NCBI RefSeq assembly: GCF_011170125.1
Contig: NZ_BLLN01000002.1
Location: 310,001 to 374,000, forward strand
Length of the DNA: 64,000 nucleotides
Direction: 5' to 3'
Origin: Streptomyces diastaticus subsp. diastaticus
GTDB taxonomy: Bacteria; Actinomycetota; Actinomycetes; Streptomycetales; Streptomycetaceae
Position numbers and translations under genes: made by a program
Part shown: positions 1-64,000 of the stretch, one piece after another
Position numbering within the stretch: position 1 is the stretch's first letter
How the letters are laid out: the number at the start of each line of letters is the position of its first letter
Notes under the pieces: generated by a model
The model's database searches: none
Seen by the model: the letters and a program-made list of their open reading frames with translations, nothing else
Told to the model about the DNA's origin: nothing

Positions 1-1
1 G

Positions 2-658
2 TCGTGGGCCATCGCCCACCCGGAGCGCTCGGCGATGCTGCTGGCACCGCCGTTCCGCGCGCTGGTGAAGCTGGTCCGCCCGCTGATCTGGGTGCTCAAC
101 CGCGTGAGCAACGCCCTGGTGCGGCTGTGCCGCGTCACCCCGCGTGAGGAGATCACCGAGGTCCACAACCGCGAGCAGCTCACCCAGCTGGTCGCCGAGT
201 CCCGGCGGCTCGGGCTGATCAGCGAGGACGACAGCGAGCTGATCACCAGCTCGCTGACCGAACCGCTCTCCCCGGTGGGCGACCTGCAGATCCCGGCGGC
301 CGCGATCGTCTCGGTGCCCGCCGACGCGGACGCCCCGACGGTGCTGGCGACCGCGGCCGCCCACGACCGCAGCCGCCTGCTGGTCCGGGACGGCGCCCGG
401 TTCATCGGCTCGGTCCACGCCCGGGACGCGCTGATCGCCCGCTCCCGGGGCCGCGAGGTGACCGCCCGCAGGCTGGCCCGCCCGGTGCCGGCGCTCTCCG
501 CCGAGGACACGGTGGGCCAGGCGATCGAGGTGCTGCGGCAGCGCCGCGCCTCGCTGGCCGTCGTCCACGACCCGGCCGACCCGGCGCGCACCGTCACCGG
601 CCTGGTCTCCCTGGACGACCTGCTGGCCCGCCTGCTGCACCCGCAGGAGGCGGCCTGA
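2..658 (+). CDS. CBS-domain hemolysin/CorC-type membrane protein, C-terminal part
   Basis: The gene enters from the left edge: the frame is open from base 2, so the start and the membrane part lie outside. The visible 218 residues begin with a hydrophobic stretch (LIWVLNRVSNALV, around residue 30) typical of the end of a DUF21 transmembrane domain, then an amphipathic linker, then two CBS repeats (about residues 90-210) that bind adenosyl ligands in this family. Relatives (TlyC/CorC/YugS) are linked to divalent cation transport. The protein ends EAA shortly after the second CBS repeat, so the CorC/HlyC transporter-associated domain seen in many homologues is absent. A strong hairpin follows the stop. 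Confidence 0.8.
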   Translation, partial: SWAIAHPERSAMLLAPPFRALVKLVRPLIWVLNRVSNALVRLCRVTPREEITEVHNREQLTQLVAESRRLGLISEDDSELITSSLTEPLSPVGDLQIPAAAIVSVPADADAPTVLATAAAHDRSRLLVRDGARFIGSVHARDALIARSRGREVTARRLARPVPALSAEDTVGQAIEVLRQRRASLAVVHDPADPARTVTGLVSLDDLLARLLHPQEAA

Positions 659-695
659 CGCACCGTCCGGCCCCGACGGGGCCGGGCACCGCACG

Positions 696-733
696 GCGAA
701 GGCCCCGGACACATACGTGTCCGGGGCCTTCGC
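696..733. terminator. Bidirectional hairpin terminator
   Basis: A perfect 17-bp stem (696-712 with 717-733) encloses a 4-base loop between the convergent CBS gene and the doxX-like gene. No T-run follows, as is usual in Streptomyces. Confidence 0.8.
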
Positions 734-768
734 CCGTTCCGCGCGCCGGGCGGAAGCCGGCGGCCGGG

Positions 769-2424
769 TCAGCCGAAGAGGCCGCCGACCAGCTTCTGGC
801 CGCCTCCGCCGGAGCCGCCGTCGGCCGGGTCGTCGCCCGGCTCCTCGGCGCCGCCGCCGTCGCCAGGGGCCTGCCCGCCCGGCTCGCCCGAGCCGCCGGA
901 GTCGTCGCCCGGGCCCGCGCTGGTCTGCGGCGGGGGCTGCGGGGCGTTCTGCCGGGGCGGGGCCTGTCCGGGGCCCTGGGTCTCGGCGGGCGCGGTGGTG
1001 CCGGCGCCCGCGGTCTCCCGCTGCTCGGTGCCGTCGGGGCCGCTGGTGGTCTCCGAGGGGCCGGCCGTGGTGCCGCCCGACGGGGTCTGCTCCGGGTCGG
1101 CGGAGGCGTCGGGGCTGCCGGAGACCTGGCCGGACTCGCTCGGCAGCGGCATGCCGGGCACGTTGTTGCGCGGCGCCTCGCCGGGGCCGGGGACGACGAC
1201 CCGGTCGGCGTCGCGGACGGCGCTGCCGAGCAGGGCGCCGAAGAGCAGGGTGAGGCCGACGGCGACGGTGGCGACGACCATGCCGCGCTTGAGCACCCAG
1301 CGCCGCAACTGCCAGAGTTCGGCGCGCGGGCCGAGCTTGCGCCAGGCGTCGGCGGCGAGCTTGCCGTCGACCGACCAGACCGGGGCGCCCGCGATGATCA
1401 GCGGGCTCCAGGCGGCCAGGTAGATGACGTCGGACATGGAGTAGACGGGGTTCGCGCGCCAGCTGACGGTGATCAGCAGGGTGGCCGCGAGCACCGCGCC
1501 GGCACCGGCGGCGAGCCGCTGCCACAGGCCCAGCACGGTCAGCACGCCGACCAGGACCTGGAGGAAGGCGACCAGCAGGCCGACGCCGACCGGGTGGTGG
1601 AGGGCGAAGCCGTGCAGCGGTTCGGCGAGGGACCACGGCTGGAGCGTGTCGAGCCACCGCACCAGGGAGCCGCGCTCACCGCCGTCGAAGTAGGCCGGGT
1701 CGCAGAGCTTGCTCATCCCGGCGTAGGCGGTGGCGATGCCGAGCAGGACGCGCAGCGGCAGCAGGACGACCCCGAGGTTCATCCGCCGGTACGGGTAGTA
1801 CGCGTGCCGCACCGCGGAGCGGGCCTTGGGGCGCCCGTCCTGGCCGGGGTCGCTGCCGTCGCCGCCGTCGTAGCCGTCGCCGGCACCGTCGCCGTCGTGG
1901 GCGGGGGTGCCGTGGTGCGGGGTGGGGGTGTCCTCGTCGTAGGCGCTGCCGGCCGAGCGCATCCGGGGCAGCAGCGGTCCGCCCGGGGTGTGGCCGGTGA
2001 GGGTGGGCAGCTCGCCGGTGGCCTCCTGGTCCGGGTCGAGGAGCGGGATGACCTGGGTCGCGCCGGGCGGGTCGTCGCCGTGCCGGACGCCGGAGGCGCG
2101 GACCGCCTGGAGCAGGCCGGTGGTGCCGCCGCCGTCGCCGGGCGCGGACCTGCCGGACCAGACGACGGGCGCGCGGCGGCGGGTGACGGTGCCGACGACG
2201 GGGATGCGCGCGGTGTCGTCCAGCGCGCCGCCGGAGAGCCGCGAGATGCGCGGGGACTGCGCCTTCTGCGCGGAGGGGAGCTGTACGCGGAAACTCGCGT
2301 GGTTGACGATGACCTGCGCCGGGTCGCAGTGGACTTTCACCATGCTGAGCGGCGTGGGAGTTTCGTCGAACCCTGACGAGCGTCCCCCCGTGGGCGTGCG
2401 GGGCGTTCTGGTTTCCACGCTCAT
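769..2424 (-). CDS. DoxX family membrane protein with long disordered tails
   Basis: 551 residues. The first ~210 residues are hydrophilic and low-complexity, with an early conserved-looking block (SMVKVHCDPAQVIVNHASF). Residues ~212-390 hold four hydrophobic segments with the DoxX pattern (RVLLGIATAYAGMSKLCDP, then a segment rich in VLVGVLTVLG). The last ~140 residues are Pro/Gly/Ser-rich and probably extracytoplasmic. DoxX proteins are integral membrane proteins linked in actinobacteria to redox and sulfur stress; the exact reaction here is unknown. No Shine-Dalgarno precedes the ATG at 2424, so the start rests on the N-terminal block. It lies downstream of rlmB on the same strand, separated by a terminator hairpin. 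Confidence 0.75.
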   Translation of the reverse strand: MSVETRTPRTPTGGRSSGFDETPTPLSMVKVHCDPAQVIVNHASFRVQLPSAQKAQSPRISRLSGGALDDTARIPVVGTVTRRRAPVVWSGRSAPGDGGGTTGLLQAVRASGVRHGDDPPGATQVIPLLDPDQEATGELPTLTGHTPGGPLLPRMRSAGSAYDEDTPTPHHGTPAHDGDGAGDGYDGGDGSDPGQDGRPKARSAVRHAYYPYRRMNLGVVLLPLRVLLGIATAYAGMSKLCDPAYFDGGERGSLVRWLDTLQPWSLAEPLHGFALHHPVGVGLLVAFLQVLVGVLTVLGLWQRLAAGAGAVLAATLLITVSWRANPVYSMSDVIYLAAWSPLIIAGAPVWSVDGKLAADAWRKLGPRAELWQLRRWVLKRGMVVATVAVGLTLLFGALLGSAVRDADRVVVPGPGEAPRNNVPGMPLPSESGQVSGSPDASADPEQTPSGGTTAGPSETTSGPDGTEQRETAGAGTTAPAETQGPGQAPPRQNAPQPPPQTSAGPGDDSGGSGEPGGQAPGDGGGAEEPGDDPADGGSGGGGQKLVGGLFG

Positions 2425-2471
2425 CTAACCGAGTGACGCGTGGTTAGGACACTGCCTTGACGCCACCGAAT

Positions 2472-2510
2472 CTGTCCGGGCCCCGTCAAATGATCTTGGA
2501 GCCCGGACAG
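2472..2510. terminator. Hairpin after rlmB
   Basis: Perfect 10-bp arms (2472-2481 and 2501-2510) lie just downstream of the rlmB stop and upstream of the doxX-like gene, so it probably separates the two transcripts. Confidence 0.6.
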
Positions 2511-2517
2511 GCTGGGG

Positions 2518-3456
2518 TCAGGCGCGCCGGCGGGCCGCCTCGTAGAGCACGATGCCCGCGGCGACACCGGCGTTGAGCGACTCGGCGCCGCCCGGCATCG
2601 GGATGCGGACCCGGATGTCGCAGGTCTCGCCGACCAGCCGGGACAGGCCCTTGCCCTCGCTGCCGACCACGATGGCGACCGGCCCGTCGAGGGCCGGCAG
2701 GTCGGTCACGTCGGCCTCGCCGTCGGCGGCGAGGCCGACCACGATGACGCCTTCCTTCTTGTACGCCTCCAGGGTCCGCGTCAGGTTGGTGGCGCGGGCC
2801 ACCGGGGTACGGGCGGCGGCGCCCGCCGAGCTCTTCCAGGCACCGGCGGTCATCCCGGCGGCGCGCCGCTCGGGGACGACCACGCCGTGGCCGCCGAAGG
2901 CGGAGACGGAACGGACGACGGCGCCGAGGTTGCGCGGGTCGGTGACGCCGTCGAGGACGACGACCAGCGGGTCCTGCCCGGCGTCGTAGGCGGCCGCCGT
3001 CAGGTCCTCGGCGTGCGCGTACTCGTACGGCGGGACCTGGAGCACGAGGCCCTGGTGGTTGAGGCCGTTGGTCATGCGGTCCAGCTCGGGGCGGGGGGCC
3101 TCCATGAGGTGGATGCCGCCGCGCTCGGCGGCGAGCGCGAGGGCGTCGCGGACCCGCTCGTCGTTGTCGATGAACTGCTGGACGTAGAGGGTCGAGGCGG
3201 GGACGCCGTCGCGCAGGGCCTCGTAGACCGGGTTGCGGCCGACGACCAGCTCGGAGGTGGAGCGGCCGCCGCGGCCCTTGACGGGGCGGCGGGCGGTCTG
3301 CCGGGCCTTGGCGTTGGCCACGCGGTTCTTCACGTGCCCCTTGCGCATCTCGGCGGGCGGGGTCGGACCCTTGCCCTCCAGGCCGCGGCGTCGCTTGCCG
3401 CCGCTGCCGATCTGCGCGCCCTTCTTACCGGACATGCGGCGGTTGTTCGCGGCCAT
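2518..3456 (-). CDS. rlmB: 23S rRNA 2'-O-ribose methyltransferase, TrmH/SpoU family
   Basis: 312 residues from the ATG at 3456. The first ~65 residues are a basic tail ([10 protein letters not shown]) common in actinobacterial members. A substrate-binding domain ([11 protein letters not shown], about 70-145) is followed by the SPOUT catalytic fold: the [18 protein letters not shown] motif, [13 protein letters not shown], and the C-terminal knot motif [18 protein letters not shown]. The family methylates a 23S rRNA ribose (Gm2251 in E. coli) using SAM. A downstream Met at 3435 is an alternative start, but the longer form fits the family. The frame stays open far upstream only because it shadows cysS. 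It follows cysS by 149 bases with a hairpin between. Confidence 0.92.
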
Positions 3457-3543
3457 GAGGTCTACCTGTTTCCGTCGGTACTGCGTCGAAGTCTGGGTGG
3501 TGCGGTGGGCGTGCCGGGTGGGGCTGCGGCACGCCGCCACCCA

Positions 3544-3573
3544 GTGTGCCGCCTCGCGGGCGGGGAGGCACAC
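3544..3573. terminator. Hairpin after cysS
   Basis: GTGTGCC (3544-3550) pairs with GGCACAC (3567-3573), with further imperfect pairing inside. It lies in the 149-base gap between cysS and rlmB. Confidence 0.45.
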
Positions 3574-3605
3574 CGGGTGGGGTCCGGGCCGGGGCGGCCG
3601 GGGGC

Positions 3606-5006
3606 TCAGCGCGGGCCGAGCGTCCAGCGCGGTCCGGTGGGGCTGTCCTCGATGACCAGGCCGGACTGCTGGAGCTGGTCGCGGATGGCGTCGGCGGTCG
3701 CCCAGTCCTTGCGGGAACGGGCGGCCTCGCGCTGGTCGAGGACGAGACGGACGAGGGTGTCGACGGCGCCGTGCAGGTCCTCGCCGCGGTCCGCCTCCCC
3801 CGCCCAGTGCGGGTCGTGCGGGTCGAGGCCGAGGACGCCGAGCATCGCGCGGACCTCGGCGAGGCGGGCGACGGCGGCTTCCTTGTCGTCGGCGGCCAGC
3901 GCCGAGTTGCCCTGGCGGACCGTGGTGTGGATGACGGCGAGGGCCTGCGGCACGCCCAGGTCCTCGTCCATCGCCTCGGCGAAGGCGGGCGGCACCTCGG
4001 CGGCCGGTGCGGGGGTCTCCCCGGCCTTCTCGGTGACGCGCTGCATGAAGCCCTCGATCCGCGCGAAGGCCGACTCGGCCTCGCGCAGCGCCTCCTCGCT
4101 GTACTCGATCATCGAGCGGTAGTGCGGGGTGCCGAGGTAGTAGCGGAGCACGATGGGGCGCCAGTGCTTGACCATCTCGGAGACGAGGACGGAGTTCCCG
4201 AGGGATTTCGACATCTTCTCGCCGGCCATGGTGACCCACGCGTTGTGCACCCAGTACGTGGCGAAGTCGTCGCCGTACGCCTTGGCCTGGGCGATCTCGT
4301 TCTCGTGGTGCGGGAAGACCAGGTCGAGGCCGCCGCCGTGGATGTCGAAGGCGGTGCCGAGGTACTTGTGGGCCATGGCCGAGCACTCCAGGTGCCAGCC
4401 GGGACGGCCGCGGCCCCAGGGCGTCTCCCAGCTCGGCTCGCCGGGCTTCGCCGCCTTCCACATGGCGAAGTCGCGCGGGTCCCGCTTGCCCGTCTCGCCC
4501 TCGCCGGAAGGCTGGCGCAGCTCGTCGAGGTCCTGGTTGGACAGCTCCAGGTACCCGGGGAAGGAGCGGACGTCGAAGTAGACGTTCCCGTCGGCCTCGT
4601 AGGCGTGGCCGCGCTCGATGAGGCCGCGCATCATCTCGATCATCTCCGGCACGTGGCCGGTGGCGCGGGGCTCGTAGGTGGGCGGGAGGCAGCCGAGCGC
4701 GTCGTAGCCGGCGTTGAAGGCGCGTTCGTTCTCGTAGCCGATCGCCCACCAGGGGCGCTCCTGCTCGGCCGACTTCTTGATGATCTTGTCGTCGATGTCC
4801 GTGACGTTGCGGACGAAGGTCACGGAGTAGCCGCGGTAGGCGAACCAGCGGCGCAGGATGTCGAAGTTGAGCCCCGAGCGGATGTGCCCGATGTGCGGCG
4901 CCGACTGCACGGTGGCACCGCAGAGGTAGATCGAGACACAGCCCGGCGTGAGGGGGGCGAAGTCACGGATCTGCCGGGCGCTGGTGTCGTACAGCCGAAT
5001 AGTCAC
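3606..5006 (-). CDS. cysS: Cysteinyl-tRNA synthetase
   Basis: 466 residues, the expected family length. The class I signatures are present: HIGH at residues 38-41 and KMSKS near residue 267, plus zinc-ligand candidates Cys29, the Cys of [10 protein letters not shown] and the HHENE motif. The enzyme charges tRNA-Cys with cysteine in the cytoplasm. The start is the GTG at 5006 ([12 protein letters not shown]), preceded by GGGAG; an in-frame extension to 5066 has no family support. The neighbours ispF and rlmB match the usual Streptomyces order, but here about 6 kb of transport and other genes sit between cysS and ispF. Confidence 0.96.
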
Positions 5007-5098
5007 GTCTCCCAGGGTAGTAGGCCCGGGGCGGTGCCCCGCCCCCCGTGCGCCAGGCGCGGCCACTTCGTGACCGAAGGGGGCGGGACGGCCGCGGC

Positions 5099-5509
5099 TC
5101 AGAGGCGGCCGACGACCTTGTCCGGGGTGACGCGGACGACGACGCGGGCGGCGTCCTGGCCGGCCGCCGGGTTGAACTCGGCGTACGGCTTGCCGGTGTA
5201 CTTCAGCGACAACTCGTCGATCAGCTCCTGGCCGCCCTCCTCGGTGACGGTGGCCCGGCCGCGGATCTCGGCGTAGGTGTACGGCTCGTCGAAGGGCTGG
5301 ACCTGCACGGTGACGCGCGGGTCGCGGCGCAGGTTCCTGGTCTTGCGCCGGTCGACGGTGGTGGAGAACAGCACGTCGTTCCCGTCGCGCTTCACCCAGA
5401 CCGGGGAGAGCTGCGGGCTGCCGTCGGGCTGGATGGTGGCGACGGTGATGAAGACCGGGGTGTCCAGCTTCTTCTTGAGGGCGTCGCTGAGCTGCGCGGT
5501 GTCACTCAT
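5099..5509 (-). CDS. PPOX-class flavin/F420-dependent oxidoreductase
   Basis: 136 residues from the ATG at 5509, which has AGGAGG 9 bases upstream. The sequence follows the split-barrel fold of the pyridoxamine 5'-phosphate oxidase-like superfamily: FITVATIQPDGSPQLSPVWV near the N-terminus, then a basic RRKTRNLRRDPRVTV segment that contacts the flavin phosphate in relatives. In actinobacteria this size class is usually annotated as a PPOX-class F420-dependent enzyme; which cofactor is used cannot be read from the sequence. It lies 49 bases after the MFS stop and may be the last gene of the transport operon, although its own strong ribosome site also allows separate expression. Confidence 0.8.
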   Translation of the reverse strand: MSDTAQLSDALKKKLDTPVFITVATIQPDGSPQLSPVWVKRDGNDVLFSTTVDRRKTRNLRRDPRVTVQVQPFDEPYTYAEIRGRATVTEEGGQELIDELSLKYTGKPYAEFNPAAGQDAARVVVRVTPDKVVGRL

Positions 5510-5558
5510 CGAGGGATGCCTCCTGGTGCGGATGGGGCCTACGGGGTCCGACTCACCC

Positions 5559-6824
5559 CTACCCCGCCGTACGCCCCGCCTCACCGGCCGCGCGCCCGGA
5601 CGGCAGCAGCCACGCCGCCGCCGCGCCGGCCAGCGGTACGGCGGCCAGCGCGCCCCACAGCACCGGCGCGGGCGCCTGGAGCAGCAGCCCGCTCGCCGCG
5701 CTCCCGCCGAGCACCGCGAGCCCCGACACCGAGGAGAGCGCCCCGGTGGCGAGCCCGAGGTGCCGGTCGTCCACCAGGTCCGGCACGAGCCCCCGGGCGG
5801 CCGGGACCAGCAGCATCTGCCCGCAGGTCAGCAGGGTGACCAGGACGGCGCCCGGGAGCAGGCCGCCCGGCCCGGCCGGGGTGGCGGGCACCAGGGCGAA
5901 CCCGGCGGCGACCAGGGCGAGCCCGGTGGTCAGCGCGGTGCGCGGGGCGAGGCGGACGGCGGCGTGCCGGGTCAGCGGGATCTGTGCGGTGACGACCAGG
6001 AGCGAGGAGAGGGCGAACAGCCAGCCGAGGGCGGCCTGGGAGCCGGTGGCCCGTGCCACTTCGGCGGGGAGCGCCAGGTAGAGCTGGTTGTAGGCGATCA
6101 GCCAGGTGCTGTAGGCGAGGCAGAGGACGAGGAAGCGCGGGTTCCGGGCGAGGTGGCGTACGCCGCCGCGGGGGCGTTCGCGGTGGACGGCGGCCCGGCG
6201 CGGCATCAGCACCGCGTGCCCGGCGAACACCGCGACGAAGACGGCGACGCCCGCCGCGCAGGCGGCACGGAAGCCCCAGTCGCCGCCGGCGGCGAGCAGC
6301 AGCGAGCCCAGCAGCGGTCCGAGGAAGGCCCCGGCCTGCCCGGCGGCCGAGAAGACGGCCAGGGTGCGGGCGCGGGCGGTGCCGTCGGCCTGTTCGCGGT
6401 GGACGGCCTCGCGGGCGGTCTCGGACTCCACCGCCGGGGAGAACAGGGCGGCGGCGAAGCCGATCAGCAGCACGGCGGCGACGACGGTGACGGTGGTGGC
6501 GGCGAAGGCGAGCCAGGCGAAGCCCGCGATCCGCAGCACGCATCCGGCGAGCACCACGGGTCGGGGCCCGTACCGGTCGGTGAGGGCGCCGCCGACCACG
6601 AAGAGGCCCTGCTGGCTGAAGGTCCGCAGTCCGAGGACGAGTCCGACCAGCCAGCCGGCCATGCCGAGGCCGTCGCCGAGGTGGGTGGCGAGGTAGGGCA
6701 GCACGGCGTAGAAGCCGGTGTTGAAGGCGAACTGGGTCCCGGCGAGCAGCCGCAGGTACGGCGGCAGGCCGGTGACCTCGCGGAGGCTGGAGGTGGCCGG
6801 GCGGAGGCCGGTGCCGGTGGTCAT
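5559..6824 (-). CDS. MFS transporter, probable exporter of the SBP/permease operon
   Basis: 421 residues with about 12 hydrophobic segments. The loop between segments 2 and 3 carries the MFS signature (GGALTDRYGPRP). Its ATG at 6824 overlaps the TGA of the upstream permease (ATGA), so the two are translationally coupled. Coupling of a family-5 solute-binding protein, a peptide/nickel-type permease and an MFS exporter recalls metallophore systems in which the MFS protein exports the free ligand and the ABC system imports the metal complex. That role is inference from context; a drug or peptide exporter is the alternative. Confidence 0.82.
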   Translation of the reverse strand: MTTGTGLRPATSSLREVTGLPPYLRLLAGTQFAFNTGFYAVLPYLATHLGDGLGMAGWLVGLVLGLRTFSQQGLFVVGGALTDRYGPRPVVLAGCVLRIAGFAWLAFAATTVTVVAAVLLIGFAAALFSPAVESETAREAVHREQADGTARARTLAVFSAAGQAGAFLGPLLGSLLLAAGGDWGFRAACAAGVAVFVAVFAGHAVLMPRRAAVHRERPRGGVRHLARNPRFLVLCLAYSTWLIAYNQLYLALPAEVARATGSQAALGWLFALSSLLVVTAQIPLTRHAAVRLAPRTALTTGLALVAAGFALVPATPAGPGGLLPGAVLVTLLTCGQMLLVPAARGLVPDLVDDRHLGLATGALSSVSGLAVLGGSAASGLLLQAPAPVLWGALAAVPLAGAAAAWLLPSGRAAGEAGRTAG

Positions 6825-8572
6825 GCGGCCTCGTGGGCGGTGGGGGCGGCGGTCACGGTGTCGGCGCCGGTGCGGCCGCGTACGGCGGCGGTCACCAGGA
6901 CGGCCAGCGCGCCGAGCACGGCGAGCGAGGCGGCCGGAGCGAGGACCGCCCAGGGGGCGCGTTCGACGTACGGCATGTTCTCCGAGAGCATCCGGCCCCA
7001 CTCGGGGGCGGGCGGCTGGGTGCCCAGGCCGAGGAAGCCGAGGGCGGCGAGGGCCAGGGCGAGCGCGGGTGTCCGGAGCAGGGCGTGCCGGGTGACGGGC
7101 GGCAGCACGGCGGGGAGCAGGTGGCGGCGGAGCAGGTGGGCGGGGCCGGCGCCGAGGGAGCAGGCGGCGGCGAGGTGGGGCGCGGCCCGCTCCTGGACGT
7201 ACAGGGCCTCGGTGTGGGCGGCGAGCGGTGCCCAGGCCACGGCGGCGACGGCGGCGGCCGCGCCCCAGGGCCCGGGCCCGGCGACGGCGGCGGTGAGCAG
7301 CCCGGCGAGGACGGCGGGCAGCGCGTTGACCGTCTCGGTGAGGGCGCCCGCCCGAAGGAACCCCGCGATCAGCCCGAGCAGCAGCGCGACGGCGGCGACG
7401 GCGAACGCCAGCAGCACGGTACGGGCGGCGCCGTGGCCGAGGCGGGCCAGCACGTCACGCCCGAGCGCGTCGGTGCCGAACGGGTGCGCGGCCGAGGGCG
7501 GCAGCAGCCGGGCGGCGGCGTCGACGTGCAGCGGGTCGCGGGCCAGTCCCGCGACGAGGACGGCGCAGAACAGGACGGCGAGCACGACGGCCCCCACCGC
7601 GACGCCCGTGCGGGTGGGCAGCCGGGGCGCGACCAGCGCGGGCAGCGCCCGGTCGGTGAGGGCCGGGCCGAGCAGCACCCGGGAGAGCAGGCGTACGGCG
7701 AGGGCGGCCACCAGCCCCGTCAGCAGCAGCATCAGCACGGCGGCCTGGAGGACGGGCAGGTCCTGGGCGAGGGCGCCCGCCAGGGCGGTGGAGCCGAGCC
7801 CGGGGACGCTGAAGAGGGTCTCGACGGCGACCGCGCTGCCGGTCAGGCCGACCACGACCAGGCCGCCCTGCGGCAGCAGGCCCGGCAGGGTACGGCGCAG
7901 GGCGTGCCTGGCGATCCGGGACGGGGGCAGCCCGGCGGCGGTGGCGGCCTTGGCCCAGGGCTCGGCGAAGGCGGCCGGGAGCGCGTCGTCGAGGAGGCGG
8001 CCGAGCAGGGCCCCGGCGGGCACGCCCATGGCGAGGGCGGGCAGCACGGCCTGGGCGGGGGTGCCCCAGCCGAGCGCCGGGAACCACCCGAGGTGGACCG
8101 CGAAGACCGTGGCCAGCACGGCGGCCAGCAGGAACTCGGGGAGTGCGGCGAGGACGGCGGCGAGCACCCCGGCCCGCGTGGTGGCGGTCTCGCGGCGGGC
8201 GCCCCGGCGCAGGGTGCGGGCGCTGAGCGCGAGGGCGAGCGGCACGGCGAGCGCCAGCGAGGCGCCCATCAGCGACAGCGAGGTGGTGAGGGCGGCCGTG
8301 ACGTCCGGGCCGACCGGCTGCCCGGAGACCCAGGAGGTGCCGAGGTCGCCGTGGAGCAGCCCGCCGGCCCACCGGCCGAGGACGTGTCCGGGCCCGCCGT
8401 CGAGGCCGGTCTCGGCGCGGATGGCGTCGAGCACCTCGGAGGTGGGCTGCCGGTCGCTGTAGCGGGCGTGCAGGATCGTCAGCGCCGGGTCGGTCGTGGT
8501 CAGCCACGGCAGCAGGCCGATCAGGGCGAGGACGGCGAGCAGGGTGAGGGCTCGCCCGGCGAAATGCTTCAC
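6821..8572 (-). CDS. Fused two-domain ABC permease, dipeptide/nickel type
   Basis: 583 residues that look like a DppB-like and a DppC-like permease joined end to end. The N-terminal half starts with a membrane segment and a periplasmic loop (DGGPGHVLGRWAGGLLHGDLGTS), as in DppB/NikB, followed by a permease domain (about 90-295). The second half opens with a new membrane segment near residue 320 and the motif HPFGTDALGRDVLARL, diagnostic of DppC/NikC, then a second permease domain (about 385-560). One polypeptide therefore supplies the whole channel. It begins 22 bases after the solute-binding gene stop. No ATP-binding subunit is encoded anywhere nearby, which is unusual. Confidence 0.85.
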   Translation of the reverse strand: MKHFAGRALTLLAVLALIGLLPWLTTTDPALTILHARYSDRQPTSEVLDAIRAETGLDGGPGHVLGRWAGGLLHGDLGTSWVSGQPVGPDVTAALTTSLSLMGASLALAVPLALALSARTLRRGARRETATTRAGVLAAVLAALPEFLLAAVLATVFAVHLGWFPALGWGTPAQAVLPALAMGVPAGALLGRLLDDALPAAFAEPWAKAATAAGLPPSRIARHALRRTLPGLLPQGGLVVVGLTGSAVAVETLFSVPGLGSTALAGALAQDLPVLQAAVLMLLLTGLVAALAVRLLSRVLLGPALTDRALPALVAPRLPTRTGVAVGAVVLAVLFCAVLVAGLARDPLHVDAAARLLPPSAAHPFGTDALGRDVLARLGHGAARTVLLAFAVAAVALLLGLIAGFLRAGALTETVNALPAVLAGLLTAAVAGPGPWGAAAAVAAVAWAPLAAHTEALYVQERAAPHLAAACSLGAGPAHLLRRHLLPAVLPPVTRHALLRTPALALALAALGFLGLGTQPPAPEWGRMLSENMPYVERAPWAVLAPAASLAVLGALAVLVTAAVRGRTGADTVTAAPTAHEAA

Positions 8573-8594
8573 GTCGGTCGCGGGGGCGGGCCGG

Positions 8595-10169
8595 TCAGCG
8601 CAGCCGGGTGTCGGCGGTGATCAGGCGGCGCTCCATCGGGTCGAGGGCGACCCCGGCGACCTTCCCGGAGTCGAAGCCCTGCACGAACCGTTCGTGGACC
8701 AGCGGCACGGCGGCGTCGGCCCCGAGGATCTTCGCCTCGGCCCTCATCTCGGCGGTGTGCCGCGCCGTCAGCCCGTCCGCCCCGGCGGCCTTCGCCACCG
8801 CCTCGTCGACGCCCTGGTCGCAGAGCTGGGAGATGTTGAAGCTGCCCTCGCAGGTGAAGTCGGAGCCGAGGTAGGAGACGGGGTCGGCGGTGTCGAGCAG
8901 GGTGTTGCGGGCCTGGATGAAGGCGTCGTACCTGCCCGCCAGCGCGTCCGCCTCCATCTGCGCGTAGTCCCGCACGTACTGCTTGACGGTGAAGCCGCGC
9001 GCCTCCAACTGCTGCTGCACGGCCGAGGCGACCTCGGGCAGCTCCGGGCGGTTGGTGTACGTGGCGAGCACGATCTGCTTCGTCTTCGCCACCTCGGCCC
9101 TGCCCGCGGGCTCGGCTCGGCCCTCGGGCGCCTCGCGCGCGTCGGCGGCCCACGGCACACCGGGCCCGAGCAGGCCCCGCGCGGTGTCGGCCCGGCCCTC
9201 GTAGACCCCGTCGACCAGCGCCTTGGAGTCGATCGCGGCCCGGGCGGCGGCGCGGATCGCCGGGTCGGCGAAGGCGCCGCGCCCGGTGTTCAGGTACAGC
9301 GTGTTGGTGCGCGCGGTCGGCACCTCGTGGATCTGCTTTTCCTCCAGCAGCGAGACCTGCGCGACGGGCACGTACTCGGCGATGTCGGCGCTGCCGGTCC
9401 GCAGCGCGTTGGCCCGCGCGGTCCCGTCGGCGACGAACTTCACGTCGACACCGGGCGCCTTCGCCTTCCCACCCCAGTACGTGTCGTTGCGTTCCAGCGT
9501 CGCGGAGACGGCGCCGTTCACCTTGGTCAGCGTGTAGGGCCCCGTGGCGTGCCCGGCCGGGTTCACCTGGGTGCCCTTGGCGCCCTTCTCGTAGGCGGCC
9601 TCGGAGAGGATGGCGAGCGAGGGGTTGGCGAGGCGCTGGGGCAGCAGCGGGTCGGCCTCGTCGGTGGTGACGCGCACGGTCCGCTCGCCCCCGGCCTCGA
9701 CGGTCAGCCGCACGTCACTCAGGACGCGCGGCCTGGGTGAGGCCGCCTGGGCGGCGGTCAGCGAGCGGACGACCGCCTCGGCGTCGACGGCCCCGCCGTC
9801 CTGGAAGCGGGCGTCGCGCAGGGTGAACTCCCAGCCCTTGTCGCCGTCCCGCCGCCACTTCGTGGCGAGCGCGGGTTCGGCGGCGCCGTCCTCGTCGATC
9901 CGGGTCAGCCCCTCGATCACCGAGAGCCGGCTGAGGGTCACCGCGTCGTCCCCGTAGGGCGACATGGCCTGCGCGGGCGGGAACGCCATGACGGCCCGCA
10001 GCCGCTGGTCGCCGCTGCCGGAGCCGCTGTCGCCGGGGGAGCCGCCACAGGCGGCGACGGGGACGAGCAGCGCGGCGGCGCCGAGCGCGAGCAGGGGGCG
10101 GCGGACGCCCGTCCGGGTGGGATTCCGGCGGGCGGACGGCGTGGAGGACGGGGAGGACTCCGAGGACAT
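8595..10169 (-). CDS. ABC transporter substrate-binding lipoprotein, family 5
   Basis: 524 residues. A basic, Ser/Pro-rich start leads into a hydrophobic signal ending in a lipobox (LLVPVAACG, Cys about residue 41), so the protein is probably lipid-anchored outside the membrane. The mature part follows the SBP family 5 pattern ([40 protein letters not shown]). Family members bind oligopeptides, nickel or metal-chelate complexes. The ATG at 10169 has AAGGT close upstream, directly next to a 23-bp palindrome of Fur/Zur type. It is the first gene of the operon with the fused permease and the MFS protein. The ligand is inferred, not proven; zinc or another metal chelate is favoured by the operator. 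Confidence 0.85.
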
Positions 10170-10180
10170 GAACGCGACCT

Positions 10181-10203
10181 TATATGAAAACGATTGTCAT
10201 ATA
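10181..10203. promoter_or_regulatory. Fur-family (Zur-like) operator before the transport operon
   Basis: A 23-bp palindrome centred on 10192 pairs at 9 of 11 positions. Its core on the minus strand is TGACAATCGTTTTCA, close to the TGAAAATCATTTTCA type recognised by actinobacterial Zur. It is far more AT-rich than its surroundings and abuts the ribosome site of the solute-binding gene, so binding should block expression directly. Confidence 0.7.
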
Positions 10204-10229
10204 ACAGGGGGTATGGGCGGACTCGCGCC

Positions 10230-10853
10230 TCAGCCGGCCACGGAATCGGCCCGGTCCCGGCGCGCGGCACCGGCCAGCCCCGCCACCGGCACCTCGAAGT
10301 GCACGATGCCCTGCCCGCCTCCGGGCAGCGCCCGCTCGTCGCAGACCTCCTCGGCGGTGGCCCGCCAGAACGCCTCGGCGCCGGGCACCGCGGGGTCGGT
10401 GTGCAGATAGACCCGCTCGTACCCGCCGGCCCGCACCGCGAAGCCGCACAGCTCCCGCACCAGACGCCGGGCCAGTCCGTGGCGCCGGTGCTCGGGACGT
10501 ACGTAGATCCGGCAGAGCTGGGCGGTACTGCCGGAGGGGAAGCGGTCGGCGACCCACTGGGGGTTGGGCGGCGCGGCGGGGCCCCGGTCGCGGACGGCGC
10601 CGGTCGCGACGATCTCCCCGTCGCGTTCGACGACGAGCAGCGTGCACCGCTCGGGCTCCAGGTAGGCGGCGGCCGGGTCGATGATGTCGGCGTGCCAGCG
10701 GGGCACGTAACCGGAGCGCAGATCCCGGTAGACCGTGTCGAGCATCACGGCCCGCGCTCCCGGCACATCGGCCTCGGACGCGGTCCGCAGCACGTACTCG
10801 TCCCGCCCCGCCCGCTCCCGGACACCCGCTTCCACTCCGGCCACCACGGTCAT
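10230..10853 (-). CDS. GNAT family N-acetyltransferase
   Basis: 207 residues from the ATG at 10853 (GGCGGG just upstream). The acetyl-CoA binding core is visible: a beta strand ending AQLCRIYVRPEHRRHGLARRLV, which contains the R/Q-x-x-G-x-A pyrophosphate loop, about residues 125-145. The N-terminus (LRTASEADVPGARAVM) has the usual start of a GNAT domain. The substrate is unknown. It precedes the metal-transport-like operon on the same strand but is separated from it by the palindromic operator. Confidence 0.8.
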   Translation of the reverse strand: MTVVAGVEAGVRERAGRDEYVLRTASEADVPGARAVMLDTVYRDLRSGYVPRWHADIIDPAAAYLEPERCTLLVVERDGEIVATGAVRDRGPAAPPNPQWVADRFPSGSTAQLCRIYVRPEHRRHGLARRLVRELCGFAVRAGGYERVYLHTDPAVPGAEAFWRATAEEVCDERALPGGGQGIVHFEVPVAGLAGAARRDRADSVAG

Positions 10854-11003
10854 CCCGCCTGCCACCAGCCTCTCGTCAGCCACACGAACCTGCCGTACCA
10901 GCGTACGTGCAACCCATGTGCAGGAGCGGGTCAGGGGAGCGCCCCGCAGCCGACCCGGAGGGAACCATTCCGCCCTGTCGGTGCCGACTGCCACCCTGCC
11001 CCC

Positions 11004-11282
11004 ATGGACAGCGACGACGAGCGGCTCCTGCGCGGCCGGGTCTACGGCCACGACCCCGCCGCCCCCGAGGCCTCCCCCCTCCCCGGCCACCACTACGCCG
11101 AACTCGTCGGCGGCCCGCTGGACGGCCTCCTCCTCGACATCACCGGCCACCCGCCCACCACCCGCCGGCAAGGCGCCGCCCTCCCCACCGCCCTCAGCAG
11201 GTACGGCCCCGACGGCCGCTCCCTCTACAAGCCACGCCCCACAGCCCCGTCCCGCTGGGACTGGCAGGGAGACACCCGCTGA
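11004..11282 (+). CDS. Small conserved-type hypothetical protein
   Basis: 92 residues, hydrophilic, with the core ELVGGPLDGLLLDITG in the middle and an acidic start (MDSDDERLLRG). It resembles small uncharacterised actinobacterial proteins with a GGPLDG core; no function is known. No clear ribosome site precedes the ATG at 11004. It is divergent from the GNAT gene, and the 150-base gap between them should hold both promoters. Confidence 0.5.
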   Translation: MDSDDERLLRGRVYGHDPAAPEASPLPGHHYAELVGGPLDGLLLDITGHPPTTRRQGAALPTALSRYGPDGRSLYKPRPTAPSRWDWQGDTR

Positions 11283-11478
11283 CCGCCCCGCCCCGCCAGA
11301 ACCCCGGCCGGGGGCCCCTCGACCCGGCCCACCCCGGCCCGGTTGGCGAAACCGACCACCCAGCCGAACCGATCCCAGCCCGGCCGGCGCGTGAGGCCAC
11401 CCCACCCCAGCCCGGGCGGGCGAGACCGGTCACCCCGCCCAGCCGGACGCAGCCCACCCCGGCCGGGCGGAGCCGGGC
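11283..11478. other. Intergenic, C/G-biased, no gene seen
   Basis: About 200 bases between two convergent genes, made of many short CCGGCC- and CCACCC-like words. Strong composition bias produces long open frames on both strands, but none has a ribosome site or a recognisable protein. Confidence 0.5.
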
Positions 11479-11994
11479 TCACCCGGCCCGGTACACCAAG
11501 GCGGTGGCGATCGCCGCCAGCCCTTCCCCGCGCCCTGTGAGCCCGAGCCCGTCGGTCGTCGTCCCGGACACGGAGACGGGTGCCCCCACCGCCCCGGACA
11601 GGGCTGCCACGGCCTCACCGCGCCGCTTCCCCACCTTGGGCCGCAACCCGACGACCTGTACGGCCACGTTCCCGATCCCGAACCCCTCGGCCCGCACGAT
11701 CCGCGCGGCCTCGCCGAGCAGAGCGACCCCGGAGGCCCCGGCCCACTCGGGCCGCGAGGTCCCGAAGTGCGCCCCGAGGTCCCCGAGGCCGGCGGCCGAG
11801 AAGAGCGCGTCGCACGCCGCGTGCGCGGCCACGTCCCCGTCGGAGTGCCCGGCGAGCCCGAACTCCTCACCCTCCCAGAGCAGCCCGGCGCACCACAGTT
11901 CGCGCCCCCGCTCGAAGGCGTGCACGTCGGTCCCGATCCCGACCAGCGGCATCACGAACCCGGCCCCGTCCCGCGGCCCCGCCTCAGTACCCAT
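11479..11994 (-). CDS. ispF: 2-C-methyl-D-erythritol 2,4-cyclodiphosphate synthase
   Basis: 171 residues. The zinc-binding motif is at the start (GIGTDVHAF, Asp23 and His25), followed by [19 protein letters not shown] and the C-terminal [17 protein letters not shown]. The enzyme closes the cyclodiphosphate ring in the MEP isoprenoid pathway, two steps after IspD. AGGAGG sits 7 bases before the ATG at 11994, which decides the start over the Met at 11952. It overlaps the ispD end by 11 bases, so the two are translationally coupled. Confidence 0.95.
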
Positions 11995-12781
11995 CGTTGG
12001 CCCTCCTGCGCGCCAGAACCGCCTCGGCCAGCACCAGATCGAGCGGCCGTGTCACCTTGAACGCCTCCTCGTGCCCGGGCACGACCACGACCGGCAGCCC
12101 CAGTCGCTCGCAGAGCCCGGCGTCGTCCGTGGCGCCCTCACCCTCCACGGGTCCCTGGCGGTGCGCCCGGTCGAGGGCCTCCCGGTCGAACCCCTGGGGC
12201 GTCTGCACCGCCCGCAGCCGCGCCCGCTCGGGCGTCGCCACCACCGGTTCGCCGGGCACGGTGGCGCCCCCGGCGAGAGGGCCGACCTCCTTGACGGTGT
12301 CGCTCAGCGGCAGTCCGGGCACGACGGCCGGGGCACCGCCCCGCACCGCCTCGACCACGCCGTCCACGATCTCCACCGGCACCAGCGGCCGCGCCGCGTC
12401 GTGCACCAGTACGGCCGTCACGTCGTCGGGGAGCGCGTCGAGCCCGCGGCGTACCGACTCCTGCCGGGTCTCGCCGCCGGCGACCACCCGGATGTCGGTC
12501 TCGTCCCCGCCTCCGCGCCGCGCGGGGGCGAAGGAGGGTGCCTCGGCCGGGTGGAGGTGGTCGTCGACCATCGCCCGGACCTCGGCGACGCCGTCGGGCG
12601 GGGCCACCACCACGACCAGGGACACGGCGCGCGAGGCGGCCATGGCCCGGACGGCGTGGACGAGCATGGGGGTTCCGTGCAGCGTACGCAGGGCTTTCGG
12701 GGTGCCGGGGCCGAGCCGCACGCCGCGGCCGGCCGCCGGGATCACCACCGCCGTGCGGGGCGCCTGTGTTTCGTCAGTCAT
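11984..12781 (-). CDS. ispD: 2-C-methyl-D-erythritol 4-phosphate cytidylyltransferase
   Basis: 265 residues. The nucleotide-binding loop [15 protein letters not shown] (15-29, with Arg22 and Lys29) and [11 protein letters not shown] are family signatures, as are [19 protein letters not shown] and [13 protein letters not shown]. It makes CDP-methylerythritol from MEP and CTP. Its length is slightly above the ~230 of E. coli because of a Gly/Arg-rich insert near residue 85. It runs in the same direction as carD upstream but about 390 bases away with hairpins between, so it probably has its own promoter. Confidence 0.95.
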
Positions 12782-13024
12782 CGGTTCCGTTCAGGTTTGT
12801 ACGCTCGGGCGTCCTGGGTATGGCCACCAACGTGCCGGGCGCGACGTCTGGACCGGACCCTTCCGTGACTTCCGGTCGAGCCACTTGCCGGGGGCCCGGC
12901 ACCTCCAGGAGCGACACGCGGGGGCCTTTCCGACCACAGACGCGACACCACCGGACGGCGGCGGTCAGACCGTCCGCTCCACCCATCACACACGGCACGT
13001 GTCGATCAGTATCCCGGTACGCCA
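12782..13024. other. ispD upstream region, no gene accepted
   Basis: About 240 bases between the ispD start and the hairpins that follow carD. A 74-codon minus-strand frame ends across the ispD start but lacks a recognisable protein. The region should carry the ispD promoter. Confidence 0.4.
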
Positions 13025-13054
13025 GAGGGGCACACCGGCAGGCGTGCCCCTCTT
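13025..13054 (+). terminator. Hairpin with T-run reading rightward
   Basis: A perfect 10-bp stem (13025-13034 with 13045-13054) is followed by TTTT on the plus strand. No plus-strand gene ends here, so it may end an unrecognised small transcript. Confidence 0.5.
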
Positions 13055-13085
13055 TTCCGCACTCTCTCCGTGTCCGGTTCGGACA

Positions 13086-13127
13086 TGCCGAATCGCCCGG
13101 TGAAGGTGATCAACGGGCGATTCGGCA
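13086..13127 (-). terminator. carD terminator hairpin
   Basis: Perfect 14-bp arms (13086-13099 and 13114-13127) with a 14-base loop lie about 50 bases downstream of the carD stop. Confidence 0.7.
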
Positions 13128-13174
13128 GATGGACGTGCGCGCTCACGCGACGCCGCTCCGCGAGGAGCGGGACG

Positions 13175-13657
13175 TCAGGAGGCGAGCACCTCGTCGAGGA
13201 GGGCCTCGGCCTTGTCCTCGTTGGTGTTCTCGGCCAGCGCCAGCTCGCTGACCAGGATCTGGCGTGCTTTCGCCAGCATGCGCTTCTCACCGGCGGACAG
13301 ACCGCGCTCGCGCTCCCGGCGCCACAGGTCGCGGACGACCTCGGCGACGCGGATCACATCGCCCGACGCCAGCTTCTCCAGATTCGCCTTGTAGCGTCGG
13401 GACCAGTTGGTCGGCTCCTCGGCATACGGCGCGCGCAGCACCTCGAAGACCCGGTCCAGACCGTCCTGGCCCACTACGTCGCGCACGCCGACCAGCTCCG
13501 CGTTGTCCGCGGGCACGCGCACCGTCAGGTCGCCTTGCGCGACCTTGAGAACCAGGTAGTTCTTGTCCACACCCTTGATCTGACGAGTTTCGATTGCCTC
13601 GATCAGCGCGGCCCCGTGATGGGGATAGACCACGGTGTCGCCAACCTTGAACGTCAT
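13175..13657 (-). CDS. carD: CarD family RNA polymerase-binding transcription factor
   Basis: 160 residues, the standard length. The N-terminal RNAP-interaction domain ([19 protein letters not shown], residues 5-60) binds the beta subunit, and the C-terminal basic helical domain ([33 protein letters not shown]) contacts promoter DNA. CarD stabilises open complexes, notably at rRNA promoters. GGAAGGGG lies about 10 bases before the ATG. A possible promoter on the minus strand is TTCAAG, 17 bases, TACCCT, ending near 13690. The position next to ispD is typical of Streptomyces and mycobacteria. Confidence 0.96.
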
Positions 13658-14389
13658 GTGACAGGTACCCCTTCCGTGGCTATCTAGGGTAACACGAGAA
13701 TCGAGCCCCTTGAATGGCGTTTTCGCAGGTCAGGCCATATCTCGGGGCTTGACAACAACAACGCGAACGTGCTGCGAAGGGCCTGCGGAAGGAGGTATTC
13801 GCAGGTCGGGGCGGCTCTCCAGGGAAAGGGAAACGCGTACGTTACAGGTGGTTGAAGCCGGAAAGACCGGGCCCTATGTCCCGTTTTGTCCGGTACGGCG
13901 GGCCCCCGGACGGCTCCCGTGTTCGAGGGACCGCGTCACACTTCCCGGCATTGCCGGAATTGATCACACCACCCGCCCGGCACACCCGGCCGGACGGCCT
14001 CCGGACCGCCCGGGAAACGCCCCGCCGGATCACGGCACGATCACGGGGTGATCACGCGGCACAGCGCCGGCGGCAACCCGCGGCGCTCTGATCCATTTCC
14101 CACGACGGCCATGCATTCCTTACCGAAAACCCCGGGAATCCCCTCAACGGAGCCGCCCGCGCATTTCCGGATAGGCCCCGGGCCGGGACGGAGCCCGGGG
14201 CCTCCCGGGCTCCGTCCCGGCGGGCTCGTACCGCCGCCCGGGGTGTCACCGCTCCGGCAGGGGGCGGGTCGGGTGAAGCCCGGTGGCGACGGCTCGGTAA
14301 CCTGATCACGCTTGACCGGGAGGGTCACGAACCGCCCGCTTGTCCCGTACCGACCTCGTTCCGTCCTCGTTCAAGGAGTTGCCCGCACC
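13658..14389. other. Long divergent intergenic region with hairpin and repeats
   Basis: About 730 bases between carD and a lipoprotein gene. It is less GC-rich than its surroundings in places. It holds a TTGACA at 13749, a GATCACggGGTGATC-type palindrome (14039-14053) with a direct repeat of its left half at 14028, and a perfect 16-bp hairpin at 14183-14220. No open frame has both a ribosome site and a plausible product. Confidence 0.5.
14183..14220. terminator. Perfect 16-bp hairpin in a divergent gap
   Basis: Arms 14183-14198 and 14205-14220 with a 6-base loop. It lies upstream of both flanking genes, so it is not explained as their terminator; it could end a small RNA or act as a regulatory structure. 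Confidence 0.55.
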
Positions 14390-15025
14390 GTGAGCAGCAG
14401 CCTTCGACGCGGCGCAGTCGCCGCCGCCGCCATCGCGTTCTCGATCGCCTCGCTCGCCTCGTGCGCCGCAGGGAACAACGCCGAGACCCACCAGATCCGT
14501 CCGGACAACGCGGCGGCCACGGTCGGCGACATCATGGTCCAGAACGCCACGATCGTGACCCAGCCCGACCTCGAGTCGACCGGTCCCGCGATCGTCGCCG
14601 CCACCATCTTCAACAACGGCACCAAGGACCAGACCCTGGACTCGGTCGTGGTCGACGGGGTGGACAAGAAGGCCGAGCTGACCGCCGCGCAGGGCAACGG
14701 CCCGCTGACCATCCCGGCCGGCGGCCGCCTCATCGTCGGCGGCGAGGACAACGCCTCGGCGGTCCTGCCCAGCAGCCGCACCTCCGTCCTCGACGGCAAC
14801 GCGCAGGCCGTCACCTTCACCTTCAGCCGTACCGGCGACGTGAAGCTGGACACCCTGGTCGTCCCGGCCGCCGGCTACTTCAAGAAGTGGGGCCCGAGCG
14901 ACATGCCGAGCGCCCCCGCCTCGAACAGCCCCTCCCCGGAGAGCTCCGAGACCGCCGGCGAGGGCTCCGGAGCCCCGGCCGACGGCGCGCAGGGCGAGGC
15001 GGACGGCGCCGAGGCCGGTCACTGA
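14390..15025 (+). CDS. Secreted lipoprotein of unknown function
   Basis: 211 residues from the GTG at 14390, with AAGGAG 11 bases upstream. A basic start and hydrophobic segment (RRGAVAAAAIAFSIASLASC) end in a lipobox with Cys near residue 23, giving a membrane-anchored lipoprotein. The mature domain (about 40-175) looks like a beta-sandwich (DIMVQNATIVTQPD; VVDGVDKKAELT; GRLIVGGEDNASAVL), somewhat like copper-chaperone PCu(A)C folds but without the Met/His metal motif. The last 40 residues are Ser/Gly/Glu-rich. Position between carD and phoP is typical of Streptomyces. Function unknown. Confidence 0.8.
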   Translation: MSSSLRRGAVAAAAIAFSIASLASCAAGNNAETHQIRPDNAAATVGDIMVQNATIVTQPDLESTGPAIVAATIFNNGTKDQTLDSVVVDGVDKKAELTAAQGNGPLTIPAGGRLIVGGEDNASAVLPSSRTSVLDGNAQAVTFTFSRTGDVKLDTLVVPAAGYFKKWGPSDMPSAPASNSPSPESSETAGEGSGAPADGAQGEADGAEAGH

Positions 15026-15056
15026 GGACTCCTCCCTGCCGGGCGGCAGGGTGACG

Positions 15057-15098
15057 CGCGGAGGGCGGGACCCGGATCACCGGGTCCCGCCCTCCGCG
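15057..15098. terminator. Bidirectional terminator between the lipoprotein gene and phoP
   Basis: A perfect 19-bp stem (15057-15075 with 15080-15098) closes a 4-base loop between convergent genes. Confidence 0.85.
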
Positions 15099-15129
15099 TG
15101 TCACCGGCCCGCCTCGGGGCCGGGCCCCG

Positions 15130-15810
15130 TCAGGGCTCGAACTTGTAGCCGAGGCCGCGCACGGTGACCAGGTAGCGCGGGGCCCCCGGGTCCGGCTCGA
15201 TCTTGGCGCGCAGCCGCTTGACGTGGACGTCGAGGGTCTTGGTGTCGCCCACGTAGTCGGCGCCCCAGACCCGGTCGATGAGCTGCATCCGGGTCAGCAC
15301 GCGCCCGGCGTTGCGCAGCAGCATCTCCAGCAGGTCGAACTCCTTGAGCGGCAGGTCGACCTTGTCGCCGGAGACGGTGACCACGTGCCGGTCGACGTCC
15401 ATCCGCACCGGCCCCGCCTCCAGGGCCTGCGGTACGGCCTCCTCCGGTTCGCCCCGGCGGCGGAGCACGGCGCGGATGCGGGCGACCAGCTCGCGCGAGG
15501 AGAAGGGCTTGGTGACGTAGTCGTCGGCCCCTATCTCCAGGCCGACGACCTTGTCGATCTCGCTGTCCTTGGCGGTGACCATGATCACCGGCACGTTGGA
15601 GCGGCCGCGCAACTGGCGGCAGACCTCGGTACCGGGGAGTCCGGGCAGCATCAGGTCGAGCAGGACCAGGTCGGCGCCGTTGCGCTCGAACTCGTCGAGT
15701 CCTTCGGGGCCGGTGGCCGCGATGGCGACCTCGAAGCCCTCTTTGCGCAGCATGTAGGACAGGGCGTCGCTGAAGGATTCCTCATCCTCGACGACGAGCA
15801 CTCGGGTCAC
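15130..15810 (-). CDS. phoP: Phosphate response regulator PhoP, OmpR family
   Basis: 226 residues. The receiver domain (1-120) has the acidic pocket (VVEDEE), the phospho-acceptor in LVLLDLMLPG (Asp about 52) and the Lys of YVTKPF. The winged-helix domain (about 135-226) has LPLKEFDLLEMLLRNAGRVLTR and the C-terminal RGLGYKFEP hairpin. It controls the phosphate regulon and, in Streptomyces, antibiotic production. The GTG at 15810 overlaps the phoR TGA, with CGGAGG about 8 bases upstream. Identity rests on the phoU-phoR-phoP-carD context as well as the sequence. Confidence 0.95.
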   Translation of the reverse strand: MTRVLVVEDEESFSDALSYMLRKEGFEVAIAATGPEGLDEFERNGADLVLLDLMLPGLPGTEVCRQLRGRSNVPVIMVTAKDSEIDKVVGLEIGADDYVTKPFSSRELVARIRAVLRRRGEPEEAVPQALEAGPVRMDVDRHVVTVSGDKVDLPLKEFDLLEMLLRNAGRVLTRMQLIDRVWGADYVGDTKTLDVHVKRLRAKIEPDPGAPRYLVTVRGLGYKFEP

Positions 15811-17246
15811 GGGAGGACCTCCGGGGCAGGAAGAACGGATGGTGGGGCGGAAGGCGACGCGCAGGACGGGACGGCCGCGGCCGGGCGGGGCGCCGCGCCG
15901 TGCGGCTCCCCGTGGCCGTACGCGCGGTCCGCGCCGCCGGTTGCGTCGTCGGTGTCGACGTCGTCGGTCCGGGGGCGCCGGGTGGCGCCGGAGCCCCCGG
16001 CGGCGCTGCCGGGGGTGGTGGTCGTGGTGGAGGCGGAGTCGTCCGGGCCCGTCCCGGGCCGGGGCCGCGCCTTGGGCCTCGTCCGGCGGTCGCGGGTGGC
16101 GCCGGCCTCGGGGAGGCGGAGGGTGAAGGTCGAACCCTGGCCCTCGGAGCTCCAGACGGTGACCTCGCCGCCGTGCGAGGCGGCGACGTGCTTGACGATG
16201 GCGAGGCCGAGGCCGGTGCCGCCGGTGGCGCGGGAGCGGGCGGGGTCGACGCGGTAGAAGCGTTCGAAGACCCGCTCGCGGTCCTTCTCCGATATGCCGA
16301 TGCCCTGGTCGGTGACGGTGATGTCGATGTAGTCGCCGTCGGGCTCGCGGACCCGGCGGGCGGCCACGCCGACCCGGGTCCGGGGCGGGCTGTAGTTGAC
16401 GGCGTTCTCGACCAGGTTGCCGAGGGCGCCGACCAGGGCGCCGCGGCTGCCCCAGACGAAGAGGTCGATGTCGCCGCCCCAGCTCATGGTGATCTGCTTG
16501 TGGGCGGCGGCCTGGCGGCTGCGGTCCATCGCCTCGGCGATCAGCTCGTCGACGTCGACGGGTTCGGCGTCCTCCATCGGGTCGTCGTTCTGCACCCTGG
16601 AGAGGTCGATCAGCTCCTGGACGAGGCTGGTCAGGCGGGTCGCCTCGATCTCCATCCGCCCGGCGAACCGCTCGACCGCCTCCGGGTCGTCGGCGGCGTC
16701 CCGCACCGCCTCGGAGAGCAGCGAGAGGGCGCCGACCGGGGTCTTCAGCTCGTGGCTGACGTTGGCGACGAAATCGCGCCGTACCGCCTCGATGCGGCGG
16801 GCCTCGGTGAGGTCCTCGACCAGCAGCAGCACCAGGCGGGAGCCGAGGGGGGCGACCCGCGCGGAGACGGCGAGGCCGTCGCCCCGGATCGCGCCCCGGC
16901 GGGGCAGGTCCAGCTCCGCCTGGCGTATCTCGCCGTCGCGCCGGGTGTCGCGGGCCATCTTCAGCATCGGCTCGACGGCCAGCTTGCCGCCCCGCACCAG
17001 CCCGAGGGCGTACGCGGCGGAGCTGGCCTTCACGACGCCGTCCCCCTCGTCGAGGACGACGGCGGAGGAGCGGAGCGCGGAGAGGACGGTGTCGACACCC
17101 GGCGGCAGCACCGGGGTGCTGTGCAGGGAACTGCGGGTGGGCCGCCGCAGCTCGCGTTCGCTCCAGCGGAACGCCAGCATCGCGACGACACCGGTGCACA
17201 GCCCGGCGAGCGCGGCCACCGCGGCCACTGCCGTGTTCACGTCCAT
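15807..17246 (-). CDS. phoR: Phosphate sensor histidine kinase PhoR
   Basis: 479 residues. A single N-terminal membrane segment (8-27) and a basic turn lead to a degenerate PAS region (about 45-135), a HisKA helix with the phospho-acceptor in FVANVSHELKTPVGAL (His about 165), and a HATPase domain with N box (LGNLVENAVNYSP), G1 (VTDQGIGISEKD) and G2 (ATGGTGLGLAIVKHV). The last ~95 residues are a disordered Arg/Gly/Pro tail. It phosphorylates PhoP when phosphate is scarce. The stop overlaps the phoP start by 4 bases, so the pair is coupled. Confidence 0.95.
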   Translation of the reverse strand: MDVNTAVAAVAALAGLCTGVVAMLAFRWSERELRRPTRSSLHSTPVLPPGVDTVLSALRSSAVVLDEGDGVVKASSAAYALGLVRGGKLAVEPMLKMARDTRRDGEIRQAELDLPRRGAIRGDGLAVSARVAPLGSRLVLLLVEDLTEARRIEAVRRDFVANVSHELKTPVGALSLLSEAVRDAADDPEAVERFAGRMEIEATRLTSLVQELIDLSRVQNDDPMEDAEPVDVDELIAEAMDRSRQAAAHKQITMSWGGDIDLFVWGSRGALVGALGNLVENAVNYSPPRTRVGVAARRVREPDGDYIDITVTDQGIGISEKDRERVFERFYRVDPARSRATGGTGLGLAIVKHVAASHGGEVTVWSSEGQGSTFTLRLPEAGATRDRRTRPKARPRPGTGPDDSASTTTTTPGSAAGGSGATRRPRTDDVDTDDATGGADRAYGHGEPHGAAPRPAAAVPSCASPSAPPSVLPAPEVLP

Positions 17247-17319
17247 GTGTCCAGGTTATGCGGGGGGAAGGTCCCGGTCACAGCGGTGGGAGTGCGGCCC
17301 GCACCACTCGTCGCCCAGA

Positions 17320-17352
17320 GTTCACCGTGGCGACGGGGCCGGTTCACCGGAG
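17320..17352. promoter_or_regulatory. PHO box between phoR and phoU
   Basis: Three 11-bp direct-repeat units: GTTCACC at 17320 and again at 17342, exactly 22 bases apart, with a degenerate middle unit at 17331. This matches the GTTCACC-type repeats bound by PhoP in Streptomyces, and the phoR-phoU gap is a known site for them. It should control both divergent transcripts. Confidence 0.85.
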
Positions 17353-17543
17353 GTGCCGGATGCCGTCGCGAAGGCCCCCGATCGTGGGAGCGTGGGGCCA
17401 GGAGGCGACTCCCGGCCTTCGTGGGCCCGCGACGCCGGGCACGGCGCCTCGCACACCGAGGCACCGCGCGGCACACCGCGGGCCGGTCCACGAAGACCGG
17501 GGAGACGCCCCCGGAGCCCCCCGAACCGGGAGAGAGGGAGCCC

Positions 17544-18224
17544 ATGCGGGACGCGTACCACGAGGAACTGGACTCGATCGGCGACAGCCTGGTCGAGATG
17601 GCTCGGCTGGTCGGGTCGGCCATCGGTCGTGCCACGACGGCGATACTGGACGCCGATCTGAATCTGGCGGAGAGCGTGATCGCCGGCGACCAGAAGATCG
17701 ACGACCTCCAGCACGACCTGGAGGCCCGGGCCATCGCACTGCTGGCCCGCCAGCAGCCGGTGGCGACCGATCTGCGGATCGTCGTGACCAGCCTGAGGAT
17801 GAGCGCCGACCTGGAGCGCTCCGGCGACCTGGCGAAGCACGTGGCGAAGCAGGCACGGCTGCGCTTCCCCGACTCGCCGGTCCCCCGGGACCTGCACGCG
17901 ACGCTGCTGGAGATGGGGCAGCTCGCGCAGCGGCTGATGGCGAAGGCGGCCGAGGTGATCATCACCAAGGACGTCGACCTCGCGCTCCAGCTGGAGACCG
18001 ACGACGACGAGATGGACCTGCTGCACCGCACGCTCTTCCAGCACCTGATGGACGACCGCTGGAAGCACGGCGTGGAGACGGCCGTCGACGTGACACTGCT
18101 CGGCCGCTACTACGAGCGGTTCGCCGACCACGCCGTCTCGGTCGCCAACCGGGTCGTCTACCTGGTGACCGGCGAGCACGCCGACGACATCCAGACGCCG
18201 GGGGTGCCGGTCGAGGGCGTGTAG
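17544..18224 (+). CDS. phoU: Phosphate signalling protein PhoU
   Basis: 226 residues forming two repeats of a three-helix bundle, each with an E/DxxxD metal-binding pattern (LNLAESVIAGDQKIDDLQ; LRMSADLERSGDLAKHV; YYERFADHAVSVANRV). PhoU links the Pst transporter to PhoR and dampens the response when phosphate is plentiful. GGGAG is placed just before the ATG at 17544. It is divergent from phoR across a PHO box and is followed by its own terminator. Confidence 0.95.
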   Translation: MRDAYHEELDSIGDSLVEMARLVGSAIGRATTAILDADLNLAESVIAGDQKIDDLQHDLEARAIALLARQQPVATDLRIVVTSLRMSADLERSGDLAKHVAKQARLRFPDSPVPRDLHATLLEMGQLAQRLMAKAAEVIITKDVDLALQLETDDDEMDLLHRTLFQHLMDDRWKHGVETAVDVTLLGRYYERFADHAVSVANRVVYLVTGEHADDIQTPGVPVEGV

Positions 18225-18289
18225 CCCGACAGCCCCGACGCACGGCGAGGCCCCTCACGGGGCGCGCCGGGTGGCAGCCGGGCGGACGC

Positions 18290-18323
18290 GAGGGGCGGGG
18301 TGCCCATCGGCGCCCCGCCCCTC
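18290..18323 (+). terminator. phoU terminator
   Basis: An 11-bp perfect stem (18290-18300 with 18313-18323), extended inward by 4 weaker pairs, lies 66 bases after the phoU stop. Confidence 0.7.
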
Positions 18324-18656
18324 CCGTCACTTCCGCGCCCCGGCGACCCTCCTGCCCCACCGGTCCCGCGCGGTGGTGCGAGCGGGCGCACCGGCGTGCG
18401 GCCCCCTCACGCCCCACGCCCATGTGCGCCGTTGATGCGCCCACCGGTCGCGGCGTCCAATGAGAGAGCGGTACGGCTCCGCGCCGTACGCGGCGCCGTC
18501 TGTACGGCCCAAGCCGCCCGGACCTCCCGCGCGGCCCCGCCGCGCCGCACCGCACGCTGTCCGCCAGATCCGGACGCGCATCCGGCCGGCGCACCGCCAT
18601 CGAGCGGGCGCCCGGGCCGGGAGCGCCGTCCGCCTGTGACCCGTGAAGGGAACGCC
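18324..18656. other. Upstream region of the Cys-rich peptide gene
   Basis: About 330 bases without a gene. Three GTACGGC/GCCGTAC words (18471, 18483, 18502) form a 7-5-7 inverted repeat plus one direct copy and may be a regulator site for the following gene. No other structure was noted. Confidence 0.35.
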
Positions 18657-18824
18657 ATGGCCCAGGCCCGCACACCCGAGACCTCCCAGGAACAGCGCGT
18701 CCGCCCCGCCACCCGCCGCGACCTGCCACGCCTCGTCCTGCTGGGCGCCTGCGGCTGCGGCTCAAGCTGCGGCTGCGGCTGCCAGTCCGGCGGTTCGTGC
18801 CAGTGCGGGGGCGGCTGCGGCTGA
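18657..18824 (+). CDS. Cys-rich 55-residue peptide, metallothionein-like or RiPP-precursor-like
   Basis: 55 residues. The N-terminal 31 residues are Cys-free and hydrophilic up to PRLVLLGA; the last 24 hold eight Cys (32, 34, 38, 40, 42, 48, 50, 54) separated only by Gly, Ser and Gln. AGGGA lies 7 bases before the ATG, and a 15-bp hairpin begins 20 bases after the stop, so it looks like a real monocistronic unit rather than chance. The CGCG-type spacing suits metal-thiolate clusters. The leader-plus-core layout also suits a ribosomal peptide precursor, but no modifying enzyme is nearby. No family was recognised. Confidence 0.65.
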   Translation: MAQARTPETSQEQRVRPATRRDLPRLVLLGACGCGSSCGCGCQSGGSCQCGGGCG

Positions 18825-18844
18825 CACCGCCACCGCGCCCACAC

Positions 18845-18888
18845 CCGCGGGCCCGCGCCTCCGGTGACACCCGGGCGCGGGCCCGCGG
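18845..18888 (+). terminator. Terminator of the Cys-rich peptide gene
   Basis: A perfect 15-bp stem (18845-18859 with 18874-18888), each arm itself GC-palindromic, 20 bases after the stop. Confidence 0.7.
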
Positions 18889-18914
18889 ACGTGCGCAGGC
18901 GTACGCTGGAATAA

Positions 18915-18930
18915 CTGGACAAACGTCCAG
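18915..18930. promoter_or_regulatory. Palindromic operator of the SMR/TetR operon
   Basis: CTGGAC-AAAC-GTCCAG, a perfect 6-4-6 palindrome about 70 bases before the SMR gene, just after a TACGCT -10-like element (18902). It is the likely binding site of the TetR protein encoded downstream. Confidence 0.65.
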
Positions 18931-19000
18931 GTTGTTCTCGGCCGGAGGCGCCCGCCTCCTACGTACTCGCACCATCCCGCGAACGGAACGGAGCATCACG

Positions 19001-19324
19001 ATGACGTGGGTCCTGCTGGCGTGCGCGATCCTCGCCGAGGTCACGGCGACGATCTCCCTGCGACTCTCCGAGGGGTTCTCGAAGATCGCCCCGTCGGTCG
19101 TCGTGGTCGTCGGCTACCTCACCGCCTTCACCCTGCTGGCCCTGGTCCTCAAGCGCGGCATGGCCATCGGCATCGCCTACGGCATCTGGGCCGCCGCGGG
19201 TGTCGCCCTGGTCGCCCTGATCGGCGCGGCCTTCCTCGGGGACAGCCTGACCCCGGTCCAGTACGGCGGCCTGGCTCTCGTCGCCGTCGGCGTCGTCGCC
19301 CTGGAGGCGGGCGGTGCCCACTGA
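19001..19324 (+). CDS. Small multidrug resistance (EmrE-type) efflux protein
   Basis: 107 residues with four membrane segments. The membrane-embedded Glu13 of segment 1 (CAILAEVTATISLR) is the proton/substrate-coupling residue of the SMR family, and YGIWAAAGVALVALIG matches segment 3 of EmrE-like pumps rather than guanidinium exporters. It works as an antiparallel dimer exporting cationic lipophilic compounds. GGAG lies about 8 bases before the ATG. The next gene, a TetR regulator, overlaps by 11 bases, which suggests substrate-induced expression. Confidence 0.92.
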   Translation: MTWVLLACAILAEVTATISLRLSEGFSKIAPSVVVVVGYLTAFTLLALVLKRGMAIGIAYGIWAAAGVALVALIGAAFLGDSLTPVQYGGLALVAVGVVALEAGGAH

Positions 19325-19883
19325 CCCCGGACCCGGCGGCGCCGAGACGGACGGACGCAGGGCACGCGGCGCGGAGACCCGGCGCCACCTGCTCGACGCG
19401 ACGGTCCGGGTGATCGAACGCGACGGCGTCACCGGGGTCACCCACCGCGCCGTCGCCGCCGAGGCGGGCGTCACCAAGTCGGTCGCGTCCTACCACTACC
19501 CGGCCGTCGACGACCTGCTCACCGCCGCCCTGCGCGACAGCTCCGACGCCTACGCCCGCGACCTCTCCGCCCGCCTCCCCGAGGGCTACGGCCTGGCCGA
19601 CCTGGCCGCCCACCTCACCGCCTGCCAGGAGGAGAACCGCTCCCGCGCCCTCGCCGAGTACGAGCTGTACCTCCAGGCGGCCCGCCGCCCCGCCCTGCGT
19701 CCGGCGGCCGCCCGCTGGACCGACGTCCTCACCGAACTGACCGCCCCCTTCACCACCGACCCCGCCACCGTCACCACCCTCACCGCGACCCTGGACGGCC
19801 TCTTCCTCCAGTCCCTCCTGCGCGACGAACCGGTGGACGCGGGACGGGTCGAGGAGGCGATGCGCCGGGTCATCGGCACATGA
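19314..19883 (+). CDS. TetR family regulator of the SMR pump
   Basis: 189 residues from the GTG at 19314, with GGAGG 6 bases upstream inside the SMR gene. The N-terminal HTH (about 20-65: RRHLLDATVRVIERDGVTGVTHRAVAAEAGV) includes the family's YHYP recognition-helix end (SVASYHYPAVDDLL). The C-terminal ligand domain resembles TetR_C groups with AEYELYLQAARRP. It is co-translated with the pump and likely represses the operon through the palindrome at 18915-18930. Confidence 0.9.
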   Translation: MPTDPGPGGAETDGRRARGAETRRHLLDATVRVIERDGVTGVTHRAVAAEAGVTKSVASYHYPAVDDLLTAALRDSSDAYARDLSARLPEGYGLADLAAHLTACQEENRSRALAEYELYLQAARRPALRPAAARWTDVLTELTAPFTTDPATVTTLTATLDGLFLQSLLRDEPVDAGRVEEAMRRVIGT

Positions 19884-19893
19884 CCCGAGGGGC

Positions 19894-20565
19894 TCACCCC
19901 GGTCGGCCGGCCCTCCCCGCCCCCGTCCTCCGCCGGACCAGCTCCCGCGCCTCCTCCGGCAGCGCCTGCGCCGGCGACAGCCGTGCCAGCAGCTCCGGTT
20001 CGCGCGTCAGCGCCCGGAAGGCGAGCGCCACCGTCACCTCGTGCCCGGGCCGGTGCACGATCTCCACGGGGTCCCCGGCACGCACCTCGCCCTCCGCCAC
20101 CACCCGCAGGTACGCCCCCGGCTCGGCCGCCACCGTGAACTCCCTGATCCACCCCTCCCGCGCCAGCCAGCCCTGGAAGGTCCCGCACGGCACCCGGGGC
20201 ACCGCCACCTCCAGCACCACATCCGCCCCGATCCGCCAGCGCTCGCCGATCAGCGCGCCGTTGACGTCGACCCCGCGCGTCGTCAGGTTCTCCCCGAACA
20301 CACCCCCCGCCAACGGCCGCCCCAACACGCCCTCCCACCGGTCGAGGTCCTCCCGCGCGTACGCGTACACCGCCTGATCGGCACCCCCGTGGTGCTTCAC
20401 GTCGTACGCCCGGTCCCCCGCCAGCCCGACCCGTCCGTCGCCCTTGGGCCCCGGTGCGGTCACCGCCACCGGTCCCTCGACGGGTCGCTTGTCGATCCCC
20501 GTGGCCGCCAGGCCCTTCCACGGGTTGAGGCGGGGCACGCCGACGTTCACCGAGAGCAGTTCCAT
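19894..20565 (-). CDS. MOSC domain protein (YiiM-like)
   Basis: 223 residues from the ATG at 20565. The sequence fits the MOSC beta-barrel: VGLAGDRAYDVKHHGGADQAVYAYAREDL, GVFGENLTTRG, GERWRIGADVVLEV and the Cys-containing VPRVPCGTFQGWL, followed by the short C-terminal helical 3-alpha domain (from about 165). MOSC proteins bind molybdenum cofactor through the Cys or transfer sulfur, and YiiM relatives reduce N-hydroxylated compounds. Convergent with the TetR gene, only 10 bases apart. Confidence 0.9.
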   Translation of the reverse strand: MELLSVNVGVPRLNPWKGLAATGIDKRPVEGPVAVTAPGPKGDGRVGLAGDRAYDVKHHGGADQAVYAYAREDLDRWEGVLGRPLAGGVFGENLTTRGVDVNGALIGERWRIGADVVLEVAVPRVPCGTFQGWLAREGWIREFTVAAEPGAYLRVVAEGEVRAGDPVEIVHRPGHEVTVALAFRALTREPELLARLSPAQALPEEARELVRRRTGAGRAGRPG

Positions 20566-20609
20566 ACCCGGAACGCTAGGCACACCCCGCCCCCCACGGC
20601 CACGGAATT

Positions 20610-20636
20610 ACGCGCGCCCGCCCACCGGGCGCGCGT
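20610..20636. terminator. Hairpin after the secreted DUF4232-like gene
   Basis: A perfect 11-bp stem (20610-20620 with 20626-20636) and 5-base loop lie just downstream of the stop at 20647 and upstream of the MOSC gene. Confidence 0.65.
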
Positions 20637-20646
20637 ACTCCGGGCG

Positions 20647-21162
20647 TCAGCCGACCCCGACGGCCTCGTCGGCCGCCCGCGCCGATCCCTTCCACCACGA
20701 ACTCACCGGCTCCCACACCTCCACATACCTCCCGGCCCCCAACTCCCGCGCCGAGAACGTCCGCCCGGAGTGCGAGGGGTCCCCCGCCACCGTCACACCA
20801 CCGACCCGCCGGACCTCCCCGTCCGCCCCCACGGTCCGCACCGTGGCGTACGCCGTCTCCCCCGCCCCCAGCCGGTACGGCCCGCTCTCCCCCGCCGGCA
20901 CGTGCTGAGCGGGCCCGTCCAGTTCCCCGAAGCTGACGGTGGGCAGCCGGTCCACGACACAGGTCCGACGGGCCTGGTTGGTCACGGTGATCCGGACGAC
21001 GGTCCTGTCCTGGGCGTCGGCCTTGGCACCGACCTCCACGGCGAAGGCCCGGCAGGTGGCCAGCGGGGCACGGTCGGCGGTGGTGGCGGCCCCGGCCTGA
21101 GGGGCGACGGCGACGAGCGCCGCGCACGCGGACGCCAGAGCGGGCAGTGGACGGACACGCAT
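20647..21162 (-). CDS. Secreted DUF4232-like protein
   Basis: 171 residues from the ATG at 21162 (GGGGG about 8 bases upstream). A signal peptide (1-25, ending AGA-AT) is cleaved, leaving an exported domain with two Cys (LATCRAF; RRTCVVDRLPTV) that probably form a disulphide, and repeated beta-strand patterns (VRITVTNQARRTC; GETAYATVRTV). The pattern resembles DUF4232 secreted proteins of actinomycetes, whose function is unknown. Confidence 0.65.
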   Translation of the reverse strand: MRVRPLPALASACAALVAVAPQAGAATTADRAPLATCRAFAVEVGAKADAQDRTVVRITVTNQARRTCVVDRLPTVSFGELDGPAQHVPAGESGPYRLGAGETAYATVRTVGADGEVRRVGGVTVAGDPSHSGRTFSARELGAGRYVEVWEPVSSWWKGSARAADEAVGVG

Positions 21163-21368
21163 GGTGTGACCCCCTGTCTCGAAACCCGCCCGGAGCAGGC
21201 GCCCACGGGCGTTTCTGGTCAGTCTGACCGGGCGGGAGCGCAGGAGGTTGTAGCGACTCCACGCCGGTGTCCGCCCGGGCCCCCGCTTCACCCGCCCGAG
21301 CAACGCGGCCGGCCCCGGGACGCACCGGACCTGCCACGCCCGCTCCCGGAAACCACCTCGCCCAAGCA

Positions 21369-21409
21369 TCAGGCCCCCGCCCCCGAAGACTCCGGGGACG
21401 AGGGCCTGA
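21369..21409 (-). terminator. gpmA terminator
   Basis: TCAGGCCC (21369-21376) pairs with GGGCCTGA (21402-21409), with an inner C-rich/G-rich stem. It starts 10 bases after the gpmA stop. Confidence 0.65.
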
Positions 21410-21419
21410 GCGCTGCCGC

Positions 21420-22181
21420 CTACTTCTTCTTGCCCTGGTTCTTCACAGCCTCGATGGCGGCCGCGGCCGCCTCCGGGTCCAGGTAGGTGCCGCCGGGGTT
21501 GAGGGGGCGGAAGTTCTCGTCCAGTTCGTACGAGAGCGGGATGCCCGTCGGGATGTTGAGGCCCGGGATGTCGGCGTCGGAGACCTGGTCGAGGTGCTTG
21601 ACCAGGGCGCGGAGGCTGTTGCCGTGGGCGGCGACGAGGACCGTGCGGTCTTCGAGGAGATCGGGGACGATCGCGTCGTACCAGTACGGGAGCATCCGCT
21701 CGACGACCTGGAGGAGGGCCTCCGTGCGGGGGCGGGCCTCCGGGGGGATGACCGCGTAGCGCGGGTCGTGGAACTGGGACCACTCGGCGTCGGGGGCCAG
21801 CGGCGGGGGCGGGGTGTCGAAGGAGCGGCGCCAGAGCATGAACTGCTCCTCGCCGAACTCCTCGAGGGTCTGTGCCTTGTCCTTGCCCTGGAGGGCGCCG
21901 TAGTGGCGCTCGTTCAGCCGCCAGGAGCGGTGGACGGGGATCCAGAGGCGGTCGGCGGACTCCAGGGCGAGCTGCGCCGTGCGGATGGCGCGCTTCTGGA
22001 GCGAGGTGTGTACGACGTCGGGGAGGAGCCCGGCGGCCGCCAGCAGCTCGCCGCCGCGTACAGCCTCCTTCTCGCCCTTCTCGGTGAGGTTGACGTCCAC
22101 CCAGCCGGTGAACAGGTTCTTCGCGTTCCACTCGCTCTCGCCGTGGCGGAGGAGGATCAGCTTGTACGGTGCGTCGGCCAT
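21420..22181 (-). CDS. gpmA: 2,3-bisphosphoglycerate-dependent phosphoglycerate mutase
   Basis: 253 residues, the family length. The catalytic phospho-His is His13 ([18 protein letters not shown]), the second His lies in [17 protein letters not shown], and [14 protein letters not shown] and [15 protein letters not shown] are signature blocks. It interconverts 3- and 2-phosphoglycerate in glycolysis. It is divergent from the MFS gene at 22317, with a GGTGAAA/TTTCACC inverted pair (22232 and 22285) in the gap. Confidence 0.95.
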
Positions 22182-22316
22182 GGGCCCGAGCGTAATCCAA
22201 GCTCAGGGGGGCGGGCGCGCGCGGACCACTGGGTGAAAAGCGATGGCAGGCGGGGTGGCGCCAGACGTAATATGCGCTGACCTCTTTCACCGCTTACCGT
22301 ACGCGGAGCCGCGATC

Positions 22317-23672
22317 ATGCCCGTGCCGTCCCTGCCGTCGCCTTCCTCGCTCCTCCCCCGGGCGGTCCGCACCGCCGTGCGGCGCAGCGTCTCGGGACTG
22401 CCCCGGGAGTTCTGGTGGCTGTGGACGAGCACGCTCGTCAACCGGCTGGGCGGGTTCGTCGCCACCTTCATGGCGCTGTACCTGACGCTGGAGCGCGGGC
22501 ACTCGGCCTCGTACGCGGGCCTCGTCGCGGCTCTGCACGGGCTCGGCGGGGTGGTCTCCTCGCTGGTCGCGGGGGTGCTGACGGACCGGCTCGGCCGACG
22601 GCCCACGATGCTCGTCGCGCAGGTGTCGACGGCCCTGTCGGTGGCGCTGCTCGGTTTCATGACGCACCCGGTGGCGATCGCCGCCGTCGCCTTCCTGGTC
22701 GGCGCCTCGATGAACGCGAGCCGTCCCGCGGTGCAGGCGATGATGGCCGACATCGTGCGGCCCGAGGACCGGGTGCGGGCCTTCTCGCTCAACTACTGGG
22801 CCATCAACCTCGGCTTCGCCGTGTCGGCGATGGCGGCCGGGTTCATCGCGCAGTACAGCTACCTCGCCGGGTTCCTCGGCGAGGCGGTGATGACGCTGAC
22901 CTGCGCGATCCTCGTCTTCGTCAAGCTGCCGGAGTCCCGGCCCGAGCGGTCGGCGCAGGAGCAGGGCGCCGAGGACGCGGTGAGCCTGGTGACGGTCTTG
23001 CGCGACGGGCGGTTCATGGGCGTGGTCGGGCTGTCGTTCCTGGCCGCGCTTCTCTTCCAGCAGGGGGCGGTGGGGCTGCCGGTGGCGATGGGCCGCGAGG
23101 GGTTCAGTCCGGCCGACTACGGCCTGGTCATCGCGGTGAACGGCGTGCTGATCGTGGCGCTCCAGATCCCCGTCACGCGGTTCATCGAGCACCGGGACGC
23201 GGGACGGCTGCTGACGCTCTCCACGCTGCTCGCCGGGTACGGCTTCGGGCTGACCGCCTTCGCCGGGTCGGTCGGGGTCTTCGCGCTGACCGTCTGCGTC
23301 TGGACCCTCGCCGAGATCATCAACGCGCCGACCCAGACCAGCCTGGTCGTCCGCCTCTCCCCGGTCCACGGACGCGGCCGCTACCAGGGCATGTACACGC
23401 TGTCCTGGGCGGTCGCGGCGATGGTGGCGCCGCTGATGTCCGGCGTCGTCCTGGACCGGTGGGGCGCGGCCTGGCTGTGGGGCGCCTGCGCCGTCATCGG
23501 GACGGTCGCGGCCGGCGGGTACTGGCTGCTCGTCCGGGGGCTCGGCGAGGAGAGCCGGACCACGCCCGCCGCGACCGGCTCGGTCCCGCCGGCCCCCGAG
23601 CCGGCGGTGGAGCCGGCGACACCGCGGCCGGACGGGGAGCGGGAGCAGGACGCGCTGCGCAAGGCGGTGTGA
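22317..23672 (+). CDS. MFS transporter, multidrug type
   Basis: 451 residues, about 12 membrane segments. The MFS signature after segment 2 is clear (GVLTDRLGRRPTMLV), as is motif C-like GFMTHPVAIAAVAFLVGAS. Residues 1-30 and the last ~45 are cytoplasmic and hydrophilic, the tail being Pro/Glu-rich. The pattern resembles MdtH/YttB-type drug carriers; the substrate is unknown. A TAATAT at 22268 could be the -10 box. Confidence 0.85.
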   Translation: MPVPSLPSPSSLLPRAVRTAVRRSVSGLPREFWWLWTSTLVNRLGGFVATFMALYLTLERGHSASYAGLVAALHGLGGVVSSLVAGVLTDRLGRRPTMLVAQVSTALSVALLGFMTHPVAIAAVAFLVGASMNASRPAVQAMMADIVRPEDRVRAFSLNYWAINLGFAVSAMAAGFIAQYSYLAGFLGEAVMTLTCAILVFVKLPESRPERSAQEQGAEDAVSLVTVLRDGRFMGVVGLSFLAALLFQQGAVGLPVAMGREGFSPADYGLVIAVNGVLIVALQIPVTRFIEHRDAGRLLTLSTLLAGYGFGLTAFAGSVGVFALTVCVWTLAEIINAPTQTSLVVRLSPVHGRGRYQGMYTLSWAVAAMVAPLMSGVVLDRWGAAWLWGACAVIGTVAAGGYWLLVRGLGEESRTTPAATGSVPPAPEPAVEPATPRPDGEREQDALRKAV

Positions 23673-23757
23673 GCGACGCGCCCCGCGCGCGGAGGTCCGG
23701 GCGGGCGGGGGCGGGGCGGCCGGGCGTCGGAGCAGGGCTCGGGGTGCGGGCGTCCGG

Positions 23758-24969
23758 TCAGGGCGCCACGATCCCCTCGCCGCCGACCGCGTCCGGCACG
23801 GTGGTCGTGCCGGTCCTGGTCAGACCGCCGTCGGGGCCGATGCGGTAGGTCTCGACGCCGCCGTTCTCGCTGGTCTGGACGTAGAGGTAGTCGCCCGCCG
23901 GGGAGACCGCCAGGTCGGTGGGGCCGGCGCCGGTGGCGGTGCGGCCGAGCGAGGTGAGGCGGCCGGAGGCGTCGACCTGGTAGGCGGTGAGGGCGTCGCT
24001 GCCGGCGTGGGAGACGTACACGGTGCCGCCGTTGCGGGCGATGCGGCCGGTGCCCATCTCGCCGGTGTCGGCGGTGTCGACGCGCCGTACGGTGTCGTCC
24101 TTCCACAGGGTGAAGGTGTCGACGGCGTTGGTGGCGTCGGCGACGACCAGGCGGCCGTCCTCGCCGGTGGTGAAGGCGAAGGGGGCGCTCGGCGCGAGGT
24201 CGTTGGTGACCGGTTCGGCGGAGAGCAGCCCGTCGTCGTCCACGTCGAAGACCTGGAGGGAGCCGTTGGCCTTGGTGGTGACGACCAGGCGGGAGCCGTC
24301 GTCGGTGAAGCCGACCTGGCCGGGGGTGCGGGTGTACTGGAGCGGCCCGCGGTCGGTGGAGAGGCCGAGTTCGCGGCGGCTGCCCGCGATCGGCTCCAGG
24401 CGGGGGCCGTCGATGGTGAAGCCCTGGACGGAGCCGCCGGTTCCGGCGTTGAGGACGTACGCGACGCCGTCGTGCACGGCGATGCTCGCGGGGAATCCGC
24501 CGCCGGACGGGGTGACCTGGCGGAGGGTCAGCTTCGCGCCGTCGACCTCGAAGACCGAGACGGTGCCGCTGCCGGAGTTGGCGGCGATGAGGATGCCCTC
24601 CCGCGGGTCGTACGCGAGGGAGCCCTGGGACGCCTGGTGGCCGTCGGCCTCGGCGCCGCGCAGGCGGCCGCCCTCGCCGCGCGTCTCGTAGCTGCCCTGT
24701 TCACGCAGGGTGCCGTCGGTGGTCCGGGTGTAGGCGACGACCTGGTTGCCCTTCTCCCCCGAGGTCTGCACGAAGACGACGTCGTGCGGCCCGGCGGTGC
24801 CCGCCTCGGTCTCCTCGCCGGGCACGGGCTGCCGCGCCACCGTGCCGACGGGCGCGGGAGCGGCCGAGGCGAGGGTGGCCGGTGTCGCGGCGCAGGCGGT
24901 CACGGCGGAGAGGGAGACGGCGGCCGCCTTGGCCGCCGCACGGGCGGGCTTGCTGGTGGGACGGAACAT
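23758..24969 (-). CDS. Secreted beta-propeller protein, lactonase/YncE-like
   Basis: 403 residues from the ATG at 24969 (AAAGGA about 9 bases upstream). A Tat/Sec-like signal with ASA-AP cleavage (around residue 34) is followed by seven WD-like repeats (for example GILIAANSGSGTVSVFEVDG; GDYLYVQTSENGGVETYRIG), each with the pattern small-hydrophobic strand, Gly-Ser-Gly turn, V-x-V-[FY]-x-[VI]. This is the 7-bladed propeller shared by 6-phosphogluconolactonase-like and YncE proteins. Export argues against a pentose phosphate role; ligand unknown. Confidence 0.75.
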   Translation of the reverse strand: MFRPTSKPARAAAKAAAVSLSAVTACAATPATLASAAPAPVGTVARQPVPGEETEAGTAGPHDVVFVQTSGEKGNQVVAYTRTTDGTLREQGSYETRGEGGRLRGAEADGHQASQGSLAYDPREGILIAANSGSGTVSVFEVDGAKLTLRQVTPSGGGFPASIAVHDGVAYVLNAGTGGSVQGFTIDGPRLEPIAGSRRELGLSTDRGPLQYTRTPGQVGFTDDGSRLVVTTKANGSLQVFDVDDDGLLSAEPVTNDLAPSAPFAFTTGEDGRLVVADATNAVDTFTLWKDDTVRRVDTADTGEMGTGRIARNGGTVYVSHAGSDALTAYQVDASGRLTSLGRTATGAGPTDLAVSPAGDYLYVQTSENGGVETYRIGPDGGLTRTGTTTVPDAVGGEGIVAP

Positions 24970-25455
24970 CGGTCGTCCTTTCCTACAGGGCCGACTGGAC
25001 GGTCCCGCCGGGCGGCCGGACCTGCCCTCACCCTCGGTACGCCCCCGGTGACCCGCCACTCGATCGGCTGCCTGGACGGGCCGTCCCGCGCCCCCGCGGC
25101 CTGGGCGGACGCGGGGCGCCGCACGGGCGACCGGGTGACGGGAGGGGCGCGGACGCCGGGTCGGGCGATTGAGCCTGTCGGGTGACGCGGGCGCGCGGCC
25201 GGCGGCGGGGCGGCTTCGCGCCCCGGGTGTCCGTGGCGCGGCCGCCCGGTGGTGCGCGGCGGACCTGGCCCGCGCCGGGTGCCGGTCGTACCGCGCCGAG
25301 GCACCGCTGCCGCGGCGGAAGGCGGGCTCGGGCCGACGGGGGCGCGGGGGCTGTGGCCGGCTCCCCGGGGGCGGGCGGTGCCGGCGCGGGCCGTGCCGGT
25401 CCGCCGCCTCGCCGTGCGGTCCCCGGTCACGGCCGCGTGACGGGCCGCCCCCGGT
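24970..25455. other. 486-base gap, no gene seen
   Basis: Between the beta-propeller gene and ybjN-like gene, both leftward. Very GC-rich with open frames in most phases, none with a ribosome site or recognisable protein. The right half should contain the terminator of the mshA-ybjN operon and the left half the propeller promoter (TAGGAA near 24983). Confidence 0.4.
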
Positions 25456-25989
25456 TCAGCGCGGGCCGCGCTCGATGAGGTGCTGGAACGCCTCCAGGTT
25501 CCGGGTGGACTCGCCGCGGGAGACGCGCCACTCGTACTCCTTGCGGATGGCGGTGGCGAAGCCCAGCTCCAGCAGGGTGTTGAAGGCGCCGTCGGAGGCT
25601 TCGAGGACGGTGCCGAGGAGCCGGTCGACCTCCTCGGGGGTGACGGCGGCCAGCGGGAGCTTGCCGGCGAGGTAGACGTCGCCGAGGGAGTCGACGGCGT
25701 AGCCGACGCCGTACAGCTTGAGGTTCTTCTCCAGGAGCCAGCGGTGGACGGCCTCGTGGTTCTCGTCGGGGCGGCGGACGACGAAGGCGTTCACCGAGAG
25801 CGAGTGCCCGCCGAGGATGAACGAGACGGTCGTCCACAGTTTGCGGCTGCCGGGCAGCTTGACGACGTAGTGGCCGGGCCGCGGGCTCTCCCACTCCAGC
25901 TCGGCACTGTCGAACGCGCCCTGGAGGACCCGCCGGTGGGCGGACGCGTCCGGGGTCTCGCGGGCCTGGTGGGACGGGGTGTCAGCCAT
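25456..25989 (-). CDS. YbjN domain protein coupled to mshA
   Basis: 177 residues. The YbjN fold is visible: [57 protein letters not shown], then [22 protein letters not shown]. YbjN proteins resemble type III secretion chaperones and have been described as sensory transduction regulators; the role in actinobacteria is unknown. Its ATG at 25989 overlaps the mshA stop by 8 bases, so it is co-translated with mycothiol glycosyltransferase, a conserved Streptomyces arrangement. Confidence 0.85.
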
Positions 25990-27361
25990 GGTGCGAGCGT
26001 ACGTGACGGCGGTGCTCCTGCACGGCGGCCGTGTAGACGTCCGCCGTGCCCGAGGCGGCGGTGTCCCAGCCGAACGACTGGGCGTGCCGGGCCGCGGCCG
26101 CGCCCATCCGGTCGGCGAGTGACGGGTCGTCGGCGAAGCGGGCGAGGCGGCGGGCGTAGTCGGCCGGGTCGTGGCCGTCGACGAGGAAGCCGGTCACCTC
26201 GTCGCGTACGGCGACGGGCAGGCCGCCGACCCGGGCCGCCAGCACCGGGGTGCCGGTGGCCTGCGCCTCGATGGCGACCAGGCCGAACGACTCGCTGTAC
26301 GAGGGCATCACCAGCAGCGAGGCCGCCCGGAACCAGTCGGCGAGCTGCTCCTGCCCGACCGGCGGCCGGAACCACACCACGTCGCAGATGCCGAGCCGCG
26401 CCGCCAGCTTCTGGAGCCGCTCCGGTTGGGCCATGCCGCTGCCCGAAGGGCCGCCGACCACCGGCACGACCAGCCGTGACCGCAGGTCGGGCCGCTCCTC
26501 CAGCAGCACGGCGACGGCGCGCAGCAGCACGTCCGGCGCCTTCAGCGGCTGGATGCGGCCGGCGAAGAGCGGCACGAGCGCGTCCTGCGGCAGCCCGAGC
26601 CGGTGCCGGGCGGCGGCCCGCGACTCGGGGACGGCGCGGGGGTCCGCGAGGCCGGGGCGGTCGGCGTCGACGCGGAACAGGTCGAGGTTGACGCCCGGGT
26701 GGACGACCGCGACCTTGCCCGGGTCGGCGGCGTAGTGGCGGATCAGCTCGTCGGCCTCGCCGGAGGTGTTGGCTATGAGGCGGTCGGCGGCGTCGACGAC
26801 CTGGGTCTCACCGATGACGCGGGCGGCCGGTTCGGGGGTGTCGCCCTCGGCGAGCGCGGCGTTCTTGACCTTGGCCATGGTGTGCATGGCGTGCACCAGG
26901 GGGACGCCCCAGCGCTGGGCGGCCAGCCAGCCGACGTGGCCGGAGAGCCAGTAGTGGGAGTGGACCAGGTCGTAGTGGCCGGGGCGGTGACCCGCCCACG
27001 CCTGCATCACGCCGTGGGTGAAGGCGCAGAGCTGCGCGGGCAGCTCCTCCTTGGCGAGGCCCTCGTACGGGCCCGCGTCGACGTGCCGGACGAGGACGCC
27101 GGGGGCCAGTTCGACGGTGGGCGGCAGGGTGCCGGTGGTGGCGCGGGTGAAGATCTCCACCTCGACGTTGATGGCGGCGAGCCGCTTCGCCAGCTCCACG
27201 ATGTAGACGTTCATGCCGCCGGCGTCGCCGGTTCCCGGCTGGTGCAGCGGGGAGGTGTGCACGCTCAGCATCGCCACCCGTCGGGGCCTGCGGCCCCCTC
27301 CGGGCAGCCGCAGCCTCGGCTGGGCGGCGCGGCGCGAGAGCCGGGACACGTACTGGGTCAC
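25982..27361 (-). CDS. mshA: D-inositol-3-phosphate glycosyltransferase, mycothiol synthesis
   Basis: 459 residues from the GTG at 27361 (AGGAGG 11 bases upstream). A GT-B fold: N-terminal [22 protein letters not shown] (donor loop) and [12 protein letters not shown]-terminal [19 protein letters not shown] and the nucleotide-sugar motif [21 protein letters not shown] (E-x7-E). MshA joins GlcNAc from UDP-GlcNAc to inositol-3-phosphate, the first step of mycothiol synthesis. A SigR-type promoter lies upstream. A long upstream frame exists only because it shadows the opposite methyltransferase gene. Confidence 0.95.
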
Positions 27362-27436
27362 CTGGCGGTCTCCTCCTGGCTGCGCCCCGCCTCGGCCGGC
27401 GGGGTCCGTCGGGGCACGCTCGTGCCCGAGGGGGGA

Positions 27437-27463
27437 AACAGTCGTGGGCGCCGAGGGCTTCCC
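27437..27463 (-). promoter_or_regulatory. Candidate SigR-dependent promoter of mshA
   Basis: On the minus strand GGGAAG (27458-27463), 18 bases, GTT (27437-27439). This differs from the Streptomyces SigR consensus GGGAAT-N18-GTT at one base. The predicted start site gives a leader of roughly 70 bases before mshA. Confidence 0.55.
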
Positions 27464-27695
27464 GCTTTGCCCAAACGTTACGGGGGACGTCACGGGCGGG
27501 CCCGGGGCGACCGGGGACGGGCTGTTCCGGGGTGTCCTGCGGGGCCGGCCCCGCTCCGGCCGGGGCGGGCCGGCCCCGCGCGCCGCCCGGACTCCGGGGC
27601 GGCCGGGCCGGGAGCGGCCGCCGGGAGGGCGTCGACCGGCCGGCGGGCCGGGCCCCCGCGCGGCTCCGCCGCCCCCTGCGGCCATACTCGGAACC
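27464..27695. other. Divergent gap between mshA and the methyltransferase gene
   Basis: About 230 bases of very GC-rich sequence (long CCGG runs). Apart from the SigR-type promoter next to it, no operator or gene is visible. Confidence 0.35.
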
Positions 27696-28505
27696 ATGCC
27701 GACCCCCTCGCGCCCCGTGGGAACCGCGACCAGGGGGACCACCAACCCGAACCGTCTGCGCCGCATGGACCGGTGGATCGCGGCCGTGCACGGTGCCGCC
27801 CTGCGCAGGGCCGAGCACCCGCTGGCGGTGGATCTCGGGTACGGGCACGCCCCGTGGACCGCCGTGGAGCTGCTGGCGCGGCTGCGCACCGTGGCCCCGG
27901 CCGTCGAGGTGACCGGCGTCGAGATCGACCCCGCGAGGGTCGCCGCGGCCCGCCCGCACGCCCGCGAGGGCCTCACCTTCGTCCGGGGCGGCTTCGAGCT
28001 GCCCGTACCCGGCCGCCCCCACCTGGTCCGGGCCGCCAACGTGCTGCGCCAGTACGACGAGGACGAGGTGCGGGCCGTCTGGGAACGGCTGACCGCCCGC
28101 CTCGCACCGTCCGGCCCGGACGGCCTCGGCGGCGGGCTGCTCGTCGAGGGCACCTGCGACGAGGTCGGCCGCCGCCACGTCTGGGTGGCGCTGGGCCCCG
28201 ACGGCCCCCGCACGGTGACCTTCGCGACCCGCCTCGGCTCCCTGGGCCGCCCCTCGGACCTGGCCGAACGCCTCCCGAAGGCGCTGATCCACCGGAACGT
28301 GCCGGGCGAGCCCGTGCACGCCTTCCTCCGCGACTTCGACCGCGCCTGGGCGGCGGCCGCGCCGTACGCCTCCTACGGGGCCCGCCAGCGCTGGCAGCGG
28401 GCGGTGCGCGACCTGGCCACCGACTGGCCGGTGCTGGACGGGCCCGCGCGGTGGCGGCAGGGAGAGGTCACGGTGGCGTGGGGAGCACTGGCGCCCGGGC
28501 GGTGA
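27696..28505 (+). CDS. Class I SAM-dependent methyltransferase-like protein
   Basis: 269 residues. The Rossmann motif I is recognisable but unusual ([18 protein letters not shown], about 43-60), followed by motif II ([17 protein letters not shown]) and a post-motif ([16 protein letters not shown]). The [10 protein letters not shown] form is shared by a group of actinobacterial proteins next to mshA. The substrate is unknown and no substrate-binding domain is recognised. Divergent from mshA. Confidence 0.75.
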
Positions 28506-28756
28506 GACGGGTCGGCCACCCACCGCTCGGGACCCGTCCGACCGTCCCCCACAGGGGTGGAAAACCGGTGTCCGTCCCCGGAAGTGCCGAACGACCTGTG
28601 GGGCCTTTTCCCCCGAAGCCGCCGAAGGGCGGGCAAAGTGACGCGTGCGGCGGGGATGCCGCCTGAGCCGGGCCGGTGTCGGGTCTGTCGTATCGGTGCC
28701 CGGCATGGCAGCATCCCCGATGTTACTGACGGGAAATAACGTCGTGGGGGCGGAGA
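28506..28756. other. Upstream region of the NlpC/P60 gene
   Basis: 250 bases with a GTTA...TAAC inverted pair (28722-28740) close to the gene. It was examined for a ydaO (c-di-AMP) riboswitch, which precedes many Streptomyces cell-wall hydrolase genes; the conserved blocks were not found. Confidence 0.4.
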
Positions 28757-29881
28757 GTGACCAGCATGCGAAGGACGACCCTTGCCGCGGTGGCACTGGT
28801 GTGCGGCATCACCTGCGTCGGCGGACTGGCCTCGGCGGGCACGGCCCACGCCGCGCCGGAACCGGCCCCCACCACCTCGGCACCGGCCGCGCCGGGCGCT
28901 CCCGGCAGCCCCGCGGGGGAGGCCGGCGAGGACCAGGCAGCGACTCCGGCCCCCCTCGAAGAGGTGCGCAAGAAGATCGAGAAGCTGTACCACCGGGCCT
29001 CCGTCGCCACCGACGCGTACAACGCCGCCGAGGAGAAGGCGAAGCGCCAGTCCAAGAAGGTCGACCGTCTCGGCCGCGCCATCGCCGCGGGCGAGGACCG
29101 TCTCGAACTGCTCCGCCACCAGGCCGGCGCGACCGCCCGCGAGCAGTACCGCGGCGGTGGCATCCCCGAGGGCGCGCAGTTCCTCCTCACCGACGACCCC
29201 CGCCTCTTCCTGGACCACGCCAACCGCCTCCAGCGCGGCCAGCACGCCGCGAAGGGCCTGATGGCCCAGTTGCGGACCACCCAGGAGAAGCTGGAGCAGG
29301 ACCGCGCCGCCGCCTCCGCCGAGTGGAAGAAGCTGGAGCAGCACCGCAAGAGCAGGGCGAAGGCCAAGAAGGAGATAAAGAAGCAGATCAAGGCGGCCGA
29401 GGAGCTGGAGTCCCGGCTGGCCGCCGAGGAGCGCGAGCGGCTGCGGAAGCTGGAGCGGGAGGCGCAGCGCAAGGCCCAGAGCGTCTGGCTGGACTCCGGC
29501 ATTCTCGACGCGATCTCCGGCAAGGCCTCGGCGGCGGGCAGGAAGGCCCTGGAGTACGCGGCGGACCAGATCGGCAAGCCGTACGCCTGGGGCGCCGAGG
29601 GCCCCGACTCCTACGACTGCTCCGGCCTGACCTCCCAGGCGTGGGCGGCCGCCGGCGTCGCCATCCCCCGCACCTCGCAGGAGCAGTGGCGCCAGTTGGA
29701 GCGCGTCCCCATCCGCGAGATGCGCCCGGGCGACCTGATCATCTACCACGACGACGCCAGCCACGTCGGCATGTACGTGGGCGACGGCACCATCGTGCAC
29801 GCCCCCCGGCCGGGCCGGGACATCACCCTGGCGGGCGCCGGGACGATGACGATCCTCGGGGTGGTCCGGCCGGACGCGTGA
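28757..29881 (+). CDS. Secreted NlpC/P60 peptidoglycan hydrolase
   Basis: 374 residues. A signal peptide (1-32, AHA-AP) is followed by a Pro/Ala linker, a long coiled coil (about 66-245) rich in Lys/Glu heptads, and a C-terminal NlpC/P60 domain (255-374) with catalytic Cys288 (SYDCSGL), His336 (SHVGMYVG) and His348. Such RipA/PcsB-like enzymes cut the stem peptide of peptidoglycan, and the coiled coil usually holds the enzyme inactive until partnered. The GTG at 28757 and the ATG at 28766 are both possible starts; GGAG at 28752 fits the ATG better. Confidence 0.92.
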   Translation: MTSMRRTTLAAVALVCGITCVGGLASAGTAHAAPEPAPTTSAPAAPGAPGSPAGEAGEDQAATPAPLEEVRKKIEKLYHRASVATDAYNAAEEKAKRQSKKVDRLGRAIAAGEDRLELLRHQAGATAREQYRGGGIPEGAQFLLTDDPRLFLDHANRLQRGQHAAKGLMAQLRTTQEKLEQDRAAASAEWKKLEQHRKSRAKAKKEIKKQIKAAEELESRLAAEERERLRKLEREAQRKAQSVWLDSGILDAISGKASAAGRKALEYAADQIGKPYAWGAEGPDSYDCSGLTSQAWAAAGVAIPRTSQEQWRQLERVPIREMRPGDLIIYHDDASHVGMYVGDGTIVHAPRPGRDITLAGAGTMTILGVVRPDA

Positions 29882-30113
29882 GCGCCGGGGCGCGGGTGGG
29901 CCAGGTCACCCGCGCCCTCGCGCCGGGGTGAGCTTCGTCATCAGCCCTCCCCCCGCAAACGCACCCAATTCCCTTTCCGGCCTCGGCATATGACCCTGGC
30001 CATGCACGTCGTGGCATTCCGTTGAGGGGTCGCCAACCGCTATGGTCCCCGTCGGACAGGGCGTCGCACGTCGCCCCGTCGCGCCCTCGGGGGGAGGGAA
30101 GGAAACCAAGACG

Positions 30114-31619
30114 ATGCCCGTACCCATACCGCGGCAGAGAGTCATCCCCGCCGTGGAGAACGGTCACGACGGGGGCGCCGCACCACGGACGGACCCGCCC
30201 GCGGGCTCGCCCACCGAGGTCACCCGGGGCACCGCTCCCGGCAGCACCGACGCCACCGACACCGTCACCGGGCCCGTTGACGGGCCCGCCGGCCACCAGG
30301 GGGCCACGGACGGCACCGACGCCGGCGCCGCCTCCGGCCCGGCGGCCCCCACGGCCGCCGAGGCGGCGGAGGCACTGGCCAGGGTCGCGGCCGGCTCGGC
30401 CGGCTCCGGACCCGCGACGTCGACGGCGCTCACCCTGCTGGTGATCGAGGACGACCCGGCGGGCTCGTTCGCCATCCCGTCGCTGCTGGACTCGGCCGAG
30501 CTGACGGTCCGGGTCCGCACCGCCCGCAACCTCACCGAGGCCGAGCGGCTGCTCACCGACGACGTCCACTGCATCCTGCTGGACCTCGCCCTGCCCGCCC
30601 CCGGCGCGCGCGGCGGCGAGCCGGAGGGGGCCGGGGACGAGCTGGCGGTGCTCCGGCACGTCCTGCGCCTGGCGCCCCGCCACGCGGTCCTCGCGCTGAC
30701 CGGCGCCGAGAACAGCGCGCGCGGCCCGGAGGCGGTACGCGTCGGCGCCCAGGACTTCCTGTACCGGGACGAGCTGGACGGCCGGCTCCTGAGCCGCGCC
30801 GTCCGCTACGCCGTGGAACGCAAGCGGGCCGACCAGGCCCAGCGGCAGCTCACCGAGTCCCGGCTGCGCGCCCAGGAGAACGCCCGCCTGGAGCGCGGCC
30901 TGCTGCCCACCCCGCTGCTGGAGGGCGCGCCGCTGCGCTTCGCCGCCCGCTACCGGCCGGGCCGCTCCCGCGCCCTGCTCGGCGGGGACTTCTACGACAC
31001 GGTGCGCACCGCCGACGGCACGGTGCACGCGATGATCGGCGACGTCTGCGGCCACGGTCCGGACGAGGCTGCGCTCGGCGTGGAGCTGCGCATCGCCTGG
31101 CGCGCACTGACCTTCGCCGGGCTCTGCGGCGACGAGCTGCTCTCCACTCTCCAGAGGGTGCTGGAGAACGAGCGCCCGGACGACGAGATCTTCGCGACCC
31201 TGTGCACGGTCGACATCTCGCCGGACGGCCGCTCGGCCGGGCTCTGCCTCGCCGGGCACCCGTCCCCGCTCATCGCCCGCCAGGGCCACCTCGCCGAACT
31301 CCTGCCGTACGACGACAACGGTCCCGCGCTCGGCCTGCTGCCGCGGGCGCGCTGGCCCCGGCGGCAGGTGGAGCTGGGCCGCTCCTGGAGCCTGATGCTC
31401 TACACCGACGGCCTGATCGAGGGCCGCGTCGGCGCGGGCAACCAGCGTCTGGGCCAGGACGGCATGGTCTCCCTCGTCCGCGACCTGCTCGCGGAGGGGC
31501 TGCGCGGGGACGCCCTGCTGGATGCCGCCATGACCGAGGTCCGCGCCCTCAACGGCGGCGAGCTGACCGACGACGTGGCCGTCCTCCTCCTGGACCGGAT
31601 GGTGCCGACCACCCGCTGA
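30114..31619 (+). CDS. Receiver-domain PP2C (SpoIIE-type) phosphatase
   Basis: 501 residues from the ATG at 30114 (GGAAGGAAA upstream). A Pro/Thr/Ala-rich disordered N-terminus (1-100) leads to a response-regulator receiver (about 105-225; acidic EDD and phospho-acceptor in CILLDLALP), a coiled-coil linker (KRADQAQRQLTESRLRAQENARLERGLLP) and a PP2C domain (about 265-500) with metal-binding motifs GGDFYDTV and GDVCGHGPDEAA and the late TDDVAVLLL. This RsbP/RssB-like layout couples phosphorelay input to dephosphorylation of an anti-anti-sigma factor. The partner is not encoded here. Confidence 0.9.
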   Translation: MPVPIPRQRVIPAVENGHDGGAAPRTDPPAGSPTEVTRGTAPGSTDATDTVTGPVDGPAGHQGATDGTDAGAASGPAAPTAAEAAEALARVAAGSAGSGPATSTALTLLVIEDDPAGSFAIPSLLDSAELTVRVRTARNLTEAERLLTDDVHCILLDLALPAPGARGGEPEGAGDELAVLRHVLRLAPRHAVLALTGAENSARGPEAVRVGAQDFLYRDELDGRLLSRAVRYAVERKRADQAQRQLTESRLRAQENARLERGLLPTPLLEGAPLRFAARYRPGRSRALLGGDFYDTVRTADGTVHAMIGDVCGHGPDEAALGVELRIAWRALTFAGLCGDELLSTLQRVLENERPDDEIFATLCTVDISPDGRSAGLCLAGHPSPLIARQGHLAELLPYDDNGPALGLLPRARWPRRQVELGRSWSLMLYTDGLIEGRVGAGNQRLGQDGMVSLVRDLLAEGLRGDALLDAAMTEVRALNGGELTDDVAVLLLDRMVPTTR

Positions 31620-31632
31620 GCCACCTTGCCAC

Positions 31633-31697
31633 CGCGACGGGACGGTGAGAGGCCGGGACCGCCCGAAGGGGTCCCGGCCTCTCACCGTCCCGTCGCG
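31633..31697. terminator. Very long bidirectional hairpin
   Basis: A perfect 28-bp stem (31633-31660 with 31670-31697) with a 9-base loop, starting 14 bases after the phosphatase stop and ending 13 bases before the convergent gene's stop. Confidence 0.9.
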
Positions 31698-31709
31698 GGC
31701 CGCTCGCCG

Positions 31710-32054
31710 TCAGCGGCCGCCGTTGTACGGCCCGTAGGGACCGTCGCTGCTCGACCCGCGCCCCGGGCCGCGCCGGGGGCCGCCGGAGATCTCGCGGACG
31801 GCCGGCCGGACGTCCACCGTGTACACGATCACCGCGATGAGGCCGATGATCGGCAGCAGCGACATGAGCGGGAACAGCAGGCTCACGGCCAGGGCGATCC
31901 CGAGAAGGATCAGCCAGAACGGCTTGGACTGCTTGGAGGCGGCCCGGAAAGCGTCCTCCCGGCGGGTCAGCGCGTCGATGAACGCGAAGGCGGCAAAGGC
32001 GCTGAACGCCAGTTGCAGCAGCCCCAGCAGGCTGTTGAATCCCTGTATCAACAC
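31710..32054 (-). CDS. DUF2516 family membrane protein
   Basis: 114 residues from the GTG at 32054, which has GGTGGAGA directly upstream. Two or three hydrophobic segments (LLGLLQLAFSAFAAFAFI; FWLILLGIALAVSLLF; LLPIIGLIAVIVYTVDVRP) with RREDAFRAASKQSKPFWL between fit the actinobacterial DUF2516 family. The tail is Gly/Arg-rich. Function unknown. A longer form from the ATG at 32078 lacks a ribosome site. Confidence 0.75.
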   Translation of the reverse strand: MLIQGFNSLLGLLQLAFSAFAAFAFIDALTRREDAFRAASKQSKPFWLILLGIALAVSLLFPLMSLLPIIGLIAVIVYTVDVRPAVREISGGPRRGPGRGSSSDGPYGPYNGGR

Positions 32055-32390
32055 TCTCTCCACCACCAGTTTCGACATGCACGGCACCGCGGACACCACG
32101 GCGGGCGGTCGCCCGGCTCCACGCCGGACCCCTTCCCCAGTGTCCCGGACAGACGCCGGAAGCACCGTCCGGTACGCACGCGCCCGCACCGTGGCCAACG
32201 CCCTCAGCACCAGAACCCGTGCCCGATCTCGTGAGCGATACGCCACAGAGTCCGCAACGCCCGTCACCGCTCGCGGTCCGGGCCCGCCGGCGCGGAGCTC
32301 CGCACGGGTACGCCTGTCCCCGCCCGGACCCCCGCCACCCGGTGACCGCACGGGCCGTTCCGGCTCCTCGACGGCCGGATCAGCCGGGGA
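32055..32390. other. 336-base gap, no gene seen
   Basis: Between the DUF2516 and HbhA-like genes, both leftward. A short direct repeat (GGATCAGCCG type, near 32378-32397) precedes the HbhA-like stop. No ORF with a ribosome site was found. Confidence 0.35.
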
Positions 32391-33038
32391 TCAGCCGTCG
32401 GACGGCGTGCTCCTACGGGCGGCCGGCTTGCGGGCGGGAGCCTTCTTCGGCGCCACCGGCTTCTTCGGGGCGACGGGCTTCCTGGCGGCGGCCTCGGTGC
32501 CCTTCCCCGTCGAGGCCGCCCCGGAGGCGGCCGGCCCGGCCGGAGCCGGCTCGACCTTCTCGGCCACGTCCACCACGCTGTCGGCGGCCTCGTCGACCAG
32601 CTCGGCCACCTGGACGACCCCGTCGGCACTCTCGCCGCGCCAGGTCCGCACCGCCTGCTCACCGTGGTCGGCGACCTTGTCGTACGCCTCCTTGGCCTTC
32701 ACGGCGTACTCGGCGGCGACGCCCACGGAGCGCAGCGCCAGCTCCTGGGCGCTCTCGCCCAGCTTCCGCAGGTCGGTGTCGAGCGAGGCGAAGACCTCGT
32801 TGACCTTGGTCTGGACGGCCTCCTGCGCCTCCTTGGCGCGGGCGGCGGCCTTGTCCTGCACGGCCTTCGGGTCGGTGTTGCGCACGGCTTCGATGCGCTC
32901 GGGGGCCTCGGCCCTGAGCTGCTCGATCAGCTCCGGCACCTTGCGCGCCTGCTGCACGGCGAGGTCGGCGGTACCGGCCGCGAAGTACAGGGGACGCGAC
33001 TCACTCAGGGTCTTGCGCAGGTCGTCGGTGATGGCCAT
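32391..33038 (-). CDS. Heparin-binding hemagglutinin-like protein with Lys/Ala/Pro tail
   Basis: 215 residues from the ATG at 33038 (GGGAGGAA 8 bases upstream). Residues 1-150 are a long amphipathic coiled coil (RKTLSESRPLYFAAGTADLAVQQARKVPELIEQL...), and the C-terminus is a basic low-complexity tail with repeats of KPVAPKK and RKPAARR. The layout matches mycobacterial HbhA, which binds membranes, sulphated glycans and possibly DNA through its tail. In Streptomyces the role is unclear. It follows the XRE gene by 69 bases and may form an operon with it. Confidence 0.8.
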   Translation of the reverse strand: MAITDDLRKTLSESRPLYFAAGTADLAVQQARKVPELIEQLRAEAPERIEAVRNTDPKAVQDKAAARAKEAQEAVQTKVNEVFASLDTDLRKLGESAQELALRSVGVAAEYAVKAKEAYDKVADHGEQAVRTWRGESADGVVQVAELVDEAADSVVDVAEKVEPAPAGPAASGAASTGKGTEAAARKPVAPKKPVAPKKAPARKPAARRSTPSDG

Positions 33039-33107
33039 GAACGTGTTCCTCCCGGTCATGCGTCGTTCGAGGGTCTGGAGCCTGCCGCGCGCCGTGCCCG
33101 GCAGGCG

Positions 33108-33548
33108 TCACGAGGCTTCCGCCGCACCGGCGGGCCCCTCGCGTCCGGCGGAGGGCTCGCCGCCTTCGGCCCCGCGGGCGTCGGCGGGCCCATCGTCGAC
33201 CCCGTAGCCGTTCTCCTTGCGGAACGACTCGTAGATCTGGAGCAGTACCTGCTTCTGCCGCTCGTCGAGCGTCGGGTCGGCGAGGATGACGCCGCGCGTC
33301 TCCACCTCGCCGCGGTCCCGCTCGTCGAGCATGCCCGCCCGTACGTACAACGTCTCGGCGGAGATCCGCAGCGCCTTGGCGATCTGCTGGAGGATGTCCG
33401 CGCTCGGCTTGCGCAGCCCGCGCTCGATCTGACTCAGGTACGGGTTGGACACCCCGGCGGCGTCGGCGAGCTGCCGCAGCGACAGCTGCGCGCTGCGCCG
33501 CTGCTCGCGCAGGTACTCCCCGAGACCACCGACGTTGAGCGATGCCAT
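33108..33548 (-). CDS. XRE family helix-turn-helix regulator
   Basis: 146 residues from the ATG at 33548. The N-terminal HTH (GEYLREQRRSAQLSLRQLADAAGVSNPYLSQIERGLRKPSADILQQIAKALRI, about 9-62) is a textbook XRE domain. The second part (VILADPTLDERQKQVLLQIYESFRKEN) is helical and may dimerise. The last 40 residues are Gly/Ala/Glu-rich. A 29-bp palindrome sits about 25 bases upstream and is the likely autoregulatory operator. The pairing with an HbhA-like gene downstream is conserved in Streptomyces. Confidence 0.9.
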   Translation of the reverse strand: MASLNVGGLGEYLREQRRSAQLSLRQLADAAGVSNPYLSQIERGLRKPSADILQQIAKALRISAETLYVRAGMLDERDRGEVETRGVILADPTLDERQKQVLLQIYESFRKENGYGVDDGPADARGAEGGEPSAGREGPAGAAEAS

Positions 33549-33573
33549 ACGCCCCACCATGGCCCACCGCGCT

Positions 33574-33603
33574 AACTTCTGCAAGCGCGGCGCTTGCAAA
33601 AGT
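33574..33603. promoter_or_regulatory. 29-bp palindromic operator of the XRE gene
   Basis: Core TGCAAGCGC-G-GCGCTTGCA (33580-33598) is a perfect 9-1-9 palindrome; including ACTT and AAGT on the outside (33575-33603) only one pair mismatches. It lies just upstream of the XRE start. Confidence 0.75.
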
Positions 33604-33631
33604 GGCGGACGCCTCGACGGCACCCCCTCCC

Positions 33632-33657
33632 CCGTCCCTCCCGGCCGGGAGGGACGG
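33632..33657. promoter_or_regulatory. 26-bp loopless palindrome
   Basis: CCGTCCCTCCCGG followed at once by its reverse complement, with no loop, in the gap between the divergent XRE and hydrolase genes. A terminator is not expected there; a dimeric regulator site is possible. Confidence 0.45.
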
Positions 33658-33852
33658 CAGGACGACGCGGGTCCGGTGCGGCGCGACGGAGCACCGCGGG
33701 TCGGGGTGGAGCCGGCCGTGGACGGGCGAAACACTCGTCAGCCGTGCCGCCGGGAGCGGAGCCGTGCCGCGCCCAGCGGATCTCCCTGTTGCTGAACTGC
33801 CGTGGTGGCCGAGGGGGGTTGCAGCCCGGGTCACGGCGTTGGAGGGTGGGGT

Positions 33853-34707
33853 ATGCCCAACGCACCGACGTTCATCCTCGTCCACGGCGCCTTCGCCAAC
33901 TCGTTCTCCTTCGCCCCGCTCCAGGCCGAACTGGGCCTGCTCGGGCACCGGTCGGTCGCGGTGGACCTGCCGGGCCACGGGTTCGAGGCGACCTTCCCCG
34001 CCGCCTACCAGGCCCCGCAGGACTTCACGGCGCTCGCCACCGAGCCCGGCGCCATCAAGGGCGTCACGCTCGCCGACAACGCCGCCCGGGTGATCGAGGT
34101 CCTGGAGCGGGCCGGCCGGAACGGACCCACCGTCCTGGTCGGCCACAGCCGGGGCGGCGCCACGATCACCGCCGTCGCCAACGCCCGCCCCGACCTGGTC
34201 GACCGCCTCGTCTACGTCTCCGCCTGGTGTGCGGTCGACCTGAACCTGGGCGACTACTACGCCGAACCCGAGATGGCCGAGGTCGACCCGACCGCCTTCG
34301 CCTCCTCGCTCCTCGGCAACCCGGCCGAACTCGGCCTGCTGCGCACCAACTTCCGCACGGCGGACCCGGCGGCGCTCACCGCGTTCAAGGAGGCGTTCGC
34401 CGCCGATCTGACCGACGACGAGTTCCGGACCTTCCTCAACACCTTCCAGCCCGACGAGAACCTGGACGTCGGCACCGACGCCGACCGCGTCCAGGCCGCC
34501 ACCTGGGGCCGCGTACCGCACACGTACGTACGCCTGGACGCCGACGCCAGTATGCCGCCCGCCGTCCAGGACCGGATGATCCGCGAGGCCGACGCGCTCA
34601 CCCCCGACAACCCCTTCGACGTGCACACGCTCGCGGGCAGCCACCTGCGCTGGCTCGTCCACCCGGGCCCGGCCGCCGCCGTGCTCGCGGGGCTCGTGGC
34701 CGACTGA
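33853..34707 (+). CDS. Alpha/beta hydrolase
   Basis: 284 residues from the ATG at 33853, with GGAGG 7 bases upstream. The fold's markers are present: oxyanion region FILVHGAF (7-14), nucleophile elbow LVGHSRGGA (Ser about 99) and catalytic His in LAGSHLRWLVHP near the C-terminus. The LADNAARVIEVLERA and FRTFLNTFQPDE patterns recall EstX/PcaD-like esterases of actinobacteria. Substrate unknown. It is convergent with rox, separated by 24 bases. Confidence 0.85.
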   Translation: MPNAPTFILVHGAFANSFSFAPLQAELGLLGHRSVAVDLPGHGFEATFPAAYQAPQDFTALATEPGAIKGVTLADNAARVIEVLERAGRNGPTVLVGHSRGGATITAVANARPDLVDRLVYVSAWCAVDLNLGDYYAEPEMAEVDPTAFASSLLGNPAELGLLRTNFRTADPAALTAFKEAFAADLTDDEFRTFLNTFQPDENLDVGTDADRVQAATWGRVPHTYVRLDADASMPPAVQDRMIREADALTPDNPFDVHTLAGSHLRWLVHPGPAAAVLAGLVAD

Positions 34708-34731
34708 CCGAAGTCCGGCCGGGCGCCCGGC

Positions 34732-36291
<1,560 letters not shown>

Positions 36292-36334
36292 TCATTTCCG
36301 CAGGTAGCGGCTTTGGCGGGTCATTCTGCGGGAT

Positions 36335-36363
36335 GCGGGGGGCCTTGCCGCAAGGCCCCCCGC
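36335..36363. promoter_or_regulatory. Rifamycin-associated-element-like inverted repeat
   Basis: A 13-3-13 perfect inverted repeat whose centre reads GGGCCTTGCCGCAAGGCCC (36340-36358). It closely resembles the 19-bp element reported upstream of rifamycin-inactivating genes in actinomycetes. It lies between rox and a divergent HAD gene. Confidence 0.8.
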
Positions 36364-36493
36364 GGGCTGTACGTTGAGAGTGGAGAGGAGTGGGTGCGCC
36401 TCCTGACGGCGAGGAATACTCCTGCGGCGAGCGGCCGTTGACCGGGGAAGCGCCCCCGAGCGGGCGGTCCGCCGCACACCGAGGAGACCTCGC

Positions 36494-37165
36494 ATGAGCC
36501 GCCGTCCCGACCCCCGCTTCCTCACCTTCGACATGTACGGGACGCTGACGGACTTCCCCATCGGCCAGGCCGCGGAGAAGAGGATCGAGAAGATCGCCTC
36601 ACCCGCGCAGCGCGAACTCTTCCGCCGGCGGTTCGCCGCCTACCAGCTCGACGAGGCGATGGGCGACTGGCGCCCCTACGAAGAGCTGATCACACGCGCC
36701 TTCGAGCGGGCCTGCCGCGCCGCGGGGATCGCCTTCCGGCCCGAGGACCCCGCCGAGGTGTTCGCCGAGCTCCCGAAGTGGGGCCCGCACCCGGACGTGC
36801 CGAAGGCGCTCGCCCGGCTCGCCGAGCACTTCCCGCTCGTCATCCTCTCCAACGCGGCCGAGCAGCACGCGGGCCGCAACGCCGCCCTGCTCGGCGCCCC
36901 CTTCCACGCGGTGTACACCGCCGAACAGGCCCGCGCCTACAAGCCCCGGCTCGGCGCCTTCGAGTTCCTGTACGAGCGGCTGGACTGCCGGCCCGAGGAG
37001 ACGCTGCACGTCTCGGCGAGCCCGCGCTACGACCTCCAGTCCGCGACCGACCTCGGGGTGCGGGAGACGGTGTACCTCAACCGGGGGTACGAGCCCTCCG
37101 CCCCGCACTGCCACGCGTACGAGGTCACCTCCCTGTCCGGGGTGGTGGAGATCCTGGGGCTCTGA
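36494..37165 (+). CDS. HAD hydrolase, haloacid dehalogenase type II
   Basis: 223 residues. HAD motif I is FDMYGTLTD (Asp11 nucleophile), motif II is VILSNAA, and motifs III/IV lie in YKPRLGAFEFLYERL and HVSASPRYDLQSATDLG. The YGTL form and the SNA motif are typical of type II haloacid dehalogenases, which attack 2-haloacids; many members act on other small substrates. GAGGAG is about 8 bases before the ATG. It is divergent from rox, sharing the region with the rifamycin-type element, but a functional link is only inference. Confidence 0.88.
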   Translation: MSRRPDPRFLTFDMYGTLTDFPIGQAAEKRIEKIASPAQRELFRRRFAAYQLDEAMGDWRPYEELITRAFERACRAAGIAFRPEDPAEVFAELPKWGPHPDVPKALARLAEHFPLVILSNAAEQHAGRNAALLGAPFHAVYTAEQARAYKPRLGAFEFLYERLDCRPEETLHVSASPRYDLQSATDLGVRETVYLNRGYEPSAPHCHAYEVTSLSGVVEILGL

Positions 37166-37205
37166 GGCGGGCCCCGGGGACCGAACCGGCCGGAAGGGGC
37201 GTGAC

Positions 37206-37565
37206 TCAGTCGAACGGGGCCACCCGGATCAGGTTGCCGTCGGAGTCGGCGGCGACGAAGGTGCGGCCGAAGACCGCGTCGTGCGGCTCCTCGACGATGG
37301 TGACGCCCTTCGCCGTCCACTCGGCGTGACAGGCGTCGACCGAGGCGGGGGCGTCCGGCAGGTTGAGGCAGACCTCGGCGGTGCGCGGCCCGGCCGGGTT
37401 CTCGGTGGCGCCGCTCCACAGGGCGAGCTGGACGCCGCCGCCGAGGCCGAAGGCGATGAAGCGCGGCGCCTCGAAGGCGGGCTCCATGGCGAACAGGTCG
37501 CCGTAGAAACGGGCGGCGGCCGGGGCGTCGGAGACATGGACGATGAACATGTTGGGTCGGGTCAT
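37206..37565 (-). CDS. VOC (glyoxalase/bleomycin-resistance) superfamily protein
   Basis: 119 residues from the ATG at 37565. The paired beta-alpha-beta-beta-beta fold is visible: FIVHVSDAPAAARFYGDLF at the start, VCLNLPDAPASVDACHAEW in the middle and AADSDGNLIRVAPFD at the end, the last typical of VOC proteins. Activity cannot be predicted from the fold alone. It is divergent from the WYL regulator across a 122-base gap, which suggests that the regulator controls it. Confidence 0.85.
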   Translation of the reverse strand: MTRPNMFIVHVSDAPAAARFYGDLFAMEPAFEAPRFIAFGLGGGVQLALWSGATENPAGPRTAEVCLNLPDAPASVDACHAEWTAKGVTIVEEPHDAVFGRTFVAADSDGNLIRVAPFD

Positions 37566-37687
37566 GGCGGGGCTGCTCCCTCGTGGGCGGTGCCCGGACG
37601 GGCCGGGCGGGTACGAGGGAAGCGTGCCCGCCATACCTGACAGATCCTGGCGTGTTGCGCACGGCGAGCGGGTGAGATCGTGACCGG

Positions 37688-38695
37688 GTGACGCCCGACC
37701 GTTTCTTCGCGCTGCTGCTCGCCCTCCAGACCCGCCGCGACCCGGTCACCGCCGGGGACCTCGCGGCCGAGACCGGGGTCTCGGTGCGCACCGTGCTGCG
37801 GGACCTGCGGTGGCTCCAGGACGCGGGGTTTCCGGTACTGGTCGAGCGGGGCCGGTGGGGCGGGGTGACGCTGCTGCCCGGCGGCGCGCTGGACACCGCC
37901 CGGCTCACCCCGGACGAGCGCGACCAGTTGGCCCTGCACGGGCTCGACGACCGGCAGCGCCGCCAGTTGGGGGCGGCGGGCGAGGGGCGACGGGCGCGCG
38001 CGAAGGTCGCCGCGCGGCCGGCGGGGACGGCCACCGCTCCGCTGCCGCTGAGCGCCGTGGTCGCCACGGACAGCAGGCCGTGGTTCTGGTCCGGCCCCCA
38101 GGGGCTCGAACCGAGCGCGCTCATCGGGGACGTACGGCGCGGCGTACGGCTGCGCGTCCGGTACCGGCGGTCGGCCGAGACGGCACCGGCCTGGCAGCTG
38201 GTCGACCCGTACGGGCTGCTGGCGAAGGCGGGGCGGTGGTACCTGGTCGCCGACCGGTCGGGCACGCCCCGGCTCTACTCGCTGGAACGCCTCACCGAGT
38301 GGCGGCCCACCGGTTCGCCCCGGCGACTGCGGCCCGGGGTGTCCCTCGCCGACGCGGTGGCCCAGCTGACCACGGGGTGGGAGGAGTCGGCGGTGCTGCA
38401 CGTGCACGGCGTGCTGGCCGCCCGCCACGCGGAGCGCGCCCGGCGTGTCCTGGGCTCCAGGCTGACGGTGCGCCGCCCCGAGGACGGTGCCGACGTGGGC
38501 GACGACGAGGTTGCCGTGACCCTGTCCTGCCGTGTCCTGGAGGAGGTGCGCCAACTCCTGCCGTTCGCCGACGACCTGACCGTCACCGGCCCGCCCGAGG
38601 CCCGCGCCCGGCTGCGGGAGCTGGCGGCCGGGATCGTGGAGCGGTACGCGCGGGAGGACGGCGGGCAGGCGTCCGGGCCGCCTCACCGGCCATGA
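37688..38695 (+). CDS. WYL-domain transcriptional regulator (YafY-like)
   Basis: 335 residues from the GTG at 37688. An N-terminal winged HTH (FFALLLALQTRRDPVTAGDLAAETGVSVRTVLRDLRWL, 5-45) is followed by a WYL domain (about 125-205) with RRGVRLRVRYR and the GRWYLVADRSGTPRLYSLERL core, and a WCX-like C-terminal extension (about 225-310). WYL domains sense nucleic-acid or small ligands. It probably controls the divergent VOC gene. Confidence 0.9.
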   Translation: MTPDRFFALLLALQTRRDPVTAGDLAAETGVSVRTVLRDLRWLQDAGFPVLVERGRWGGVTLLPGGALDTARLTPDERDQLALHGLDDRQRRQLGAAGEGRRARAKVAARPAGTATAPLPLSAVVATDSRPWFWSGPQGLEPSALIGDVRRGVRLRVRYRRSAETAPAWQLVDPYGLLAKAGRWYLVADRSGTPRLYSLERLTEWRPTGSPRRLRPGVSLADAVAQLTTGWEESAVLHVHGVLAARHAERARRVLGSRLTVRRPEDGADVGDDEVAVTLSCRVLEEVRQLLPFADDLTVTGPPEARARLRELAAGIVERYAREDGGQASGPPHRP

Positions 38696-39049
38696 CAGGC
38701 CCCCTCGGGGCACCCGCGGCCCCGCGGGCCGGGGCGTGAACGTCGGCGGCGTCCGCCCCCGCGCGCGCCGCCACCACCGCGCCCCCCTGCCCGGCAGTCA
38801 TGGAAGGGCGAGGGGGTGGGCAGTCCCTGTGCGGCCTCGTCGCACCCGCGACGCCGGCCGGGACGGGCGTGGCCGCGCCGGACACCTCGTCAACCGGAGG
38901 GGACCGGCAGCCACCCGCACGCGCGGAACCGGGCGTTCCCGGTGGCAGCCCTGACAACCACCGGCCGTACGCCAGGCCGTCCGGCTGCCCGGCGCCCCAC
39001 CGGCACCGTGCCGCGCCGGTCCGCACCACAGATCCGGAGACCCAGACCC
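38696..39049. other. 354-base gap, no gene seen
   Basis: Upstream of the histidine phosphatase gene. Very GC-rich; the open frames present lack ribosome sites and recognisable proteins. Nothing distinctive was found. Confidence 0.35.
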
Positions 39050-39691
39050 ATGACCTCCACCGCCGCCACCGGGATGGCCTCGCGCACGCTCTACCTGGCC
39101 AGGCACGGGGACGCGCCGGGTGACGAGGGAGGGCTCTCCGCGCAGGGGCGCAGCCAAGCCTCGTACCTGGGGAAGCGTTTGCGCGGAGTGCCGCTCTCGG
39201 CGATCCACCACGGGCCGCAGCCGCGGGCCCGCGAGACGGCGGAGATCGTCGTGGCCCAACGGCCGGACGGACCCGGGCCGCGGCCCTGCGAGTCGGCCGG
39301 GGACTACGTGCCGTACCTCCCGGAGCGCCGGGGGGCCGCCTCCGGACCGCCTGACAGCACCTGGGAGTGGCTGCTCCAGCTCCCCGACCGGGAACGGCTG
39401 CCCGGCCCCGAGCTGGCCCGGGACGCGCTGCGGCGGTTCACCGGGCCGGTGACCGGCTCCGAGGCCCGGCACGACCTGGTCGTCACGCACAACTTCGTGA
39501 TCGGCTGGCTGGTCCGGGAGGCCCTGGACGCGCCCGACTGGCGGTGGATCGGGCTGCACCACGCCAACGCCGCCCTCAGCATCATCCACTACGCCCCCGA
39601 GCGGCCCTCCTCGCTGATCGTCTACAACGACATCCGGCACCTGCCGGAGGAGCTGCGCTGGACCGGTCTGCCGCCCGGGTTGCGGGTCTAG
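39050..39691 (+). CDS. Histidine phosphatase family protein
   Basis: 213 residues from the ATG at 39050 (GGAG about 10 bases upstream). The phospho-His motif is LYLARHGDAPG (His about 19), with Arg from PQPRARETAEIV and the second catalytic His in DLVVTHNFVIGWLV. This is the phosphoglycerate mutase-like superfamily, with many actinobacterial members of unknown substrate. The region QRPDGPGPRPCESAGDYVP is variable and probably shapes the active site. Confidence 0.85.
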   Translation: MTSTAATGMASRTLYLARHGDAPGDEGGLSAQGRSQASYLGKRLRGVPLSAIHHGPQPRARETAEIVVAQRPDGPGPRPCESAGDYVPYLPERRGAASGPPDSTWEWLLQLPDRERLPGPELARDALRRFTGPVTGSEARHDLVVTHNFVIGWLVREALDAPDWRWIGLHHANAALSIIHYAPERPSSLIVYNDIRHLPEELRWTGLPPGLRV

Positions 39692-39714
39692 GGGGTGCCT
39701 TCAAGGGGCCTGTG

Positions 39715-39850
39715 CGGTGTCCGGCGCGTGCTCTCGGCACGCCCGGCGGAAGCTCTCCTACCGGACGTACTCGGATTTTCGCCCGGCGGGGCGAGCGTGC
39801 GTGCCGGGGCGCCGCGGACACGGTGCGGGACTTGGAGGTCGTCCCCTGAG
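39715..39850. repeat. Candidate intergenic repeat / MITE-like element
   Basis: Between two convergent genes. Imperfect inverted arms (GTGTCCG at 39717 with CGGACAC at 39815; CGGCACGC at 39735 with GCGTGCCG at 39799) surround a middle with its own CGCCCGGCGGGGCG palindrome. The flanks CTCCTACCGGACGTACTCGG recall intergenic text seen repeatedly in Streptomyces genomes. No gene is inside. Confidence 0.4.
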
Positions 39851-39877
39851 GGGTGAAACCTCCGGGCCGCAGGAGGG

Positions 39878-40660
39878 TCAGGCCCCGCCCACCAGTCCCG
39901 CCACCCCGTCGAGGACCCGTTGGAGCCCCCAGTGGAAGTCGGCGTCCGGGTCGTCGGCGGCCCCCAGGGCCTGGGAGGCGAGGAGGCGGCGGACGGCGGG
40001 GAAGCTGTCGGGGCCGCGCTGGTCGGCGATGCGGGTGAGGGTGTGGACGTACTGGCGCCCGGTCTGTTCGGGTGACTGGCCGCTGCGGCGCGTCGCCTCG
40101 GCGAGGTCGGCCGCGAGGCCCGCCTGGCTGCGCACGTAGCCGCTGATCAGCATCAGCACGCCGAGCTTGGTGGCCTCGTCCAGTGCGGTGCCGTCGAGGG
40201 CGTCGAGTCCGGCCTCCATCCAGGCAACCGAGTTGGGGGTGGCGGGCGGGGAGCTGATCGGGATGTGCAGGAGCCAGAGGTTGGCCTCCAGGACGTGGCG
40301 GTACGCCTCGGCGAACCAGGTCAGCCGGGCCCGCCACCCTGCCGAGGGGGGCGGGGAGTCCTCGGGAGGCAGACCGGTGGCCGCCTCCTGCATGAGGATG
40401 AACAGCTCGTCCTTGGCGGCGACATAGCGGTAGAGGGACATGGTGGAGGCACCGAGTTCCTTGGCGACCCGGCCCATGGAGACGGCCGGGACGCCCTCGC
40501 GGGCCGCCAGCCGTACCGCGGCGTCGACGATCCGGTCGACCCCGATCCCCGGGCGCGGCCCCTTGGTCGGCCGCCCGCGCAGCCCCCAGGCGGCCTCGAC
40601 GCTGGCGGGCAGTCCCGTCTCGCCCGCTCGGTCGCGCTTCTCGGGCGGTGGTGCCGCCAT
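39878..40660 (-). CDS. TetR family regulator of the ABC-2 exporter
   Basis: 260 residues from the ATG at 40660, which has GGAGG about 8 bases upstream. The HTH (about 40-85: DRIVDAAVRLAAREGVPAVSMGRVAKELGASTMSLYRYVAAKDEL) is followed by a TetR_C-type ligand domain (ARLTWFAEAYRHVLEANLWLL; LDEATKLGVLMLISGYVRSQ). It is divergent from an ABC exporter and lies next to two palindromes with the same half-site, so it very likely represses that exporter and itself. A longer GTG form from 40726 would run into the operator. Confidence 0.9.
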   Translation of the reverse strand: MAAPPPEKRDRAGETGLPASVEAAWGLRGRPTKGPRPGIGVDRIVDAAVRLAAREGVPAVSMGRVAKELGASTMSLYRYVAAKDELFILMQEAATGLPPEDSPPPSAGWRARLTWFAEAYRHVLEANLWLLHIPISSPPATPNSVAWMEAGLDALDGTALDEATKLGVLMLISGYVRSQAGLAADLAEATRRSGQSPEQTGRQYVHTLTRIADQRGPDSFPAVRRLLASQALGAADDPDADFHWGLQRVLDGVAGLVGGA

Positions 40661-40733
40661 GCCCGCTCCTCCCTCGGCTCCGCCGGCAACGCGGAACCCC
40701 TTCGCCACCTGGCCGGTTGACACCATCCTAGTT

Positions 40734-40771
40734 CTGCGTAAGCCTTACGCAGTAACGCGTATGACATACGC
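40734..40771. promoter_or_regulatory. Two tandem operators for the TetR regulator
   Basis: CTGCGTAAG-C-CTTACGCAG (40734-40752, perfect 9-1-9) and GCGTATG-A-CATACGC (40757-40771, perfect 7-1-7) share the half-site GCGTAAG/GCGTATG. Their centres are 21 bases apart, two DNA turns. A TTGACA at 40717 could be the -35 of the ABC promoter. Confidence 0.75.
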
Positions 40772-40802
40772 AGTAAAAATTCCGGGTGACAGGGGGAACG
40801 CC

Positions 40803-41771
40803 ATGAGACCGCCACCGGCCGGGGCCGTGGAGGTCCGGGGGCTCAGCAAGTCCTACGGCCGCCGGGCCGTGCTCCACTCCGTCGACCTGCGGGTGCCGGC
40901 CGGCGGCGTCCTCGCCCTGCTCGGGCCCAACGGCGCGGGCAAGACCACGACCGTGCGGGTGCTGGCCACGCTCACCGGGCCGGACGCCGGATCGGTCCGG
41001 GTCGCCGGGTACGACGTGGTCACCGAGCGGCGCCGGGTGCAGCGGGCCATCAGCCTCACCGGCCAGTTCGCGGCGGTCGACGAGACGCAGACCGGTGCCG
41101 AGAACCTCTGGACGACGGCCCGGCTGGCGGGGCTGACACGGGCGGCGGCCCGGGCCCGCGCCGCGGGGCTGCTGGAGCGGTTCGGGCTGAGCGAGGCGGG
41201 CGGCCGGCTGGTGCGGACCTACTCCGGCGGGATGCGGCGCCGGCTGGACCTGGCGGCCGGGCTGGTCGGCGAGCCCCGGGTGCTCTTCCTGGACGAGCCG
41301 ACGACCGGCCTGGACCCGCGCAGCAGGCAGCAGTTGTGGCAGGTGGTGCGGGAGCTGGCGGCGGCCGGGACCGCCGTGCTGCTGACCACGCAGTACCTGG
41401 AGGAGGCCGACCGGCTGGCGGACCGCGTCGCCGTCCTGCACGAGGGGCGGGTAGCCGCCGAGGGGACGCCCGCCGAGCTGAAGGCGGCGGCCGGGCGGAG
41501 TCTGCTGGAGGTGACGGCGGCCGGCCCGGCGGCCCACGCGCGGCTGGCCGCACACACCCGGCACCCGGTGCCCCACCGGCCACCCGGGACGCTCACCCTC
41601 GCCTTCCCCACCAGCGGCGACGCCCACCACGTCCGCACCCTGCTGGACGAACTCGACCCGGGCCGGGACGAGATCACCGACTTCGCCGTGCGGCGGGCGA
41701 CACTGGACGACGTCTTCCTGGCCCTCACCGGCACCACCCCGGCGGACGCGAAGGAGCCCGGTCATGTCTGA
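40803..41771 (+). CDS. ABC exporter ATP-binding protein (DrrA type)
   Basis: 322 residues. Walker A is LLGPNGAGKTTTVRVL, the signature is TYSGGMRRRLDLAAG and Walker B is RVLFLDEPTTGLDPRSR, followed by the switch region QYLEEADRLADRVAVLHEGR. The C-terminal ~90 residues match the DrrA-like extension that binds the permease (VRRATLDDVFLALTG). The overlap with the permease gene is 8 bases. It should power export of a drug or other small molecule. Confidence 0.93.
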   Translation: MRPPPAGAVEVRGLSKSYGRRAVLHSVDLRVPAGGVLALLGPNGAGKTTTVRVLATLTGPDAGSVRVAGYDVVTERRRVQRAISLTGQFAAVDETQTGAENLWTTARLAGLTRAAARARAAGLLERFGLSEAGGRLVRTYSGGMRRRLDLAAGLVGEPRVLFLDEPTTGLDPRSRQQLWQVVRELAAAGTAVLLTTQYLEEADRLADRVAVLHEGRVAAEGTPAELKAAAGRSLLEVTAAGPAAHARLAAHTRHPVPHRPPGTLTLAFPTSGDAHHVRTLLDELDPGRDEITDFAVRRATLDDVFLALTGTTPADAKEPGHV

Positions 41772-42507
41772 GGCGCTCACCCTGGCCGGCCGCTGCCTGC
41801 GGATGAACCGCCGGGACCCGGAAGCCCTGATCATGGCGATCCTGCTCCCGGTCATGCTGATGCTGGTCTTCGTCTACTTCTTCGGCGGCGCCATCGACAC
41901 CGGCACCGCGTACGTGACATACGTCGTCCCCGGCCTCCTGGTGCTCTGCGCCGGTTACGGCTCGGCCGGGACGGCGATGCGGGTCACCGAGGACATGCGG
42001 ACCGGTGTCGTGGACCGGTTCCGCAGCATGGGCGTCACCGGTACCCCGGTGCTGGCCGGGCACGTCGCGGCGAGCGTCGTGCGCAACGTCCTGGCCACCG
42101 CCATGGTGCTCTCGGTCGCCGTGCTGATCGGCTTCCGCCCGGCCGCCGACCCGCTCGCCTGGCCGGCGGCGGCGGGACTGCTGCTCGCCTACCTGGTCGC
42201 CGTCTCCTGGCTGGCGGCCTGCGTCGGGCTGCTGGCCAGGACACCGGAGGGGGCGAGCGGGTTCACCTTCTTCCTGATGTTCCTGCCGTACCCGAGCAGC
42301 GCCTTCGTACCGATCGAGACGATGCCGACCTGGCTGCACGCTTTCGCCGAGCACCAGCCCGTCACCCCGCTCATCGAGTCCCTGCGCGCCCTCCTCCTGG
42401 ACGAGCCGCTGGGCTCGGCGCCCTGGGCGGCGCTGGCCTGGTGCGGCGGCATCCTGCTGATCGCCGTCGCCGCCTCGAACGCGCTGTTCCGGTTCCGGAC
42501 GCGCTGA
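41764..42507 (+). CDS. ABC-2 type exporter permease (DrrB type)
   Basis: 247 residues with six membrane segments, from LIMAILLPVMLMLVFVYFFGGA to GGILLIAVAASNALF. The ABC-2 pattern is clear (VVPGLLVLCAGYGSAGTAMRVTEDMRTGVVDRFRSMG). It pairs with the upstream ATPase as in daunorubicin-type DrrAB exporters. The ATG at 41764 lies inside the end of the ATPase gene, so they are translated together. Confidence 0.92.
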   Translation: MSEALTLAGRCLRMNRRDPEALIMAILLPVMLMLVFVYFFGGAIDTGTAYVTYVVPGLLVLCAGYGSAGTAMRVTEDMRTGVVDRFRSMGVTGTPVLAGHVAASVVRNVLATAMVLSVAVLIGFRPAADPLAWPAAAGLLLAYLVAVSWLAACVGLLARTPEGASGFTFFLMFLPYPSSAFVPIETMPTWLHAFAEHQPVTPLIESLRALLLDEPLGSAPWAALAWCGGILLIAVAASNALFRFRTR

Positions 42508-42550
42508 GGGGCTGAGGCGCCGAGAGCGCGAGCAGCGTCCTCGGGCCACT

Positions 42551-42591
42551 GCCGCACCGCCCCGTCGCAGCGTGCGGCGGGGCGGTGCGGC
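42551..42591. terminator. Terminator after the ABC exporter
   Basis: Perfect 14-bp arms (42551-42564 with 42578-42591) and a 13-base loop between the convergent exporter and DUF397 genes. Confidence 0.75.
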
Positions 42592-42614
42592 GGCGTCCCC
42601 GGCAGACCGAAGGT

Positions 42615-42905
42615 TCAGGAAGAGCGGAACCCGCCCGCCTTGACACCTGCCACGAAGGAGGAGAAGGCGGTGGACGGGAAGGTCAGGACCGGGCCGGACG
42701 GGGTCTTGGAGTCGCGGACCGGGACGAGGTCGCGGGTGGGGACGAGGTTGGCGGCCACCTCGATGCACTGGCCACCGTTGCTGCTGTGCGAGGACGTGAA
42801 CCAGTCCGGGGAGGCGTCGACGGCCGGGGGGATGTGGACCTCGACGCAGGCGCCGCCGTTCGAGCTGTACGAGGACTTGCGCCAGTAAGGGGAGTTGGGA
42901 GTCAT
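42615..42905 (-). CDS. DUF397 protein with two copies of the domain
   Basis: 96 residues holding two DUF397 units: WRKSSYSSNGGACVEV (about 8-23) and WFTSSHSSNGGQCIEVAANL (about 35-54), then the conserved end VRDSKTPSGPVLTFPSTAFSSFVAGVKAG. DUF397 proteins are short partners of XRE/DUF5753 regulators in Streptomyces, where such pairs act in development (BldB/WhiJ-type). The first unit is shortened, so this looks like a duplication or fusion of a partner protein. Downstream of a similar gene at 43057. Confidence 0.85.
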   Translation of the reverse strand: MTPNSPYWRKSSYSSNGGACVEVHIPPAVDASPDWFTSSHSSNGGQCIEVAANLVPTRDLVPVRDSKTPSGPVLTFPSTAFSSFVAGVKAGGFRSS

Positions 42906-42998
42906 GGGGCCCCTCTCGTAGCCCTGGGCACGCTTCGGTCTGACTCGATCGTAGGGACGAGGTGGGCGTCGGTCAGGAGGCACGATCCGGACAGCGGG

Positions 42999-43027
42999 CC
43001 GCCCCGCCGCAGGAAGCGACGGGGCGG
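42999..43027. terminator. Hairpin between the two DUF397 genes
   Basis: An 8-bp perfect stem (42999-43006 with 43020-43027) and 13-base loop. It may end the XRE-DUF397 transcript. Confidence 0.45.
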
Positions 43028-43056
43028 TTCAGCGGTGGCCCGAGGGGCCGAATCGT

Positions 43057-43266
43057 TCAGGCAGAGCGGAGGGTGCCCGCCTTGACGCCTGCCACGAAGG
43101 AGGAAAAGGCGGTGGCCGGAACGGTCAGAACAGGGCCGGACTGCACCTTGGAGTCGCGGACGGGGACGATGCCGTGCGGGGCAACGAGGTTGGTGGCGAC
43201 CTCGACGCAGTCACCACCGTTGCTGCTGTAGGAGGACTTGAACCAGCGGGGGGATTCGGTCGTCAC
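43057..43266 (-). CDS. DUF397 protein, partner of the XRE regulator
   Basis: 69 residues with a single DUF397 domain (WFKSSYSSNGGDCVEVATNL... VRDSKVQSGPVLTVPATAFSSFVAGVKAG). The ATG at 43266 overlaps the stop of the XRE/DUF5753 gene by 4 bases, so the two are co-translated. In WhiJ-type systems the DUF397 protein counteracts its paired repressor. Confidence 0.9.
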   Translation of the reverse strand: MTTESPRWFKSSYSSNGGDCVEVATNLVAPHGIVPVRDSKVQSGPVLTVPATAFSSFVAGVKAGTLRSA

Positions 43267-44126
43267 GAGATGCCCTTTCGTACCTGGTCGATCAATGCCG
43301 TGGAGGCGCCCTGTGGCAGCGCTTCGGCTTGGAGCTGATGGTACGCCGTCAGCATGGGTTGAACAGCGCTGTAATCACGCTCCAGTAGGCCCTGTTGGGC
43401 TGATTCCGCATAGGCGATGACTACTCGCTCCGGCAACGTCAGGAACCGAACCGGCAGGTCGAATGACCTGCGTTCGCCCAGCTCGTACGGAGCGACCTGG
43501 AGCACCGTGTTCGGCAGCTCGGCGAAGGTGATCAGGCGCTCCAGCTGTGCCCTCATGACCTCGGCACCGCCCACCAGTCGCCGGAGGCAGCTTTCGTCCA
43601 ACACCACGTGAACGAACGGGACGGGATCACGTGCAAGCGACGCCTGCCTCTTGGCCAACAGGGTCAGGCGCTCCTCGGCCTGCTGCTCACTGATCGCGCC
43701 TCGCCGTACAGCGCCTCGGTTGATGGCGGCAGCGTACTCGGGGGTCTGGAGGAGTCCGGGGGTGATGCCTACCTCGAAGAGCCTGATCTCCGTCGCCCGT
43801 ATCTCCTGCTTCACGAACTCCGGAAAGCCCTCCAGCAAGGAGGAGTTCCGCACCGCACGCACCTTCCGGGCCAGCAGGTCCCCCGTCCCCAGCGCCCGAT
43901 CAGCACTCCTCGCGAACTGAGGAGTTGGGGGCCTGCGATTAGTTTCCACCGCAGATATATGCGTTCCGGAAACGCGCATTCGCGCACCCAGGTCCTCCTG
44001 GGTCCAGCCCCGCTCGTCTCGTAACCTGCGAAGAAGTACCCCGAACTCCGCAGCAGGCGACTCTTCGGGGTCAAGGTCCTTTCGATTCACCACGGCGCAG
44101 CTCAACTCCTCGCCCAGGGTTCCCAC
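43263..44126 (-). CDS. XRE regulator with DUF5753 domain (WhiJ-like)
   Basis: 287 residues. The HTH is near the N-terminus (LRRLRDERGWTQEDLGARMRVSGTHISAVETNRRPPTPQFARSADRAL), followed by the DUF5753 domain (about 105-280: RLFEVGITPGLLQTPEYAAAI; FVHVVLDESCLRRLVGG; ERVVIAYAESAQQGLLE). Streptomyces carry many such regulators with a DUF397 partner, often tied to development or to toxin-antitoxin-like control. The GTG at 44126 is one candidate start; a second GTG at 44090 has GAGGAG 11 bases upstream. Confidence 0.9.
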   Translation of the reverse strand: MGTLGEELSCAVVNRKDLDPEESPAAEFGVLLRRLRDERGWTQEDLGARMRVSGTHISAVETNRRPPTPQFARSADRALGTGDLLARKVRAVRNSSLLEGFPEFVKQEIRATEIRLFEVGITPGLLQTPEYAAAINRGAVRRGAISEQQAEERLTLLAKRQASLARDPVPFVHVVLDESCLRRLVGGAEVMRAQLERLITFAELPNTVLQVAPYELGERRSFDLPVRFLTLPERVVIAYAESAQQGLLERDYSAVQPMLTAYHQLQAEALPQGASTALIDQVRKGIS

Positions 44127-44167
44127 GTTGATGACTTCTCGACCCTAGGTCACGCTGATGCCCCTTG

Positions 44168-44183
44168 GTAGCGGAATCGCTAC
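44168..44183. promoter_or_regulatory. 16-bp palindrome between the XRE gene and small genes
   Basis: GTAGCG-GAAT-CGCTAC, perfect 6-4-6, in the divergent gap. A further GTGAAC/GTTCAC inverted pair lies at about 44191-44223. Either may be the operator of the XRE/DUF397 regulator. Confidence 0.55.
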
Positions 44184-44262
44184 GGAGTGGAGTGAACGCC
44201 GGGGCGTATTCACGGGTGTTCACGCCCCCGGGGCGCTTCCCTCGACGAAAGGAGGCATCCCC

Positions 44263-44442
44263 ATGAGTGCTGCCGACTCCCCTCACGGGAAAGGCGCCCA
44301 GCCCTGTTCCACCTGCGAGTCGTGGAAGCTGGCCGAGGCGGTCGCCAACGGCCAGCAGGACTACAGCAAGGCCACCGACTGCCGGGTCCTGCTCAAGCGG
44401 CACCGGGAGAGCGCCGAGTGCCGGGCGGGTGGGCAGGGATGA
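44263..44442 (+). CDS. Small hypothetical protein with four Cys
   Basis: 59 residues from the ATG at 44263, with an exceptionally strong AAAGGAGG about 7 bases upstream. Four Cys (QPCSTCESW near residues 15-18, TDCRVL and AEC towards the C-terminus) suggest a small zinc-binding fold. It overlaps the next small gene by 4 bases (ATGA). Genes of this kind are often found beside XRE/DUF397 pairs; function unknown. Confidence 0.65.
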   Translation: MSAADSPHGKGAQPCSTCESWKLAEAVANGQQDYSKATDCRVLLKRHRESAECRAGGQG

Positions 44443-44660
44443 GTGCGGGGTACGAGCCGCCGGGGAAGGCGTACCGCGAGTTCGACCCGCTGCGCTTTCC
44501 GCCCTGTGCGTGCGAGGGCTGTCGGCGTCGGGCGGCGCTGGAGAGTCAGGCCCCGCCGCCCACCGGACCCGTTCCCGCTCCCGAGCAGCCCCGTTACGTC
44601 CGCTGCCCCATGCTGGGCTGCGGGCGGCTGCACCCCGCGCTCCCGGACGACGCCGGGTGA
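44439..44660 (+). CDS. Small hypothetical protein with paired Cys
   Basis: 73 residues, translationally coupled to the previous gene. It has two Cys pairs (FPPCACEGCRRR at about 22-30, and RCPMLGCGRLHP near 55-65), a zinc-ribbon-like spacing, separated by a Pro-rich stretch. It does not match a family I recognise. With its neighbour it forms a two-gene unit divergent from the XRE regulator. Confidence 0.6.
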   Translation: MSAGYEPPGKAYREFDPLRFPPCACEGCRRRAALESQAPPPTGPVPAPEQPRYVRCPMLGCGRLHPALPDDAG

Positions 44661-44676
44661 GGGTGCCGTACCGGAA

Positions 44677-45416
44677 TCACCGCCGGGGCAGGTTCAGCTC
44701 CCAGACGGCCTGGCGTACGGGTTCGAGGGTGCCGGTGACCAGGGGGGCGCCGGCCGCGCGGAGGCGGTCGTAGGCGGCCAGGTCGCGGGCGTACCCGCGG
44801 AAGGGCGCCCCCGCGTCCCGCGCGGCCCGCAGCTCCTCGGGGGTGAAGCCGACCACCAGCGCCTCGGCCGGGTCGGCGCCCAGCGCGGCCAGCGCCCGGG
44901 GCGGGGCGTCGTGCCCCAGGTGGGCGAGGCCGCCGGTACGGCCGTACACGTGCGGGCCGAAGCAGCCGGTGAGGCCGCGTCCTTCGAGGTGGGCGTGGAC
45001 GGCGTCGGCGGAGTGGCCGGTGGCGACGGCGAGCCGGGTGCCCACCGCCGACCAGGTGCGGACCAGGTTGTCGGCGTACAACGCGGGGCGGGCGGTCAGC
45101 GTGGCCGTCAACTCCGAGTCGGTCAGCAGGGAGTCCAGGGCGCGGTGCGGAGCCCGGGGTCGTCGTCGAGGGCGCCGAGCGTCAGCGCCCGCAGCAGGGC
45201 GAGCGGGGGGCGGCCGGGTTCCTCCTGTGCCCGGACACCGTGTTCGCGCAGCAGCCGGGTGAGGGAGTCGGTGGCGGCGCGTGCGGTGACGGGGTCGTAG
45301 AGGCGGCACAGGGTGCCGTCGAAACCGAGGACCACGGTCCTCGCGGCGGTGACCAGGGCGCGTACGGCGGCGAGTTCGTCGGCGGTCGGCTGGGGAGGGC
45401 GCGTGCTGGAGGTCAC
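44677..45416 (-). pseudogene. Decayed HAD hydrolase, frameshifted and missing its nucleophile
   Basis: The first part (45416 to about 45150, start GTG at 45416) encodes VVLGFDGTLCRLYDP and a helical cap in one frame, then stops at 45123. The rest (about 45150 to 44677) continues in another frame with SLLTDSELTATL, LAVATGHSADAVHAHL (motif II region) and DPAEALVVGFTPEELRAA (motif III/IV). One missing base near 45155 would restore the reading. In motif I the catalytic Asp of DxDGT is Gly (LGFDGTL), so even the repaired protein would lack the nucleophile. Two lesions argue for a true pseudogene rather than a sequencing error alone. Confidence 0.7.
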
Positions 45417-45489
45417 AAGAGGAGTGTCCGCTCCGCTCGGCGGGGAGACCGGAGGGCGTGCCGGTGGCCGGAGCGGAGGGCGGCGGGGT

Positions 45490-45525
45490 CCAGGGGCTCC
45501 AGGGGCTCCAGGGGCTCCAGGGGTC
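45490..45525. repeat. Tandem 9-base repeat
   Basis: CCAGGGGCT three times, plus a fourth copy ending CCAGGGGTC, in the gap between the HAD pseudogene and the FMN reductase gene. Copy number could vary between strains. Confidence 0.8.
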
Positions 45526-45628
45526 TCCGCACGGCTCCTGCGCCGGCCGCGGTCCCGGCCGCGTACCGCCGGGCCGGCCGCCTGGGGAGCCCCTGGCGGC
45601 CGGCGTCGAGGGGCGGGCGCCCGCCGTC

Positions 45629-46273
45629 TCACGCGGCGTCGGCCGCCACCTCGTTCGGGAAGCGGGCCAGCGGCGCGGGCCCCGCGAAGAACGTCCTGGC
45701 GCGGCGCGCGGTGCGCTCGTCGGCGGCGATCTGGCCGGGGCGGGAGCCGTTGCCGAGGAGGATGCCGCCGTACCCCATCTTCAGGTAGGCCGCGGTGTGG
45801 TGCAGCGAGGTGTCCAGCCCCCCGGCGACCGTCTCGTCGCGGTCGGCCATGGCCGTGAGGCCCCACAGCCTGCGCCCGGCCATCCGGGCGGCGAACCGCG
45901 AGCCGGGCACGCTCAGCCAGCCCGACCAGTGGTCGAGGTAGCGCTTGGTCTGGGCGGAGAAGGAGTACCAGTACAACGGCGAGGCGATGACGATGTCGGT
46001 GGCGGCGAGCGTCGCCTCGTGCAGCTCCGCCTCGGCCACTCCCGGCCGCAGGCCCTCGTGCTCGTGGCGGCCGTCCTGGAAGTCGGGGAGGGCGAGGCCG
46101 TTGAGGTCGATCCAGTTCTGGCGAACGTCGGTGGGCAGGTGCTCGGCGGCCGACCGGGCCAGTCGCGCGGTGTTCCCGTCGGGACGCGAACTGCCGAGGA
46201 CGAAGAGGAACGAGCGGCCCTGGTCCCCGGCGCCTTCGGCGGGGGCGGGTGCGGGTGCGGGTGCGGGGGTCAT
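45629..46273 (-). CDS. Flavodoxin-like NAD(P)H-dependent FMN reductase
   Basis: 214 residues from the ATG at 46273 (GGAG six bases upstream). After a PAPAPAPA start, the flavodoxin fold appears: FVLGSSRPDGNTARLARSAAEHL (FMN phosphate loop), IASPLYWYSFSAQTKRYLDHWSGWL (isoalloxazine contact) and RLWGLTAMADRDE. This family reduces FMN or quinones, sometimes azo dyes, with NAD(P)H. It is divergent from a MerR regulator, and its promoter has the 19-base spacer typical of MerR control. Confidence 0.88.
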   Translation of the reverse strand: MTPAPAPAPAPAEGAGDQGRSFLFVLGSSRPDGNTARLARSAAEHLPTDVRQNWIDLNGLALPDFQDGRHEHEGLRPGVAEAELHEATLAATDIVIASPLYWYSFSAQTKRYLDHWSGWLSVPGSRFAARMAGRRLWGLTAMADRDETVAGGLDTSLHHTAAYLKMGYGGILLGNGSRPGQIAADERTARRARTFFAGPAPLARFPNEVAADAA

Positions 46274-46410
46274 GGGTGCTCCAGCGGGACGAGGCGGACG
46301 GGCGGACGGCCGGGGGAGGTACGGCCCCGGCCCGCCGTCCCCGGAGCCGGGCGGCGGTGCGCGGCGGCCCCGCGTCCCCCGAGGCGGCGGAATGCCGCTT
46401 GGGAGAAGGA

Positions 46411-46441
46411 CGTTAAGGGTTCACACCAGTGAGAAGGTCAA
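46411..46441 (-). promoter_or_regulatory. MerR-type promoter with 19-base spacer
   Basis: On the minus strand, -35 TTGACC (46436-46441), 19-base spacer, -10 TTAACG (46411-46416). The spacer contains the near-perfect dyad TTCACAC-CA-GTGAGAA (46420-46435), the expected MerR-family site, so the FMN reductase gene is likely activated by its divergent neighbour. Confidence 0.65.
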
Positions 46442-46485
46442 GCCGGATCACCGCCGGCGGACCGCGGACACCTCGGGGGCGTCAC

Positions 46486-46842
46486 ATGCTGATCGGAGAA
46501 CTGTCCCGCCGGACCGGCGTCAGCAGACGGCTGCTGCGCTACTACGAGGACCAGGGCCTGCTCCAGGCCGGACGCGGCCCCAACGGCTACCGCGCGTACG
46601 GCGAGGACGCGGTCACGGTGGTGGCCCGGATCAGGTTCCTGCTCGACGCGGGCCTGACCACCGAGGTCATCCAGGCCGTGCTGCCCTGCGTCGACGACGA
46701 CACGCTGGACCTCGCCTCCGGGGCCGACTGGTGCGCCGAGCTGCGCGACCTCCTCGCCGGGCAACTGGCCGCACTGGACGAACGCCTCAGCTGCCTCCAG
46801 GAGCGCCGCACCTCGCTGGCGGGCCTGCTCGGCCGGAGCTGA
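46486..46842 (+). CDS. MerR family transcriptional regulator
   Basis: 118 residues. The winged HTH at the start is typical (LIGELSRRTGVSRRLLRYYEDQGLLQAGRGPNGYRAYGEDAV), followed by a dimerisation coiled coil (ELRDLLAGQLAALDERLSCLQERR). There is no clear effector domain; a lone Cys (VLPCVDDD) and Cys80/100-type residues do not form a metal motif. It probably senses a redox or chemical signal and activates the divergent FMN reductase gene. Confidence 0.92.
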   Translation: MLIGELSRRTGVSRRLLRYYEDQGLLQAGRGPNGYRAYGEDAVTVVARIRFLLDAGLTTEVIQAVLPCVDDDTLDLASGADWCAELRDLLAGQLAALDERLSCLQERRTSLAGLLGRS

Positions 46843-46884
46843 CCGCCGGCCCGGGACCGGGGACCGGCCCGGTGCCTCCGGCCC

Positions 46885-47901
46885 TCAGAAGGCGGCCCGG
46901 ATCTCCCCGACCTCGGCGGCGCCGCCCATGAGCGGGGCCCGGCCGATCCGGGCGGCCGTCTCACCGCCGTGGCCCCACCGCTCCAGCAGTCGGGCGAGGA
47001 CGGGGCCGAGGGCGCGGGTGGCACCGTCGTCCACCTTGAAGGCGAGGGCACGGCCGTCCGGCAGCGCCAGCGCCTGGACGGCCTCGGCACCCATCTTCGA
47101 CAGGGCCCCGGGGATGCCGCGCATGAGCCAGGTGTCGGGGCGGCGGGTGCCCGCGACGTACGCGGGGTGGGCGCGCATGGCGTCGGCGACGCGGCGCTCC
47201 GGCGTACCGGGCTCGGCGCGGACGAAGGCGGCGAAGGCGCGGGCCAGGCCCGGCAGGGTGAGGGCCATCAGCGGGGCGCCGCAGCCGTCGGTGCCGAGCG
47301 CGGCGACCGGTTCGCCCGCCGCCGCCTCGACACTCTCGCGGACCAGGAGCTGGAGCGGGTGGCCGGGGTCGAGGTAGCTGTCGAGCGGCCAGCCGTTGCG
47401 GGCGCAGGCGGCGAGCATCGCGGTGTGCTTGCCCGAGCAGTTCATGGTGAGGGGCCGGCGGACCTGGCCGGAGGCGAGGTAGTGCTCGGCCTCGACCGGG
47501 TCGAGCGGCAGGTCGGGCGGGCACTGGAGAGCGTCGGCGGACAGGCCGTACTCGGCGAGCATCCGCTCGGCCAGCTCCAGGTGGAAGGGTTCGCCGGAGT
47601 GGCTGGCGGCGGTCAGCGCGAGCCGTTCGCCCGCGAGGTCCAGCCCGGCCCGCAGGATGGCGGCGGCCTGCATGGGCTTGTTGGCGGAGCGCGGGAAGAC
47701 GGGCCGGTCGGGGTCGCCGAGGGACCAGGCGACGCTGCCGTCGGCCTCCAGCACCACGACGCTCCCCCGGTGGACGCCTTCCACGAAGCCGGAGCGCACC
47801 ACCTCGGCGAGGACCGGGGACGGCACGGCGGCGGGGGTGCCGGACGGCAGGGCACCGCCGTCGTCGGCGGGGCGGGGCGAGACGGGCTGAGCGGGGGACA
47901 T
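46885..47901 (-). CDS. Asparaginase (type II, thermolabile family)
   Basis: 338 residues from the ATG at 47901 (GGAAGG upstream). It belongs to the asparaginase II family of Pfam type (R. etli-like): VVRSGFVEGVHRGSVVVL, PVFPRSANKPMQAAAIL, LTMNCSGKHTAMLAACARNGWPLDSYLDP and GTDGCGAPLMALTL, with the serine/Cys-containing NCSGKH core near residue 140. It should hydrolyse asparagine to aspartate and ammonia. It runs in the same direction as rsiG upstream, about 86 bases away. Confidence 0.88.
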   Translation of the reverse strand: MSPAQPVSPRPADDGGALPSGTPAAVPSPVLAEVVRSGFVEGVHRGSVVVLEADGSVAWSLGDPDRPVFPRSANKPMQAAAILRAGLDLAGERLALTAASHSGEPFHLELAERMLAEYGLSADALQCPPDLPLDPVEAEHYLASGQVRRPLTMNCSGKHTAMLAACARNGWPLDSYLDPGHPLQLLVRESVEAAAGEPVAALGTDGCGAPLMALTLPGLARAFAAFVRAEPGTPERRVADAMRAHPAYVAGTRRPDTWLMRGIPGALSKMGAEAVQALALPDGRALAFKVDDGATRALGPVLARLLERWGHGGETAARIGRAPLMGGAAEVGEIRAAF

Positions 47902-47987
47902 CGGGCGACCTTCCGGAGCGGGGCTCCCATTCTCGGCTTCCCCGGCCGTCCCGCGCGGGCGGGGTCCTCGGCCGGGGTCCGGCGGCC

Positions 47988-48827
47988 TCACCTGAGCAGG
48001 TCGTCCACCTGCGCCTCGCCCTCCCGGTACCTGCGGGTGATCTCCGCGCCGCACGCGTCGGCGGTGCGCTGGAGCTGCTGGCGGCGCCGCGAGACCTGCT
48101 GCTCGTAGCGGCCGAGGCGGGCGGTGGCCGTCTCCAGCTCCTCGTCGGTGAGGGCGGAGAGGTCGGAGAGCTCCACCTCGGAGAGCATCTCGGCGGCGAG
48201 CCGCCGGTACTCCTCGCCCCGCGGCACGGAGACCGTGACGTGCCGGGCGGAGGCGCGGTGCCGGGTGGGGGCGTCGGCGAGGATCTGCGAGAGGCGCGCG
48301 ACCACCGGAGCCCCCACGACCAGCCGCCGCCCCGCCCCGGTGAGCCCGGCGCCGAAGCTGAGCGCGCGGGCCGGGACCTGCCCCGCGCCGGAACCTGAGA
48401 CGGTCCCCTCGCCCGCCCCGGTGGCCCCTGCCGGCCGGGGAGCCGCGGTGCGGGCGCACCCTGAACCGGAATCGCCGTCGGGGTCCGTCGCCGACTCGCG
48501 GCGCGAGGCGTCCGCCCGCTCGGCCGTACGGGCCGCCGCCTCGGCCCGCAGGATGTCCAGACGGCCCTGGAGGATGCGCCGCACGTAACTCAGGTCGCCC
48601 TCGTCGCGCTGGGCCGTGCGGCGCACGGTGCGCAGTTCGGCGAGGGAGAGCAGGACGAGGTCGCGGGTGGGCTCCCCGGTGGCGGCCAGTCCGGCGCCGG
48701 GCGCGGGGCTGGCGGTGCGCTGGGTCGGCGGGCGGGCGGTCCCGTAGACGCCGCCGGGACGGCGCTCCGGGGCCAGTCGTCCGGTGCCTGCCGTGATCGG
48801 TGTGCTCGATGTGCTCGACGTGTTCAT
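47988..48827 (-). CDS. rsiG: Anti-sigma factor RsiG, c-di-GMP-dependent partner of WhiG
   Basis: 279 residues from the ATG at 48827. Two helical hairpins each carry the c-di-GMP signature E-x3-S-x2-R-x3-Q-x3-D: E76, S80, R83, Q87, D91 and E242, S246, R249, Q253, D257. The two copies sit in antiparallel coiled coils separated by a ~110-residue disordered Gly/Thr/Ala linker. RsiG with c-di-GMP holds the sporulation sigma factor WhiG inactive, so this gene ties second-messenger level to spore formation. The long linker is larger than expected. The start is the least sure point, since only a weak GAAGAAG precedes it. Confidence 0.85.
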
Positions 48828-49022
48828 GTCTTCTTCGTCCGTCCCCTCGAACCGGCGGCGGGCTGCACCGCGTGGGAGCATCGTGCCACCCCGGATGACC
48901 GCAACGTGCCGGAGTGCCCGATTTCGTGCCCGTACGGCGGTACCGTTCCGGCACGGCGTGGGGCGCGAGGGGCGCGCGGGCGTGTGCGCGGCACACGCCG
49001 GGCGCACGGCATGATGGGCTCC
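48828..49022. other. Divergent promoter region of rsiG and dtd
   Basis: About 195 bases between two divergent starts. It includes CCGTACGGCGGTACCG-like dyads around 48930-48945; no specific operator was identified. Confidence 0.35.
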
Positions 49023-49448
49023 ATGCGAGCAGTGGTGCAGCGGGTCGACGGCGCGAGCGTGGTGGTCGACGGCGAGACGGTCGGGGAGATCAGCGGCGAG
49101 GGCCTCTGCGTCCTGGTGGGCGTCACCCACGAGGACACCGAGGAGCAGGCGGCCCGGCTGGCCCGCAAACTCTGGTCGCTCCGCGTCCTCGACGAGGAGC
49201 GCTCCTGCTCGGACACCGGCGCCCCGCTCCTGGTCATCAGCCAGTTCACGCTCTACGGCGACGCCCGCAAGGGCCGACGGCCCACCTGGTCGGCGGCGGC
49301 CCCGGGGCCGGTCGCCGAGCCCTTGGTCGAGACGGTGGTGGCGCGGCTGCGCGAGCTGGGCGCGACCGTGGCCACGGGACGGTTCGGCGCCAAGATGCGG
49401 GTCGGGCTGACCAACGACGGCCCGTTCACCGTCCTGCTGGAGGTCTGA
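49023..49448 (+). CDS. dtd: D-aminoacyl-tRNA deacylase
   Basis: 141 residues, the family length. Signatures are [18 protein letters not shown] at the start, [18 protein letters not shown], the [21 protein letters not shown] active-site block (Ser/Gln/Phe-Thr-Leu) and the C-terminal [20 protein letters not shown]. Dtd removes mischarged D-amino acids from tRNA, protecting translation. Divergent from rsiG. Confidence 0.95.
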
Positions 49449-49607
49449 CCGGCCCGCCGCCCGCCGGTGGACGGGCCCGCCGGGGCCGCGTTCGGCCACC
49501 CCCGGCGGCCGCGTCTCCGCCACCCCACGGCGCACCCGGGGGCACGGACGGCGCACGGCGACACCCCAGGGCGCACCGGCCCCGTCGGGCTCCCCGCCCC
49601 GCGGACC

Positions 49608-50579
49608 CTACGGCTCGACCACGACCTCCTGCGCCGCCGCCGTCGACTCCGCGATCAGCTCCGCGTCGACCGGTACGTTGCGCTTGACCAGGGCCAGGGC
49701 GATCGGACCCAGCTCGTGGTGGCGGGCCGAGGTGGTGACGAAGCCCAGCTTCCGCCCGTCGGGCCCGTCGGCGGCCAGCCGGACCGGCGTACCGGGACCG
49801 GGCAGGTGCACCTCGCTGCCGTCCAGGTGGAGGAAGACCAGGCGGCGCGGCGGCTTGCCCAGGTTCTGCACCCGGGCCACGGTCTCCTGGCCCCGGTAGC
49901 AGCCCTTCTGGAGGTGGACGGCGGTGCCGATCCAGCCCAGTTCGTGCGGGATGGTGCGGTGGTCGGTCTCGAAGCCGAGCCGCGGCCGGTGCGCCTCGAC
50001 CCGCAGGGCCTCGTGGGCGAGGACGCCGACGGCCGGGCCGTGCGCGGCGGCGAACTCCTCCAGCCGCCCGCGCTCCAGGAAGACGTCCCGCCCGTACGGG
50101 GTCTCGCGCACAGCGGCCGCCTCGCCCTCGGCCAGGCTCACGATGGACCCGGCGGGCAGGTGGACGAGGGCGAACTCCTCGGTGCGGTCGGTGGCCTCGA
50201 CGCGGTAGAAGAACTTCATGCTCTCCAGGTACGCGAGGAGCGCGCCCTGCGTACCCGGCTCGACGTGCACCCAGGTGGTGGTCCCGTCGTCCACCAGGTA
50301 GAGGGCGTGCTCGATGTGGCCGTTCGCGGTGAGCACCAGGGCCTCGGTGGCGCGTCCGGCGGGCAGTTCGCTGACGTGCTGGGTGATCAGCAGGTGGAGC
50401 CAGCTCAGCCGGTCGTCACCGGTGACGGAGAGGACGCCGCGGTGCGAGAGGTCGACGAAACCCGTGCCGTCGGCGAGGGCACGCTGTTCGCGGAACAGGT
50501 CGCCGTAGTGCGCGGCGACGCCTTCGTCGGGCCCCTCGGCGGGCACGGCACCGGGCAGGGACAGCAGGGGACTCTTCAT
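49608..50579 (-). CDS. YgfZ/GcvT-domain folate-binding protein
   Basis: 323 residues. The YgfZ hallmark KGCYRGQETVARV (about 225-237) is present, with GcvT-like blocks RGVLSVTGDDRLSWLHLLITQHVSELP at the start and FVTTSARHHELGPIALALVKR at the end. YgfZ uses folate in repair or assembly of iron-sulfur enzymes such as the tRNA-methylthio enzymes. The ATG at 50579 (MKSPLLSLPG) is taken; a GTG six bases earlier is equally possible. Next to nur in all Streptomyces I recall. Confidence 0.9.
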   Translation of the reverse strand: MKSPLLSLPGAVPAEGPDEGVAAHYGDLFREQRALADGTGFVDLSHRGVLSVTGDDRLSWLHLLITQHVSELPAGRATEALVLTANGHIEHALYLVDDGTTTWVHVEPGTQGALLAYLESMKFFYRVEATDRTEEFALVHLPAGSIVSLAEGEAAAVRETPYGRDVFLERGRLEEFAAAHGPAVGVLAHEALRVEAHRPRLGFETDHRTIPHELGWIGTAVHLQKGCYRGQETVARVQNLGKPPRRLVFLHLDGSEVHLPGPGTPVRLAADGPDGRKLGFVTTSARHHELGPIALALVKRNVPVDAELIAESTAAAQEVVVEP

Positions 50580-50643
50580 GGACACACAGCCTAGGACGCC
50601 CGGCGGGGGCCTGGATATTCCGTACGGGGGCCGCGGGCGCCGG

Positions 50644-51084
50644 TCAGTCCCCGGCCGCCTGCGCGCGCTTCTCGCCGCACGCCCCGCACCGGCCGAAGAT
50701 CGCGAAGTGCTTCATGTCGGTGTCGAAGCCGAAGCTCTCGCGGAGCTGGTCGGCGAACCCCTCGACCACCGAGACGTCCGCCTCGATCACCTCGGAGCAG
50801 TCCCGGCAGACCAGGTGGATGTGGTGGTGCCGGTCGGCGAGGTGGTAGGTCGGGGCGCCGTGGCCGAGGTGGGCGTGGCTGACCAGGCCCAGTTCCTCCA
50901 GGAGTTCCAGGGTCCGGTAGACCGTGGAGATGTTGACGCCCGCGGCGGTCTTGCGGACCTCGCCGAGGATGTCGTCCGGAGTCGCGTGCTCCAGCTTGTC
51001 GACGGCCTCCAGCACCAGCTGGCGCTGGGGTGTCAGTCGGTAGCCGCGCTGCCGCAGGTCGCTCTTCCAGTCGATGCTCACCAC
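50644..51084 (-). CDS. nur: Nickel-responsive Fur-family regulator
   Basis: 146 residues. The winged HTH (RLTPQRQLVLEAVDKLEHATPDDILGEVRKTAAGVNISTVYRTLELLEELGLV) and the dimerisation domain with CRDC and CGAC (structural zinc) are present, plus HHHIHLVC and DRHHHIHLV histidines that form the nickel site in Nur. The sequence matches Streptomyces Nur almost residue by residue in my memory. Nur with nickel represses nik nickel uptake and sodF and activates sodN expression indirectly. Starts at the GTG at 51084 (or the next GTG, 51081). Confidence 0.92.
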   Translation of the reverse strand: MVSIDWKSDLRQRGYRLTPQRQLVLEAVDKLEHATPDDILGEVRKTAAGVNISTVYRTLELLEELGLVSHAHLGHGAPTYHLADRHHHIHLVCRDCSEVIEADVSVVEGFADQLRESFGFDTDMKHFAIFGRCGACGEKRAQAAGD

Positions 51085-51177
51085 ACGGCCCAGTGTAGAG
51101 GGGGCCTCGACACCGGCCGGGCGGTGAGTGGCCGGCCGGCGTCCGGGGCCGCGAGCCTGCCCGGCGTCCGGGGCCGC

Positions 51178-51750
51178 CTACTTGAAGAAGGCGATCCCGT
51201 CGTCCGGGAGGTCACCGAGATCCTTGGCCCAGGACTCGACCTCGCCCGGGGTCACGACCTTCTTGAGCTGGGCCGACATGTAGGGCCGCAGCGGCACCTC
51301 GGGGGTCTGCTTCTCCCCGACCCACATCAGGTCGCTCTTGACGTAGCCGTAGAGCCGCTTGCCGCCGCTGTACGGTCCGGAGGCGGCCGTGCGGGCCACC
51401 GCGTCCGTGGCCAGGTCGATCTGCGGCTTCTGGTCGGCCAGCTCGCCGTACCAGACCTCGACCACGCCGTCGTCCCGGGTCATCACGACCTCGACCTTGC
51501 GGTCCTTGTCGACCCGCCAGAAGCCCGCCTCGGACTCCAGCGGACGGACCTTCTCGCCCTGCTCGTCGAGGACCCAGCTGTGCGAGTGGTACTCCAGGAA
51601 GTCCCGTCCGTCGTGGCTGAAGGACACCTCCTGGCCGAAGTTGCACTTCTCGGCGCCGGGGAAGTCGAAGACGCCCGCGCCCGCCCAGTCGCCGAGCAGG
51701 AACGTCAGCGGGACGAGGTCCGGGTGGAGGTCGGACGGGATCTCGATCAT
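51178..51750 (-). CDS. FABP/nitrobindin-like heme-binding protein
   Basis: 190 residues. The nitrobindin motif GxWxGxG is clear (LLGDWAGAGVF, about residues 18-28), with a ten-stranded beta-barrel pattern (HDGRDFLEYHSHSW; VEVVMTRDDGVVEVWYGEL; AVARTAASGPYSGGKRLYGYVKSDLMWVGE). Nitrobindins bind ferric heme and isomerise peroxynitrite; a conserved His near the C-terminus would bind heme. Immediately upstream of nur in the same direction. Confidence 0.85.
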   Translation of the reverse strand: MIEIPSDLHPDLVPLTFLLGDWAGAGVFDFPGAEKCNFGQEVSFSHDGRDFLEYHSHSWVLDEQGEKVRPLESEAGFWRVDKDRKVEVVMTRDDGVVEVWYGELADQKPQIDLATDAVARTAASGPYSGGKRLYGYVKSDLMWVGEKQTPEVPLRPYMSAQLKKVVTPGEVESWAKDLGDLPDDGIAFFK

Positions 51751-51798
51751 GAGCGGCTCACGCGTTTCGTCGCAGGGGTGGATCGGCCGGCGGCTTGG

Positions 51799-51900
51799 TC
51801 AGCGCTGGCCCTGGTACAGCTTCTTCACGCTCAGGCCGACGAAGGCGAGAACGCCGACGCAGACCAGAACCAGCAGGGCGGAGAAGAATGCCTCAAGCAC
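51799..51900 (-). CDS. Small single-pass membrane protein
   Basis: 33 residues from the GTG at 51900, which has GAGGAG six bases upstream. One membrane helix (SALLVLVCVGVLAFVGL) follows a short LEAFF start and precedes a basic tail (VKKLYQGQR), giving an N-out or N-in single-pass protein. A protein of this exact form is conserved in Streptomyces in my recollection. Too short for function assignment; small single-pass proteins often join larger membrane complexes. Confidence 0.7.
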   Translation of the reverse strand: MLEAFFSALLVLVCVGVLAFVGLSVKKLYQGQR

Positions 51901-52025
51901 GGGGTGCTCCTCGGTGACGCGTGGATGAGCGGATACGAAGCCGCCCCCAGCTTAGACGGCCGGGCGCCGGCTCTCTCGGCGAGGGCGGGCCGGAGGCTCC
52001 CCCGCGCCCGCCCCCGCCACCCGGC

Positions 52026-52312
52026 TCAGCCGAGGAGCTGCGTCTGCGGGACGACCGTCTGGTGGAAGGGGACGAGGGCCGCACCGCCCTTCCTCTCGTG
52101 CGCGACCATGCCGAGGGTGTCCCCGGCGACGATGTACGCCACCCGGGTCCGGACCCCGTCGTCGCCGTAGGGGGCCGGCTCCTCGTAGGAGTGGACGGAC
52201 GTGGTCCCGGGGACGCCGCGGCTGGTCCTCGGCCGTCGCCGGGTTCCTCAGGGTTCGCGGAGTCGAGGACCGTGCTCCGCACGTGGGTGTACGGCGCATG
52301 ATCGGTTCGCAC
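52026..52312 (-). pseudogene. Fragment of a larger secreted-type gene
   Basis: The 65 codons ending at 52026 read TTSVHSYEEPAPYGDDGVRT... MVAHERKGGAALVPFHQTVVPQTQLLG, the kind of end seen in exported sensor-type proteins, but a stop precedes this frame about 20 codons upstream. A plausible continuation (YTHVRSTVLDSANPEEPGDG, upstream of about 52220) lies in another frame, so the gene looks both frameshifted and truncated at its start, which abuts the DsrE gene. Confidence 0.45.
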
Positions 52313-52368
52313 TGATGACCGGCCGGGCGGGCCCCCGGCCGTCCCCCGGCATTGATTACGATTCGGCC

Positions 52369-52731
52369 ATGGCGAAGAAGCTCGTGATCAAGGTGACGGC
52401 CGGGGCGGACGCCCCGGAACGCTGTTCGCAGGCGTTCACGGTGGCCGCGGTGGCCGCGGCCAGCGGGGTGGAGGTCTCCCTCTGGCTGACCGGCGAGTCC
52501 GCGTGGTTCGCGCTGCCGGGCCGGGCGGCGGAGTTCGCGCTCCCGCACGCGGCGCCGCTGCCGGAGCTCATCGAGGCGATCATGGCGGGCGGCGGGGTCA
52601 CCCTCTGCACCCAGTGCGCAGCCCGCCGGGACATCACGGAGGGCCAGGTCATCGAGGGCGTACGGATCGCCGGGGCACAGGTCTTCGTCAGCGAGATCAT
52701 GGCCGACGGCGCGCAGGCGCTCGTCTACTGA
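52369..52731 (+). CDS. DsrE-like protein
   Basis: 120 residues. The fold pattern is DsrE/YchN-like: KKLVIKVTAGADAPERCSQAFTVAAVAAASGVEVSLWLTG and CAARRDITEGQVIEGVRIAGAQVFVSEI. The Cys near residue 83 (TLCTQCAARR) fits the sulfur-carrier Cys of the family. A TACGAT at 52356 would place the transcription start at the ATG, and no ribosome site is seen, so the mRNA may be leaderless. It may carry sulfur; next to a rhodanese, that is plausible. Confidence 0.8.
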   Translation: MAKKLVIKVTAGADAPERCSQAFTVAAVAAASGVEVSLWLTGESAWFALPGRAAEFALPHAAPLPELIEAIMAGGGVTLCTQCAARRDITEGQVIEGVRIAGAQVFVSEIMADGAQALVY

Positions 52732-52768
52732 ACTCCCGCTCGCCGTCGGCCGTGTGACGCTCCCGGCG

Positions 52769-53335
52769 CTACTCGTCGGGCCAGGGCCCCGGCCGCCTCG
52801 GGTCGCTGCCGTGCCCGGGCGGGCCGGGCGGACCCGGCGGGCCGCCCCCGCCGCCGCTGCCCCGCCGGTCCAACTCCCGCCACCACGCCTCGGACTCGGG
52901 GTCGTGGCCCTTGACGCGGTCCTGGTCGGAGAGGGGTTCCCGGCGCCCGCCGCGCTCCCCGCGGCGGCCTGTCCCACCGGAGATCCCGGTGGAGCCGGAC
53001 GGGGTGGAGGGGCCCGCGGGCCCGTCCCGCCCGGCGGGCGGCCCCACCGGGGGCGTCCCCGGGCCGTCCTTCGGGTCCTTCCGGCGGACGTGGGTCGGCG
53101 GCGCGGGGGGCGGATCGTCCTCGTCGGAACCGGCGTCGGGATCGTCGTACCAGCGGTCCTCGGGCCCCTTGCGGTTGGCGACGACGGCGGCGACCGGCGG
53201 AATCACCATCGCCACCACGCACATCGCGACGGCGGCCGGTACCGACCAGAGGCGCACCACGGCGCACGCCACGACGAAGAGACTCAGGCAGAGCCCCATC
53301 ATGGCGAAGTACACGTGCCGCCTTCGCGCAAACAT
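52769..53335 (-). CDS. DUF3099 membrane protein
   Basis: 188 residues from the ATG at 53335. Two membrane segments (VYFAMMGLCLSLFVVACAVV and AVAMCVVAMVIPPVAAVVAN) with RLWSVP between, then an acidic stretch (DDPDAGSDEDD) and a long Gly/Pro/Arg-rich tail (about 80-188). This is the actinobacterial DUF3099 pattern; function unknown. Confidence 0.8.
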   Translation of the reverse strand: MFARRRHVYFAMMGLCLSLFVVACAVVRLWSVPAAVAMCVVAMVIPPVAAVVANRKGPEDRWYDDPDAGSDEDDPPPAPPTHVRRKDPKDGPGTPPVGPPAGRDGPAGPSTPSGSTGISGGTGRRGERGGRREPLSDQDRVKGHDPESEAWWRELDRRGSGGGGGPPGPPGPPGHGSDPRRPGPWPDE

Positions 53336-53587
53336 GGTTCCAGCGTAGGCAGGTTCACCCGCCTCGCACCCCGGCGGACAGCTCCGCGGAGAACTCTCCG
53401 AAAAACGCCGCTGACCAGGGGAGACAGCGACCTCGGTGGGTAGCGGCCCGGACACGGACAGGCCGCGGGGCCGCACCCCGTCCTGGTGGCGTCCAACCCC
53501 CTGGGGCGCGGCCCCGCGGCCGGCGGGTCCTGCGTGCCGCCCGCGCTCACCGGGGCGCGGACGGGTGTCTGAGGACGGCGGTGCGCC

Positions 53588-53875
53588 TCAGACGGCGATG
53601 GCGACCTCGGCCAGGCCGCCCTGCTGGGCGACGACCGTGCGGTCGGCGGAGCCGCCCGGAACCAGGGCGCGCAGCGTCCAGGTGCCCTCGGCGGCGTAGA
53701 AGCGGAACTGACCGGTGGCCGAGGTCGGGACCTCGGCGGTGAACTCGCCGGTCGAGTCGAGCAGCCGCACGTAGCCGGTGACGGGCTCACCGTCGCGGGT
53801 CACGCTGCCCTGGATGGTCGTCTCACCGGGCTTGATGGTCGAGGCGTCGGGGCCGCCGGCCTTGGCTCCACACAT
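53588..53875 (-). CDS. DUF1416 protein, sulfurtransferase operon
   Basis: 95 residues from the ATG at 53875. Starts with the conserved MCGAKAGGPDAS and continues as a beta-sandwich (GETTIQGSVTRDGEPVTGYVRLLDSTGEFTAEV; GTWTLRALVPGG). DUF1416 genes follow the rhodanese gene cysA in Streptomyces and mycobacteria, and the Cys at position 2 may take part in sulfur transfer. AAGGA lies about 10 bases before the start. Confidence 0.88.
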   Translation of the reverse strand: MCGAKAGGPDASTIKPGETTIQGSVTRDGEPVTGYVRLLDSTGEFTAEVPTSATGQFRFYAAEGTWTLRALVPGGSADRTVVAQQGGLAEVAIAV

Positions 53876-53965
53876 TCCTGCATCCGTCCTTCGCTGGTGC
53901 GGTGCCCCCACCGCCGGGTCGGGGGCGGGGGCGCGGGGCCGCGCGGGACGCGCGACCCCGCTAAG

Positions 53966-54805
53966 TCACTTGGCGGGGCCGAGCTCGATCGGCACCCCGA
54001 CCAGGGAGCCGTACTCGGTCCACGAGCCGTCGTAGTTCTTGACGTTCTCCACGCCGAGCAGCTCGTGCAGGACGAACCAGGTCAGCGCGGAGCGCTCACC
54101 GATGCGGCAGTAGGCGATGGTGTCCTTGGCGAGGTCGACCCGCTCGGCCTCGTACAGCGCCTTCAGCTCCTCGTCGGACTTGAAGGTGCCGTCGTCGTTG
54201 GCGTTCTTCGACCACGGGATGTTGCGGGCACTCGGCACGTGGCCGGGGCGCTGCGACTGCTCCTGCGGGAGGTGGGCCGGGGCGAGCAGCTTGCCGGAGA
54301 ACTCGTCGGGCGAGCGCACGTCGACCAGGTTCTGGTTGCCGATGGCGGCCACGATGTCCTCGCGGAAGGCGCGGATCGCGGTGTTCTGCGGCTTGGCCCG
54401 GTAGTCGGTGGCCGGGCGCTCGGGGACCTCGGCGACCAGGTCGCGGGAGTCCAGCTCCCACTTCTTGCGGCCACCGTCGAGGAGCTTGACGTTCTCGTGG
54501 CCGTACAGCTTGAAGTACCAGTAGGCGTACGAGGCGAACCAGTTGTTGTTGCCGCCGTAGAGGACGACGAGGGTGTCGTTGGCGATGCCCTTGGCCGAGA
54601 GGAGCTTCTCGAAGCCCTCCTGGTCGATGAAGTCGCGGCGGACCGGGTCCTGGAGGTCCTCGGTCCAGTCGATGCGGATCGCGTTGCGGATGTGGTTCTT
54701 GTCGTACGCGGACGTGTCCTCGTCGACCTCCACGAGGGCAACGTTCGGGTCGTCCAGGTGTTCCTGGACCCAGTCTGCGTCGACCAGGACGTCACTACGG
54801 CTCAT
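53966..54805 (-). CDS. Thiosulfate sulfurtransferase (rhodanese)
   Basis: 279 residues, two rhodanese domains. The active site is in the second: AYCRIGERSALTWFV, with the catalytic Cys in the CRIGERS loop. The first domain (LVEVDEDTSAYDKNHIRNAIRIDW) is non-catalytic, as usual. It moves the sulfane sulfur of thiosulfate to cyanide or thiols and is part of cysteine and iron-sulfur metabolism. A Cys-containing leader peptide lies 247 bases upstream, so transcription is probably attenuated. The homologue is often called sseA or cysA in actinobacteria. Confidence 0.93.
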   Translation of the reverse strand: MSRSDVLVDADWVQEHLDDPNVALVEVDEDTSAYDKNHIRNAIRIDWTEDLQDPVRRDFIDQEGFEKLLSAKGIANDTLVVLYGGNNNWFASYAYWYFKLYGHENVKLLDGGRKKWELDSRDLVAEVPERPATDYRAKPQNTAIRAFREDIVAAIGNQNLVDVRSPDEFSGKLLAPAHLPQEQSQRPGHVPSARNIPWSKNANDDGTFKSDEELKALYEAERVDLAKDTIAYCRIGERSALTWFVLHELLGVENVKNYDGSWTEYGSLVGVPIELGPAK

Positions 54806-55051
54806 GGTGCGTTCCTCCGGGGCAGTTGCGGGGCGGGTACGGCGGTGCGTGCGTGCGGGGCTGTCCGGGTGCCGGTGTGCGCGTCCCCGCCGCCTCGGTC
54901 CGGTGCGGTCCGGCGGCTGCGGTGTCCGCGATACGGACACATGGCGGGGGGGTGTGGCGCTCGCGCGGTTCCTCCGGGCTCGTCGGCGGGGCGGTACGGG
55001 TCGGGCCCTCGGACAGGGCCGGGGCCGGGACGTACGCGGTCCCCGCGCTGC
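54806..55051 (-). promoter_or_regulatory. Candidate attenuator leader of the rhodanese gene
   Basis: The 246 bases between the leader-peptide stop and the rhodanese start contain a GTGTCCG-CGATA-CGGACAC hairpin (54922-54940) and other GC-rich stems, as expected of a transcription attenuator read after the leader peptide. Confidence 0.5.
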
Positions 55052-55132
55052 TCAGCCGCGGCGACAGAGCATGGCGGCGACGCGGCACAGGTCGACTGCC
55101 CGCCGCTTCGTGAGATCCGCCTGTCGCTTCAT
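55052..55132 (-). CDS. Cysteine-containing leader peptide of the sulfurtransferase operon
   Basis: 26 residues from the ATG at 55132 (CGGAG two bases upstream). The sequence carries the LTKRRAVDLCRVAAMLCR core shared by putative sulfur-regulation leader peptides of actinobacteria, with Cys at positions 16 and 23. In that family, translation speed at Cys codons is thought to report cysteine supply. The position directly upstream of a rhodanese, with an attenuator-sized gap, fits that idea. Confidence 0.7.
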   Translation of the reverse strand: MKRQADLTKRRAVDLCRVAAMLCRRG

Positions 55133-55371
55133 GGCTCCGATCGTAGGGACGAATCGGCGGCGATGTCACCGACGTTTCACTATGCGAGACGAGATCGTCC
55201 AGAATGCGAGCGGTCGGTACGCCTCGGGACAGCACGGAACCGCCCCGGCCCCCTCGGAGCGGGGCGGAGGCGGTCATGTCGGGGCTGCGGGACCGGAATC
55301 ACGGACGAGGGCGTCTCGCACTGCGGACGCCGGAGCTGCCCGGCGTCCGGACGCGCGCGGCCGTCACCGTC

Positions 55372-56100
55372 CTACCCGGCGAGGCGGACGGACGAACCCT
55401 CGACGCTGATCTCGACGCCGTCCTTCGCCGGGGTCACCTTCGACAGCGCGATGCCGCCGGGCAGGCCACCGACCTTCTGCTGGAAGTCGGTGATCTCGCG
55501 GACCTTGTCCTCCGCGACCTTGATGCCGAGGCTCGGCAGCGCGTCGGCCTTCACCCGCACCTCGCCGTCCTGGACGGTCGGGGTGGAGAGGACCTCGACG
55601 GGCTTGGGGAGGGTGGTGCCGAACATCTCCGCCTCGACCTCCACCTTGATCTTGCCGTTGCCACCGTCGGAGAGGCCGACGACCTTGGCGGTGACGCCGG
55701 GGGCGACGTCGATCGGGTCGGGCTTGGCCGCCTTCAGCAGGTCGTCGTAACCGATCCGTGCGGTGCCCTCGGCGGTCCTGGCGGTGGCCTGGCCGAAGCC
55801 GCCGGAGAACTCCACGCCGCGCAGGTGGGCGTTGAGGTCGGCGATCCGCACGCTCTTGCCGTCGGTGCTCGCGTCGAACTCCTTCACCGAGACCTCGACG
55901 TCCTCCAGGCCGCTGCCCACGACCTGGGTGAGGAAGGGGAAGCCGTGGATGGAGACCTCGGGGTCGGCGTTCATCGAGCCGCTCGCCTTCAGCCGGTCGG
56001 CGACCTCGCCCTCGGCGTAGTTGACCGCGAGGCGGTCGACGAGGACGAAGAGTCCGCCCAGGACCACGGCGACGATCAGGAGTGTGCGTAGTGCGCGCAT
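55372..56100 (-). CDS. DUF2993/LmeA-like lipid-binding protein
   Basis: 242 residues from the ATG at 56100 (GGGGGAA about 10 bases upstream). A signal anchor (LRTLLIVAVVLGGLFVLVDRL) is followed by a domain built of repeated strands (VSIHGFPFLTQVVGSGLEDVEVSV; VRIADLNAHLRGVEFSGGFG), as in LmeA, which binds phospholipids during mannosidation of lipoarabinomannan in mycobacteria. The role in Streptomyces is not established, but a cell-envelope function is likely. Confidence 0.8.
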   Translation of the reverse strand: MRALRTLLIVAVVLGGLFVLVDRLAVNYAEGEVADRLKASGSMNADPEVSIHGFPFLTQVVGSGLEDVEVSVKEFDASTDGKSVRIADLNAHLRGVEFSGGFGQATARTAEGTARIGYDDLLKAAKPDPIDVAPGVTAKVVGLSDGGNGKIKVEVEAEMFGTTLPKPVEVLSTPTVQDGEVRVKADALPSLGIKVAEDKVREITDFQQKVGGLPGGIALSKVTPAKDGVEISVEGSSVRLAG

Positions 56101-56283
56101 CGTTCGGCTTCCCCCACCAGGTGGACTTCGCTCCCGGCACCCCGCTGGGCGCCTGGCGGCGAGCGTAACCCGGACGGCCTACCGGCCTGATCGTTCCCGC
56201 ACGAGTGTGGGCGACCTGATACGTGCCGCCGCCCGGAACCGACCGAACCGGTACGGATGGTGTCCGCGCTGGTACGGAACGCC

Positions 56284-56317
56284 ACCGCGCCCCCGCCGGA
56301 GTCGGCGAGGGCGCGGT
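56284..56317. terminator. Hairpin after the Pro/Tyr-rich membrane gene
   Basis: A 9-bp perfect outer stem (56284-56292 with 56309-56317) plus a 4-bp inner stem with one mismatch. It lies 24 bases from the stop at 56341. Confidence 0.65.
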
Positions 56318-56340
56318 CCGCGTCGTGGGGGGCGGCGGGG

Positions 56341-58035
56341 TCAGCCGGTGACCACCCGGCCCAGCAGGTAGACCGCCGGGACGGCGGCGGTGAGCGGCAG
56401 GGCTACGCCCGCCGTCATGTGCACGAACCGCGAGGGGTAGTCGTACGCCGCGACCCGGTGGCCGATCACCGCGCACACCGCCGCGCCCGCGCCGATCAGG
56501 GCGGCCGAGGCGCCGAGCCCGGTCAGTGTCCCGCCCAGCGCCCCGGCCCCGGCGCCCGCGAGGACGGCGACGGCCATCGAGGCGGCGGCGGGCAGCGGCA
56601 GCGAACGGACGAAGACGGCGACGGCCACCGCGATCCCGCCGACCACGACGGCGTCCGTCGCGGCGGCCAGGTACCCGGTGGCCGTGATCGCCAGCGCGGC
56701 CGAGGCGACGGTGGCGAAGAGGCCGTGCAGCCGGTCGTCGGCCGGAGCGGTGCTGCGCAGTTGCAGCACGAGGCAGAGCAGCACCCAGACGCCGAGCGTG
56801 CCGAGGACGGCGGCCGGGCCGTTGGACCGCCCGGCGGCCAGCAGCACCGCGTCGGCGGCCAGCGCGCCCGCGAAGGCGAGGGCGATGCCCTGCCGGGCGG
56901 GCCACATCCCGTTCAGCCGGAACCAGCCGGCCGCCGTCAGTCCCTGAAGGACGACCAGCGGCAGCAGCAGCGCGAACCAGCCGAGCGCCGCTCCGCCCGC
57001 CAGCAGCAGGCCGAGCGCGGCGGTGAGCAGGGCGGGCTGGGTGCCCGGGTCGATGATCGGCGAGCGGCCCTCGGCGCGGGCGCGCTGGGCGTCGGTGATC
57101 CGGGTGTTGCCGGTGACGGTGGGCGGGCCGTAGGCGGGCCCGTCGGCCACCGGCTCCGCGGCGCCCGGCGCCCGGTGGCCGCCGGTCCCGGCCGGGACTC
57201 CGGCCGCCTGCCCGGCGGGCCGGGCCTCCTCGGGCATCGGCCCCGCCCCGGTCACCGGCGGGAGGTACGCGGTCTCGGCGGCGTGCGCGGGCGTCCCCGC
57301 CGCCGGCGTGGGCGGGATCAACGCCGTCTCCTCGTACGGCGCCGACGGCGGCACCGGCCGGCCCTGACCGCCGTGCGACACCGGCCCCGGCCCAGCGGCC
57401 ACCGGCGGGATCAACGCCGTCTCCTCGTACGGCGCGGGCGGCGGCACCGGCCGGCCCTGGCCGCCGTAGGACGGGGTGCCGGGCGGCGGCGGTCCGGGCG
57501 GCGTGCCGCCCGCCGTGGCCTGCGGCATCATCGCGGTCTCCGCGTACGGGGAGGGGGCGGGCCCGCCGGGGACGCTCGGAGGCGCCGGCGGGCCCGGTGC
57601 GGGCCGGGGCGCGGGCGGTGGGCCTGCGGCCGGGGTCGGCGGCATGAGCGCCGTCTCCTCGTAGGGCGAGGGGGCGGTGGGGCCGGGGTACTGGCCCGAC
57701 GGCTGGGCGCCGTGGCCCTGCGCCGGGTACGCCTGCTGCCCGCCGTAGGACGGGGGGTACGGCTGCCCGCCGTAGGAATCCTGGGCCGGGCCCGGGGGGA
57801 TCGTGGGGTGGCTCTGGCTCTCCCAGGTCTGGCCCTGCCAGGTCTGCGCGGGTGCGGCCTGGCCCTGCTGGTCGTAGGGCCCGGCGGCGTACCCCTGCTG
57901 CTGGTACGGGTCGTGGCCCTGCGGCGCGCCGTACTGCGCGGCCCGCGGGTCGTACGGGTGGTTCGGGTCGTAGGGCCCGCCGTGCGGAACCTGGTGGCCG
58001 TACGGGTCGTACGGCTGCTGCGGCTGGTTGCTCAT
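56341..58035 (-). CDS. Membrane protein with Pro/Tyr-rich repeats (PYEETALIPP)
   Basis: 564 residues from the ATG at 58035. The first ~230 residues are Gln/Pro/Tyr-rich and low-complexity; within them a repeat appears five times in variants (PYEETALMPP, PYAETAMMPQ, PYEETALIPP twice, AAETAYLPP). Residues ~285-560 have about nine membrane segments, for example LTAALGLLLAGGAALGWFALLL. The repeats resemble Thr-phosphorylation or FHA-binding motifs of actinobacterial kinase substrates. The GTG at 58050 overlapping the MoaD stop is an alternative start. Function unknown. Confidence 0.6.
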   Translation of the reverse strand: MSNQPQQPYDPYGHQVPHGGPYDPNHPYDPRAAQYGAPQGHDPYQQQGYAAGPYDQQGQAAPAQTWQGQTWESQSHPTIPPGPAQDSYGGQPYPPSYGGQQAYPAQGHGAQPSGQYPGPTAPSPYEETALMPPTPAAGPPPAPRPAPGPPAPPSVPGGPAPSPYAETAMMPQATAGGTPPGPPPPGTPSYGGQGRPVPPPAPYEETALIPPVAAGPGPVSHGGQGRPVPPSAPYEETALIPPTPAAGTPAHAAETAYLPPVTGAGPMPEEARPAGQAAGVPAGTGGHRAPGAAEPVADGPAYGPPTVTGNTRITDAQRARAEGRSPIIDPGTQPALLTAALGLLLAGGAALGWFALLLPLVVLQGLTAAGWFRLNGMWPARQGIALAFAGALAADAVLLAAGRSNGPAAVLGTLGVWVLLCLVLQLRSTAPADDRLHGLFATVASAALAITATGYLAAATDAVVVGGIAVAVAVFVRSLPLPAAASMAVAVLAGAGAGALGGTLTGLGASAALIGAGAAVCAVIGHRVAAYDYPSRFVHMTAGVALPLTAAVPAVYLLGRVVTG

Positions 58036-58046
58036 GCTGTGGGGGG

Positions 58047-58301
58047 TCACCCTCCTGCGAACGGCGGGAGCACCTCGACCGTGCCGCCCTCGGCCAGCCT
58101 TACGGTCTCATGGGCGCGGGTGCCGACGGGATCGCCGTCGACCAGGAACGAGCACCGCTGGAGCACGCGCACCAGCTCACCGGGGTGGGCGCGGCGGGCG
58201 CCGTCCAGGGCCTCGGCGAGGGTGGCCGCGTCGTACGGCTCCTCGGCGGTCCCGGCGGCGGCCTTGGCGGCCGCCCAGTAGCGGATCGTGCCGGTGGGCA
58301 T
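58047..58301 (-). CDS. MoaD/ThiS family sulfur-carrier protein
   Basis: 84 residues from the ATG at 58301 (AGGAGGAG about 5 bases upstream). The ubiquitin-like fold is marked by the N-terminal TIRYWAAAKAAAG strand and by the invariant C-terminal Gly-Gly (VEVLPPFAGG), which is thiocarboxylated. MoaD-type carriers bring sulfur for molybdenum cofactor; ThiS-type ones serve thiamin. No cofactor genes are adjacent, so the pathway is uncertain. Confidence 0.8.
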   Translation of the reverse strand: MPTGTIRYWAAAKAAAGTAEEPYDAATLAEALDGARRAHPGELVRVLQRCSFLVDGDPVGTRAHETVRLAEGGTVEVLPPFAGG

Positions 58302-58627
58302 GGGGCGCTCCTCCTCCGCCGGGTGCGGCTTCCCGGGCTCTGCGGAGGGCCGTGGCGAGGCCCGTCCTGTTTCTCTGGCGCGGTCCGCGGGCGCGCCCGG
58401 ACGCAAGGTTAGGCCCTTGCCGGGCGGGGGTGGCTCGGCGTGGTCCCGGACGACGGGACGGTCCCGTCCGCGCCGCGAAGGCCGGACGGGCTCGATGTGT
58501 CCGCAAATCACCGGGCGGGCTCCATCGTCCTCGGTCGCCGGACGGGCTTGGTTTGCGCCGGCCGGGGCCGAGGGCCGGTGGGGCCGGGGCCGCCGGGGCG
58601 GGCGGGGCCCCGGGCGGCTCGGAGGGG
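58302..58627. repeat. Intergenic repeat region with GCCCGTCCGGC copies
   Basis: Two clear minus-strand copies of GAGCCCGTCCGGC-type sequence (58481-58492 and 58536-58549) with a degenerate third between. This is a common intergenic motif in Streptomyces genomes. No gene was found in the 326 bases. Confidence 0.5.
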
Positions 58628-59599
58628 TCAGCCGGCTGGGGCGTGGCGGGCCGTCCAGCGGGCGATGCGGTCGAGCAGTTCCTCTGCGGCGGCGTTCTCG
58701 GCGTGGCCCATGCCGGGCTCCAGCCACAGCTCGGCGGCCTCCCCGGCCGCGGCGGCGAGGGCGCGGGGATGGTCGAGGGGGAAGTACGGGTCGCGGTCGC
58801 CGTGCACCAGGAGCAGGGGGACCGGGGCGATGCGGGCGGCGGCCTCGGCCGGGTCGAGCGGCACCGGGTCCCAGTCACTGGTGTGGATCCGGGTACGCAG
58901 CCCGTACCGGCCGACCGCGCGGCCCAGCGGCCGGGTCACCACCCAGTGCAGGCGGCGCATGGCGGCGGTGCCCCGGTAGTACCAGCGGGCGGGCGCGCTG
59001 ACGGCGACGACCGCGTCGGTGTGGGCGGGCCCGTGCGCGTCGGGAGTCCCGGCGCGGTACAGGGCGGCGTGGCGCAGCACCACGGAGCCGCCCATCGAGA
59101 AGCCGACCGTCCACACCGTGCGGTGGCCCAGCCGCCGGGCCCAGGCGACGGCGGCGGCGAGGTCGAGCACCTCGCGGTCGCCGACGGTCGAGCGGCCGCC
59201 GGAGGCGCCGTGCCCGCGGAACGAGAAGGTGATCACCGCGCCGTGCCGGCGGAAGGCGGCGGCGGCCCGCCGCACGTGCGGCCGCCGGGCGCTGCCGGTG
59301 AAACCGTGCGCGACGACGGTGACCGGCACCCGCCCGGCCGCGTTTTCGGTCACCTCCGCGCCGCAGTCCGCGGGCTCGTACACCGCCTCGACGGCGACCC
59401 CGTCCGCCGCCAGCAGCACCACCCGTTCGGCCCCCTCGGCGAACCCTTCCCGGCCTGCGGGGACTCCGGCCTGCGGGGCTCGTCGGGAGTCGCCGTCCGG
59501 CCCTGCCCCGGCATCCTCCGTACCGCCGCGGGCCGGGGTCCGGGAGGCGGCCCGGGAGGCGGCCGGGCGGCCGTCGCGCCCTGACGTAGGCGTACTCAT
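58628..59599 (-). CDS. Alpha/beta hydrolase
   Basis: 323 residues from the ATG at 59599. After a Ser/Arg/Gly-rich start (1-60), the fold appears: TVVAHGFTGSARRPHVRRAA (oxyanion region), WTVGFSMGGSVVLRHAAL (nucleophile Ser about 178), LLLVHGDRDPYFPLDHP (acid Asp) and GMGHAENAAAEELL (catalytic His). The SMG elbow is like that of acyl esterases and YfhR-type proteins. No ribosome site was seen, so the start or a leaderless transcript is uncertain. Confidence 0.8.
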   Translation of the reverse strand: MSTPTSGRDGRPAASRAASRTPARGGTEDAGAGPDGDSRRAPQAGVPAGREGFAEGAERVVLLAADGVAVEAVYEPADCGAEVTENAAGRVPVTVVAHGFTGSARRPHVRRAAAAFRRHGAVITFSFRGHGASGGRSTVGDREVLDLAAAVAWARRLGHRTVWTVGFSMGGSVVLRHAALYRAGTPDAHGPAHTDAVVAVSAPARWYYRGTAAMRRLHWVVTRPLGRAVGRYGLRTRIHTSDWDPVPLDPAEAAARIAPVPLLLVHGDRDPYFPLDHPRALAAAAGEAAELWLEPGMGHAENAAAEELLDRIARWTARHAPAG

Positions 59600-59829
59600 G
59601 TGGGTTATTGTGCTCGGAAGAGGACTCGGGCAGCGACGCCCCCGGGTCCTTTCGTGCTTTCCGGCACGTTGTATACGACCGGGTCTCCGGTCGCGTCCTC
59701 GCTCCGGGAGGCCGGCGGTCCCCAGGGCGCGGGGGTCGTGGACGTATCCGTACGCAGTGCCGCATGTCCGTCCGGCGCGCCACTCCGGACGGACCCCCTC
59801 TCGCAGGGAACCGAGGAGGAACCGACGTC

Positions 59830-59901
59830 ATGGGCGACCGATCCAACCCCCACCATCCGAGCTGCCGAGACTCCCGCCACCGGGCGGGTGAGCGCCGATG
59901 A
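59830..59901 (+). CDS. Possible 23-residue leader ORF before glnR
   Basis: 23 codons from the ATG at 59830, with AGGAGG ten bases upstream, and a TGA that overlaps the glnR ATG (ATGA). The strong ribosome site in front of this ORF contrasts with the weak one before glnR, which fits translational coupling. The predicted peptide is basic with several His and one Cys and resembles nothing known. Confidence 0.45.
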
Positions 59902-60680
59902 GCTCCCTGCTGCTGCTCACCAACGCCCTCCAGCCCTCCACCGAGGTGCTGCCCGCACTGGGGCTGCTCCTCCACCAGGTCCGCGTCGCCCCCGCCGAGG
60001 CGCCCGCCCTCGTCGACACCCCGGGCGCGGACGTCATCCTGATCGACGGCCGCCGCGACCTGCCGCAGGTCCGCGGCCTCTGCCAGTTGCTGCGCTCCAC
60101 CGGCCCCGGCAGCCCGCTGGTCCTCGTCGTCACCGAGGGCGGCCTGGCCGCCGTCACCGCCGACTGGGGCGTCGACGACGTGCTGCTCGACACCGCCGGA
60201 CCCGCCGAGGTGGAGGCCCGGCTGCGGCTGGCCATGGGCCGGCGGCAGATCACCACCGACGCCTCCCCCATGGAGATCCGCAACGGCGACCTCTCCGTGG
60301 ACGAGGCCACCTACAGCGCCAAGCTCAAGGGCCGCGTCCTCGACCTCACCTTCAAGGAGTTCGAGCTGCTGAAGTACCTGGCGCAGCACCCGGGCCGGGT
60401 CTTCACCCGCGCCCAGCTCCTCCAGGAGGTCTGGGGCTACGACTACTTCGGCGGCACCCGCACCGTCGACGTGCACGTACGGCGGCTGCGCGCCAAGCTC
60501 GGCCCCGAGCACGAGTCGCTGATCGGCACCGTCCGCAACGTCGGCTACCGCTTCGTCACCCCGGAGAAGCCGGAGGCCAAGGAGAAGGCGGCCAAGGAGC
60601 AGGCACAGGAGGCGGCGGCCGCGAAGGTCCGCGAGTCCCGCGCCGCCGCCGCGTCCGGGCGGACGACGGCCCGGGGCTGA
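59898..60680 (+). CDS. glnR: Global nitrogen regulator GlnR, OmpR-type
   Basis: 260 residues. The receiver domain is atypical ([13 protein letters not shown], Asp about 50; no full phosphorylation pocket), as in GlnR, which is an orphan regulator. The winged-helix domain (about 135-225: [60 protein letters not shown]) and the end YRFVTPEK match Streptomyces GlnR. The last ~35 residues are Glu/Ala-rich. It controls glnA, amtB and other nitrogen genes. A weak GGTGAG precedes the ATG. Confidence 0.94.
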
Positions 60681-60821
60681 GCCCTCCCCGCAGCCGCTCC
60701 GCCCGTCTCCCGGCCGCCCCGCCCGGCGGCCCGGGCAGGCGGGCGGAAGCGGCGCCCGGGCCCGGTACCGAAGGCCGGACAGCCCCTTAGGGAGCGGCCT
60801 CGACCCGCGTAGACTGCCGCC

Positions 60822-61844
60822 GTGGCCAAGGTGACGCGGGACGACGTGGCGCGACTGGCGGGGACATCGACCGCCGTCGTGAGCTACGTGATCAACAACG
60901 GACCCCGGCCGGTCGCCCCGGCCACCAGGGAGCGGGTACTCGCCGCGATCAAGGAGCTGGGCTACCGGCCCGACCGGGTGGCCCAGGCGATGGCCTCCCG
61001 CCGCACCGACCTCGTCGGCATGATCGTGCCCGACGCCCGGCAGCCCTTCTTCGCGGAGATGGCGCACGCCGTGGAACAGGCCGCCGCCGAGCGCGGAAAG
61101 ATGGTCCTGGTCGGCAACTCCGACTACCTCGACGAGCGCGAGGTCCACTACCTCCGCGCCTTCCTCGGTATGCGGGTCTCCGGCCTGATCCTGGTCAGCC
61201 AGGGTCCGAGCGAGACCGCCGCCGCCGAGATAGAGGCGTGGGACGCCCGGGTGGTCCTGCTGCACCGCCGCCCCGACGCCATCGACGACGTGGCCGTCGT
61301 CACCGACGACGTGGGCGGCGCCCAGCTCCTCACCCGCCACCTCCTGGAACACGGCGTCCCCTACGTCGCCTGCCTCGGCGGCACCCCCAGCACCCCTTCG
61401 GTCGGTGACCCGGTCTCCGACCACGTGGAGGGCTGGCGCCGCGCCATGGCGGAGGCGGGCCACACCACGGAGGGCCGCCTCTTCCAGGCCCCCTACAACC
61501 GCTACGACGCCTACGAGGTCGGCCTCACCCTCCTCGCGGGCCCCGACCGGCCCCCGGCCATCGTCTGCGCCACCGACGACCAGGCGATAGGGGTGCTGCG
61601 GGCCGCCCGCGAACTGCGCGTCGACGTGCCCGGGGAACTGCTCGTCGCCGGTTTCGACGATGTCAAGGAGGCCGGTCTCACCGATCCGCCGCTGACCACG
61701 GTCGCCTCCGACCGCACGGCGATGGCGCGGGCCGCCGTCGACCTCGTCCTGGACGACGCGCTGCGCGTGGCCGGATCCCGGCGTGAGCGGCAGAAGGTGT
61801 TCCCCTCGCGCCTGGTGGTGCGGCGGTCCTGCGGCTGCTCGTGA
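60822..61844 (+). CDS. LacI family transcriptional regulator
   Basis: 340 residues from the GTG at 60822. The HTH ([48 protein letters not shown], 4-52) and hinge are followed by a periplasmic-binding-like effector domain (about 60-335). A TAGACT at 60810 puts the transcription start at the GTG, and no ribosome site is present, so the mRNA is probably leaderless. The ligand is unknown, and no obvious sugar operon is adjacent. The C-terminus ends RRSCGCS, an unusual Cys-containing tail. Confidence 0.92.
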
Positions 61845-61914
61845 GGGTGTGAGCCCGGGCCGCGCGGGCATCCGCCCGCCCCCGGCCGCCGGCCCTCGTA
61901 CCGGGCATACAGGA

Positions 61915-61954
61915 TTCTCCCCCGCTTCTCAGTCCGTTCTCAGCTCCCTCTCAT
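61915..61954. promoter_or_regulatory. Four 11-bp direct repeats before the HtrA-like gene
   Basis: TTCTCCC (61915), TTCTCAG (61926), TTCTCAG (61937) and CTCTCAT (61948) occur at exact 11-base spacing, the arrangement expected for tandem dimers of an OmpR-type regulator. They end 24 bases before the ATG at 61978. Confidence 0.75.
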
Positions 61955-61977
61955 CCGGGAGCCGGATCGTCGTAGAC

Positions 61978-63033
61978 ATGACGGAGAACCACCGCCACGA
62001 CGGCGCCCCCAGCGAGTACCCGACCACCGAGTACCCGGCCACGTACCCCGAGCCGCAGGCCCCGTACGCGTACGGGGCGCCCCCCGAGGGGGCCGGTGGG
62101 GCGGCGGCCTGGCCGCCGCCGCCCACCCGTCCGCCGCACACCCCGCGCCACCGGCGCCGCCTGCGCGGCCCGGCCGGGCTGCTGGCCGCGGTCGCGGTGG
62201 CCGCGGCGGCGATCGGCGGCGGCACGGCGTACGCCTTCCAGGAGCTGACGGGCGGCGGGGCCGACGGCTCGGACTCACCGGTGAACGGGACCACCGTGGC
62301 CGCCTCCAGCAAGGGCACGGTGGCCGGGGTCGCCGAGGCGGTCGGGCCGAGCATCGTGGAGGTCAAGGCGGCCGGCTCCTCGGGCCAGTCGACCGGTTCC
62401 GGCGTGATCATCAGCGAGGACGGCGAGATCGTCACCAACAACCACGTGGTCTCCGGCGCCTCCCAGGTGCGGGTGGCCACCAGCGACGGCAAGACGTACA
62501 GCGCCGAGGTGGTCGGGACGGACAGTTCCAAGGACCTGGCGCTGCTCGAGGTCCAGGGCGCCTCCGGTCTGACGGCCGCCTCGCTCGGCGACTCGGACGA
62601 GGTGGCCGTCGGGGACGACGTGGTGGCCATCGGCTCGCCCGCCGGGCTGACCGGGACCGTGACCAGCGGCATCGTCTCCGCCCTCGACCGGGACGTGACC
62701 GTCTCCCGGGACGAGAGCCAGGGCGGCAGCGGGCAGGGCGGCGGCCGTGAGTGGCCCTTCGAGTACGGCGGCGAGCAGTTCAACGGCGAGACCGGCGAGC
62801 GCACCACCACCTACCAGGCGATCCAGACCGACGCCTCGCTCAACCCCGGCAACTCCGGCGGTGCCCTGATCAACATGGACGGCGAGATCATCGGCATCAA
62901 CTCGGCGATGTACTCGGCCGGTTCCTCGCAGGGACAGTCCTCCGACGCCGGCAGCGTCGGCCTCGGCTTCGCCATCCCCGTCAACGACCTCAAGGCCGAC
63001 CTCGACACGCTGCGCTCCGGCTCCCGGCAGTGA
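61978..63033 (+). CDS. Membrane-anchored HtrA-like serine protease without PDZ domain
   Basis: 351 residues. A cytoplasmic Pro/Tyr-rich head (1-60) and one membrane segment ([21 protein letters not shown]) lead to a trypsin-like domain with His156 (TNNHVVSG), Asp186 (SSKDLALL) and Ser293 (NPGNSGGAL). The protein ends soon after the protease domain ([11 protein letters not shown]), so the PDZ domain typical of HtrA is missing. It should degrade or refold misfolded exported proteins. The repeat operator upstream and the response regulator downstream suggest control by secretion stress (CssRS-like). Confidence 0.9.
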
Positions 63034-63100
63034 CGGGCGCGCGCCGCCCGGCGCGTGCGAGGCTGGCCGCACCCGCCCACCGACCCCCAGGGAGCCCGCC

Positions 63101-63841
63101 ATGCCGGCCGCCGAACCCCAGGACCAGGACCACGAGCAGCGCGTCCTGATCGTCGACGACGAGCCCGCGGTCCGCGACGCGCTCCGCCGCAGCCTCGCCT
63201 TCGAGGGGTACGGCACGGAGGTCGCCGTCGACGGCCTCGACGCGCTGGAGAACGTGGCCTCCTACCGGCCCGACCTGGTCGTGCTGGACATCCAGATGCC
63301 CCGGATGGACGGGCTGACGGCGGCCCGGCGGATCCGGGCCGCCCAGAACACCGTGCCGATCCTCATGCTGACCGCCCGCGACACCGTCGGCGACCGCGTC
63401 ACCGGCCTCGACGCGGGCGCCGACGACTACCTGGTCAAGCCCTTCGAGCTGGACGAGCTGTTCGCCCGCGTCCGCGCTCTGCTCCGCCGCTCCGCGTACG
63501 CCGCCGAACCGGCCGACTCCGGCCCCGGCGAGGACGTGCTGGCCTTCGCCGACCTGCGGATGGACCTGAACACCCGCGAGGTGCTGCGCGGCAACCGGCC
63601 CGTCGAGCTGACCCGCACCGAGTTCACCCTGCTGGAGATGCTGCTCGCCCACCCGCGCCAGGTGCTGACCCGCGAGCAGATCCTGAAGGCCGTCTGGGGC
63701 TTCGACTTCGAGCCGACCTCCAACTCCCTCGACGTGTACGTGATGTACCTGCGCCGCAAGACCGAGGCGGGCGGTGAGCCGCGCCTGGTGCACACCGTGC
63801 GCGGCGTCGGGTACGTGCTGCGCTCCGGGAGCGGCGAGTGA
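63101..63841 (+). CDS. OmpR-family response regulator, CssR-like
   Basis: 246 residues. The receiver (about 14-128) has the DDE pocket ([10 protein letters not shown]), phospho-acceptor in [13 protein letters not shown] and the YLVKPF Lys. The DNA-binding winged helix (about 148-240) ends [11 protein letters not shown]. It is coupled to the next gene by a 4-base overlap and follows the HtrA-like protease. In S. lividans the CssRS system at this locus senses misfolded exported proteins; the assignment is by position and type. Confidence 0.9.
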
Positions 63842-64000
63842 GACGGCTCGGCGCGCTGCCGCTGCGGGCCCGCCTCGCCCTGCTGGTGGCGACGGCCGTG
63901 GCACTGGCGGTCGCCGCCGTCTCGGTCGCCTGCTGGTTCGCGGTGCGCGGCAAGCTGTACGACGAGATCGACGCCCAACTGGAGGCGCAGAACCAGCCGC
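63838..64000 (+). CDS. Sensor histidine kinase of the same pair, 5' end only
   Basis: The GTG at 63838 overlaps the response-regulator stop by 4 bases. The 54 visible codons encode [20 protein letters not shown] and a first membrane segment ([17 protein letters not shown]), then [13 protein letters not shown], the start of an extracytoplasmic sensor domain. The gene continues beyond the right edge, so the kinase domain is not seen. Confidence 0.8.

What the first reader, a model, noticed from the sequence alone, without database searches (positions are those of the whole stretch)
5559..10204. Zur-type operator in front of a metallophore-like transport operon that lacks an ATPase
Seen: a 23-bp palindrome (9 of 11 pairs, centre 10192) directly before a family-5 binding lipoprotein, then a fused permease and a coupled MFS gene; no ATP-binding protein within the window. 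Known: in metallophore systems of other bacteria (Cnt, Cpt types) a binding protein, permeases, ATPases and an MFS exporter serve one chelator. Inference: this may be a zinc-repressed route that exports a chelator and re-imports its metal complex, borrowing an ATPase from elsewhere, and it is inserted between ispF and cysS.
Basis: partly seen in the sequence, partly recalled or inferred. Interest (0 to 1): 0.78.

Follow-up and report, generated by a model that had tools for sequence, protein, structure and literature searches.

The report
Zinc-switched importer without its own motor
A soil bacterium carries a predicted zinc-controlled importer whose energy-supplying part is missing from the gene set, and relatives show that this gap is old and stable, so the importer probably borrows its motor from another transporter.

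Summary
A 15-bp Zur box (10185-10199) lies just before a family-5 binding lipoprotein, followed by a fused two-domain permease and a translationally coupled MFS gene, between ispF and PPOX-cysS in a Streptomyces. The six other places in this genome with at most 2 mismatches to this box or to the symmetric consensus all lie at zinc-regulon genes, and a matrix built from those six alone finds the box in all 40 clade-A loci with readable upstream DNA.

The lack of ATPases is shared by a whole clade. Relatives that have both ATPases are mostly also behind Zur boxes, and outside Streptomyces mostly include the MFS gene, so a complete Zur-controlled importer plus MFS is the likelier ancestor. The permease keeps its ATPase-coupling loops.

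Best reading: Zur-repressed uptake of a zinc chelate, energised by a shared Dpp/Opp-type ATPase pair. Export of a self-made chelator is not supported: no linked or consistently co-occurring biosynthesis cluster was found. Zur binding, zinc response, substrate and ATPase partner are untested.

The parts
10185..10199 (.). Zur box, 15-bp 7-1-7 core TGAAAACGATTGTCA (extended palindrome 10181-10203)
   Evidence: 0-1 mismatch in 19 of 20 fetched orthologous loci, the other (L114) has no upstream DNA (L114 seen as cut)
8595..10169 (-). Family-5 solute-binding lipoprotein, NikA-like fold
6821..8572 (-). Fused permease, NikB-like and NikC-like halves in one chain
7871..7963 (-). First ATPase-coupling (EAA) loop of the permease, residues 204-234
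7100..7192 (-). Second ATPase-coupling (EAA) loop of the permease, residues 461-491
5559..6824 (-). MFS transporter (weakly MdtH-like, below that model's cut-off), 4-nt overlap with the permease gene
10230..10853 (-). GNAT acetyltransferase, part of the inserted block and of most ATPase-less relatives (start codon inferred)
   Evidence: PF00583 (on a stretch one codon longer); present in 39 of 43 clade-A loci, 3 of the 4 misses being cut contigs

Best explanation
A Zur-repressed uptake module for a zinc chelate. When zinc is scarce Zur leaves the operator, which lies 16-30 bp before the binding-protein start, and the lipoprotein, the fused permease and the MFS protein are made. The lipoprotein captures a zinc-bound small chelator and the permease brings it in, driven by a Dpp/Opp-type ATPase pair encoded elsewhere and shared with another transporter. 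After release of zinc the chelator would be acetylated by the GNAT and/or expelled by the MFS protein. Shown by sequence: operator and its conservation, gene set, kinship with complete operons, retained coupling loops, no ATPase beside the operon. Inferred: repression, chelate as substrate, the shared ATPase, and the roles of GNAT and MFS.
For: Box: besides the window, six places in the genome have at most 2 mismatches to the box or to TGAAAATSATTTTCA: two at znuACB (zur beside it), two in an island with a CobW-type gene, a second znu set and AztD, one before L33, one before L31-CobW. A matrix from those six alone finds a site in the expected stretch of 40 of 43 A, 19 of 25 B, 17 of 17 D and 2 of 2 Saccharopolyspora loci, against 3 hits in about 1,514 kb of the rest of the loci tested. 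Complete relatives: ATPase pair in all 17 D loci (the class is defined by it) and in 15 of 20 class-wide loci viewed, 12 of these 15 with a same-strand MFS. ATPase state changes 3 times on the tree. Coupling loops: mean identity 0.66 in A (rest 0.76) and 0.66 in D (rest 0.73). All 14 oligo_HPY ATPase matches in the genome lie within about 5 kb of another family-5 SBP, so no orphan pair of that type is seen. Fold nearest to chelate-binding NikA. Precedents: FhuC energising ATPase-less Isd/Hts/Sir (PMC10147376, passages); Zur-controlled cluster-C transporter pden1341-1344 in Paracoccus (PMC5387054, passages).
Confidence: 0.55

Rival explanations
1. One reading: the MFS protein exports a chelator made by the same cell, and the binding protein and permease bring its zinc complex back.
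For: The MFS gene is in 12 of 15 ATPase-bearing loci of the class-wide set and in 37 of 41 clade-A loci with downstream DNA. MFS plus Opp-type importer is one of two main layouts of opine zincophore clusters (PMC7438024, passages). A decarboxylase, PALP, SufS-like and methyltransferase cluster with Zur-like boxes lies elsewhere in this genome.
Against: That cluster's decarboxylase is in 2 of 23 clade-A genomes, and 2 of 30 homologous loci viewed have a box over 16 bits near it. MFS is absent in 4 of 41 clade-A loci and 16 of 17 clade-D loci.
Confidence: 0.13
2. Zinc-regulated uptake of a peptide or amino-acid-like nutrient rather than a metal chelate, for example zinc-binding peptides; the metal need not travel through.
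Against: The best sequence match and the top fold match are nickel/chelate-type proteins, and the operator is zinc-type in A, D and most B loci.
Confidence: 0.17
3. The energy comes from a UgpC/MalK-type shared sugar ATPase (MsiK of Streptomyces; that this gene is msiK is recalled) whose gene lies about 9 kb from the operon.
For: G000:C2:305434-306570 passes the UgpC cut-off, 464.3 of 432 bits. A gene with a very similar start is in 13 of 20 clade-A loci fetched (cluster 14).
Against: Clade-B and C operons mostly lie elsewhere and also lack ATPases, so the linkage may be chance; complete relatives have OppD/F-like pairs.
Confidence: 0.06
4. The module has become ATP-independent, with acetylation or the MFS protein supplying the driving force.
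For: GNAT was found in 0 of 32 ATPase-bearing loci and in 70 of 83 ATPase-less ones; it goes with two of the three ATPase-less lines.
Against: Coupling loops are about as conserved as in ATPase-bearing clades; only 2-3 independent pairs, so no significance is possible; clade C and L363 lack both; clade B was defined partly by GNAT presence.
Confidence: 0.05
5. A decaying remnant that lost its ATPases and no longer transports.
For: Missing ATPases; 6 of the first 21 (full-length clade-A) matches listed show one TGA inside the matched stretch, which may be the gene's own stop.
Against: Operator kept in 40 of 40 readable A loci; clade-wide retention at 69-81% identity to the window's permease.
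Confidence: 0.04

Closest known systems
Cnt staphylopine system (CntA-BC-DF plus MFS CntE; gene letters partly recalled)
   Same: Family-5 binding protein, two Opp-type permease domains, MFS transporter; complete relatives also have two ATPases
   Different: Permeases fused; no ATPase here; no cntKLM-like genes recognised beside it; GNAT added; Zur box; CntA model at 56.9 of 800 bits
NikABCDE nickel/chelate importer
   Same: NikA fold and NikB/NikC-like permease halves
   Different: Zur-type operator, fused permease, no NikDE, MFS and GNAT attached, scores far below Nik cut-offs
FhuC/MsiK type shared-ATPase systems
   Same: Binding protein and permease without their own ATPase, coupling loops kept
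   Different: The cases named in PMC10147376 (passages) are type II iron-chelate or carbohydrate type I importers; this is Opp/Nik-type, and its complete relatives use two ATPases; partner unknown
Paracoccus denitrificans pden1338-1344 Zur-regulated cluster-C transporter
   Same: Zur-controlled family-5/Opp-type transporter of unknown substrate (PMC5387054, passages)
   Different: Gram-negative, COG0523 gene in the operon; no MFS or GNAT mentioned in the passages read

Membership tests
Streptomyces Zur regulon | 7-1-7 operator tGaNNatSatNNtCa close to the start codon | tested here: met
   1 mismatch, 16-30 bp upstream
Streptomyces Zur regulon | Site resembles operators of zinc-regulon genes in the same genome | tested here: met
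   26.8 bits under a matrix from six other sites, which score 20.6-28.5
Streptomyces Zur regulon | A zur gene in the genome | tested here: met
   FUR-family gene beside znuACB, G000:C3:217475-217981; one of 4 FUR-family matches
Streptomyces Zur regulon | Zur binds and represses in vivo | not testable with these tools
   needs EMSA, footprint, transcript data
Cnt-type metallophore system | Opp-type SBP and permeases with two ATPases in one operon | tested here: not met
   No ATPase in the operon, none beside it in the 20 orthologous loci; present in relatives
Cnt-type metallophore system | MFS or EamA exporter in the operon | tested here: met
   MFS 5559-6824, 4-nt overlap; direction of transport not shown
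Cnt-type metallophore system | Opine zincophore biosynthesis gene (CntM) | tested here: inconclusive
   PF10100 finds nothing in this genome, but it rang in none of the 14 control genomes either
Cnt-type metallophore system | CntA curated model cut-off | tested here: not met
   56.9 bits, cut-off 800
NikABCDE | NikA curated model cut-off | tested here: not met
   185.9 bits, cut-off 600
Shared-ATPase importer | SBP and permease conserved without a dedicated ATPase | tested here: met
   ATPase beside the permease in 0 of 43 clade-A loci (3 pairs of loci are identical)
Shared-ATPase importer | Permease keeps ATPase-coupling loops | tested here: met
Shared-ATPase importer | A named ATPase physically and functionally serves it | not testable with these tools
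   needs two-hybrid and deletions

The most novel reading that the evidence does not exclude
In this branch of a zinc-controlled chelate importer the ATPase pair was replaced, on separate occasions, by a GNAT acetyltransferase: uptake no longer depends on ATP hydrolysis at the permease but is pulled by acetylation of the incoming chelator, with the MFS protein expelling the acetylated product. This would be a metal-chelate importer of ABC ancestry working as a group-translocation or exchange system.
Probability: 0.05. Interest if true: 0.9.

Novelty: new variant of a known kind. Interest (0 to 1): 0.55.

Why it matters
The passages read list znuABC, alternative ribosomal proteins, a COG0523 protein and coelibactin or EDDS clusters as Zur targets in actinomycetes (PMC5472717, PMC6103462); none of the passages read names a family-5/fused-permease/MFS module. 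If the prediction holds, part of the genus Streptomyces, S. griseus included, takes up a zinc chelate by a route I found undescribed. Repeated absence of a dedicated ATPase would extend the shared-ATPase principle from sugar and iron-chelate importers to Opp/Nik-type importers, and makes the question of which ATPase is used directly testable in a laboratory streptomycete.

Tried and rejected
Biosynthesis link: the decarboxylase, PALP, SufS-like and methyltransferase cluster with Zur-like boxes (G000:C5:562.7-567.4 kb) looked like the missing chelator pathway. Its decarboxylase is in 48 of 199 genus genomes and 2 of 23 clade-A genomes (expected 5.5, Fisher p 0.07), so I rejected it as the dedicated partner of this operon. 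It does co-occur with clade-D importers, 16 of 29 (expected 7.0, p 9e-5). None of these tests is corrected for relatedness.

ATPase partner: no site over 13 bits was found in the stretches viewed around the other family-5 SBPs and ATPases (L001-L016 except L010, which is the window's own; L058-L064; L139-L158). A clade-D-type ATPase is absent from this genome (best 49%) and found in 0 of 23 clade-A genomes against 29 of 199 overall (p 0.03, uncorrected). No partner could be singled out. The ZnuC-type ATPases of the regulon were set aside as partners of another importer type (recalled knowledge).

Cut-offs are my own. With the nine-site matrix at 19 bits box counts were 40 of 43 A, 17 of 25 B, 0 of 8 C, 17 of 17 D and 0 of 2 Saccharopolyspora (18.7 bits each); that matrix includes ortholog-type sites. 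With the six-site matrix at 17 bits they were 40, 19, 0, 17 and 2. In the class-wide set 10 of 15 ATPase-bearing loci have a site over 16 bits upstream and 5 (L356, L357, L366, L370, L372) do not.

Sets overlap: three pairs of clade-A loci are the same assembly (L095/L226, L098/L229, L112/L245: identical permeases and contig lengths), so 43 loci are at most 40 distinct. Clades A to D were assigned by identity and by presence of ATPase and GNAT, so ATPase counts in B, C, D and GNAT counts in B, C are true by definition; the trees support A, D, C and B (without L121) as clades (one search agrees with weaker support for A; quick method, SH-aLRT only). The chosen outgroup rows did not enter the tree, so roots are midpoints and 'loss' rather than gain of ATPases is an inference.

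The promoter scan found no sigma-70 type site in 5400-11500. No report of such a module was found in searches (open-licence full texts; hits seen as listings, some as passages). Passages of the M. avium island paper and the M. smegmatis Zur paper (PMC4298942, PMC7174638) and of PMC12161575 name none either. The Foldseek 'pdb' library was not searched; VIA-align on Foldseek's list was used.
Full report
1. What is there. On the minus strand, downstream of ispD-ispF, lie a GNAT acetyltransferase gene (10230-10853), the palindrome at 10181-10203, an SBP_bac_5 lipoprotein gene (8595-10169; lipobox-like VAAC, read by eye), a 583-residue fused permease (6821-8572) whose halves match NikB-like and NikC-like models below cut-off, and an MFS gene (5559-6824) that overlaps the permease stop by 4 nt; then PPOX (5099-5584) and cysS (3606-5066). 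The window is G000:C2:310001-374000 of a 7.08-Mb assembly; that it is a Streptomyces follows from the same-genus matches and the named relatives.

2. Is the operator real? The 15-bp motif from S. coelicolor ChIP-chip, tGaNNatSatNNtCa (PMC5472717, passages), matches once in the window with 1 mismatch; 0.06 expected. In the whole genome the exact box occurs once and 5 other places have 1-2 mismatches; a search with TGAAAATSATTTTCA adds one more place with 2 mismatches. These six lie at znuACB with zur beside it (two), in an island with a CobW-type gene, a second znu set and AztD (two), before an L33 gene, and before an L31 gene followed by a CobW-type gene. Places with 3 mismatches were mostly not looked at; one of those viewed, C5:722756, has no recognised zinc gene. 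A matrix of the six sites alone gives the window box 26.8 bits (the six score 20.6-28.5) and finds a site in the expected stretch of 40 of 43 clade-A loci; the other 3 are cut contigs. Outside that stretch the loci tested give 3 hits in about 1,514 kb.

3. The insertion. Of 25 same-genus loci around ispF, 3 carry the GNAT-SBP block after ispF (own, G005, G019), 20 have cysS there with or without PPOX, 1 is cut short after PPOX and 1 shows no match. So the GNAT gene came or left with the block.

4. Distribution and relatives. The permease finds matches at E up to 1e-60 in 88 of 199 genus genomes; 23 of these, two partial, are clade A at 71% identity or more. Of 20 clade-A loci fetched besides the window, 19 have GNAT, 17 MFS, 19 cysS and 0 an ATPase beside the operon (L114 has no upstream DNA). 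Faint ATPase matches at the edges of five of these loci lie more than 4 kb from the operon. With the named loci clade A has 43 loci, at most 40 distinct; GNAT is missing in 1 of 40 with upstream DNA and MFS in 4 of 41 with downstream DNA. Named carriers include S. griseus, S. californicus, S. halstedii and Streptomyces sp. SirexAA-E. Other Streptomyces loci fall into B (25; GNAT-SBP-permease, 22 with MFS, no ATPase), C (8; SBP-permease alone) and D (17; SBP-permease-ATPase-ATPase, 1 with MFS); boxes are found in 19 of 25, 0 of 8 and 17 of 17. Two Saccharopolyspora loci have GNAT-MFS-SBP-permease without ATPase. Class-wide, 28 of 394 genomes match; of 20 loci viewed, 15 have ATPase genes, 12 of these with a same-strand MFS and 10 with a site over 16 bits upstream; 2 of the 15 are Streptomyces and both have the MFS gene.

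5. Ancestry. In the permease trees A, B and C form one ATPase-less clade (SH-aLRT 96 and 99); D groups with complete operons of another family; Saccharopolyspora groups with ATPase-bearing L356 and L357; L363 is a third ATPase-less line. The minimum is three changes of ATPase state and four of GNAT. GNAT was found in 0 of 32 ATPase-bearing loci and 70 of 83 ATPase-less ones, but this rests on 2-3 independent pairs, which cannot reach significance. Long branches (L121, L356, L357, L363, L368) make single placements unsure.

6. Is the permease still an ABC permease? Both coupling loops are present; the glutamate and glycine of loop 1 and the glycine and LP of loop 2 are kept in A, B and C (loop 2's glutamate is kept in A and C, with E or Q in B, and not in D). 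Mean pairwise identity of the first 20 loop residues against the rest is 0.66/0.76 in A, 0.72/0.77 in B, 0.72/0.81 in C and 0.66/0.73 in D: similar with and without ATPases. This is the main argument for a borrowed ATPase. All 14 oligo_HPY ATPase matches in this genome lie near another family-5 SBP; the best match to the D-type ATPase is a dpp-like gene at 49%. No Zur-like site was found in the stretches viewed around them.

8. Comparison. The gene set resembles Cnt-type systems, where MFS exporter and Opp-type importer go together (PMC7438024, passages), but ATPases are missing, biosynthesis genes were not recognised, and curated CntA/NikA cut-offs are not reached. The ATPase-less state resembles FhuC- or MsiK-dependent importers (PMC10147376, passages). 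A Zur-controlled cluster-C transporter has been reported in Paracoccus (PMC5387054, passages). I found no report of this actinobacterial module in the searches listed under Tried and rejected, which cover open-licence papers only.

9. Verdict. A conserved, Zur-boxed importer branch without its own ATPases; a new variant of a known kind. My odds: Zur control about 0.93, zinc-chelate import about 0.65, a shared Dpp/Opp-type ATPase about 0.75; the joint reading 0.55.

Noticed in passing
G000:C5:562695-567436 (L159:9696-14437) and L323:9406-13455: Decarboxylase, PALP (rhodanese-like tail read by eye), SufS-like and methyltransferase genes with Zur-like boxes before the first gene and, in this genome, before the methyltransferase gene; the decarboxylase is in 48 of 199 genus genomes. 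A possible Zur-controlled small-molecule pathway; L325 also has a box before its methyltransferase gene.
   Followed up: partly
genus-wide: Clade-D importers co-occur with that decarboxylase in 16 of 29 genomes (expected 7.0), not corrected for relatedness.
   Followed up: partly
window 50644-51084: A Fur-family regulator gene lies in the window itself; it is not the znu-linked zur.
   Followed up: no
L127, L128, L130, L194, L196, L197, L201, L210: Clade C: SBP and fused permease without box, GNAT, MFS or same-strand ATPase; 5 of the 8 genomes also have B and D loci among those fetched (G007, G049, G104, G128, G159).
   Followed up: partly
L121: A divergent SBP and permease (57-61%) sit at the cysS locus beside GNAT and MFS that are 73-79% identical to the window's, and no Zur box is seen: possible in-place replacement.
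   Followed up: no
L368, L370, L372: ATPase-bearing relatives lie next to a heavy-metal P-type ATPase gene; L370 also has a TIGR03773 surface protein (for L370; the others by similarity).
   Followed up: partly
G000:C3:1033738-1035342 and C3:1352576-1354297: Two further family-5 binding proteins in this genome show no obvious permease gene in the 14-15 kb viewed (judged from gene calls and first residues only).
   Followed up: no
G000:C5:722756-722770 (L056:4757): A 3-mismatch Zur-like site of 22.1 bits lies within a called open frame, with no zinc gene recognised around it: chance or an unknown target.
   Followed up: partly
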